A stretch of DNA of 34,611 nucleotides from an uncultured Acidimicrobiaceae bacterium (GTDB lineage: Bacteria; Actinomycetota; Acidimicrobiia; Acidimicrobiales; Ilumatobacteraceae), in contig CALACK010000020.1 in NCBI GenBank assembly GCA_937890395.1, positions 1 to 34,611 on the forward strand. The letters run 5' to 3'. Below the pieces are notes generated by a model that did not search any database, had not been told where the DNA came from, and saw nothing but the letters and a program-made list of their open reading frames with translations. Made by a program: the position numbers and the translations under genes. Positions within the stretch are counted from its first letter, which is position 1. Every line of letters begins with the position of its first letter. Positions 1-34,611 of the stretch are shown here, piece by piece.

Positions 1-22
1 ATAGCGGGGATCAACTAGCTAA

Positions 23-736
23 CTAATTTGATACCTCACGAGCGGAACTTTCGATGAACCAGTCAACTAATCGCGCGGCTGCAGGTGCACTACTTTGAAT
101 TTCAAAAAACGTCTGATCGATTAGTTCGTTAACAGTTATGCCTAGTTTGGCTAATTCTGCTTCACCAGATTCGCCGGCCCAACGCCGCACGATCGCCTCG
201 GTTACTTCAGGATGAAACTGCGTCGCAAACGAACGGCCTTTGCGGATTGCCTGAGGACCAGCCGGACTTGTGGCAAGCACTTCAACATCTGTTGTTGGGG
301 TAAAAGTGTCATAATGCCACTGCAACCAGGTGCCACCGATTACTTCATACGGGGCTTTCGCATCAACTTGATGCCATCCGACTTCGTGTTGTATTGCGTG
401 TTGAACGCTGCCGCCGAAAGCCTTGGCCATTATCTGAGCGCCGTAGCAAATACCGAATATTGGGATCCCGCGACGGTGAGCTTCAAGAATCAATTCGCAC
501 TCAGCACGAACATTTTTCTCAATATCTGTCCAATAAACCGACCACCAGCTTCCTAATAAAACAACTAAGTCTGCGCCATCTAACGCTGGCCACTGGTCTG
601 GATGTTCTCGCTCGCAATGATCAAAAACACTGCCGTGGTCTTTGAACCGCTCCCCAACGAAACCTTGCTCAGCAAACCGTTGGCCAATGCAACCAGGGTC
701 GGCATCATTGGCGTTTGCAACAAGTAGTGACCGCAT
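23..736 (-). CDS. Class I glutamine amidotransferase-like protein
   Basis: A 237-residue protein with the class I glutamine amidotransferase (triad) fold. Visible motifs are the nucleophile elbow GICYGAQ (Cys97), then FHPEV with His175 and Glu177, which complete the Cys-His-Glu triad. I see no synthetase domain, so it is a stand-alone amidotransferase of the GuaA-like/GATase1 type; the acceptor substrate cannot be read from the sequence. The frame is open up to 829, but I choose the ATG at 736 because the conserved fold starts there (MRSLLVAN) and the preceding gene stops at 750, leaving a 13-nt gap. No good Shine-Dalgarno sequence is seen, so translation may depend on coupling. It is the last gene of a three-gene minus-strand unit with a membrane protein and a DUF2142-like protein. 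The family is secure; the role is unknown. Confidence 0.85.
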   Translation of the reverse strand: MRSLLVANANDADPGCIGQRFAEQGFVGERFKDHGSVFDHCEREHPDQWPALDGADLVVLLGSWWSVYWTDIEKNVRAECELILEAHRRGIPIFGICYGAQIMAKAFGGSVQHAIQHEVGWHQVDAKAPYEVIGGTWLQWHYDTFTPTTDVEVLATSPAGPQAIRKGRSFATQFHPEVTEAIVRRWAGESGEAELAKLGITVNELIDQTFFEIQSSAPAAARLVDWFIESSAREVSN

Positions 737-749
737 AACTAAATATCTA

Positions 750-1388
750 TCAACTACCGAGTTGATCATTGTCAGTAGAAAATGGTTCGACCCAAAGTTC
801 GACAGATACCAAGTTGATTGATTCTTCATATTTCAGATTGGCTAATGGAAATTTAGGTTGATAAAGGTTGATCAATTTTTCAGCAGACTCATCATCGCGA
901 AGAAGACGCACAAAAAAAACTAACTCACTTGTTCCAGAATCAAAATCTGGTGTGTAAACAACAACTGGATATACCTCAGATTTACCTGAATCGGCGTTGG
1001 TCGCAACGATTAATGCCTTTGATCCACCAACGTAAATATCATCCCAACGATCAAATAAGTCGCCTTGGTGAGAGAAATACATTTGTTCATCTGAACCGAC
1101 TTTTGTCAACGTGCTGAAACTCGATAGATCACTCATGAACATCTGAAATATTCCGTTAACCGTATAATCAATGCCCACGACACCAGCAGTCAGGGAGATT
1201 TTAATTTCTGAAGAACTCGAATTTTTTTGCTGACCATCAAAAAGTTTCTTAATGTCGCTCACTCGCCAATAGCCAACTGAGGTTTGAGTTTGACTGGTTG
1301 GATTGTCAAAGTTTTTTTCGGCCCAGAAGATAGCGCCACTAATTACCGCTACTAACGAAATCGCACTTGCGACCCAAATCCGTTTCAT
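750..1388 (-). CDS. Membrane-anchored protein of unknown function
   Basis: A 212-residue protein I do not recognise. It starts with a lysine/arginine followed by one hydrophobic segment (about residues 4-22), which looks like a signal anchor or uncleaved signal peptide; no lipobox cysteine is present. The rest is polar, predicted extracytoplasmic and rich in Ser and Asp, with beta-like stretches. The ATG overlaps the TGA of the upstream DUF2142-like gene (ATGA), so the two are translationally coupled and probably act together, for example as an enzyme with an exported partner domain. The downstream amidotransferase follows after 13 nt. The coding status is well supported by the overlap and by the length; function is not assigned. 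Confidence 0.75.
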   Translation of the reverse strand: MKRIWVASAISLVAVISGAIFWAEKNFDNPTSQTQTSVGYWRVSDIKKLFDGQQKNSSSSEIKISLTAGVVGIDYTVNGIFQMFMSDLSSFSTLTKVGSDEQMYFSHQGDLFDRWDDIYVGGSKALIVATNADSGKSEVYPVVVYTPDFDSGTSELVFFVRLLRDDESAEKLINLYQPKFPLANLKYEESINLVSVELWVEPFSTDNDQLGS

Positions 1389-2887
1389 GCGGCTGCTCGA
1401 TCGGAATTAGTCACCAACAGCACGATAAAAAGTGCGGTGCTAAAAGCGACAGAACCAATCATCCAGATTGACAGTGGTGAAGGCCCATGTGTCCACCACC
1501 ACTGCGCACCTTTGTTCAAATTCCAGCCAGAGATATTTGTGCCGGTGACATATCTTCTAATTGATTGGTGCAGAGATAATGATTGTCCTAGTGAAATAGT
1601 CAGAAATATTGTTAGCAGCGATGATTTTGAGAATTTGAAATTTGTCAATCTGCGACTGGTAAAAGCGCTTGCGCTAAACGTGGCCAGCGAAACTAAATAG
1701 ATCGCCATGATGTAACGACTCGCCATACCAATCGCGCCCAGTGAAAAATTGTACGGTAAAAAAAACAATAAACTTGCCCCGAACCCCGAACTAATTTTCA
1801 CTTTCAACGGAACAAATTTGGCAGTAATCACAATAAAAGTTACGAAACCGACGCTCATCAAAATTAGGACAACTGGTGTTGGCGCAAAATCGGCAGAGCC
1901 TAGTTGAATCGATCCGCCAAGAAACCCGAGAAACGCTTGTGGCGAATCATTTGAAAACGAAAAAAAAGATCCACCCAGAATAAAATTAATCACACTCCAG
2001 GGATATAACGAAAACACTTTGAGGTGGATATATAGCAATCCAGGAGCGACGAGAAAAGCTAATTTAGGTAGTTTCGCCCGATCAAACTTTAACGAGCGAT
2101 CTGTCTCTCTGATAGCAAATCCTGATACGAGTCCTAACGTTACGCAAATCGCCAACATAATATTTATGTCGGCTCTTACGTTTCGAGTCAACAGCACTGC
2201 CATGAGAAAACCAATTACAGCAATAACTCGATGACTTCTTTTCGATGAAATGAAAAAGTTCATTACGCAAATGCCTGCCGATACGACTCCGACAATTGCC
2301 CAACTGCTTGGATTAGTTGACGGAATTATGAACAAACCCACCGGCACCATGCCGACAAATAGCGCAAGAAGTACAGCCCATTTACGTTCTGCAGATGAAT
2401 AGATCGCAAAACTAATCAATGCAAAGAAAATTAAAATCTGCAAAAATCTCATAGTCAAGATTGATCCATTGACATTTGGTGAAACGAAAAACCCATTTGT
2501 CTTATAAAAATTACTAGCTATGGTAGATGTATTAAATCGTTTAGATGATTCAAGTTTCGTTACAGCCTCGGCGTCTAGACCGCGAATACAACTTGCGCTG
2601 ATTTTGCTATCCCCGGCATAACAAAAGATTGTTCTTGGCCCGCCGTTTCGATGAAGTTGCAATGGGATCTTGGCTTCGTAAATCGAAGTACTTTTTTCGC
2701 AAAACTGCATGCGATATCCACGCGAACACCAGATTGACGAAAGATGATATTCGTCATCTGGGCCAGAGCCTGGAGGACTCGACAGAGCCCACGAACCCAG
2801 CGTGATCATTGCGCCCAATACGACAAGAAGACCTAAAACAAGTGATTTAAGTTTCTTAATACGAAACTCTGACACACGCGATTGCAC
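1385..2887 (-). CDS. Polytopic membrane protein, DUF2142-like
   Basis: A 500-residue protein with about ten to eleven hydrophobic segments. After the first membrane segment (about residues 16-34) it carries SPPGSGPDDEYHL, which resembles the P-D-E-x-x-H signature of DUF2142, a family of predicted GT-C-like polytopic proteins found in cell-surface polysaccharide loci. An extracytoplasmic loop with several cysteines (residues 53-110) follows, then the block of helices. The start is GTG at 2887, preceded by TATACT (2894-2899) at a distance that would put the transcription start on the GTG, so the mRNA is probably leaderless. It is the first gene of a three-gene unit and is divergent from the GT-C-like gene at 2966. 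A role in glycan or lipid-linked sugar transfer is inferred from family resemblance only. Confidence 0.75.
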   Translation of the reverse strand: MQSRVSEFRIKKLKSLVLGLLVVLGAMITLGSWALSSPPGSGPDDEYHLSSIWCSRGYRMQFCEKSTSIYEAKIPLQLHRNGGPRTIFCYAGDSKISASCIRGLDAEAVTKLESSKRFNTSTIASNFYKTNGFFVSPNVNGSILTMRFLQILIFFALISFAIYSSAERKWAVLLALFVGMVPVGLFIIPSTNPSSWAIVGVVSAGICVMNFFISSKRSHRVIAVIGFLMAVLLTRNVRADINIMLAICVTLGLVSGFAIRETDRSLKFDRAKLPKLAFLVAPGLLYIHLKVFSLYPWSVINFILGGSFFSFSNDSPQAFLGFLGGSIQLGSADFAPTPVVLILMSVGFVTFIVITAKFVPLKVKISSGFGASLLFFLPYNFSLGAIGMASRYIMAIYLVSLATFSASAFTSRRLTNFKFSKSSLLTIFLTISLGQSLSLHQSIRRYVTGTNISGWNLNKGAQWWWTHGPSPLSIWMIGSVAFSTALFIVLLVTNSDRAAA

Positions 2888-2965
2888 GCACTAAGTATAT
2901 GGATTATCCATCAGTCGCTAGTTATCTGTTAGTACCTATACGGCTAAGATCTTTGGCGATCCAAC
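2888..2965. promoter_or_regulatory. Divergent promoter region between the DUF2142-like and GT-C-like genes
   Basis: This 78-bp spacer separates two divergent genes and must hold both promoters. On the minus strand TATACT (2894-2899) is a strong -10 box; only six bases separate it from the GTG at 2887, the arrangement expected for a leaderless transcript. On the plus strand TAAGAT (2945-2950) is a weaker candidate that would give a leader of about nine bases before the ATG at 2966. No convincing -35 element is seen on either strand. Confidence 0.5.
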
Positions 2966-5401
2966 ATGAAAAAACTAGATGTTCGTCGACCTGACGCGAC
3001 AATTTATCAAACGAACCAGCCAATTGTTTTTCAAGCGTCTGCGAATATTCTGATGCTGCTGACAAGTGCAGTTTTTTTTGCACTGTTGATTTCAGGAGTG
3101 CCACTAAAAGTTGCGGCAATTGCCCTTTTAATTGTCGTCCTGCAGATACTTGCTGGTGGATCGTTTCTAACAATGTTCGTTTACAAATCTCACCTCACAT
3201 GGAAAGAATTCTGCGGAGTTGGACTTGCTATCGGAAGTCTTCTCACATTTGGCTTCGATCAAATATTTCGAAATACTGCTATTTCTGGTTTTGCTTGGAC
3301 ACTCCCAATCTTGTTTTTGCCATTGTCGATCTGGAGATCTCGGCTAAAGATAGACGTAACGATTGCGCGAAATGACTTAACCGTCACAGAGCTAGCAGCA
3401 ATTTCGGCAACGGTATTGTTAATCCTTTCCCCAGAATGGTTCTGGCCGCTTCCATTGGCGCTTATGTTGATCGCGATCGTTGTTTGGCGAGAGATCCCAA
3501 GGTGGCGAAAACAATCAGCGATAATCGCCGCATGCCTAATTCCTATTTCGATTCTTTCAATACTCAAACGACCGATTGGTTGGTGGATTGAAGACAGCGA
3601 TGTTGCTTTATACGAAGCGATCTCTCGAACACTAGGTAATTGGGGTTTTCGAGACAACATAAACGGAGCTGGCACTTCAACTAACTATCACTGGTTTGCC
3701 TACGCGTGGTCAGGGTTGATTGACAGGGTAAGTGGATCCCCGGAATGGGTTTCAAACACGCGAACTATCCCATTATTGATCACAGTCGGAACCGTTTTAA
3801 TAATCTGGGCGATTCTCGAACGGTTGTCACATACACGGATGATTATAATTTTTTCGCTTTTTGCCATCGGTGGATTCGACACAGTTCAAACTTGGGGCAG
3901 AGGTTTTAAACTCGGAATCATTGCAAGCCCAAGCCAGATGTACGGGCTACTACTACTGTTGGCTTTTCTGTACGTCTTTATTTTGGATATAAACAATTAT
4001 CTTAAAAAACCTCTGCCACTATTTTTTCTACTCGCGTTTGGAGTTATCGGGTCAAAAGTTGCTCACGGAGCAGTTCTCGCTGGAGCAGTTGGATTTTTTT
4101 GGCTTGCAAATTTTGTTAAAGATAAAAAATTTAATTGGCACCAAACTTGGCTTACTGCTACCACTATCTTGGGCATAGCTACTGGGTTTTATTTTGTTAT
4201 CAACGGTGGCGGTGGAAGTTCGCGTGGAATATTGTTTGATCAATTTGGGTTTGTTGATGGAATAACCGGGGATTTTCGGCCTTTTGGACTCCCGATCCAG
4301 TGGCTAGCGGGTCTCACATTTTTATTTGGTTTTCTTGGCTTTCAGCTTGTCGGTTTAGTTGCACTCTGTACTTTTGCTACTAGTAGTCAGCAGAAGCAGG
4401 TACAATTTTTCGCTATTGGCATCGCGATAGCCGGCTTGCTCGCGGCAATGTTTCTTTCTGGTGAGTTCGCAGTCGAACTATTTTTCACCCATGCCGCTTC
4501 AAGTATTTTAGTAGTGTTGATAATTCCGATTGCTCTGAATCGTATTACTAGTAATGACTTCAAATATCCGCGATCTATCTTGAGCATTACTATTTTCGTC
4601 GGACTCGGGTCGGCAATTTTCGCTAACTTGATGCCAAATCTTGATTCAGGTTCTCTCACTGCTATTGCACTACGAACTACGCCATCGCTCGTTGGTCTAC
4701 TTCCCTTGCTTAGCGCACTTGCGTGCGCTCTTTATCTGAAAAAAAATAATTTTGAAGGTCAATTTAAAGATCAGTCAGAAGTTTCGTTCTTCAAAAAAAT
4801 TACTACGTTAACTCTCGTTGGTCTGCTTGCAATGTCTGTTGGATTTTTTTCAATCAACTACGAAAAGAACATCCGACAAGAATATCCCGAATCAGATAGA
4901 AACTTTGCTTCACGAATTGGACTAGATAGACCAGATTTACAAAGTGCTTCAAACTGGATCTCGACAAATACCAAGACATCAGCAATTTTTGCGACGAATG
5001 ACTTATGTGGTCAGGTCTCCAAATCTTGTAACAAAGATACAAATTGGGACGCACTACTTGACTTCAGCATGAAATGTACTCAGTTCGCAGTCTTGCGAAC
5101 TGATAAATGCAATGCCGGTGGATATGCGTTACTGACGGCAGTAGTGCATAGAAGATTTCTGGCGGGCAATTACTATGTCGGCATCAGCGATGGATCTGCA
5201 ATTAAGCCATGGGTTGTCAAACGAGTTATAGATTCGGTCAATTTCGCAAAGTTGCCAAGTAACGAAACACTTACCGCATTGAAAGATTCAAATGTGGGTT
5301 GGTATTTACTTAGACGAGAACTTACATCAGACAAAAACTGGGCGAAGTTCGGCAATATTCGCTACTCAAATTCTTCTTACTTTGTTATTGAGTTGAGTTG
5401 A
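2966..5401 (+). CDS. GT-C-like polytopic membrane protein (paralogue 1)
   Basis: An 811-residue integral membrane protein with more than a dozen hydrophobic segments and a soluble C-terminal part (about residues 640-811). After the first helices comes an acidic extracytoplasmic loop (EDSDVALYEAIS, about residue 211) followed by NYHWFAYAWSGL, the layout of GT-C glycosyltransferases that use polyprenyl-phosphate sugars. It aligns by eye with the next gene along its length: GVGLAIG against GMGLAIG, YHWFAYAWSGL against YHWFSFAVFGL, a shared HGAVL, a shared W-x8-9-ATN segment at the start of the C-terminal domain, and a similar final beta strand. The start is ATG at 2966 with no Shine-Dalgarno sequence. 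Substrate and acceptor are not known; the GT-C assignment rests on topology and motifs. Confidence 0.8.
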   Translation: MKKLDVRRPDATIYQTNQPIVFQASANILMLLTSAVFFALLISGVPLKVAAIALLIVVLQILAGGSFLTMFVYKSHLTWKEFCGVGLAIGSLLTFGFDQIFRNTAISGFAWTLPILFLPLSIWRSRLKIDVTIARNDLTVTELAAISATVLLILSPEWFWPLPLALMLIAIVVWREIPRWRKQSAIIAACLIPISILSILKRPIGWWIEDSDVALYEAISRTLGNWGFRDNINGAGTSTNYHWFAYAWSGLIDRVSGSPEWVSNTRTIPLLITVGTVLIIWAILERLSHTRMIIIFSLFAIGGFDTVQTWGRGFKLGIIASPSQMYGLLLLLAFLYVFILDINNYLKKPLPLFFLLAFGVIGSKVAHGAVLAGAVGFFWLANFVKDKKFNWHQTWLTATTILGIATGFYFVINGGGGSSRGILFDQFGFVDGITGDFRPFGLPIQWLAGLTFLFGFLGFQLVGLVALCTFATSSQQKQVQFFAIGIAIAGLLAAMFLSGEFAVELFFTHAASSILVVLIIPIALNRITSNDFKYPRSILSITIFVGLGSAIFANLMPNLDSGSLTAIALRTTPSLVGLLPLLSALACALYLKKNNFEGQFKDQSEVSFFKKITTLTLVGLLAMSVGFFSINYEKNIRQEYPESDRNFASRIGLDRPDLQSASNWISTNTKTSAIFATNDLCGQVSKSCNKDTNWDALLDFSMKCTQFAVLRTDKCNAGGYALLTAVVHRRFLAGNYYVGISDGSAIKPWVVKRVIDSVNFAKLPSNETLTALKDSNVGWYLLRRELTSDKNWAKFGNIRYSNSSYFVIELS

Positions 5402-5469
5402 GAGAATTTGTCATTCTGCTAATTTGTTGTTGTGACAACACAATCCAAACTAGTTATTAAGTTTTCTCT
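5402..5469 (+). promoter_or_regulatory. Promoter with 13-bp dyad upstream of second GT-C-like gene
   Basis: The spacer contains GTGACA (5432-5437), a 17-bp gap and TATTAA (5455-5460), a reasonable -35/-10 pair that would start transcription within a few bases of the ATG at 5470, giving a leaderless or nearly leaderless mRNA. The -35 box lies inside a perfect dyad, TGTTGTGACAACA (5428-5440), which could be a repressor or activator site. It suggests the second paralogue has its own control even though it follows the first on the same strand. Confidence 0.45.
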
Positions 5470-7851
5470 ATGAAATTTCGGTCTGTGGCGAGAGTTACTT
5501 TTCCATTTTTTTCTATTGCGCTAGTTATCAGCACTTTGTTGATTCTTTCAGATGTAAGCCTGCTCACAAGTCTTAGAACAAGCCTCGTAATTATCTCAAT
5601 TTCGACAACAGGTTTAATCGGGTGGCTGTTGGTGATGCGGGAAGATCGAAAGATTTTATTTCCAGAATCTATCGGCATGGGGTTGGCTATCGGATTTATT
5701 TTATGTGCCGGGTTCCAACTTGCGCTACGGCCATACGGGTTGAATATTTTCGGTGGATTAATCCCCGTGATAATCGCTCACTCCTCACTGTTATTTAAAA
5801 GCGTTCGTAAACTGATTAGCTATCAACGGTTAAGTTTTTCGGTAAACGAAACATCCGCTGTAATATTCACAATATTTTTCGGACTTTACTTAAATGCGCC
5901 TCTACTTTTAGTACCTGCGGCGATTTTTGCATATGTTGCTTTTAGACGCAAAGTATCGATGCGTGAAAAATTCAGTCGATGGTACACACAAATCAACTAC
6001 TTTATTATTTGGCTAGCTGTAGTGCTTGGCTTCGTTTTGATTGCATTAACAACCGCTGTAGCGGCCCCGTACATCTTTGGTGATAGCTCAGAGTCAATTC
6101 CTCGCGAAGCTTGGTCAAATTCATTAGTTACGTGGGGCCCAAACGAGAACATTCCGCTATTTGGCCATCCACTTAGATACCACTGGTTCTCGTTTGCGGT
6201 CTTTGGTTTAATTACGCGTCTCTCAGGACTTGCGCCAATGGTGCTTTTCAATAGTGGTCTGTCAGGAGTGCTGGATAGTTTGTGCGTTGGATCAATTATT
6301 TGGTCGCTAACTTACTATCTTTCAAAAAATCGTCGCACAGCATTACTTAGCGTTGTAATTCTCTACGGCACAGTTTCACTCAACCAGCCTTACGCAATAC
6401 TTGCTGATTCAAGCCCAGACGCAACTTCGTGGCTGGTCTGGGTTGCTGCGTTCGGGTTTGCCCTAGCAATACATTCCAAATTTTCATTAAAGTTCGCGCC
6501 ACTAGTCTTTTCGTTAATAGGTGTGGCAGCAATCCTCTCTAACGGTCCACACGGCGCGGTGCTACTTGTTGGATTATCTGCTTGGTTAATCGGACGCTGG
6601 CTACAACGCCGAAGAACTTTCGACCAAGCATTAAAATCAGACTTGGTAGTTGTTTCAACAACGTCTGCAACAATGCTTCTTGCTTACTTTTTTTTCCTCA
6701 CCCCGTCTGATTACTCGGCATCGACAATCGACTTCTCTCTCAGGTTTTTGAAATCATGGCCAGGGGTCTTATTCGTTATAACAATTTTTGGTGCCCGATT
6801 TGTTGCACTGCCAATGTTGCATAAAATTATTGAAAAACCTTTGTACTGGTTCTACTATGGCATTTCTTTAAGCGGACTAGCTGCATTCTTCGTCTACCGA
6901 AACTCAATTTGGAATCTTGCAAATTACTTCATATTTCCAGGATTAGTTCTAATGCCGATTCCAATTGCGATACTTTTTACGACTAGTTGGACGAATTCTC
7001 AAACATCAAAAAATTATCGCCGGGTAGTTGCATCAGCATTTTTTATATTTGGCGCCATGCTTCACGTCTTAACAACCGCAATCAACTGGAAACACGAAAC
7101 AAGGCTAAATGCACTATCACTCAGCGAATACTTTGTAGTTCTTCCACTGATTACAATTTGCATCTTGGCTGTACTGTCGGTGTACAACTTTAGACATTCG
7201 AGCCACAACGCAAAAACTAAAAACTATGGCTTTCGGAAATCCTTCAACGCAATCTTCATTATCGCCACAGTTTTTTGCAGTCTGGGTGTGGGTCTGGGTT
7301 ATTCGGTACGAACTCATGTCCGCGATCTTGTTGATCTAACAATTGGCAGAGATCATGGAGGGCCAGCCAAGCCAACAACTAGTTACCCTTTTAGAGATGC
7401 AATGCTCTGGTTGCAACATAACTCAAATCAGGATGACCTAGTTGCAACAAACTTCATTGCCGGTGGCGAAATCAGAGATTTCTTTACTACCGCGGCTTTT
7501 CCAAGTTCTAACCTAGCGATTTCGGCAATAAGCAGACGGCGGGTGCTCGTTGAAGGCGACTCATGGGGAAACGTTGGTCTTGTATTCACCAAAGTGAGTC
7601 GCGTACCACTACCAATTGTAGGAGAGGGAATATTCACTCTTCAAAACATCGCACCTACATGGCTCAACGAACGAATTCGAATGAGCCATCAGTTTGGTTG
7701 GCGACCTAATTCAGAAACGGCCAAATATATGAAAAAGATGAATATCGATTGGTTTGTCGTTAGCAAGGCTAAGCAAATGCCTTCAACTTGGGAACCTTAC
7801 GCAAGTGTTGCCTTTGAAAACAGTGAAGTAATAATTTTAAAACTTAACTAA
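5470..7851 (+). CDS. GT-C-like polytopic membrane protein (paralogue 2)
   Basis: A 793-residue polytopic protein, a diverged tandem paralogue of the gene before it. Shared landmarks are GMGLAIG near residue 73, an acidic loop (GDSSESIPREAWS, about residue 199), YHWFSFAVFGL just after it, GPHGAVL, and a C-terminal soluble domain opening with LWLQHNSNQDDLVATN. The N-terminal half is a run of hydrophobic helices, as in GT-C glycosyltransferases. It ends four bases before the converging epimerase gene stops (7856). The two paralogues probably add sugars to, or modify, an exported glycan or protein with different specificities. No exact family name can be given from the sequence alone. Confidence 0.8.
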   Translation: MKFRSVARVTFPFFSIALVISTLLILSDVSLLTSLRTSLVIISISTTGLIGWLLVMREDRKILFPESIGMGLAIGFILCAGFQLALRPYGLNIFGGLIPVIIAHSSLLFKSVRKLISYQRLSFSVNETSAVIFTIFFGLYLNAPLLLVPAAIFAYVAFRRKVSMREKFSRWYTQINYFIIWLAVVLGFVLIALTTAVAAPYIFGDSSESIPREAWSNSLVTWGPNENIPLFGHPLRYHWFSFAVFGLITRLSGLAPMVLFNSGLSGVLDSLCVGSIIWSLTYYLSKNRRTALLSVVILYGTVSLNQPYAILADSSPDATSWLVWVAAFGFALAIHSKFSLKFAPLVFSLIGVAAILSNGPHGAVLLVGLSAWLIGRWLQRRRTFDQALKSDLVVVSTTSATMLLAYFFFLTPSDYSASTIDFSLRFLKSWPGVLFVITIFGARFVALPMLHKIIEKPLYWFYYGISLSGLAAFFVYRNSIWNLANYFIFPGLVLMPIPIAILFTTSWTNSQTSKNYRRVVASAFFIFGAMLHVLTTAINWKHETRLNALSLSEYFVVLPLITICILAVLSVYNFRHSSHNAKTKNYGFRKSFNAIFIIATVFCSLGVGLGYSVRTHVRDLVDLTIGRDHGGPAKPTTSYPFRDAMLWLQHNSNQDDLVATNFIAGGEIRDFFTTAAFPSSNLAISAISRRRVLVEGDSWGNVGLVFTKVSRVPLPIVGEGIFTLQNIAPTWLNERIRMSHQFGWRPNSETAKYMKKMNIDWFVVSKAKQMPSTWEPYASVAFENSEVIILKLN

Positions 7852-7855
7852 CTCA

Positions 7856-8815
7856 CTAATTTGACTTTTGCGAGCCGTTGCGCAGAAAATCTGCATTTAA
7901 GTCCGCCATCACTCGTTTGATCCCAACACTGATTCGGGTTTTACAAAATGAGTCAGCATCCAATAATGCAACTGATTTAAAATTTATGCTTCGGGGTTGT
8001 TTATTTGTTTTTGCGTTACTTGAAGCAGTGATCAATGGCCTAACACGAAACACAGCCTTGGCGACACTAAGTATGTTTCCGATTGTTAAGTTTTCATCTG
8101 CAACAACTAGTTTGACAAATTTGTGGGTTGGTCCAGTATCTGTAAGAGCGATTTTGGCTGCGTCAACAATGATTCGTGAAGCGTCGGAAACATAAATATA
8201 ATTACGCGAAGTCTCTAGCGGTACGAACAGATTTGTGGGCTGCCGGCGAAGTATTGAATCACAAATTGTCGAGATTAGCCCTTGGTTTTTTGAGAAATCC
8301 TGATTCGCGCCGTAAAGATTAGAGATTCTTCCTACGACAACTCTCACACCTAGTCGGTCAGAAAACTCTCGTAAAGAATCTTCCTGCTTTAGTTTTGCCT
8401 CACCATACGCTGTGGTCGGTTGTGGTGTCGTGAGTTCGGTGAATGGTTGATTTTCACTGCCCGCGTAAACCCCACCAGCAGATGACGCATGAAAAACTAA
8501 CCCGTTTGGCAATAATTTTTCTCCAAAATTTTTCTCAACCGATTTCAAAAATGCCTGAAAAATTCTTGTTTCTTCAAACATTTGTTCAGTCGTGCTAGAC
8601 AACGTTCCTTTTCCGGCACACCAAAAAATCGCCCACTGCTCATCACTAACAATTTGAGAAAACTGCTTGCAATTCTTGGTAATTTGACGCTGGAGTTGAG
8701 CACTATCAGACCATACGAATTTCTCTGTAGGCGAAAATATTTCAGCAAAATTTGTGCACTGTTTTTCGACGCTATTACCGAGCAATCCACCGCGACCGAT
8801 GACCCAAACCTTCAT
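7856..8815 (-). CDS. NAD(P)-dependent epimerase/dehydratase (extended SDR-like)
   Basis: A 319-residue protein with an N-terminal Rossmann motif GRGGLLG (residues 7-13) and the SDR catalytic pair Tyr137 and Lys141 in YGEAK, with Ser111/Ser112 upstream in HASSAGG as the likely catalytic serine. The length and layout fit extended SDRs that epimerise, dehydrate or reduce nucleotide sugars; the exact substrate is not determinable. The glycine motif, GRGGLLG, is a little unlike the usual GxxGxxG. Its ATG overlaps the TAA of the upstream GT2 gene by one base (TAATG), so the two are a coupled pair, supporting a sugar-nucleotide or glycan role. It converges with the GT-C-like gene that ends at 7851. 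Confidence 0.82.
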   Translation of the reverse strand: MKVWVIGRGGLLGNSVEKQCTNFAEIFSPTEKFVWSDSAQLQRQITKNCKQFSQIVSDEQWAIFWCAGKGTLSSTTEQMFEETRIFQAFLKSVEKNFGEKLLPNGLVFHASSAGGVYAGSENQPFTELTTPQPTTAYGEAKLKQEDSLREFSDRLGVRVVVGRISNLYGANQDFSKNQGLISTICDSILRRQPTNLFVPLETSRNYIYVSDASRIIVDAAKIALTDTGPTHKFVKLVVADENLTIGNILSVAKAVFRVRPLITASSNAKTNKQPRSINFKSVALLDADSFCKTRISVGIKRVMADLNADFLRNGSQKSN

Positions 8816-9831
8816 TAGTTTGATTGTTTGCTTTTTCTCGTTCGTGAAAGTGCGTCATTAAACGGACTGGAGCGGATCAAATACAGCGGCCGACCAATCG
8901 CATTACGGACGACTACACCGAGATATTCAGCCAAGATTCCTAACGAGAACAAGATTGCACCGCTACCCATAGAGACGAAAATGATTACTGTTGTCCATCC
9001 TTCAACTGGATATCCGTGCGCGACCTTTCCGTAAAGTGCGTACACAGCGTAGAAAACTCCAATGAAAAATGAAGAAAAACCGATCAAACTTACAAGTCGA
9101 AGCGGGCGTGTACCAGAACTCAGAACCAGTCTCAAGAAGTGGCCAAGCAATCGGTGAAAGGTGAATCCTGTCTGACGGGGATACTCGACTCGCGGCGAAA
9201 TCTTGCACGCAACTGACCGGTCAACAACCCAAGTCAAAGCAACATCAAGGTAAACCCCCGACCCTGCGTACGCTCCGACACTTCTGCCTATTTCACCTGT
9301 CATCAACCTATAACTGCTAAAAAATTCTCCGTCTTGTGGTGAGAGAAGTTTTGTATAAAACCACTTCGCTAGTGCTGAGAAAAAATTCCGCCAGCGAGAA
9401 TGCAACGCACCACCAGCAAATTTGCCGTAAACCAGTTGAGAATTATCTGCGACCGCAGTATCTAGAAGTTTGGCGATTTCTTTTGGATCATGTTGCCCAT
9501 CTTCGTCGAGAGTAACGATCCAATCAGAGACGCTTGCCGACATTCCAGCCAAAGTTGCAGCGTGTTGCCCAAAATTACGCGATAACCACACTGGACGAAC
9601 CCATTCATACTTCGCACTCAAGTCATAAATTACTTTTGCCGAATTATCTGGACCAGAGTCATGGACCAAAAGAACTTCGCTAATCACGTATCTGATGCCA
9701 GAAGCCGAAGTTGAAGTTTCGGTAAAAACTGATAATTCATTGACCAAAGTTGAGATCGTTTTTTCACCCTGATAAACAGGAACCACCACAGAAACAGTTG
9801 CAATATATTGATTGTCTGAGTTCTTTTCCAT
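8815..9831 (-). CDS. Family 2 glycosyltransferase, dolichyl/polyprenyl-phosphate sugar synthase type
   Basis: A 338-residue GT2 enzyme. The N-terminal GT-A domain starts VSVVVPVYQGEKTIS (residues 13-27), has VHDSGPDNS and the metal-binding TLDEDGQHDP (Asp109-Glu-Asp111), and is followed by two C-terminal membrane helices (about residues 243-270 and 280-308). This is the GtrB/DPM1/ArnC layout: a sugar is moved from a nucleotide donor to polyprenyl phosphate at the inner membrane face. Its product is the donor type used by GT-C enzymes, and two GT-C-like genes lie next to it. An upstream TTG in frame at 9852 is possible, but I prefer the ATG at 9831 because TAAGGT (9840-9845) would place the transcription start there and the family usually begins just before the VVVPVYN motif. 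Confidence 0.88.
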   Translation of the reverse strand: MEKNSDNQYIATVSVVVPVYQGEKTISTLVNELSVFTETSTSASGIRYVISEVLLVHDSGPDNSAKVIYDLSAKYEWVRPVWLSRNFGQHAATLAGMSASVSDWIVTLDEDGQHDPKEIAKLLDTAVADNSQLVYGKFAGGALHSRWRNFFSALAKWFYTKLLSPQDGEFFSSYRLMTGEIGRSVGAYAGSGVYLDVALTWVVDRSVACKISPRVEYPRQTGFTFHRLLGHFLRLVLSSGTRPLRLVSLIGFSSFFIGVFYAVYALYGKVAHGYPVEGWTTVIIFVSMGSGAILFSLGILAEYLGVVVRNAIGRPLYLIRSSPFNDALSRTRKSKQSN

Positions 9832-9894
9832 CCCAAATAACCTTATCCGCAATGAACAATCACTATCCCGTCTAGCGTATGACTGTGGCTTTCA
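9832..9894. promoter_or_regulatory. Divergent promoter region between GT2 and ilvA
   Basis: This 63-bp spacer separates the minus-strand GT2 gene and plus-strand ilvA. On the minus strand TAAGGT (9840-9845) is a -10 candidate eight bases before the GT2 ATG. On the plus strand TATCCC (9864-9869) or TAGCGT (9873-9878) are weak -10 candidates. A seven-codon reading frame (MTVAFND, 9879-9902) begins here and overlaps the ilvA start in another frame. Confidence 0.35.
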
Positions 9895-11109
9895 ATGACT
9901 AACACCAATCTGGGTATTGACTTAAATGCGATTAAAGCAGCCCGCGAAGTTGGGCGAGCAGTAGTTGAACACACACCGGTTACACCTTCGGCGTATTTGT
10001 CAGAACAATTTGGTGGAAAAATTATATTGAAAGCTGAAAACCTCCAGCGGACGGGGGCGTTTAAAATTCGCGGTGCGATAAACAAGTTGCACCATCTCGG
10101 AGAACTGGCAAAGAACGGTGTCGTAGCTGGCAGTGCCGGTAATCACGCACAAGGTCTTGCATTTGCGGCGAAGTATTTCGGAGTGCCGGCTGAAATTTTT
10201 ATTCCACTCGGGGCATCGCTGTCAAAAATTAATGCGTGCAAGGGATACGGCGGAATTGTTTTGGATGGTGGCGAAAGCGTTGATACTGCAGTGCTTTCCG
10301 CCAAAGCGCGAGCACTTGAGACCGGTATGGCTTTTTGCCATCCGTATGACGATGTCGATGTAGTAGCGGGCCAAGGCACGCTTGGTCTTGAACTGCTTGA
10401 AGATATTTCAGATTTAGCACAGGTGATCGTTCCACTCGGTGGTGGCGGACTGCTTTCTGGCGTAGCACTGGCAATTAAACAACAACGACCAGATGTAAAA
10501 ATCATCGGCGTTCAAGTTTCATCGTGCGCTCCATATATTTACGGCAACGCCCCAAGTGGCGCAATTGCAACACTGGCTGACGGCATCGCAGTCAAACAAC
10601 CCGGAAACGTGACAAGACCACTAATTGAATCGTGGGTAGACGAACTCATTGATGTTGATGAGGAAAGTGTCGCCAATGCAATGATGATTTTATTGGAACG
10701 ATCAAAAATGTATGTTGAAGGTGGTGGAGCAGTTGGCGTTTCGGCGCTTCTCACATCGCGCGTCAAACCTGCAAAAAAGGGTTCGACCTGTGTTGTGTTG
10801 TCTGGTGGCAATGTTGACATGGGCTTGATTCCGAATTTGATTCGACGGCATGAAACCAAGGCTGGTCGTCGCGCACTATTGTTTGTTCGAGTTTCAGATC
10901 GCCCAGGTGCTCTTGCTAATTTCTTGGACGTAATCGCAAAATCAGGTGCGAATCTAATCGAAGTTAGTCATGTGCGTGAAGGTTTGAATCTCAAGGTTCG
11001 TGAAACTGGGGTTCAGGTTGTTCTTGAAGTACGAGGCCACGACCACACATCAGAGATCATCACAGCAGCGAAAATCGCTGGCTTTGATGTTTCCCATGTG
11101 ACTAACTAA
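9895..11109 (+). CDS. ilvA: Threonine ammonia-lyase with C-terminal ACT domain
   Basis: A 404-residue PLP enzyme that deaminates L-threonine to 2-oxobutanoate, the first step of isoleucine synthesis (some members also act on serine). The PLP lysine is Lys57 in TGAFKIRGA; SAGNHAQG (about 80-87) contacts the substrate and the tetraglycine loop GGGG (182-185) binds the cofactor phosphate. An ACT-type domain occupies about residues 326-404 and would bind a regulator such as isoleucine or valine. The single ACT domain and the length match the shorter class common in actinobacteria; this class includes both biosynthetic and catabolic (TdcB-like) forms, so the symbol is a best guess. The ATG at 9895 lacks a clear Shine-Dalgarno sequence. 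Six bases separate it from the next gene, so they form a two-gene unit. Confidence 0.9.
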   Translation: MTNTNLGIDLNAIKAAREVGRAVVEHTPVTPSAYLSEQFGGKIILKAENLQRTGAFKIRGAINKLHHLGELAKNGVVAGSAGNHAQGLAFAAKYFGVPAEIFIPLGASLSKINACKGYGGIVLDGGESVDTAVLSAKARALETGMAFCHPYDDVDVVAGQGTLGLELLEDISDLAQVIVPLGGGGLLSGVALAIKQQRPDVKIIGVQVSSCAPYIYGNAPSGAIATLADGIAVKQPGNVTRPLIESWVDELIDVDEESVANAMMILLERSKMYVEGGGAVGVSALLTSRVKPAKKGSTCVVLSGGNVDMGLIPNLIRRHETKAGRRALLFVRVSDRPGALANFLDVIAKSGANLIEVSHVREGLNLKVRETGVQVVLEVRGHDHTSEIITAAKIAGFDVSHVTN

Positions 11110-11114
11110 AAGCG

Positions 11115-11828
11115 ATGACGCCACTTATTTTGCTACCCGGTAAATTAACAACCGATGCGAAAGGCGTTCGCGGAGATTCATTTTCAACCGGGCGTCTTTA
11201 TAGCCACGCTATTGCTCATGCGGGAGGTGTCGCACTTCAGGTGCCACCAATTACGCAGAGCGTTGAGTCAGTAATCGAACTCGTAACGAGATTTGATGGT
11301 GTAATCATTCAAGGTGGAGGCGATATTGACCCATCGCTTTATGGTCAGACGCAGCTAAGTAACAAAATTTACGGAATCAGTGCAGAACATGACGCGCTTG
11401 AGATTGCGATTGTCCGCGCTGCGATTGAGCAGAACAAGCCAGTTTTGGCAATATGTCGTGGAATGCAAATACTTAATGTTGCTCTTGGTGGAACTCTGCA
11501 TCAAGATCTAGGTGAAGTTCTTGAAGATGGCGAGGCACATTGGAATACCTATCATGAGATTGTGCTGACTACCGATAGTCGAGTTGCGTGCGCGATGAAG
11601 ACTATTTCGCCAAAACGATCACATTCTTTTCATCATCAAGCACTTGACAGTGTCGCCGAAGACTTAATAGTCACTGGTCGGGCTGAAGATAACACTGTTG
11701 AGGCAATTGAACACAAATCTGCGCATTGGATTGTCGGTGTGCAATGGCACCCAGAAGACGACGCAATGACTGAACCAGATCAACAAAACTTATTTGATGG
11801 GTTTATTGAAGCCGTGCGCAACAAATAA
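11115..11828 (+). CDS. Peptidase C26 / PuuD-like gamma-glutamyl hydrolase
   Basis: A 237-residue class I glutamine-amidotransferase-like hydrolase of the peptidase C26 group. It has the nucleophile motif AICRGMQ (Cys114), followed by LNVALGGTLHQDL, which is characteristic of the PuuD/gamma-glutamyl-GABA hydrolase group, and the triad His212/Glu214 in QWHPED; SFHHQALD (171-178) is also typical. These enzymes cleave gamma-glutamyl amides such as gamma-glutamyl-GABA in polyamine breakdown. No other putrescine pathway genes are present here, so the true substrate may be a different gamma-glutamyl compound. It follows ilvA closely and ends at a hairpin facing the nuo operon. Confidence 0.88.
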   Translation: MTPLILLPGKLTTDAKGVRGDSFSTGRLYSHAIAHAGGVALQVPPITQSVESVIELVTRFDGVIIQGGGDIDPSLYGQTQLSNKIYGISAEHDALEIAIVRAAIEQNKPVLAICRGMQILNVALGGTLHQDLGEVLEDGEAHWNTYHEIVLTTDSRVACAMKTISPKRSHSFHHQALDSVAEDLIVTGRAEDNTVEAIEHKSAHWIVGVQWHPEDDAMTEPDQQNLFDGFIEAVRNK

Positions 11829-11859
11829 TACGTTGCAAATTATTGCTTGCGTATTATTT
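11823..11859. terminator. Bidirectional hairpin between converging genes
   Basis: A 10-bp perfect inverted repeat, AAATAATACG (11823-11832) and CGTATTATTT (11850-11859), encloses a second 4-bp stem GCAA/TTGC with an ATTA loop. It sits exactly between the converging PuuD-like gene (stop at 11828, inside the left arm) and nuoN (stop at 11882). It is AT-rich and lacks a long T run, so it could terminate transcription from either side or serve as an mRNA 3' end stabiliser. Confidence 0.6.
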
Positions 11860-11881
11860 CTTGCGAGTTTTCTGCCCGCAA

Positions 11882-13396
11882 CTATTTGCTGGCGAGTTGA
11901 GTGAGATTAGACGTAAGGTCAAGCAACAAACTTGGAAGAACACCAATAACTAAAGTTACTGAAACCGCAATCGCAATGGCGATAGTTGAAAACAACGGCA
12001 CTTTAACTGACACAGGATTTGTTGCATCATTCAACCACATACTGACCATGATTCGTAAATAAACAAACGCTGCAATCACGGCACAGATCATGGCGACAAC
12101 TGCAAGTTTGTAACTTCCAACACTTACTGCTGCCTGAACGACTCCGAACTTGGCGACGAACCCACTAGTTAAGGGAACACCTGCTTGAGCTAACAACAAA
12201 ACCGTCAACGCCAGTGCAAGTACTGGATTACTTTTGCCAATGCCTTTGAAAGCATCAAGCGAAGTTGCTCCATCCGTTGAACTTTGAGCTACAACTGTGA
12301 CAACACTGAAAGTGCCAACAACCAGTGCCGCATAAAGCACTACATAAACAGCGATTGCGGTTAATCCATCACCAACGTCAGGCGATGAGCGATGTGACGA
12401 TGCTTCTAAACCTACAAGAATAAAACCGGCGTGGCTGATTGACGAGTAAGCGAGCATTCGCTTTACATCTGTTTGCACAACAGCAACGACTGAGCCAACG
12501 ATAAGAGTTAGTGCGGACAGTACGAAAATCGCCGGACCCCAATCATCTGCACGCGATGGAAATGCAGTAACAAAAACTCTCACTAGCGCAACAAGTGCAG
12601 CGACTTTTCCGGCCGAAGCCATAAACGCCGTTACCGGAGTTGGCGAACCTTGATAAACATCTGGGGTCCAGGCTTGAAATGGCACCAGAGAAACCTTGAA
12701 ACCAAAACCAACCAGCATTAGGCCAACACCGACAAGCAGCAAAGTGTCGTTGCGTGGAACGGTGATGTAAGAATTTAGCGCCAAATTAATATCAACTAAA
12801 CGAGTTGTGCCGGTCGCACCATAAGTAAGTGCAACACCATACAAAAAGAAAGCTGATGCGAAACCACCAAGAATAAAATATTTCAACCCAGCTTCTTGGC
12901 TTTCTGCACGTTTGCGATTGCTTGCTGCCAATAAATAAAGCGACAAGCTAAGAGTTTCTAAACCGAGAAATAAGACGATCAGGTCGTTTGCCGCAACCAT
13001 CACGACGCCACCGATTGCGGCGGTTAGATAAAGAGCATAGATCTCGGGCATGTCAGATTTTTCGCCTGCGAGATAGTCGCTAGTAACAAGACTGACAAGT
13101 AATACAGCCGCACAAATTGCAATTGACGCCAGCACAGCAAAATGGTCGAGAGCAAGAGCGCCACCAACAAGAAGTTTCGGGCCAGAACTTGAAATATCGC
13201 GCCATAGAAATATTGACAGAACAATTGCGGCACTTGCTGTTACCGCACTGACTAATCCGTACCAGCCACGTCGCCACTGCGGAGTTAACGACCCGACAAG
13301 CAACAACAACAGCGCTCCGAACAATAAAACCAATAAAGGTGATACAGAAAACCAATCAATTGTGGGGCCAGCAAATTCAGATATTTGATCGTTCAC
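11882..13396 (-). CDS. nuoN: NADH-quinone oxidoreductase subunit N
   Basis: A 504-residue antiporter-like (proton-pumping) subunit of complex I. It has about 14 membrane helices and the family's central signature, with conserved stretches LFLGLETLSLSLYLLAA (glutamate on helix 5), LVPFQAWTPDVYQGSPTPVTAFMA and AYSSISHAGFIL. In complex I it is one of three Mrp-like subunits (L, M, N) that carry protons across the membrane as electrons pass to quinone. It is the last gene of the nuo operon; its ATG overlaps the nuoM stop (ATGA). The length is in the normal range and no key residue appears to be missing. Confidence 0.95.
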   Translation of the reverse strand: MNDQISEFAGPTIDWFSVSPLLVLLFGALLLLLVGSLTPQWRRGWYGLVSAVTASAAIVLSIFLWRDISSSGPKLLVGGALALDHFAVLASIAICAAVLLVSLVTSDYLAGEKSDMPEIYALYLTAAIGGVVMVAANDLIVLFLGLETLSLSLYLLAASNRKRAESQEAGLKYFILGGFASAFFLYGVALTYGATGTTRLVDINLALNSYITVPRNDTLLLVGVGLMLVGFGFKVSLVPFQAWTPDVYQGSPTPVTAFMASAGKVAALVALVRVFVTAFPSRADDWGPAIFVLSALTLIVGSVVAVVQTDVKRMLAYSSISHAGFILVGLEASSHRSSPDVGDGLTAIAVYVVLYAALVVGTFSVVTVVAQSSTDGATSLDAFKGIGKSNPVLALALTVLLLAQAGVPLTSGFVAKFGVVQAAVSVGSYKLAVVAMICAVIAAFVYLRIMVSMWLNDATNPVSVKVPLFSTIAIAIAVSVTLVIGVLPSLLLDLTSNLTQLASK

Positions 13397-14901
13397 TTGG
13401 TTTGTCCTTCTACATGCTCAATGAGTGCGGCCACGCTTGGTTCGATTCTGTCAAGAATTGGTTTTGGATAGATTCCCGAAACGACGATGATTGCCACAAA
13501 CACAGACATCAACAAGCCTTCACGAACTGTAATTTCTTTAAAAGTTGAATTAGCTTCGTCTGGCTCACCGTGAAACACCCGTTGATAAGCCCACAACAAA
13601 TAAAGCGCAGCAAGAATAACGCCGACAGTGGCGACAACTGTCCACCAGCGTGCAGGACCAAATGATCCAATCAAAATCAAGAACTCACCGACGAAACCAT
13701 TGAGTCCAGGCAAACCAACAGATGACAGCATGACCACGGTGAATACACCAGCAAAGATTGGTGCAACATGCTGGATGCCACGTAACTCAGAGATTTCACG
13801 AGTGTGGCGACGTTCGTAAATCATGCCGACAAGTAAAAACAATGCACCTGTTGAGACTCCATGATTAACCATTTGCATTACCGCGCCAGTTACTGCCTGC
13901 GAACTTAGGGCGAATGTTCCAAGAACAATGAACCCGAGGTGAGCTACAGAAGAGTAAGCCACAAGTCGTTTTAGATCGTGTTGCATCGTTGCAGCAATTG
14001 CACCGTAAATGATTCCGATGACGGCGAGTGTAAATATTGCTGGTCTCGCCCACATCGCGGCCTGTGGAAACAAATAAACTCCGAACCGCAAGAAACCATA
14101 AGTTCCCATTTTGAGTAACACGCCAGCAAGAATTACTGACCCGCCAGTTGGGGCCTGTGTGTGAGCATCGGGCAACCAAGTATGAAACGGAAATAGCGGT
14201 ACCTTGACGGCGAATGCAATCGCAAATGACAAAAAAAGCCAACGCGCCGCATTCGTTGAAAACTTTGCGCCTTCGGCGATTTTGACAAGATCAAATGTCA
14301 CTACGCCAAGGTCGCGTTGTGCAAGCGCAACTGTTGCAATGATTCCGACGAGCATGAACGCCGAGCCAGCCATTGTGTATAAAAAGAATTTTGTTGCTGC
14401 ATACACTCGTTGGTCGTAACCCCAACCACCGATCAAGAAGTACATCGGCACCAAAACAATTTCGAACATTACGAAAAACAAAAACAAGTCAAGCGATAAG
14501 AACGAGCCCATTACTCCGGCTTGCAATAACAGCATCCAGGCAAAATATGAAGTTTCATTGTGGTGCGGATCTATTCCGACAATCACCAACGGAAACAAGA
14601 TTCCAGTTAGCACTATCAAAAACAACGAAATGCCATCAACACCTAAGTGCCATGAGATTCCCCATTGGCTAATCCAGAGGTGCTGCGAGACGAACTGAAA
14701 ACCCGCCTCTCCAGATTTGAATGCTGCTAGCAACCACAACGAAAGCGCTGCAGTCGAAACGCTTGAAATCAGTGCCGCTAGTTTGATCCACTCTGGACGC
14801 GAGCTACCAAGTAGTGCGACGACTACCGAGCCGATCACCGGCATCACAACTAGCAATGTCAAAATTGGAAAGCTGAGAACTTCTAAATTTGCGGCAATCA
14901 C
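13393..14901 (-). CDS. nuoM: NADH-quinone oxidoreductase subunit M
   Basis: A 502-residue antiporter-like subunit of complex I with about 14 helices. Typical stretches are FVMFEIVLVPMYFLIGGWG (helix 5 glutamate), KVPLFPFHTWLPDAHTQAP and AYSSVAHLGFIVLG, which carries the conserved His of the proton channel. The frame opens at a TTG (14928), but I choose GTG at 14901: it overlaps the nuoL stop as GTGA, the same coupling geometry as most other nuo junctions, and the longer form would add only a non-conserved tail. The downstream nuoN overlaps by four bases. Confidence 0.93.
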   Translation of the reverse strand: MIAANLEVLSFPILTLLVVMPVIGSVVVALLGSSRPEWIKLAALISSVSTAALSLWLLAAFKSGEAGFQFVSQHLWISQWGISWHLGVDGISLFLIVLTGILFPLVIVGIDPHHNETSYFAWMLLLQAGVMGSFLSLDLFLFFVMFEIVLVPMYFLIGGWGYDQRVYAATKFFLYTMAGSAFMLVGIIATVALAQRDLGVVTFDLVKIAEGAKFSTNAARWLFLSFAIAFAVKVPLFPFHTWLPDAHTQAPTGGSVILAGVLLKMGTYGFLRFGVYLFPQAAMWARPAIFTLAVIGIIYGAIAATMQHDLKRLVAYSSVAHLGFIVLGTFALSSQAVTGAVMQMVNHGVSTGALFLLVGMIYERRHTREISELRGIQHVAPIFAGVFTVVMLSSVGLPGLNGFVGEFLILIGSFGPARWWTVVATVGVILAALYLLWAYQRVFHGEPDEANSTFKEITVREGLLMSVFVAIIVVSGIYPKPILDRIEPSVAALIEHVEGQTK

Positions 14902-16811
14902 AACAGTGCCCCCCGCAAAAAGAACCAAGCCAAAATCACAACTGCGCCAAGGCTGATCAATAATGCGTAAGCACGAACGAAACCACTCTGTACCCGACGC
15001 AATGATGTTGCGATATTTCGAATTAACTTGCCGACTCCGTTGACAATGCCATCAACAATGGTGGCGTCAATCCATGCAATTAAATTAAAAGTTTTGGCGC
15101 CGGGCCCAGCGATCAGACGACTTGCGGCATTGTCGTAATACCACGCCTGCTCAAGGACTTTTGGCTCAATTGGCTTGACCCATGATTTTGCATAAACCAC
15201 AATTGATGCTGCGATTCCAACTATTGCAACGACAATTGCTACAGCTAACAGCAAATATTTATTTTGATAGGCCCAAGTCTCATGAATGTGTGCTTCGGAT
15301 TCTTCAACAACCGGAGCAAGCCAGCGTTCTAGAAAATTAAAATCTTTACCAAAAGGCAATTGCATTGCACCGCCGACGATGGATAAGCCCGACAACACAA
15401 CCAGCGGCGTCAACATCACCCAACTACTTTCGTGTGGGGTTAAGTCACCGTGTGAGCCGTGTTCGGCGCTATGGTCATTCCATTTTGCTTTGCCGTAAAA
15501 CACCATAATTACTTGTCGTGTCATATAAAACGCCGTTAATAGACCGGTGATCAAACCAACTACATAAAGACCACGATTATTTGCGTAAACATAAAGCAAT
15601 ATTTCATCTTTTGACCAGAAACCAGCAAACGGTGGAACTCCGGCGATCGCTAGCCAGCCGATAATGAAAGTGAACGCAGTAACTGGCATCACTTTTCGCA
15701 ACGCTCCCATGCGACGCATATCTTGCTCATGATGCATACCGTGGATTACAGAACCTGAGCCGAGAAACAATAGCGCCTTGAAAAATGCGTGGGTCACCAT
15801 ATGAAAAATTGCAGCGACATACGCACCAGAGCCAACTGCTAAAAACATGTAGCCCAATTGCGAAACGGTGCTGTAAGCGAGAACTTTTTTAATATCGTTT
15901 TGTGCAACCGCGATGGTTGCGGCATAGAGCGCAGTTGCCGCACCAACCACGGCAATGACTGTTGGCACCCAATCATACGAAGCATGCAAAACAGGATTCA
16001 TACGTGTCATCAAAAACACGCCTGATGTCACCATCGTTGCGGCATGAATCAGCGCCGAAACTGGAGTTGGGCCTTCCATCGCATCTGGCAACCAAAGATA
16101 AAGCGGAAGTTGGGCGCTCTTGCCGCAAGCGCCCACAAAAAGTAGAAGCCCAATCGCTGTTGCTGTCACTGCAGCCAGTTCACCACTATGAGCAGATTCG
16201 TTAATTGCGTGATATGAAAGTGTGCCGAGACTGTTGAATGCTAAAAACATTGCGGCCATTACACCGAAGTCACCAATGCGATTTGTGACGAAAGCTTTTT
16301 TGCCGGCGACTGCTGCACTGTTGCGAGTTTGCCAAAACGAAATCAAGAAATAGCTGCAAGCACCGACACCTTCCCAGCCCAAGAATGTGACAAGTAGATT
16401 TTCACCGAGAACAAGCATCAACATGCTGAAAACAAAAAGATTCAAATACAAAAAGAATTTTGAGAACTTGGCATCGCCATGCATGTAGCCAATTGCGTAA
16501 AGATGAATCAAAGTTGAAATGCCTGTAACGAATAACGCCATCACAATGCTGAGTGGGTCGGCTAGGACAGCGAGATCAACTTGTAGCGAGCCGACTCGAA
16601 TCCAAGAAAACATCTTCACAACGTGACTGCGTTCTTCGGCCGGAAGCCCCAACATTTCAAAATAAGCCAGCACCGTCACCAAAAATGACGAGGCTGTTGC
16701 GAGCGTCGCAACCCAACCTGCTCGCGGATCGCCAAGTTTGCGACCCAAAATTAAATTAATACCAGCACCAGCAAGTGGCAGTACCGGTATCAGCCAAATT
16801 AAGTCGAGCAT
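14898..16811 (-). CDS. nuoL: NADH-quinone oxidoreductase subunit L
   Basis: A 637-residue protein, the largest antiporter-like subunit and the distal end of the membrane arm of complex I. It has the N-terminal quinone-oxidoreductase region (FLGWEGVGACSYFLISFW), the proton-channel block QLPLYLWLPDAMEGPTPVSALIHAATMVTSGV and AYSTVSQLGYMFLAVG, and a C-terminal extension with the long lateral helix and a last membrane helix, as expected. A His-rich loop (about residue 448) lies in the poorly conserved part. It begins two bases after nuoK ends and overlaps nuoM. Confidence 0.95.
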   Translation of the reverse strand: MLDLIWLIPVLPLAGAGINLILGRKLGDPRAGWVATLATASSFLVTVLAYFEMLGLPAEERSHVVKMFSWIRVGSLQVDLAVLADPLSIVMALFVTGISTLIHLYAIGYMHGDAKFSKFFLYLNLFVFSMLMLVLGENLLVTFLGWEGVGACSYFLISFWQTRNSAAVAGKKAFVTNRIGDFGVMAAMFLAFNSLGTLSYHAINESAHSGELAAVTATAIGLLLFVGACGKSAQLPLYLWLPDAMEGPTPVSALIHAATMVTSGVFLMTRMNPVLHASYDWVPTVIAVVGAATALYAATIAVAQNDIKKVLAYSTVSQLGYMFLAVGSGAYVAAIFHMVTHAFFKALLFLGSGSVIHGMHHEQDMRRMGALRKVMPVTAFTFIIGWLAIAGVPPFAGFWSKDEILLYVYANNRGLYVVGLITGLLTAFYMTRQVIMVFYGKAKWNDHSAEHGSHGDLTPHESSWVMLTPLVVLSGLSIVGGAMQLPFGKDFNFLERWLAPVVEESEAHIHETWAYQNKYLLLAVAIVVAIVGIAASIVVYAKSWVKPIEPKVLEQAWYYDNAASRLIAGPGAKTFNLIAWIDATIVDGIVNGVGKLIRNIATSLRRVQSGFVRAYALLISLGAVVILAWFFLRGALL

Positions 16812-16813
16812 GA

Positions 16814-17134
16814 TTAGCCCTTCAACTCGGCGAGATCGTCGGCAGTCACCGAACTTCGATTTCGCATGATCGCCACAATGATGCCGAGTCCTACGACTAC
16901 TTCAGCGGCAGCAACGACCATTACAAAAAAAACTATTGTTTGACCGTTGATGTCATTGAGTTGTCGCGCCAAAGTTACGAAACTGAGATTCACCGCATTA
17001 AGCATCAACTCGATACACATGAACATAACTAGTGGGTTTCGACGAATTAGAACCCCAAAAGTTCCGATACCAAAAAGCACAGCACTTAGCACTAGATACC
17101 AAGATGCGGTTGGCGCGAGCGCGAATCCGATCAT
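16814..17134 (-). CDS. nuoK: NADH-quinone oxidoreductase subunit K
   Basis: A 106-residue, three-helix subunit homologous to MrpC. The conserved membrane glutamates are visible in [15 protein letters not shown] and in [15 protein letters not shown]; both lie on the proton path next to NuoJ and NuoN. The ATG overlaps the nuoJ stop (ATGA). Length and order in the operon are canonical. Confidence 0.94.
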
Positions 17135-17679
17135 TTTGGACTCTCCATAACTGAATCTTTAGTTCGTCGCGCGAGAAGCACCGTGCCGACAACTGCAACA
17201 ACTAAAAGTACCGATGTAACTTCAAATGCGACAACATATTGAGAGAAGATAGATTCAGCGAGTTGAATCGTATTCGCATCAGAACCAGTGGCTGAGTCAG
17301 GAATTATGAGTCCTGCCCCGCGTTCATGCAACACACCGCTACCTGTCGCAAATGCAGCAACGAGAACTCCAACTAAGCCGAGACTGACGATTAGTGCAAG
17401 TGGGCGTTGGTTGGTAAGTGGTTCTGTTCGAAGATTTTCAACACGGTCGACACCTAACAACATGATCACGAATAAAAACAACACGACGATGGCGCCAGCG
17501 TAAACAATCACTTGGACCGCGGCAAGAAAGTGCGCCTGTTGAATCACAAATAGAACCGCCACACCAAAAAGCGTCAGCACCAAACTTAATGCTGCGTGAA
17601 CTGGGTGCTTTCGAGTGATTACTCCGACTGCTCCTATTAAAACCATCAATGCAGCACAACCAAAAACAAAAAGTTCCAT
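17131..17679 (-). CDS. nuoJ: NADH-quinone oxidoreductase subunit J
   Basis: A 182-residue complex I subunit with five predicted helices. The third helix has the typical [20 protein letters not shown] sequence, whose flexible pi-bulge region switches during coupling. It follows nuoI immediately (stop at 17680, start at 17679) and overlaps nuoK. The C-terminal tail after the last helix is short and basic. No anomaly is seen. Confidence 0.94.
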
Positions 17680-18312
17680 TTATTCGCTCTTGTCCTCTGC
17701 CGGGCGAATACCGTAACCCAATTCACCACTCCACGACACGACTCCAGTGAAGTTCGCATCGCCAGATGCGGCCGTTGCTCGCATCCATCCTGAAGTATTT
17801 AGATCTTCACCTTCACGCCAATCTTCCCACGCGAGTTGCTGAGGCTTGCCAGAATTGTCAACGAGAAGTTCACTCTTTGTATAAATCGCATCTTGACGAT
17901 TAGTAAATGAGAATTCAAAAAGTTTTGTTTCAGTAATCGCTTCAGTTGGACAGGCCTCTACGCATAAATCACAATGAATACAGCGGAGGTAATTGATTTC
18001 ATAAATCCAACCGAAGCGCTCACCTGGTGAAGTTGGCTTCATTGGATCATTGTCGGCACCACGAACGTGAATGCACTTGGCCGGGCAAACCGCGGCACAC
18101 AATTCGCACCCGATGCATTTTTCCATTCCGTCTTCGTATCGATTGAGAACATGACGACCATGTAGACGCTCTGGCTTCTCAAGTTTTTCGTCCATCTTGA
18201 CTGCACGTTTTTTGTTGCGTCGGTACACTCGACCGCCTGAGTATTGAGTTGTGACACGATTCTTTACTCCGCGTTGACGAAGCGTGACAATAAATCCCCC
18301 GAGGTATCCCAT
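17680..18312 (-). CDS. nuoI: NADH-quinone oxidoreductase subunit I (2x[4Fe-4S])
   Basis: A 210-residue ferredoxin-like subunit holding clusters N6a and N6b, which carry electrons from NuoG to NuoB. The two motifs are C66-C69-C72-C76 ([11 protein letters not shown]) and C111-C114-C117-C121 ([11 protein letters not shown]). The open frame extends to 18432, but that part overlaps nuoH in another frame; the ATG at 18312 overlaps the nuoH TAA by one base and gives the family's normal N-terminus ([15 protein letters not shown]). The C-terminal tail of about 80 residues is acidic and is typical of actinobacterial NuoI. Confidence 0.94.
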
Positions 18313-19529
18313 TAGAACATTGGTCCTTGTGTCTCGCGCTGCCGCGCGCTTTGAGTAAATGCAGCTTGCAAAAGTAGATAGCCACCCACCATCACAACAA
18401 CCGAGATAGATGTAACTAAAATAATATTCCATTCATTTTGCCGAGCCATGCGCTGTGATGCCAGCAATATGAACCATCCAAGTGCGCCGGGGATAAGCAC
18501 CTTCCAACCGAGATCCATTAATTGGTCGTAACGCAATCTTGGAAGAGTTGCGCGGAACCAAATATAAACATATAGAAATACAAGTACTTTGGCCAGCAAC
18601 CAAAGCGTGCCCTCGAGAGCATTTGGGATTAGAGGTATATCAAAAACGAAGTTTCCGAAAGCGAGCGGTTGAGGACCTCCAAAAAATAGCGTGACGATTA
18701 GTGCCGACATCGTGACCGTGTTCATAAATTCTGCAAGATAAAACAAAGCGAATCGAATTGACGAATATTCTGTATTAAAGCCACCGACAAGTTCTTGTTC
18801 GGCTTCAACTAAATCAAAAGGCGGGCGATTTAGTTCTGCTGTCGCGGCGATTAGAAAAATAATAAACGGCACGATGCCAGTTGAAATAACGTGCCATTGA
18901 GTAATCGTCGCCTGCGCCGCAACGATGCCACTTGTTGAAAGTGTGCCAGCGAGCAATAATACACAGGCCAAAGACAAACCAAGTGCTGCTTCATAACTCA
19001 CCATCTGTGCCGATGCTCGAACAGAACCAATCAGCGGATATTTCGAACCACTTGACCAACCTGCAAGCATGATGCCGTACACGGCAATCGACGAAATCGC
19101 GAGCGCAAAAAGTACTCCAATTGGTGGGTCAGCGAGTTGAACTTTTGTTACGTGTCCGAACCAAGTGACTTCGCCACCGTTGCCGTTACGAAAATCTCCA
19201 CCAAGTGGAATAATTGCGAACGCCAAAAATGCTGGAACGAAAGACAAAAACGGCGCAAGTGCGAAAACAAAACGATCTGACCGATTTGGAATCAAATCTT
19301 CCTTAAAAAAAAGCTTGATGCCGTCGGCCAGAGTTTGCATGATTCCGAACGGACCAGTTTTGTTTGGCCCGATGCGATTTTGCATTCCGGCAATTGCCTT
19401 ACGCTCGAACCACACCATCAACATGGTTGACAACAATCCGACGACAAATACAACCACAACTTTTAACAATATGATCAGCAAAGGCGCCCAAAGTATTTCG
19501 TCTGATAAAAGAGTGTCTAGGGCGATCAC
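18312..19529 (-). CDS. nuoH: NADH-quinone oxidoreductase subunit H
   Basis: A 405-residue membrane subunit (ND1 homologue) that joins the membrane arm to the peripheral arm and forms part of the quinone tunnel. Key stretches are [34 protein letters not shown] (split here as a description only) near the N-terminus and the loop [20 protein letters not shown] with its conserved acidic residues. About eight or nine helices are predicted. It is longer than the E. coli protein because of a C-terminal extension with an extra hydrophobic segment (about residues 373-392). Its ATG overlaps the nuoG stop (ATGA), and nuoI starts on its stop codon. Confidence 0.94.
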
Positions 19530-21895
19530 TTGATTTGCTCAATTCGAACGTCAATCACATCTGCTGCGATATTCAACAATGGACGAATATCTACATTTGT
19601 GTGGTTATATGGCAACCAAGCGGTACCGCGATGAATTCCGCTATGAGCCCTAACTGGCAAGACAATATTTATTTCGTCAGCGCCGACTCGAATATTTGTG
19701 CCGTCTACAACACCGATACGAGCAAGGTCTAAGGGGTGAACATAAATTGTTGAATCGGTAATTATCCCCACAAGCGAGTTACTCGTGATGGTTGACTGAG
19801 CCGCGTCGTACATTGTGCGAGACACAATTAGTCGATAACTATACGAATTTCGATCTACTAAGACTGTTGATCCTCGCGAAATAGTCGCTGATGTTTCATG
19901 AACCATCAGCACACCATCGCTTTGAATTGCCGCCTCATTGTCACAAGAAGAAAACTCTGGGATGGCCGAAATCATTTTCTGATGTAACTCATCAAGACTT
20001 GATACGCCAAGATCAATTCCGAGGCTTAGCCCTAATTCGGTAGCGATCATCCAATCTGGACGTGACGTGCCACGTGGGGTGATTTGTTGAGTGACATTAC
20101 TGACTCGGCCTTCAAGGTTCGTAGTAGTGCCATTTTTTTCGGCGAATGCCGCCGCTGGAAAAACAACATCCGCGTTTTGATTAGAGCTCGTAACAAAAGT
20201 ATCAATACTGATGACACTCTTAATTTGTGCGAGTGCTTGTTTTACAAGTATCGAATCAGCAACATCGGCGAGTGGATTTGCCCCGAGCAAAATTAGGCAG
20301 TTAATTTTTCCGGCTGCGGCTTTTGTCAAAATATCAATTGCGTCACCAGAGTTTTGTTGAGGTGTAAGACCAACAGCCACCGCACCACGAACATTGCCGC
20401 GGCGTAAAACAGGAAGAATTTTTGCATTTGGAATCGCATGTAGCACTTCGCCTAGCGCGTGCAATGTGAACGCTTCATTCTCGGCCAAATTTGCGCGACC
20501 AACCACGACGACTACTTCACCTCGCTGAATTTGCTCTTGCATCTCTTTGGTTTCTAACGACTCACGGACAACTTGAGCCTGACGACCTGGTTCAAATGCG
20601 ACACTTTTCCATGCATACGGCGTCAAACCGGAATCGTGCGAGGAGAACTCAATAATTCGTGATTTGCGTTTTTGTGCCGCATCTCGAATTCGTAGATAAA
20701 GAACTGGTAATTCTTCTTTGAGATCAGGACTCAACAAAATAATCGTGCTGGCTGCGCAAGTTTCGTCGATTGTTGCTTGTGCAAGGTTGAAAATTTCAGG
20801 TGTTAAACCGTCACCGAGTTGCGAGTCGCGTTGATTGATCTTCAGTTCATCTGCCAACAATGCCCAGGCAAATGCATCTTCGTTAGTGCCTCGCGCGCCA
20901 CCGAGAATCGCCACTGAATCTGCATTGTTTGTGAGTGCGTGGCGAATAATTCTTGCTGCCGAATCAAGAGCGACCGACCATGAACTTTGCACAAGACCCG
21001 AATCAGACTTAATTAATGGCGTTGTAAGTCGTTCGGTTGAATTAACTGATTCGAAGTTGTAGCGACCGCGATCACACAACCAGCCCCAGTTGACGGGGTC
21101 GATATCTACACCTTGAAATCGCACAAGTTCATCTCGGCTGCTTTGCACAACGATGCGACATCCAACCGAACACGAGGTACAAGTCGTTTCGGTTTCATTC
21201 AAATCCCATGGACGAGCCTTGAATCGATATGGCTTTGCAGTCAACGCACCGACTGGGCAAATTTGAACCGTATTGCCAGAGAAATAACTGCTGAAAGGTT
21301 CTTCAGGAAACGTCATGACCTGTGTGTCATTGCCACGACTGGTAAATGAAATCAGCGGGTCACCTGCAACTTCGTCGGCGAATCTCGTGCACCGATCGCA
21401 CAATATGCAACGCTCACGATCAAGATAAACAATGTCACTAATTGCGATTGGTTTTTCGTAGTGACGCTTCTCTTCAACGAATCGACTTTCGCCCGGCCCG
21501 TGACTAAACGCCTGATCTTGTAACGGGCATTCGCCACCCTTATCGCAAACAGGGCAATCAAGTGGGTGATTTGCGAGTAATAACTCAAGCACACCCTCTT
21601 GAGCTTTTTTAACTGTGTCAGTTGCGGTACGAACGATTTGACCTTCGGCAACTGGCGTCATGCACGACACAACCATCATTGGTCCGCGCGGTGTTTCTAC
21701 TTCTACTAGACACTGACGACACATGCCGACAGAACTCATGCGAGGGTGGTAACAAAATCTTGGGATGAAATCATCTGTGCGATCAGCAGCAGCGATAATC
21801 ACTTCGCCTTTGCGAGCTAAAACTGGCTTGTCGTTAATCGTGATATTTACGACATTTGGGTCAACAACGATTTTTTCTGGATCAACAATTGTCAT
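19526..21895 (-). CDS. nuoG: NADH-quinone oxidoreductase subunit G
   Basis: A 789-residue iron-sulfur subunit. Four cluster sites can be read: [2Fe-2S] N1b at C48, C59, C62, C78; N5 at H110, C114, C117, C123; N4 at C163, C166, C169, C213; and an additional CxxCxxxC...C set at C239, C242, C246, C274, the off-path N7 cluster that only some bacteria keep. The remaining part is a molybdopterin-oxidoreductase-like domain that has lost its cofactor in this family, with a small MopB-type C-terminal barrel. It passes electrons from NuoF to NuoI. ATGA overlaps join it to nuoF and nuoH. Length is normal for NuoG with the N7 domain. Confidence 0.95.
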   Translation of the reverse strand: MTIVDPEKIVVDPNVVNITINDKPVLARKGEVIIAAADRTDDFIPRFCYHPRMSSVGMCRQCLVEVETPRGPMMVVSCMTPVAEGQIVRTATDTVKKAQEGVLELLLANHPLDCPVCDKGGECPLQDQAFSHGPGESRFVEEKRHYEKPIAISDIVYLDRERCILCDRCTRFADEVAGDPLISFTSRGNDTQVMTFPEEPFSSYFSGNTVQICPVGALTAKPYRFKARPWDLNETETTCTSCSVGCRIVVQSSRDELVRFQGVDIDPVNWGWLCDRGRYNFESVNSTERLTTPLIKSDSGLVQSSWSVALDSAARIIRHALTNNADSVAILGGARGTNEDAFAWALLADELKINQRDSQLGDGLTPEIFNLAQATIDETCAASTIILLSPDLKEELPVLYLRIRDAAQKRKSRIIEFSSHDSGLTPYAWKSVAFEPGRQAQVVRESLETKEMQEQIQRGEVVVVVGRANLAENEAFTLHALGEVLHAIPNAKILPVLRRGNVRGAVAVGLTPQQNSGDAIDILTKAAAGKINCLILLGANPLADVADSILVKQALAQIKSVISIDTFVTSSNQNADVVFPAAAFAEKNGTTTNLEGRVSNVTQQITPRGTSRPDWMIATELGLSLGIDLGVSSLDELHQKMISAIPEFSSCDNEAAIQSDGVLMVHETSATISRGSTVLVDRNSYSYRLIVSRTMYDAAQSTITSNSLVGIITDSTIYVHPLDLARIGVVDGTNIRVGADEINIVLPVRAHSGIHRGTAWLPYNHTNVDIRPLLNIAADVIDVRIEQIK

Positions 21896-23328
21896 GAATG
21901 CACACCAACCGGCGTAGCCGTCGTAACGGTCTTGACTGACGAAACCGATGTCACCGGAATCGTCACACGCTTTGTAACTCGTGATTCAAATTCACTTCTA
22001 AACAATGTCAGCGCTGAGTGAACTGGGGCAAAAGCCGATGGGCCGACAAAGCAAATCGTTGTCATTTTGTATGGGAAAGGCACGGCGGTTAAACCTAGTT
22101 TTTCATTTGCTGCATGCGGAAAGTCTCCGGGACAAATCATCGCACCGACTTCGAGGAGTTGCTGCAAGTCAGCATCAGTGCCGTCGCCGTCAACAATGCG
22201 ACGCAAAATTCTTTCAAGCCATGTTCCACCTTCGCGACATGGTGTGCACTTGCCACAAGATTCGTGCGCATAAAAATGCGTGAGCGTCAGCGCGGCTGCA
22301 GGAATATCCGTTGTCTCATCCATCACGATCACGGCGCCAGAACCAAGCATCGAACCTGCTGGCCCAACTTGACTTGCCTCGAAAGGTAAGTCCAATTGAT
22401 CAGCTGTAAACCATGGAGCAGAACCCCCACCTGGGACGAACGCTTTGAGTTTGTTGTCATTTTTAATTCCGCCACAAAAATCCTCACCAAAAATTAAATC
22501 ACGAAATGTTGTCGTGCCATTAATGATTTCAAAAACCCCTGGTCGCTTAACATGCCCAGAAACTGCAACCATTCGGGTGCCTGGTGATGTCTTCGTGCCG
22601 ATCGCTGTGTATGCAGCAACACCGTTGCACAACAACCACGGCAAATTAGCCAGAGTTTCAACATTGTTGACAATCGTCGGTTGACCATAAAGACCGTTAA
22701 CTGCAGGAAAGAATGGCGGCTTCAAACGAGGCATGCCACGGTTTCCTTCGAGACTTTCGATCAGTGCGGTTTCTTCTCCGACGACATACGCACCTGCACC
22801 CCAATGCAGAACAATATCTACAGAAAATTTCGAACCGAGAATATTTTTGCCTACATAACCAGCCGCGTAAGCCTCGTTCAACGCAATCGCCACACGTTCT
22901 TGGGCGAGTGCCATTTCACCTCTGATATATAGGAAGCATTGTGACAACCCAGCGGCGTAACACGCAATTAAACAACCTTCAATCAGTTGATGTGGATCGC
23001 GCTCCATTAGCAATCTGTCTTTATAAGTTCCTGGTTCGCTTTCGTCACCATTAACAACGAGATATCGCGGCCACACTTGTTGCGGGGTCAGTCCCCACTT
23101 TGTTCCGGCAGGAAACCCTGCACCGCCGCGACCAAGCACAGTCGCACTTTTTACATCATCGTGAATTTCATTTGCTGGACGAGATAGCGCAGCTCGCAAA
23201 CCTTTGTAGCCATCAGTCGCCAAGTAGCGCTCAATAGTAAACGAGTCGACAAATTCAAATCGTGAGGTAACAATTTTTGGGCGATCGCCCGATACGAAAC
23301 CTGGAGCGTGCTTGAAAGTCGTACTCAT
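21892..23328 (-). CDS. nuoF: NADH-quinone oxidoreductase subunit F (FMN, NADH-binding)
   Basis: A 478-residue subunit that oxidises NADH. The NADH/FMN site is seen in GRGGAGFPAGTKWG (residues 67-80) and VNGDESEPGTYKDR (92-105), with the HWGAGAYVVGEETALIESLEG loop near residue 175. Cluster N3 is bound by C358, C361, C364 and C399 (SCGKCTPC ... CPGD). The C-terminus has a Ser/Thr/Val-rich tail of about 45 residues beyond the cluster domain with no recognisable motif. The ATG overlaps the nuoE stop (ATGA) and the gene overlaps nuoG. Confidence 0.95.
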   Translation of the reverse strand: MSTTFKHAPGFVSGDRPKIVTSRFEFVDSFTIERYLATDGYKGLRAALSRPANEIHDDVKSATVLGRGGAGFPAGTKWGLTPQQVWPRYLVVNGDESEPGTYKDRLLMERDPHQLIEGCLIACYAAGLSQCFLYIRGEMALAQERVAIALNEAYAAGYVGKNILGSKFSVDIVLHWGAGAYVVGEETALIESLEGNRGMPRLKPPFFPAVNGLYGQPTIVNNVETLANLPWLLCNGVAAYTAIGTKTSPGTRMVAVSGHVKRPGVFEIINGTTTFRDLIFGEDFCGGIKNDNKLKAFVPGGGSAPWFTADQLDLPFEASQVGPAGSMLGSGAVIVMDETTDIPAAALTLTHFYAHESCGKCTPCREGGTWLERILRRIVDGDGTDADLQQLLEVGAMICPGDFPHAANEKLGLTAVPFPYKMTTICFVGPSAFAPVHSALTLFRSEFESRVTKRVTIPVTSVSSVKTVTTATPVGVHS

Positions 23329-23939
23329 AATGCCGCCTTACCGTTTAACCAAACCGGTGACTCGGTGACGAGTTCTGGAGCGACCGCGCCGACTGCACGA
23401 TCAGCAGGTATCACTTGACGAACTTTTGCAAGTACACCGTGCGCAGGAATCTCATCGGATAGTTTTCCGGCTTGTAGATCTTCAATCAGGTTGTCAAGAT
23501 CTGCTGGTGTAACGCGTAAGCGATAACGATAATTGACTTGCAGACATGGGGCCTCGGTGCACGCCGCCTGACATTCTGCGTGAGCGAGCGTAAACATACC
23601 GTCTTGAGTTGTGCCACCTGCTTTGACTCCAAGCCGCTTTTCGGCATGATGCATTAGTTCTTCGGCACCCATCAAAGCACATGACATCGTTCCACAAATG
23701 TTGACCAGATATTTTCCGATCGGTTCAAATCGAAACATCTCATAAAAAGTTGCAGTGCCATAAACCTCGGCAGAGGTGACACCTACAAGTTCGCCTAGAT
23801 GCACCATTGCTTCACGGCTGATGTAACCGGTTTGCTCTTGGGCTAAGTGCAACAAAGGGATCAGAGCCGATTTTTGGCGCGGATACCGAACAATGATCTC
23901 TTTGGCTATCACTAAATTTTTCTCAGTTAAACGACTCAT
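23325..23939 (-). CDS. nuoE: NADH-quinone oxidoreductase subunit E ([2Fe-2S])
   Basis: A 204-residue thioredoxin-like subunit with cluster N1a ligands C82, C87, C123 and C127 (CGTMSC ... ECQAAC). It forms the NADH dehydrogenase module with NuoF and NuoG. The helical N-terminal bundle (residues 1-65) is complete. About 40 C-terminal residues extend past the fold and look flexible, as in other actinobacterial NuoE. The ATG overlaps the nuoD stop (ATGA), and the nuoF start overlaps its own stop. Confidence 0.94.
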   Translation of the reverse strand: MSRLTEKNLVIAKEIIVRYPRQKSALIPLLHLAQEQTGYISREAMVHLGELVGVTSAEVYGTATFYEMFRFEPIGKYLVNICGTMSCALMGAEELMHHAEKRLGVKAGGTTQDGMFTLAHAECQAACTEAPCLQVNYRYRLRVTPADLDNLIEDLQAGKLSDEIPAHGVLAKVRQVIPADRAVGAVAPELVTESPVWLNGKAAL

Positions 23940-25276
23940 CGATCAACCTCACCAAGAACTGGATCAACCGAAGAAATCACGGCAACTGCATCAGCAATAA
24001 GTCCGCCGTGCATCATCAACGGCATCGTCTGAATGTTCACAAAACTTGGTGCACGCACATGCATTCGATAAGGCGTAGCAGAACCATCGCTGGCAATGTA
24101 ACAACCAATCTCGCCACGTGGACTTTCAATTGCGACATACGCTTCACCTTCAGGCACTTTGAAACCTTCGGTGAAAATTTTAAAGTGGTGGATTAATGCT
24201 TCCATTGATTCGTCAATGCGCCCGCGTGGTGGTGGAGTAACTTTTTTATCCTGAATTCGATAATCACCTTGCGGCATACGATCTAAAATTTGTCGAACGA
24301 TTCGCATTGACTCGCGAATTTCATTGAGACGAATCGAGTAGCGATCAAATGCGTCGCCATAACTGCCGACAATTACATCAAATTCAACTTCGTCGTATCG
24401 TAAGTACGGCAAATCACGACGGAGATCCCATGCCAAACCTGTGCTGCGCAATATTGGCCCAGTGGCGCTCAGTGCGATCGCTTCATCGCGAGTGATTACT
24501 CCGACACCTTGCAGTCGTTCGCGCCAGATCGGCTGACCTGTCATTAATATTTCGTACTCTGCTAAACGCTCTGGTAACGCATCTAATAAACCAAGTACAT
24601 CGTCTCGCCACCCTGCTGGAAGATCTGCCGCAACTCCCCCTGGGCGAATGAAATTGTGGTTCATTCTTAAGCCAGTAACTTTTTGGAAGAAGCGTAGAAC
24701 TTCTTCACGCTCGCGAAAACCGTAGAGCATCATCGAAACTGCGCCGATGTCCATGCCGTTCGTCGCCATAAATAATAAATGGCTACTGATGCGATTTAGC
24801 TCTGAGAGCATCATTCGAATCCACACTGCTCGCTCTGGAATATCGCCGTCAATGCCGAGAAGTTTCTCGGTGGCCATCGAGAATACGAGTTCGTTGTTCA
24901 ATGGCGACGCATAATCCATACGCGTGACATTGGTGCCGCCTTGCATATATGTCAACGACTCGCCAGTTTTTTCCATTCCGGTGTGTAGATATCCAATGAC
25001 AGGCTTGCAACGCAAAACAGTTTCACCTTTTAGTTCGAGCATCAGGCGCAACACACCGTGTGTACTTGGATGTTGTGGGCCCATGTTGATGATCATTGTT
25101 TGATCTTCGCTTTGAGTATCGGCGAGCGACGCAACCTGCGACTCACTCATTCTTAGAACTGCACCGGACTCACGAAGCACAGCCTTGGCCGACATGTCGG
25201 CACGTAATTGCAGTTCTTGGCCGCCTTCTGAGGTTCCCGCAGAAACTATTTCGGTTGCGCTCTTAATTATTGTCAT
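23936..25276 (-). CDS. nuoD: NADH-quinone oxidoreductase subunit D (49 kDa)
   Basis: A 446-residue subunit homologous to the large subunit of [NiFe] hydrogenase, forming the quinone headgroup site with NuoB and NuoH. NMGPQHPSTHGVLRL (His69, His73) is the quinone-site loop; the C-terminus has the conserved IESPRGEIGCYI and SVDPVLGEVDR. The frame opens at 25348, but I choose the ATG at 25276: it overlaps the nuoC TGA (ATGA), like its neighbours. Even from there the first 60 residues are a poorly conserved extension before the canonical start of the fold. Confidence 0.94.
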   Translation of the reverse strand: MTIIKSATEIVSAGTSEGGQELQLRADMSAKAVLRESGAVLRMSESQVASLADTQSEDQTMIINMGPQHPSTHGVLRLMLELKGETVLRCKPVIGYLHTGMEKTGESLTYMQGGTNVTRMDYASPLNNELVFSMATEKLLGIDGDIPERAVWIRMMLSELNRISSHLLFMATNGMDIGAVSMMLYGFREREEVLRFFQKVTGLRMNHNFIRPGGVAADLPAGWRDDVLGLLDALPERLAEYEILMTGQPIWRERLQGVGVITRDEAIALSATGPILRSTGLAWDLRRDLPYLRYDEVEFDVIVGSYGDAFDRYSIRLNEIRESMRIVRQILDRMPQGDYRIQDKKVTPPPRGRIDESMEALIHHFKIFTEGFKVPEGEAYVAIESPRGEIGCYIASDGSATPYRMHVRAPSFVNIQTMPLMMHGGLIADAVAVISSVDPVLGEVDR

Positions 25277-25740
25277 GAGGCGGCACCTTTGAACTGCACA
25301 GGAATGTTTCCTTGCGAGTAGTCCTTGCGTAATGGAAACCCGATCCAATCTTCTGGCATCAATATTCTCGTTAAATCAGGATGACCTGTGAACGTGATGC
25401 CGAACATGTCGTAAACCTCACGCTCCATAGCTTCTGTTCCTGGATAAAGATCAAAGGCCGAATCAATAGATGTGTCGGATTCAGAAATTTGCACGCGCAA
25501 TCTAACCCGCCGGCGTTGCGACAGTGAAAGCAAATTCACGACTAATTCAAAGCGTTCAAGTGTTATTCGACTGGCAACTTCTGCAGAAAGTGGCCGACCA
25601 GGGTGTGTTAAAAAATCAACTGCTGTCAGATCGGCACACATCTCGAAACCCTCACTACGAAGCGCAGTAAGAGTTTTTAGATAATCGGCTTTGGCGACGA
25701 AACGAACATCATCGGCAACATGGCCAGCAGTTTGCGTCAT
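25273..25740 (-). CDS. nuoC: NADH-quinone oxidoreductase subunit C (30 kDa)
   Basis: A 155-residue peripheral-arm subunit of complex I. The signature is EREVYDMFGITFTGHPDL followed by RILMPEDWIGFPLRKDY near the C-terminus, identical in pattern to the 30-kDa subunit family. It stabilises NuoD and NuoB and carries no cofactor. It is shorter at the N-terminus than many actinobacterial NuoC proteins but the fold appears complete. It starts 3 bases after nuoB ends and overlaps nuoD. Confidence 0.93.
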   Translation of the reverse strand: MTQTAGHVADDVRFVAKADYLKTLTALRSEGFEMCADLTAVDFLTHPGRPLSAEVASRITLERFELVVNLLSLSQRRRVRLRVQISESDTSIDSAFDLYPGTEAMEREVYDMFGITFTGHPDLTRILMPEDWIGFPLRKDYSQGNIPVQFKGAAS

Positions 25741-25743
25741 TTT

Positions 25744-26328
25744 TCAACGCTTTCCGAGAATAACTGGAGTAATTGATCCAGCAGGAATTTCTTGAATATG
25801 AACTTGTGCGCCCGCACCAGTTGATGTGCGACGCTTCATGATCTCGCCGTCTTCAATCAACTGATGCAAAGTTTCGATCGCATGAATCAAAGTTTCAGGA
25901 GTAGGCGGGCAACCAGGTGCATAAACATCAACGGGCACTATCTGATCAACACCTTGGACGATTGCATAGTTGTTAAACATTCCGCCACTGCTGGCACAAA
26001 CACCCATTGAGATAACCCACTTTGGTTCCATCATTTGGTCGTAAACCTGGCGCAAGACTGGCGCCATTTTTTGACTCACGCGTCCAGCGACGATCATGAT
26101 GTCTGCTTGTCGTGGTGATGCGCGAAATACTTCCATCCCGAAACGCGCTAAATCATAATGCGCAGTGCCTGAGGCCATCATCTCAATTGCGCAACATGCC
26201 AAGCCAAAAGTTGCAGCCCAACTAGAGCGCGAGCGAGACCACTTAACGAGATCTTCAACACGTCCCGTGAGAAAGTTATGCTCAAGACCGCCGAGGCCGT
26301 CATCTAGTACATTACGAACTGTTCCCAT
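25744..26328 (-). CDS. nuoB: NADH-quinone oxidoreductase subunit B (cluster N2)
   Basis: A 194-residue subunit that carries cluster N2, the last electron carrier before quinone. Its ligands are the tandem cysteines C45-C46 ([10 protein letters not shown]), C111 ([10 protein letters not shown]) and C140 (APGCPPTPE). Length and order are normal. The ATG overlaps the nuoA stop by one base (TAATG). Confidence 0.95.
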
Positions 26329-26804
26329 TATGCCGAGACTTTCTCAATGCGACGTCCATCAAGACCAACACGACGAATGGTTGTCGCAGTTGTGCGCGAC
26401 GCCGAAAAAATATCGTCATCAATTGTCAATAATTGACGAGGCTTATTAATTGGGCCCCAATCAAGTGCGCCTCGAGCAACAACATAAACAAATGCCACGA
26501 AAAACACGGCGCTAAACGCGACGAACTCCCAAAAACCATACGTGCCTAGCGCATTGCTGGAAACCGCATATGGATACGCAAAAATGATTTCGATATCAAA
26601 CATGATGAACAACATCGCCACTACATAAAAACTCACTGGAAATCGTTCCGGAGCTTCTCGGCTAGGCACGATTCCGCATTCGTATGGTGCTTCTTTTGCA
26701 GAGTTTGGACGTCGTGGAGCTAATAACTTTGACGCAACTACAGATCCAGCGCCAAATAAAATTGCCAGAATTGTCAGCACAACAATTGGAAGATACTGAC
26801 CCAC
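26328..26804 (-). CDS. nuoA: NADH-quinone oxidoreductase subunit A
   Basis: A 158-residue, three-helix subunit (ND3 homologue). The conserved loop [20 protein letters not shown] (about residues 41-60) with its switchable cysteine region and the helix-2 stretch [16 protein letters not shown] are clear. The start is GTG at 26804, three bases after the preceding gene. About 45 residues after the last helix (from LDWGP to the end, basic and Thr/Arg-rich) go beyond the usual length of about 120 and would lie in the cytoplasm. It is the first nuo gene but has no room for its own promoter apart from the upstream coding region. Confidence 0.93.
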
Positions 26805-26807
26805 GAT

Positions 26808-27620
26808 TTATGCCTTTGCGGGCGACTGCTCATTAAGATTCTGTTGCAAATTCAGATCTCTTCGATGCAAGATTCGACACAGCAATAAGAAAATAATTGA
26901 TGAACCGATGGTGATGAAAATTGCAGGTTGTCGCTTGCTACCAAGGTCGCGAACCATATGTATATAGCGGTGCGGTTGGGTTACATCAACTACTGGCCGA
27001 GCCGGCGCACGACCAGGCTCTGTACGCTGAGGCACAACTGGTGCAACTTCAACAAGCACAAAATGAGGCTCATGAAAGAACGCTACAAAATCGAGCGAAT
27101 CATTTATCTTTGGCCAACGCTCTCCACCTTTGTCGTAAACGGCAAGTGAGAGATATTCTCCGGCGACGAGTTCTTCTGCTTCGCGCTGAATGATTTCGTC
27201 TGACGCCGCAACCGCTTGACCACGACGAGGATCTGATTCTTCAAGTAGTAGCCACCCTTCACTTTGTAACACCTCAGATACTTTGGTTGTATCGTTCGCA
27301 ACATCTCCAGTGAGGGTTATCGGCGACTCCAAAATTTCTGCGCCGTGTAGTAACGATGCTTCACGCACGATCGTCACGGGTTCAGCCGGTTGCCATGTTG
27401 GTTCTCGACCTTTAAGACCGATTCCGTATGTCCACCAAATCGCTCCCATTGTTGCCATCCAGCCGAACAATCCAGCGAGTACAACTAGAAAACCAAGTCG
27501 TGCACCCAAGTTTGTGCCAACTACCAAATATGTGCCACCGATTAGTACACCAACAGCGATTGCAACGATGACAATGCCGCGTAATTCTGGCTCCCAATTT
27601 ATTGCAAGTAGCGACAACAT
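26808..27620 (-). CDS. Unknown three-helix membrane protein between bc and nuo genes
   Basis: A 270-residue protein of no family I can name. Two hydrophobic helices lie near the N-terminus (about 14-34 and 39-66), with GIWWTYGIGLKG-like aromatic residues after the second; a soluble stretch of about 150 residues with many acidic residues follows, and a third helix (about 233-251) with a short basic tail closes the protein. No heme-binding CxxCH and no cluster motif occur. It begins on the base next to the stop of the diheme cytochrome c and ends 3 bases before nuoA, so it is certainly in the operon. Location suggests an accessory or assembly subunit of the cytochrome bc complex or of a link between complexes III and I; this is inference. 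Confidence 0.7.
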   Translation of the reverse strand: MLSLLAINWEPELRGIVIVAIAVGVLIGGTYLVVGTNLGARLGFLVVLAGLFGWMATMGAIWWTYGIGLKGREPTWQPAEPVTIVREASLLHGAEILESPITLTGDVANDTTKVSEVLQSEGWLLLEESDPRRGQAVAASDEIIQREAEELVAGEYLSLAVYDKGGERWPKINDSLDFVAFFHEPHFVLVEVAPVVPQRTEPGRAPARPVVDVTQPHRYIHMVRDLGSKRQPAIFITIGSSIIFLLLCRILHRRDLNLQQNLNEQSPAKA

Positions 27621-28679
27621 TTACAGACCTCTCACATAATCAATAACGGCGGCGATTTGTTCGTCGGTGAGCATTAAACCGAACGCAGGCATTCGCCCTG
27701 ATCCTTGACCTTGTTGCCCATATTTTTTGCCTAGTTCACTGCCACCTTTAATGAATGCAATCATGTCATCACGTTGTGGAAACTGGCGAACGGCCGAACC
27801 GCCAGTGAGGTTTGGGCCAAGCGCACCACCACCAGTGATTTGTGGTTCACCATATGACCAACCTTTTGTGTGGCAACGGGCGCACGAAAAGTTTCCGCTA
27901 CCTAGGTCTAAATTAAACAATGCCTCTCCAAGAGTGGCGTAAGTCTTCGCGTTAACCAAACGCTCTGCTTCGGCTTGAATCTCTTGTTGTTTCGCTTCTG
28001 GCAACTTACCATTTTCGTCGCGCGGAATCTGAATACTTTTTACATATTCAATTACGGTTTGAATCTGTTGATCGTTCATTGGTCCGCCGCCTACAAGACC
28101 CCAAGCAGACATCGGAGAAAACGGACGGCCGTAGTTCAAAATAAATCGCACTTCTTCATCGCTGTATCGATAAAAAACTGTATTGATTGCTGGCGCCTTC
28201 CAGTTGACTTGCTTTACTTCACCAGTAGTCGGATCAGTAATCGCGTACGACGCAACACCGCCACCGCCTTTCATTCCGCCGTGACAACCTGCACAATTAA
28301 AGCCGCCATCTGCTGTGGTTGCGAATAATCCTCCACCCCATTCTTCAAACTGGTGCTGAAATTCTTTTTCTGCTCCGACCATGCGACCAGGCTCAAGAAT
28401 CCAATAGAGCGGAAGAGCAATCGTGACTATTGCAAGAAATGCGAGGCCAATTAATTGAGTGCGCTCAATCTTTTCGCCTTCAAGCCGCTCATCGTCGTAA
28501 TACGGTTTGCGGTTTGCGGCAAGCTTAATTTCAGAACCAATTTCGCGTTTCGCCGAACGAAGATTAGATAAACCGTAGATAATCCAACCGAGAACAGATG
28601 CGAGAAGAATTACCCAAGCGATCGTCGTAGTCGTATCGGCAAAAACCATCGAGGCCATTGAGACTGTTGCACTAGTCAT
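27621..28679 (-). CDS. Membrane-bound diheme cytochrome c of the bc complex
   Basis: A 352-residue protein with two N-terminal helices (about 18-37 and 76-95) and two c-type heme sites, CAGCH (129-133) and CARCH (266-270). Candidate axial methionines are Met190/Met201 for the first heme and Met330 (GRMPAFG) for the second, each followed by a helix typical of class I cytochrome c folds. Two fused cytochrome c domains correspond functionally to QcrC of actinobacteria, which takes electrons from Rieske and hands them to the terminal oxidase, but the two-helix N-terminus differs from the usual QcrC layout. It begins directly after the Rieske gene ends and is followed with no gap by the unknown 270-residue protein. 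Confidence 0.88.
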   Translation of the reverse strand: MTSATVSMASMVFADTTTTIAWVILLASVLGWIIYGLSNLRSAKREIGSEIKLAANRKPYYDDERLEGEKIERTQLIGLAFLAIVTIALPLYWILEPGRMVGAEKEFQHQFEEWGGGLFATTADGGFNCAGCHGGMKGGGGVASYAITDPTTGEVKQVNWKAPAINTVFYRYSDEEVRFILNYGRPFSPMSAWGLVGGGPMNDQQIQTVIEYVKSIQIPRDENGKLPEAKQQEIQAEAERLVNAKTYATLGEALFNLDLGSGNFSCARCHTKGWSYGEPQITGGGALGPNLTGGSAVRQFPQRDDMIAFIKGGSELGKKYGQQGQGSGRMPAFGLMLTDEQIAAVIDYVRGL

Positions 28680-29528
28680 TTAGTGTTTACCTGCCCCGCC
28701 GACACAGTGTGGGCCTTCTGCTTCTTGACCAGTTGTATTAGTGCCAATCGGTGGACCGCCAAACACGGCGCCAGTGTCAATGACCATCATTCCGTTATTT
28801 ACTGAAACGCCAAAACGATCCATTCCGCGAGGTGCTGGGCCGCCTTTTTTCTCTCCGACACGGTTGTATTGCGAACCGTGACACGGACACTCAAACCACT
28901 GCGAAGTGGTGCACTCTGGAACTCGGCACCCAAGATGCGGGCACTTTTGGTACAGCGCGACAACACCGGCATTCATTCCCGAAAAAACTGCACCTTGAGC
29001 ACCATAAGCAACCTCAGCTTTCGAGATCGCTTCTTTTGGATATTCAGTAACCCATGAACGCGCCTCTGGCAGATACAAGAAACCACCCGCAGAACGAATC
29101 TGGCCAATTACGTCGTCGATCTTTCCGGCGCTAATTTTTGAGCCGAAGCCACCTTCGGCTCCCTTCCATAAGAAAGCTATAAGTGCTGCGGCAAAACCTC
29201 CGAGGCTTGCACTCATCAATGTCACAGTGGCCCGATTTAAAAATGCTCGACGGGTTTCACCAAGTGCGTCGGCGTCTGGTGCCACCCATGCCTCAATTGC
29301 GGCTGGTGGCATCACGGCTACTGCGCTGCGACTCACGACACCTTGCTTTTCAGCATCGCGCGAAGAATTGCGAGCAACTTTTGCCGAGTCACGATCTCGC
29401 TTACGAGTCTCACGCGACAGTGAGCCAACACCTTTGATATCAGAGCGGCGTGTTGCAGTTAGTACAACGCCAAGACCGAGCACGGCAAGCACGGCAATTG
29501 CGATTGTGATGATTGAAGTTGAGTTCAT
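28680..29528 (-). CDS. qcrA: Rieske [2Fe-2S] protein of cytochrome bc complex
   Basis: A 282-residue Rieske protein. Box 1 is CPHLGC (Cys196, His198, Cys201) and box 2 is CPCHGS (Cys214, Cys216, His217); Cys196/His198/Cys214/His217 bind the cluster and Cys201-Cys216 can form the usual disulfide. There is an N-terminal helix (about 5-25), a charged cytoplasmic stretch (LSRETRKRDRD and following), and a second helix (about 101-121) preceded by TRRAFLNRA, a twin-arginine motif, which fits the hybrid Sec/Tat insertion known for actinobacterial Rieske proteins. The usual actinobacterial form has three helices; here only two are obvious. It oxidises menaquinol at the Qo site and reduces the cytochrome c. 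The symbol is given by function. Confidence 0.92.
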   Translation of the reverse strand: MNSTSIITIAIAVLAVLGLGVVLTATRRSDIKGVGSLSRETRKRDRDSAKVARNSSRDAEKQGVVSRSAVAVMPPAAIEAWVAPDADALGETRRAFLNRATVTLMSASLGGFAAALIAFLWKGAEGGFGSKISAGKIDDVIGQIRSAGGFLYLPEARSWVTEYPKEAISKAEVAYGAQGAVFSGMNAGVVALYQKCPHLGCRVPECTTSQWFECPCHGSQYNRVGEKKGGPAPRGMDRFGVSVNNGMMVIDTGAVFGGPPIGTNTTGQEAEGPHCVGGAGKH

Positions 29529-29544
29529 TTAAGTAATAGTCCGA

Positions 29545-30282
29545 TCACAATTCGAAGAAGATGCCTTCACGCCATGGGAAGACAAAGTTGAAGCCAGGAC
29601 CTCTAAAAAATGAACCAATAATTACGAGTACCGCCCAGAACATTAAGTGCACCGTCATCAAACTTGTCATAAACTTTCGATCCTCAGGACGATTTGATTC
29701 GTTGCGATCTAAATATGGGGCAAACATTAAGGCGATGATCCCCATTCCAGGAATTGTCACGCCAGCAATCATTGGGTGAAACATCGTTAACAACTCTTGC
29801 AGCCCAAGAAAGTACCAAGGCGCTTTCGATGGGTTTGGAGTTCGATTAAAGTTTGCTGCTTGCAACAACGGCGCATTAACAAACCACGAGAACATAAATA
29901 CAAATGCAGTGCACGCAAGCGACGCGACGAATTCGATACCTAATAAGTGCGGCCAAGTATGGACTTTGTCAACTGGTACTGCTTTGACATCTTGAATTGA
30001 TCCTGATTTGACGACAGTAAGTAATCGCTGAGTATGTCCACCAGGTCCGGCGCCGTAAGGAATGCTTCCGTTTGTTGGTGCACCAGCAACAACAGCACCA
30101 GGTTTTTCAGCCAGGGCTACTGCACCACTTGCGGCTTTGCTTCGCTCAAGCAAATCAGCAGGAATTCGTGAGCCTGCATCGCTACTTGCCGCAGTTGGTG
30201 CTGAAGCGCCCACGGCCTCGGCTGCTGCTTTTTCGCGAGCCTCTTGCGCTCGTTTAAGAAGATGTTCTGGAATGCCGGCCAT
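29545..30282 (-). CDS. Cytochrome bc subunit IV-like protein with N-terminal motif extension
   Basis: A 245-residue protein homologous to the C-terminal part of cytochrome b (subunit IV). The membrane part has three helices (about 115-137, 170-190, 210-226). The Qo-site motif is APWY (154-157) in KAPWYFLGLQELL, so Pro replaces the Glu of the common PEWY. The first ~100 residues are an Ala/Ser-rich, cytoplasmic extension: MAGIPEHLLKRAQEAREKAA at the start and a degenerate repeat RIPADLLERSKAA near 39-51. The same N-terminus occurs on the cytochrome c at 32286-33107. The start codon overlaps the cytochrome b stop by one base (TGATG). Together with the upstream cytochrome b6-like gene it makes a split cytochrome b. 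Confidence 0.9.
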   Translation of the reverse strand: MAGIPEHLLKRAQEAREKAAAEAVGASAPTAASSDAGSRIPADLLERSKAASGAVALAEKPGAVVAGAPTNGSIPYGAGPGGHTQRLLTVVKSGSIQDVKAVPVDKVHTWPHLLGIEFVASLACTAFVFMFSWFVNAPLLQAANFNRTPNPSKAPWYFLGLQELLTMFHPMIAGVTIPGMGIIALMFAPYLDRNESNRPEDRKFMTSLMTVHLMFWAVLVIIGSFFRGPGFNFVFPWREGIFFEL

Positions 30283-31067
30283 CAGAGCGGTCCTGAGATT
30301 CCGCCGTCTTTACGCACGCGCCAGAAATGTATCGCGAGGAAGATGACAGTGACGAATGGGAAAAGTAAAACGTGCAACACATACCATCGCAGAAGAGTTT
30401 CTGGTCCAATCTCAACTCCACCAAGCAAAACGAAACGAACTTGCGAACCAATGACTGGTGAGTACCCCATCATGTTGGTACCAACCGTTACTGCCCACAG
30501 CGCAAGTTGATCCCATGGCAATAGGTATCCAGTAAACGAAAGCAACAGTGTGAGTGTCAACAAAATTACACCGATCACCCAGTTGAATTCGCGAGGCGCT
30601 TTATATGCACCGTGATAAAAAACACGTGCCATGTGCAAGAACACTGACAACACCATTAAGTGCGCTGCCCATCGATGCATGTTTCTGACCATTAATCCAA
30701 ATGTCACCGACGTGTGCAACGACTGAATGTCTTGCCAAGCGTTGGCTGATGTTGGACGATAGAAAAACATTAAGAAAATTCCGGTGATCGTCAGCAAAAT
30801 GAACAAAAAGAAACTCAAGCCACCCAAGCACAGTGTGTAACTGACTTTTACAGCGTGACGCTTGACTTTTACCGGGTGCAAGTGATAAAGCACAGAGTTC
30901 ATAACTACGTATGAACGATTTCTTGGTGAGTCTGAGTAACCCTTGCGAAAAATAGAACCTGGTCTAAAAATTGAATTCCATGCTTGGCTGCCCTGCAATG
31001 ACTCATTTAATTTTGTCATGCGATCTTTAATTGTTGGACGAGATTTTTGTTCAAGCATTTGCACCAT
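30282..31067 (-). CDS. Cytochrome b6-like subunit (N-terminal half of split cytochrome b)
   Basis: A 261-residue, four-helix subunit holding both b hemes. The ligands are His131 and His145 (13 residues apart) on the second helix and His232 and His247 on the fourth. The 14-residue gap of the second pair is typical of b6-type proteins, compared with 13 in fused cytochrome b. GYLLPWDQLALWA (180-192) is the conserved Qo-side segment. A long polar N-terminus (about 75 residues) precedes the first helix. It starts 18 bases after the ferredoxin gene and has GGAG about ten bases upstream. Menaquinol oxidation in the plasma membrane is the likely role. Confidence 0.93.
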   Translation of the reverse strand: MVQMLEQKSRPTIKDRMTKLNESLQGSQAWNSIFRPGSIFRKGYSDSPRNRSYVVMNSVLYHLHPVKVKRHAVKVSYTLCLGGLSFFLFILLTITGIFLMFFYRPTSANAWQDIQSLHTSVTFGLMVRNMHRWAAHLMVLSVFLHMARVFYHGAYKAPREFNWVIGVILLTLTLLLSFTGYLLPWDQLALWAVTVGTNMMGYSPVIGSQVRFVLLGGVEIGPETLLRWYVLHVLLFPFVTVIFLAIHFWRVRKDGGISGPL

Positions 31068-31085
31068 TTAATTTATTCTCCGTTC

Positions 31086-31499
31086 TTAAAATCGCATGCC
31101 GTATGAATAGCCATGATTATTCGTGCGCATATGAGTTTCGCCAGTCGCTGGCGCAACACCAACCTTGCCCAAAATAATTACTCCTGTTGGACAACGATCA
31201 ACGCACAACGCACAACGCGTGCAAACATCATCATCAATAATAAACACAACCTTGTCTGAAGGATCATCACCTGGCAACTCTGTGCCATCAGCTTGTGTGA
31301 TTGCTTCTGGCGAAACCATGAAGATGCACTTCCATGGACAGATATCAACACAGCCTTCACACATGATGCATTCAGACTGATCAATATGTATGAACTGTTT
31401 TGGCTTGACTGCTTTGCTTAGATATTCGGCGTCCACTTCAACTAGTTGATAATCATCCGTATACGGCATCATCGGTGGGTTTGCGTCAGTTTTTGCCAT
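31086..31499 (-). CDS. 2[4Fe-4S] ferredoxin co-encoded with the bc complex
   Basis: A 137-residue bacterial-type ferredoxin with two complete cluster motifs: C44-C47-C50-C54 (CIMCEGCVDIC) and C93-C96-C99-C103 (CTRCALCVDRC). The 40-residue N-terminal arm, a 38-residue insert between the motifs and a 30-residue C-terminal tail make it longer than free ferredoxins (about 60-80). No membrane helix is seen, so it is likely cytoplasmic or bound to the complex. It lies between the three-helix membrane protein (3-base gap) and cytochrome b (18-base gap). It could feed or withdraw electrons at the bc complex, or join a peripheral module; the role is inferred from position only. Confidence 0.88.
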   Translation of the reverse strand: MAKTDANPPMMPYTDDYQLVEVDAEYLSKAVKPKQFIHIDQSECIMCEGCVDICPWKCIFMVSPEAITQADGTELPGDDPSDKVVFIIDDDVCTRCALCVDRCPTGVIILGKVGVAPATGETHMRTNNHGYSYGMRF

Positions 31500-31502
31500 G
31501 GC

Positions 31503-31979
31503 TCAACCTTTCTTCACTAGTGGACGTCCGTAAGTCGAAGTTGCTACTTCTTTGGTAACTACTTCTCCACGCTTCTGCCACCAACTAAATAAATAAATCA
31601 TTAAACCGATGTAATAAACATGGATGACCACGACGATTATGTCGCGAATTGCTTCGTAACTAATAACAATTGGAAAGCTGCCACCAACAGTGTCTGACTT
31701 CAAAACATCGAATGGTCCGTAAACGAGTTTGTCTTTGCGCCAACCTAAATTTTTATCTGCATGATCAATGAACTGGTGAGGCACTACACCAAACGCTAAA
31801 AACAAAACTGCGAACACATAGGCGGCACCCAGCATCGCTTCGCCCCAAGTTGCTTTGCGATCAAACTTCCGACGCTTACCAATCGGAATTACGACAAGGC
31901 TAAGCAAGGTCGTAAATATCGCCGAAAAAATGAAAGCCTGGTTGACTCCTGGCCATCTGAGAATGTCAATTGCGAGCAT
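31503..31979 (-). CDS. Three-helix membrane protein, first gene of the respiratory operon
   Basis: A 158-residue protein with helices at about 14-34, 49-70 and 107-130. Several histidines lie near membrane ends (VPHQFIDHADKN around 69-77 and His121 in the third helix), so heme or quinone binding is possible but not shown. I do not recognise a named family. It opens the 21-gene unit: its stop is three bases before the ferredoxin start, and the ATG at 31979 has an A/G-rich stretch (AGGAAAGG) about 14 bases upstream, rather far for a Shine-Dalgarno sequence. It may be a membrane anchor for the ferredoxin; this is inference. Confidence 0.75.
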   Translation of the reverse strand: MLAIDILRWPGVNQAFIFSAIFTTLLSLVVIPIGKRRKFDRKATWGEAMLGAAYVFAVLFLAFGVVPHQFIDHADKNLGWRKDKLVYGPFDVLKSDTVGGSFPIVISYEAIRDIIVVVIHVYYIGLMIYLFSWWQKRGEVVTKEVATSTYGRPLVKKG

Positions 31980-32285
31980 TAGTTGAGGGCTTGCCTTTCC
32001 TCTTAAAAATCTGTTTTTAGCCTAGTCGTCAAGATAATCCGACAGATAACCAACTCAAGTTTTTTGGTAAATATTGCAAGGCTTTTAAGTCACTAAGTTT
32101 CACGAATGCTCAACGCAATATGAAAGCACCTATCTTGATGGAATACGTCGCTGAAGCGGTTGTGCGCTAGTGAACTTCTCGCATCAGCCTGACTTGCGTC
32201 TAACCTATTAGAGCAAACGCAGTGAAGATTTAATGGTTAAGAAATTAATTATCAAGTATTTAATTAGAACTAGTTGAGGAGCGCA
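31980..32285. promoter_or_regulatory. 306-bp divergent control region of respiratory genes
   Basis: This is the only gene-free stretch over 300 bases. It separates the minus-strand 21-gene unit from the plus-strand cytochrome c gene, so it should hold both promoters. On the minus strand TTGACG (32026-32031) resembles a -35 box, but no strong -10 follows at the right distance; TAGGCT (32019-32024) is another -10 candidate. On the plus strand the 50 bases before 32280 are very AT-rich, with two TTAATTA-type elements, and AGGAG (32277-32281) is a clear ribosome binding site for the GTG at 32286. Two tiny frames (32106-32123 and 32120-32170) are present but are not convincing genes. No tRNA or other RNA structure was seen. 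Confidence 0.45.
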
Positions 32286-33107
32286 GTGGCAGGAATACCC
32301 GAGCATCTACTTAAGCGTGCACAAGAAGCACGTGACAAAGCAGCTGGCAAGACATCCGACTCTGGAGACGGCGCAACTGCTTCAACAAATGTGCCGGCGA
32401 AAGTCGAAGAAAAAAAATCAGTCGCAAGTGCCGCAATTTCAACTCCACCTCCACCGCCAGATCCTGCATATGTTGTTGCGGCAAATACGCGTAAGAAGAT
32501 TCCGTTTTGGGCGATGGCTACTTTAAGTTTGTTGCCACTTTGGGCGCTGCTGTATGTGCTTGCGATTCGCCCACAAGAAAAAATTGTTGAAGGACCACTT
32601 GCAGTTGGCGCGGGCGTATACGGATCTTGTGCTGGTTGTCATGGTGCCGAGGGCGCTGGTGGGGCTGGTCGAGTTTTGTATCAAGGCGAAGTTCTGAAGA
32701 CTTTTCCAAAAATTGAAGACATGATTAATTTTGTTTATACGGGCTCGCAACAATATGTTTCTGCTGGGCTAAAAATTTATGGCAACCCAGATCGAGATGG
32801 TGGTGCACATGCGCCTCTTTCGTATAACGGAAACCCGATGCCGCAACAAGGTGAGAAATATGGTGGTGGCCTAACTGATGCGGAAATTCTCGGCGTTGTT
32901 TGTCACGAGCGCTATGAAATAAGTGGCGCAGACCCAATGAGCGAAGAGTGGAAAGCAGAATTCGACCGATGGTGCGCACCTGGTTCTGAGATTTTTGCTG
33001 GTCTAGAGGCAGGCTCGGTTAACTTTGACAATCTCGCAGAGAACTACGCTTCAATGCCTGAAGCGCCCGCTCATGTCGGTACCGACCCTCGACCAACTGG
33101 CAAATAA
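32286..33107 (+). CDS. Membrane-anchored monoheme cytochrome c with respiratory N-terminal motif
   Basis: A 273-residue protein: a cytoplasmic N-terminal arm starting MAGIPEHLLKRAQEARDKAA, a linker with a five-proline run (54-58), one helix (about 73-94), then a periplasmic-side cytochrome c domain with CAGCH (115-119) and likely axial Met185 (NGNPMPQQG). Two further cysteines, Cys206 and Cys230, could form a disulfide. A TTG upstream in frame (32274) is rejected as start because it overlaps the ribosome binding site AGGAG (32277-32281); GTG at 32286 gives an N-terminus nearly identical to that of the subunit-IV-like protein. It probably carries electrons from the bc complex to a terminal oxidase or forms part of the complex itself. 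It is transcribed divergently from the bc/nuo unit. Confidence 0.88.
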   Translation: MAGIPEHLLKRAQEARDKAAGKTSDSGDGATASTNVPAKVEEKKSVASAAISTPPPPPDPAYVVAANTRKKIPFWAMATLSLLPLWALLYVLAIRPQEKIVEGPLAVGAGVYGSCAGCHGAEGAGGAGRVLYQGEVLKTFPKIEDMINFVYTGSQQYVSAGLKIYGNPDRDGGAHAPLSYNGNPMPQQGEKYGGGLTDAEILGVVCHERYEISGADPMSEEWKAEFDRWCAPGSEIFAGLEAGSVNFDNLAENYASMPEAPAHVGTDPRPTGK

Positions 33108-33152
33108 TCAACTAGCCGGTTTTCGTTCGCGACTGGCGAGCAACGTCACACC

Positions 33153-33178
33153 ATTTATTTCGTAGATAACGAATAAAT
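33153..33178. terminator. AT-rich hairpin between cytochrome c and the reductase gene
   Basis: ATTTATTTCGT (33153-33163) pairs with ACGAATAAAT (33169-33178) as a 10-bp stem with one bulged T and a five-base loop AGATA. It lies 46 bases after the cytochrome c stop and 21 bases before the reductase ATG. There is no T run after it, so it may be a weak terminator, an RNA stabiliser, or a protein-binding dyad overlapping the upstream edge of the reductase promoter. Confidence 0.45.
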
Positions 33179-33183
33179 CTGTT

Positions 33184-33189
33184 TAGCCT
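33184..33189 (+). promoter_or_regulatory. Candidate -10 box for the FAD reductase gene
   Basis: TAGCCT fits the actinobacterial TANNNT pattern and ends nine bases before the ATG at 33199, so the transcript would start almost at the start codon. No Shine-Dalgarno sequence precedes the gene, which agrees with a leaderless mRNA. No clear -35 box is seen; the position where it would lie is in the hairpin at 33153-33178. Confidence 0.3.
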
Positions 33190-33198
33190 TGGATCTAG

Positions 33199-34494
33199 AT
33201 GCAAAACGAGAAACAACTGACGCACGAGAACACTGGTGAAGTTCAACAAGTGTTGCGCACTGAAGTATTAGTTGTTGGTGGCGGCCCAGCCGGAGCGGCC
33301 GCCGGATTTTGGTTGGCGCGACTTGGTCACGATGTAACAGTGATTGAACGCAAAAAGTTTCCACGAGAAAAAACTTGCGGCGATGGGCTTACACCTAGAG
33401 CCGTTAAAGAACTTGGCGACATGGGCCTTAGCGATCAGTTGTCACAGTTTCATCGCTACGAAGGTCTTCGTGCAACAGCGCATGGCAAAGCACTCGAATT
33501 GAAATGGCCAACTCATCCGATTTATCCGCAATACGGATACGTCGTGCGCAGGCGCGAACTTGACATGATGGTCGCGCGAAACGCACAAGATGCTGGTGCG
33601 AAACTTCTTGAAGAACATGAAGCTATTTCACCAATCATCGAGAACGACTGTGTGCGCGGCGCAATGGTGACAAACAAAGTTGATGGCAACACATTTGCAA
33701 TTCACGCGCAATACGTGATTATCGCTGATGGTGCGAACTCGCGATTTGGTCGCGCAATCGGAACCTCGCGTGAAAAATCTTGGCCGTACGGTACGGCGAT
33801 TCGCACTTATTGGAAGAGTCCAAGACACGACGAACCTTGGATTGAATCGGCGTTAGATGTTAAAGACCGCAATGGTAAATCAATGCCTGGTTATGGATGG
33901 ATATTTCCGGTTGGTGACGGCACCATAAATATCGGCGTTGGACTTCTTTCAACTTTCAAAAACTTTAAAGATGTCAATACTTCGCATTTACTTGATTCGT
34001 ATGCCCACATGGTTGCCGACCGCTGGGAGATTGATCCAACTCAACCTGAGTGCAAAGCCACCAGCGGCAAAATCCCGATGGGCGGATCGGTCGGACCAAA
34101 AGTTGGCAACACACACATTGTTATCGGTGATGCAGCCGGCAGTGTGAACCCATTTAATGGCGAAGGAATCGACTATGCCTACGAGACTGCACATATTGCT
34201 GCCGAGGTATTGCACGATGCGCTAGTTGAGAAAGATGCAATGATTTTAAAACGTTACGACCAACTAATTGAAGAAGAGTATGGTCAATATTTCAAAGTTG
34301 CCCGATTGTTTGCACGCATCATCGGTCGCCCAGTTTTGATGCGCGAACTATCTCGAGTTGGTATTCATAGTCGAACACTCATGGAGTGGGTGCTAAGGAT
34401 TATGGCTAATTTATTGCGACCAGACGAAATCGGCCCAGCCGAGGCTGCTTACAAAGCTGCCGCATTGATCGTCCGCGCAATGCCCGACGCCTAA
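33199..34494 (+). CDS. FAD-dependent geranylgeranyl/menaquinone reductase family protein
   Basis: A 431-residue flavoprotein of the geranylgeranyl reductase family. The N-terminal dinucleotide fold is VVGGGPAG (25-32) ending in ERKKFPREKTCGDG, where Cys60-Gly-Asp is a family hallmark; the second FAD motif GDAAGSVNPFNGEGIDYA lies near residue 312. Such enzymes saturate isoprenoid double bonds; in actinobacteria the related MenJ reduces one isoprene unit of the menaquinone tail, and genes of this family are often placed beside nuo. Position next to complexes I and III supports a quinone substrate, but archaeal-type lipid or chlorophyll-type reductases share the same motifs. It follows the cytochrome c by 91 bases and ends before a perfect hairpin. 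Confidence 0.87.
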   Translation: MQNEKQLTHENTGEVQQVLRTEVLVVGGGPAGAAAGFWLARLGHDVTVIERKKFPREKTCGDGLTPRAVKELGDMGLSDQLSQFHRYEGLRATAHGKALELKWPTHPIYPQYGYVVRRRELDMMVARNAQDAGAKLLEEHEAISPIIENDCVRGAMVTNKVDGNTFAIHAQYVIIADGANSRFGRAIGTSREKSWPYGTAIRTYWKSPRHDEPWIESALDVKDRNGKSMPGYGWIFPVGDGTINIGVGLLSTFKNFKDVNTSHLLDSYAHMVADRWEIDPTQPECKATSGKIPMGGSVGPKVGNTHIVIGDAAGSVNPFNGEGIDYAYETAHIAAEVLHDALVEKDAMILKRYDQLIEEEYGQYFKVARLFARIIGRPVLMRELSRVGIHSRTLMEWVLRIMANLLRPDEIGPAEAAYKAAALIVRAMPDA

Positions 34495-34496
34495 TT

Positions 34497-34520
34497 AGTT
34501 AGCTAGCTAATTAGCTAACT
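34497..34520. terminator. Perfect 9-bp hairpin after the FAD reductase gene
   Basis: AGTTAGCTA (34497-34505) and TAGCTAACT (34512-34520) form a perfect 9-bp stem with a six-base loop GCTAAT, starting two bases after the TAA. The stretch also holds stop codons in every frame. No T run follows, so intrinsic termination would be weak; it may be a 3' stabilising structure. Confidence 0.5.
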
Positions 34521-34540
34521 CATCAACGAACTAGTTGTTG

Positions 34541-34546
34541 TAAAGT
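34541..34546 (+). promoter_or_regulatory. Candidate -10 box for a leaderless gene at the window end
   Basis: TAAAGT fits TANNNT and is separated by six bases from the GTG at 34553, the spacing of a leaderless start seen at other genes in this window. No good -35 box was found. Confidence 0.35.
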
Positions 34547-34552
34547 CTCAGT

Positions 34553-34611
34553 GTGAGCACCAACAGTCGAACCTCTAATTTGCTGTTCAGCTACTTCTCT
34601 TTTCTGCAGAC
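34553..34611 (+). CDS. 5' end of an unidentified gene, truncated by the window
   Basis: A frame starting with GTG at 34553 remains open to the last base and encodes about 19 residues, beginning MSTNSRTSNLLF with Ser/Thr first and then hydrophobic and aromatic residues, as at the start of a membrane protein. It follows a -10-like TAAAGT by six bases and has no Shine-Dalgarno sequence, which fits a leaderless start. Too little is visible to name a product, and a chance open frame of this length is possible. Confidence 0.35.
   Translation, partial: MSTNSRTSNLLFSYFSFLQ

Follow-up and report, generated by a model that had tools for sequence, protein, structure and literature searches.

In the operon of a b6f-like Rieske/cytochrome b complex, a gene for a 2[4Fe-4S] ferredoxin directly precedes the gene for cytochrome b6, and this arrangement recurs in the class Acidimicrobiia far more often than chance would allow, and also outside the class. 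The reading that we favour, and regard as on balance probable, is that the ferredoxin belongs to a b6f-like menaquinol:cytochrome c oxidoreductase as its electron-transfer subunit on the n-side, connecting a one-electron carrier of the cytoplasm with the n-side hemes of b6; the favoured direction is into menaquinone. Textbook complex III contacts quinone and cytochrome c only, and a ferredoxin beside it suggests electron exchange with the cell interior. If the ferredoxin is a fixed n-side subunit in the whole class and beyond, complex III there would have a third electron port.

The window, i.e. the whole stretch of 34,611 nucleotides that was analysed, contains the following genes of the operon and its surroundings (the membrane protein, the ferredoxin and b6 are called the trio):

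31503..31979, minus strand: three-helix membrane protein of 158 residues, first gene of the operon (ORF call)
31086..31499, minus strand: 2[4Fe-4S] ferredoxin of 137 residues, putative subunit (ORF; two CxxCxxCxxxCP motifs; Fer4 families above cut-offs)
30282..31067, minus strand: cytochrome b6; its N-terminus is extended, and it has His62 and Cys80, the latter a predicted heme-ci site (PF00033)
29545..30282, minus strand: subunit IV-like protein (PetD) with Glu117 and the N-terminal peptide IPEHLLKRA (PF00032)
28680..29528, minus strand: Rieske 2Fe-2S protein with CPCHGSQY (PF00355)
27621..28679, minus strand: diheme c-type cytochrome, also present in the operons of relatives (PF00034 and PF13442)
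26808..27620, minus strand: 270-residue membrane protein without Pfam or NCBIfam family, with homologues in the same position at many loci outside the class; likely a further subunit of the complex
32274..33107, plus strand: divergent monoheme membrane cytochrome c, near the trio in many class loci; possible partner (PF00034)
33199..34494, plus strand: geranylgeranyl reductase family protein, a recurring neighbour (top NCBIfam model menaquinone reductase MenJ, score below cut-off)

Open reading frames, motifs, Fer4 matches and the helix model agree that the ferredoxin and the 158-residue membrane protein head the bc operon, as the initial annotation had stated; nuoA comes after the gene of the 270-residue protein, 3' of the operon. 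The scores for PF00033, PF00032 and PF00355 were above the cut-offs, so a split cytochrome b (b6 and subunit IV) and a Rieske protein are present, and with its predicted heme-ci cysteine the window complex is a b6f-like Rieske/cytochrome b complex. Cytochrome b6 scored 305.2 bits with the ExtP model NF040969 (curated cut-off 290); the name of a selenite/tellurite operon is misleading here because subunit IV, with a score of 59, fell below the ExtQ cut-off of 150. With the Actinomycetes QcrB model NF050120, b6 scored only 119.9 (cut-off 500). Actinobacterial QcrABC (mycobacterial bcc) passes electrons from menaquinol to cytochrome c and thus has the same respiratory role; we know of no ferredoxin subunit in it. 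The named plasmid relatives of b6 were only cytochromes b of less than 60% identity, none of them reaching 80% query cover.

Subunit IV (30282, minus strand) and the monoheme cytochrome c (32286, plus strand) open with the near-identical peptide AGIPEHLLKRAQEAR, which has clear matches at only these two places in the genome (a third match is weak, E 0.95). A looser form of the peptide recurs in 49 fetched loci, and the peptide might be a tag by which both proteins dock to a common partner.

Conservation within the class was assessed by single-sequence searches in a sample of 148 genomes of Acidimicrobiia. The ferredoxin was matched in 120 and b6 in 142 of these genomes (both at E <= 1e-20), 124 having a b6 of the window type and the others weaker matches; the membrane protein was matched in 91 (E <= 0.001). 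In 118 of the 124 genomes with window-type b6 the ferredoxin gene is the immediate upstream neighbour of b6 on the same strand, with gaps of 8-201 bases (median 105). Among the other six, G084, G096 and G111 have fewer than 250 bases upstream of b6, which is too short for a ferredoxin, and G018, G036 and G114 keep the window-type b6 and truly lack the upstream ferredoxin, with no match elsewhere in the genome either (E <= 1e-20). Conversely, 119 of 124 ferredoxin matches are adjacent to b6; the others comprise partial sequences of short length in G076, G131 and G139 plus an additional copy in G107, the latter being the only full-length ferredoxin away from b6 at E <= 1e-20. It had been suggested in the initial annotation that conservation of the trio as a block should be checked, and such a block was found: the genes stand in the order membrane protein, ferredoxin, b6 in all 90 fetched class loci (the 30 best membrane-protein matches, window included, and 60 taken from the ferredoxin matches), and likewise in 20/20 loci outside the class. 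Of the class loci, 23 had not been used to train the membrane-protein profile, and the order holds in all of them. Titled loci that contain this trio are labelled Acidimicrobiales, Ca. Microthrix and Aquihabitans (L141, L148, L175, L191), and the ferredoxin in the trio of Aquihabitans sp. G128 (L191) is 77% identical to that of the window. None of the 14 genomes sampled from three families of the same order (f2, f4 and f5) gave a ferredoxin match, and the sole cytochrome b in them is distantly related (E about 1e-21 to 2e-28).

In the phylum, class included, the ferredoxin was found in 112 of 396 genomes (E <= 1e-17). The 20 loci fetched outside the class were picked by family for spread, and the membrane-protein profile had been trained on some of them. 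Each of the 20 has the ferredoxin gene immediately ahead of b6, and a homologue of the membrane protein in front of the ferredoxin. Three outside-class loci (L113-L115) have kept the membrane protein and b6 and lost the ferredoxin. In a quick b6 tree all 39 window-type rows (33 of the 129 with ferredoxin and 6 without) form one group with a support of 99. Since the ferredoxin-less rows are scattered within this group, where well-supported branches force at least 4 changes, the ferredoxin was probably ancestral in it and lost several times. It appears to be dispensable for the core of the complex, because the complex is kept in G018, G036, G114 and the three outside-class loci.

A few loci have peculiar compositions or titles. 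L065 (G187:C115), from a genome placed outside the class, has a class-like ferredoxin (66%) and a distant one (39%), for which contamination or transfer might account. L166 and L193 are MAG contigs titled Steroidobacteraceae and Proteobacteria; mis-binning of L166 is possible because it is grouped among Chloroflexota rows in the quick tree.

All eight cluster cysteines of the ferredoxin are present in every one of 90 sequences from the class and 25 from elsewhere, and conservation of its long C-terminal arm is confined to the class. A homologous ferredoxin domain was found joined to a GltD-like NAD(P)H-type flavoprotein in 49 distinct related b6 loci, the match being just before b6 or Rieske: the flavoprotein gene precedes the Rieske gene where this precedes b6, and otherwise it precedes b6. 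Flavoprotein and ferredoxin matches are open in one frame in 48 of the 49 loci, whose titles name Chloroflexi, Acidobacteria, Verrucomicrobia, Zixiibacteriota and Citrifermentans (Geobacteraceae), in addition to second b6 operons of some Acidimicrobiia. Three flavoproteins that were tested matched Fer4_20 and Pyr_redox_2, with PRK12771 or GltD-like models below cut-offs. In the first eight flavoproteins the C-terminal 2[4Fe-4S] domain is 33-43% identical to the window ferredoxin, and 122 of the 141 free domains share the second-cluster signature CxRCxLCxxRCP with 46 of the 49 flavoprotein-joined ones; it is absent from the NuoI-like frame of the window. Weak homologues of the membrane protein (E 5e-6 to 0.023) stand right before the flavoprotein match, within 27 bases, in nine of the 49 loci, all nine among the 19 labelled actinobacterial; in the other 40, which include all loci from other phyla, none was found on the same strand at E <= 0.1. 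Because the joined domains are homologous and a membrane-protein homologue precedes the flavoprotein in nine loci, the window operon reads as the actinobacterial operon minus the flavoprotein part. Judged from sequence, the ferredoxin looks like the freestanding form of a 2[4Fe-4S] domain that elsewhere is fused to the C-terminus of an NAD(P)H-type flavoenzyme. Some b6 operons among 80 titled loci have neither form of the ferredoxin nearby; of all loci examined that lack a ferredoxin match, 28 lack a membrane-protein match too and two have the membrane protein only.

The NuoI-like frame lies at 17680-18432, and NuoH-, NuoI-, NuoJ- and NuoK-like frames occur also on another contig (L257, G000:C163). 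The NuoI-like frames on two contigs, which were judged by eye, possibly represent two complex I clusters.

Cys80 and His62 of b6 are both present in 129/129 loci with a window-type b6 and ferredoxin, and the subunit-IV glutamate in 48/48, the other 81 loci being without that part of PetD in the fetched stretch. We take Cys80 to be the site of covalent heme-ci attachment and the glutamate to be the axial ligand of heme ci. Discussion in the excerpted text of PMC12954380 is among the grounds for this assignment. The intact site is no marker of the ferredoxin, as window-type loci without ferredoxin have the cysteine in 6/6 and the glutamate in 5/5 cases. Both residues are kept in a flavoprotein group of 12 rows, 11 of them Chloroflexota, which is among the closest b6 outside the window type. 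In 20 actinobacterial-type flavoprotein loci (19 labelled so, L116 being titled only 'bacterium') the cysteine is replaced by Tyr, Phe or Arg and the glutamate by His or Gln. The second actinobacterial Rieske/b6 operon with a GltD-type flavoprotein-ferredoxin fusion (GltD-Fd) and with loss of the cysteine and the glutamate (L099-L106, L116-L126) is a candidate for an anammox-like NAD(P)H-linked complex in Acidimicrobiia.

From the gene order, the conservation, the domain homology and the site residues we infer how the ferredoxin would bind b6, along which path and in which direction electrons would pass, and which soluble partner may take part. The complex would consist of b6, subunit IV, Rieske protein, diheme cytochrome c, two small membrane proteins and the ferredoxin, which would serve as a third electron port at the cytoplasmic face. 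On the favoured path, reduced ferredoxin or a flavoprotein would deliver electrons to the ferredoxin subunit and this, via heme ci, to menaquinone. Menaquinone is the likely partner, and the input direction is favoured, because the heme-ci cysteine and the subunit-IV glutamate are intact. The idea of a ferredoxin:menaquinone module attached to the bc complex has thus survived in part: a link between ferredoxin and quinone through the complex is plausible, because homologous domains sit there joined to an NAD(P)H-type flavoprotein and the heme-ci/Glu site is intact, but no joint module of membrane protein and ferredoxin with histidine sites emerged (see below).

As to the donor, the window's operon has no NAD(P)-type flavoprotein subunit, and the sole GltD-like match in the genome (E <= 1e-5) adjoins a GltB-like frame; other Fer4 proteins do occur in the genome. 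The most obvious donor would be 2-oxoacid:ferredoxin oxidoreductase. The window's own family was represented by 12 genomes, all with the ferredoxin; a search of these for KorA (TIGR03710, E <= 1e-30) gave no match in six, among them the genome of the window (91% complete), and TIGR03710 is present in 10 of the 14 ferredoxin-less genomes of f2, f4 and f5. The case for KorAB as an obligatory donor is weakened by these counts. According to excerpts of PMC11697166, Acidimicrobiia have the menaquinone MK-9(H8), and POR and OGOR occur in almost all of them, a statement to be qualified because KorA is missing in part of the window's family; KOR is described for UBA5794 in excerpts of PMC12008989. A role of the ferredoxin as a helper in heme-ci maturation is unlikely, because joined homologues accompany b6 proteins without the cysteine.

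Electrons could also run in the opposite direction. Menaquinol would then be bifurcated, one electron going via Rieske and cytochrome c to oxygen and the other via bL and bH to the ferredoxin, so that an aerobic complex III would make reduced ferredoxin. The NAD(P) oxidoreductase complexes of anammox bacteria have been suggested to work in this way, and the excerpted text regards a high-potential Rieske protein in a menaquinone complex as an argument for bifurcation and NAD(P)H-to-quinone flow as wasteful (PMC12954380). The Rieske Ser and Tyr, which the same excerpts link to high potential (PMC12954380), are present in 34 of the 35 ferredoxin loci that have a Rieske gene in the stretch (35 of 129), the remaining one being unaligned there, and the lack of a match for the usual ferredoxin donor in half of the window's own family (6/12) would also fit. 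However, the same Ser and Tyr occur in 5/5 window-type loci without ferredoxin, and the Tyr recurs in 10 of the 23 ferredoxin-less loci whose b6 is more distant. Moreover, the heme-ci cysteine and the glutamate are intact here and both lost in the 20 actinobacterial-type flavoprotein loci, as expected if only those divert electrons from quinone. We therefore regard bifurcation as unlikely. A bolder claim, that the main complex III of a large actinobacterial group, some with genomes of ~1 Mb, is electron-bifurcating or ferredoxin-coupled, making reduced ferredoxin from menaquinol and oxygen or running in reverse as a valve through its built-in 2[4Fe-4S] subunit, seems to us rather unlikely.

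Among described systems, the anammox NAD(P) oxidoreductase-Rieske/cytochrome b complex comes nearest; it is represented in excerpts of PMC12954380 by Kuste4569-4574 and Kustd1480-1485 of Kuenenia stuttgartiensis. Both the Kuenenia complexes and that of the window have a b6f-like split cytochrome b, and an n-side Fe-S route linking b6 with the cytoplasm is predicted for the former and may exist in the latter, as far as the excerpted description goes (PMC12954380). The Kuenenia complexes contain a putative NAD(P) oxidoreductase and multiheme cytochromes, whereas the window has a ferredoxin only, a diheme cytochrome c and intact Cys/Glu (PMC12954380, excerpts). The n-side NAD(P)-type flavoprotein subunit that the Kuenenia type needs is lacking in the window's operon; for the 2[4Fe-4S] link, the window has a freestanding homologue of the domains joined in related loci, the Kuenenia proteins being set beside these by description. 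An early b6 histidine of Kuenenia was taken as the counterpart of His62, from the description in the excerpts and without alignment (PMC12954380). An interface heme of the Kuenenia type would lie between two b6 histidines, and His62 is invariant in the loci with ferredoxin (129/129), yet 18 of the 23 more distant b6 proteins that lack a ferredoxin have it too. The GltD-Fd flavoprotein loci resemble the window in their homologous 2[4Fe-4S] domain, b6, subunit IV and, usually, a Rieske gene nearby, some also having a weak membrane-protein homologue in front; they differ in having the ferredoxin domain in the flavoprotein frame (48/49) and, in the actinobacterial ones, in lacking the heme-ci cysteine and glutamate.

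Cyanobacterial and plant cytochrome b6f shares the b6 fold and the heme-ci cysteine. It works with plastoquinone and cytochrome f and has, to our knowledge, no genetically linked ferredoxin subunit of this kind. Docking of ferredoxin(-FNR) near heme cn has been proposed for b6f, and in plants and algae heme cn has been proposed to relay ferredoxin electrons to plastoquinone (PMC9342900, excerpts). No description of a freestanding ferredoxin subunit in such complexes was found among the matches listed for open-licence papers, though one may be in print. The n-side subunit, if real, would allow the old proposal of electron transfer from ferredoxin to heme ci to be tested directly, and likewise the newer one that Rieske/cytochrome b complexes can drive the reduction of NAD(P)H or ferredoxin. 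Intact quinone sites with the free ferredoxin, versus lost sites in the actinobacterial flavoprotein-joined forms, lead to opposite, measurable predictions.

Alternatively, the ferredoxin could be a structural, regulatory or assembly subunit that carries no electrons during turnover. Its dispensability in several lineages that keep the complex is compatible with this, and the class-specific C-terminal arm could be a clamp. Full conservation of the eight cluster cysteines (see above) speaks against such a role, as does the domain content of the joined homologues, which is that of redox enzymes, and we consider it improbable.

Co-folding of membrane protein, ferredoxin and b6 as a read-through chain gave a confident membrane protein and a poor b6 (mean pLDDT 65, pTM 0.43). 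With ferredoxin and b6 only and an alignment of 87 rows, both parts were folded (mean pLDDT 78.6, pTM 0.63), their relative orientation being unsettled. The modelled b6 part matched solved b6 structures with Z up to 21.5, the ten top b6f rows having Z 20.0-21.5 and 35-42% identity. Although the unsettled docking at pTM 0.43 and 0.63 would suit a common soluble ferredoxin whose only tie to complex III is co-transcription, we hold this to be distinctly improbable: across the class the ferredoxin gene has hardly ever moved away from b6, joined forms precede b6 or Rieske in other phyla, and the arms beyond the cluster domain are conserved in the class.

The 158-residue membrane protein has no Pfam or NCBIfam family above cut-off and no PDB relatives by sequence. 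Its model shows with high confidence helices at 14-36, 45-76 and 108-136, and a fold look-up of the triple model returned a few helical-bundle rows over its region. Homologues lie upstream of the ferredoxin or b6 in relatives. Among 132 sequences, W45 (132/132), P67 (129/132), D113 (128/132) and Q135 (128/132) are conserved. The histidines at the helix ends, to which the initial annotation had drawn attention, are present in the window, but none is conserved across relatives: H68 was found in 64, H73 in 12 and H120 in 17 of the 132, and a role as heme or quinone ligands was rejected. Nor do membrane protein and ferredoxin behave as one module, since the membrane protein adjoins b6 where the ferredoxin has been lost (L096-L098, L113-L115). 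Given this persistence without ferredoxin and the variable histidines, the membrane protein appears to be a separate subunit. In loci from relatives of Ktedonobacter, proteins of ~490 residues encoded 2.5-3 kb downstream of b6 (L150:9161-10642, L157:9337-10803, L140:9589-11079) gave weak matches to the membrane-protein profile (E 3e-5 to 0.055).
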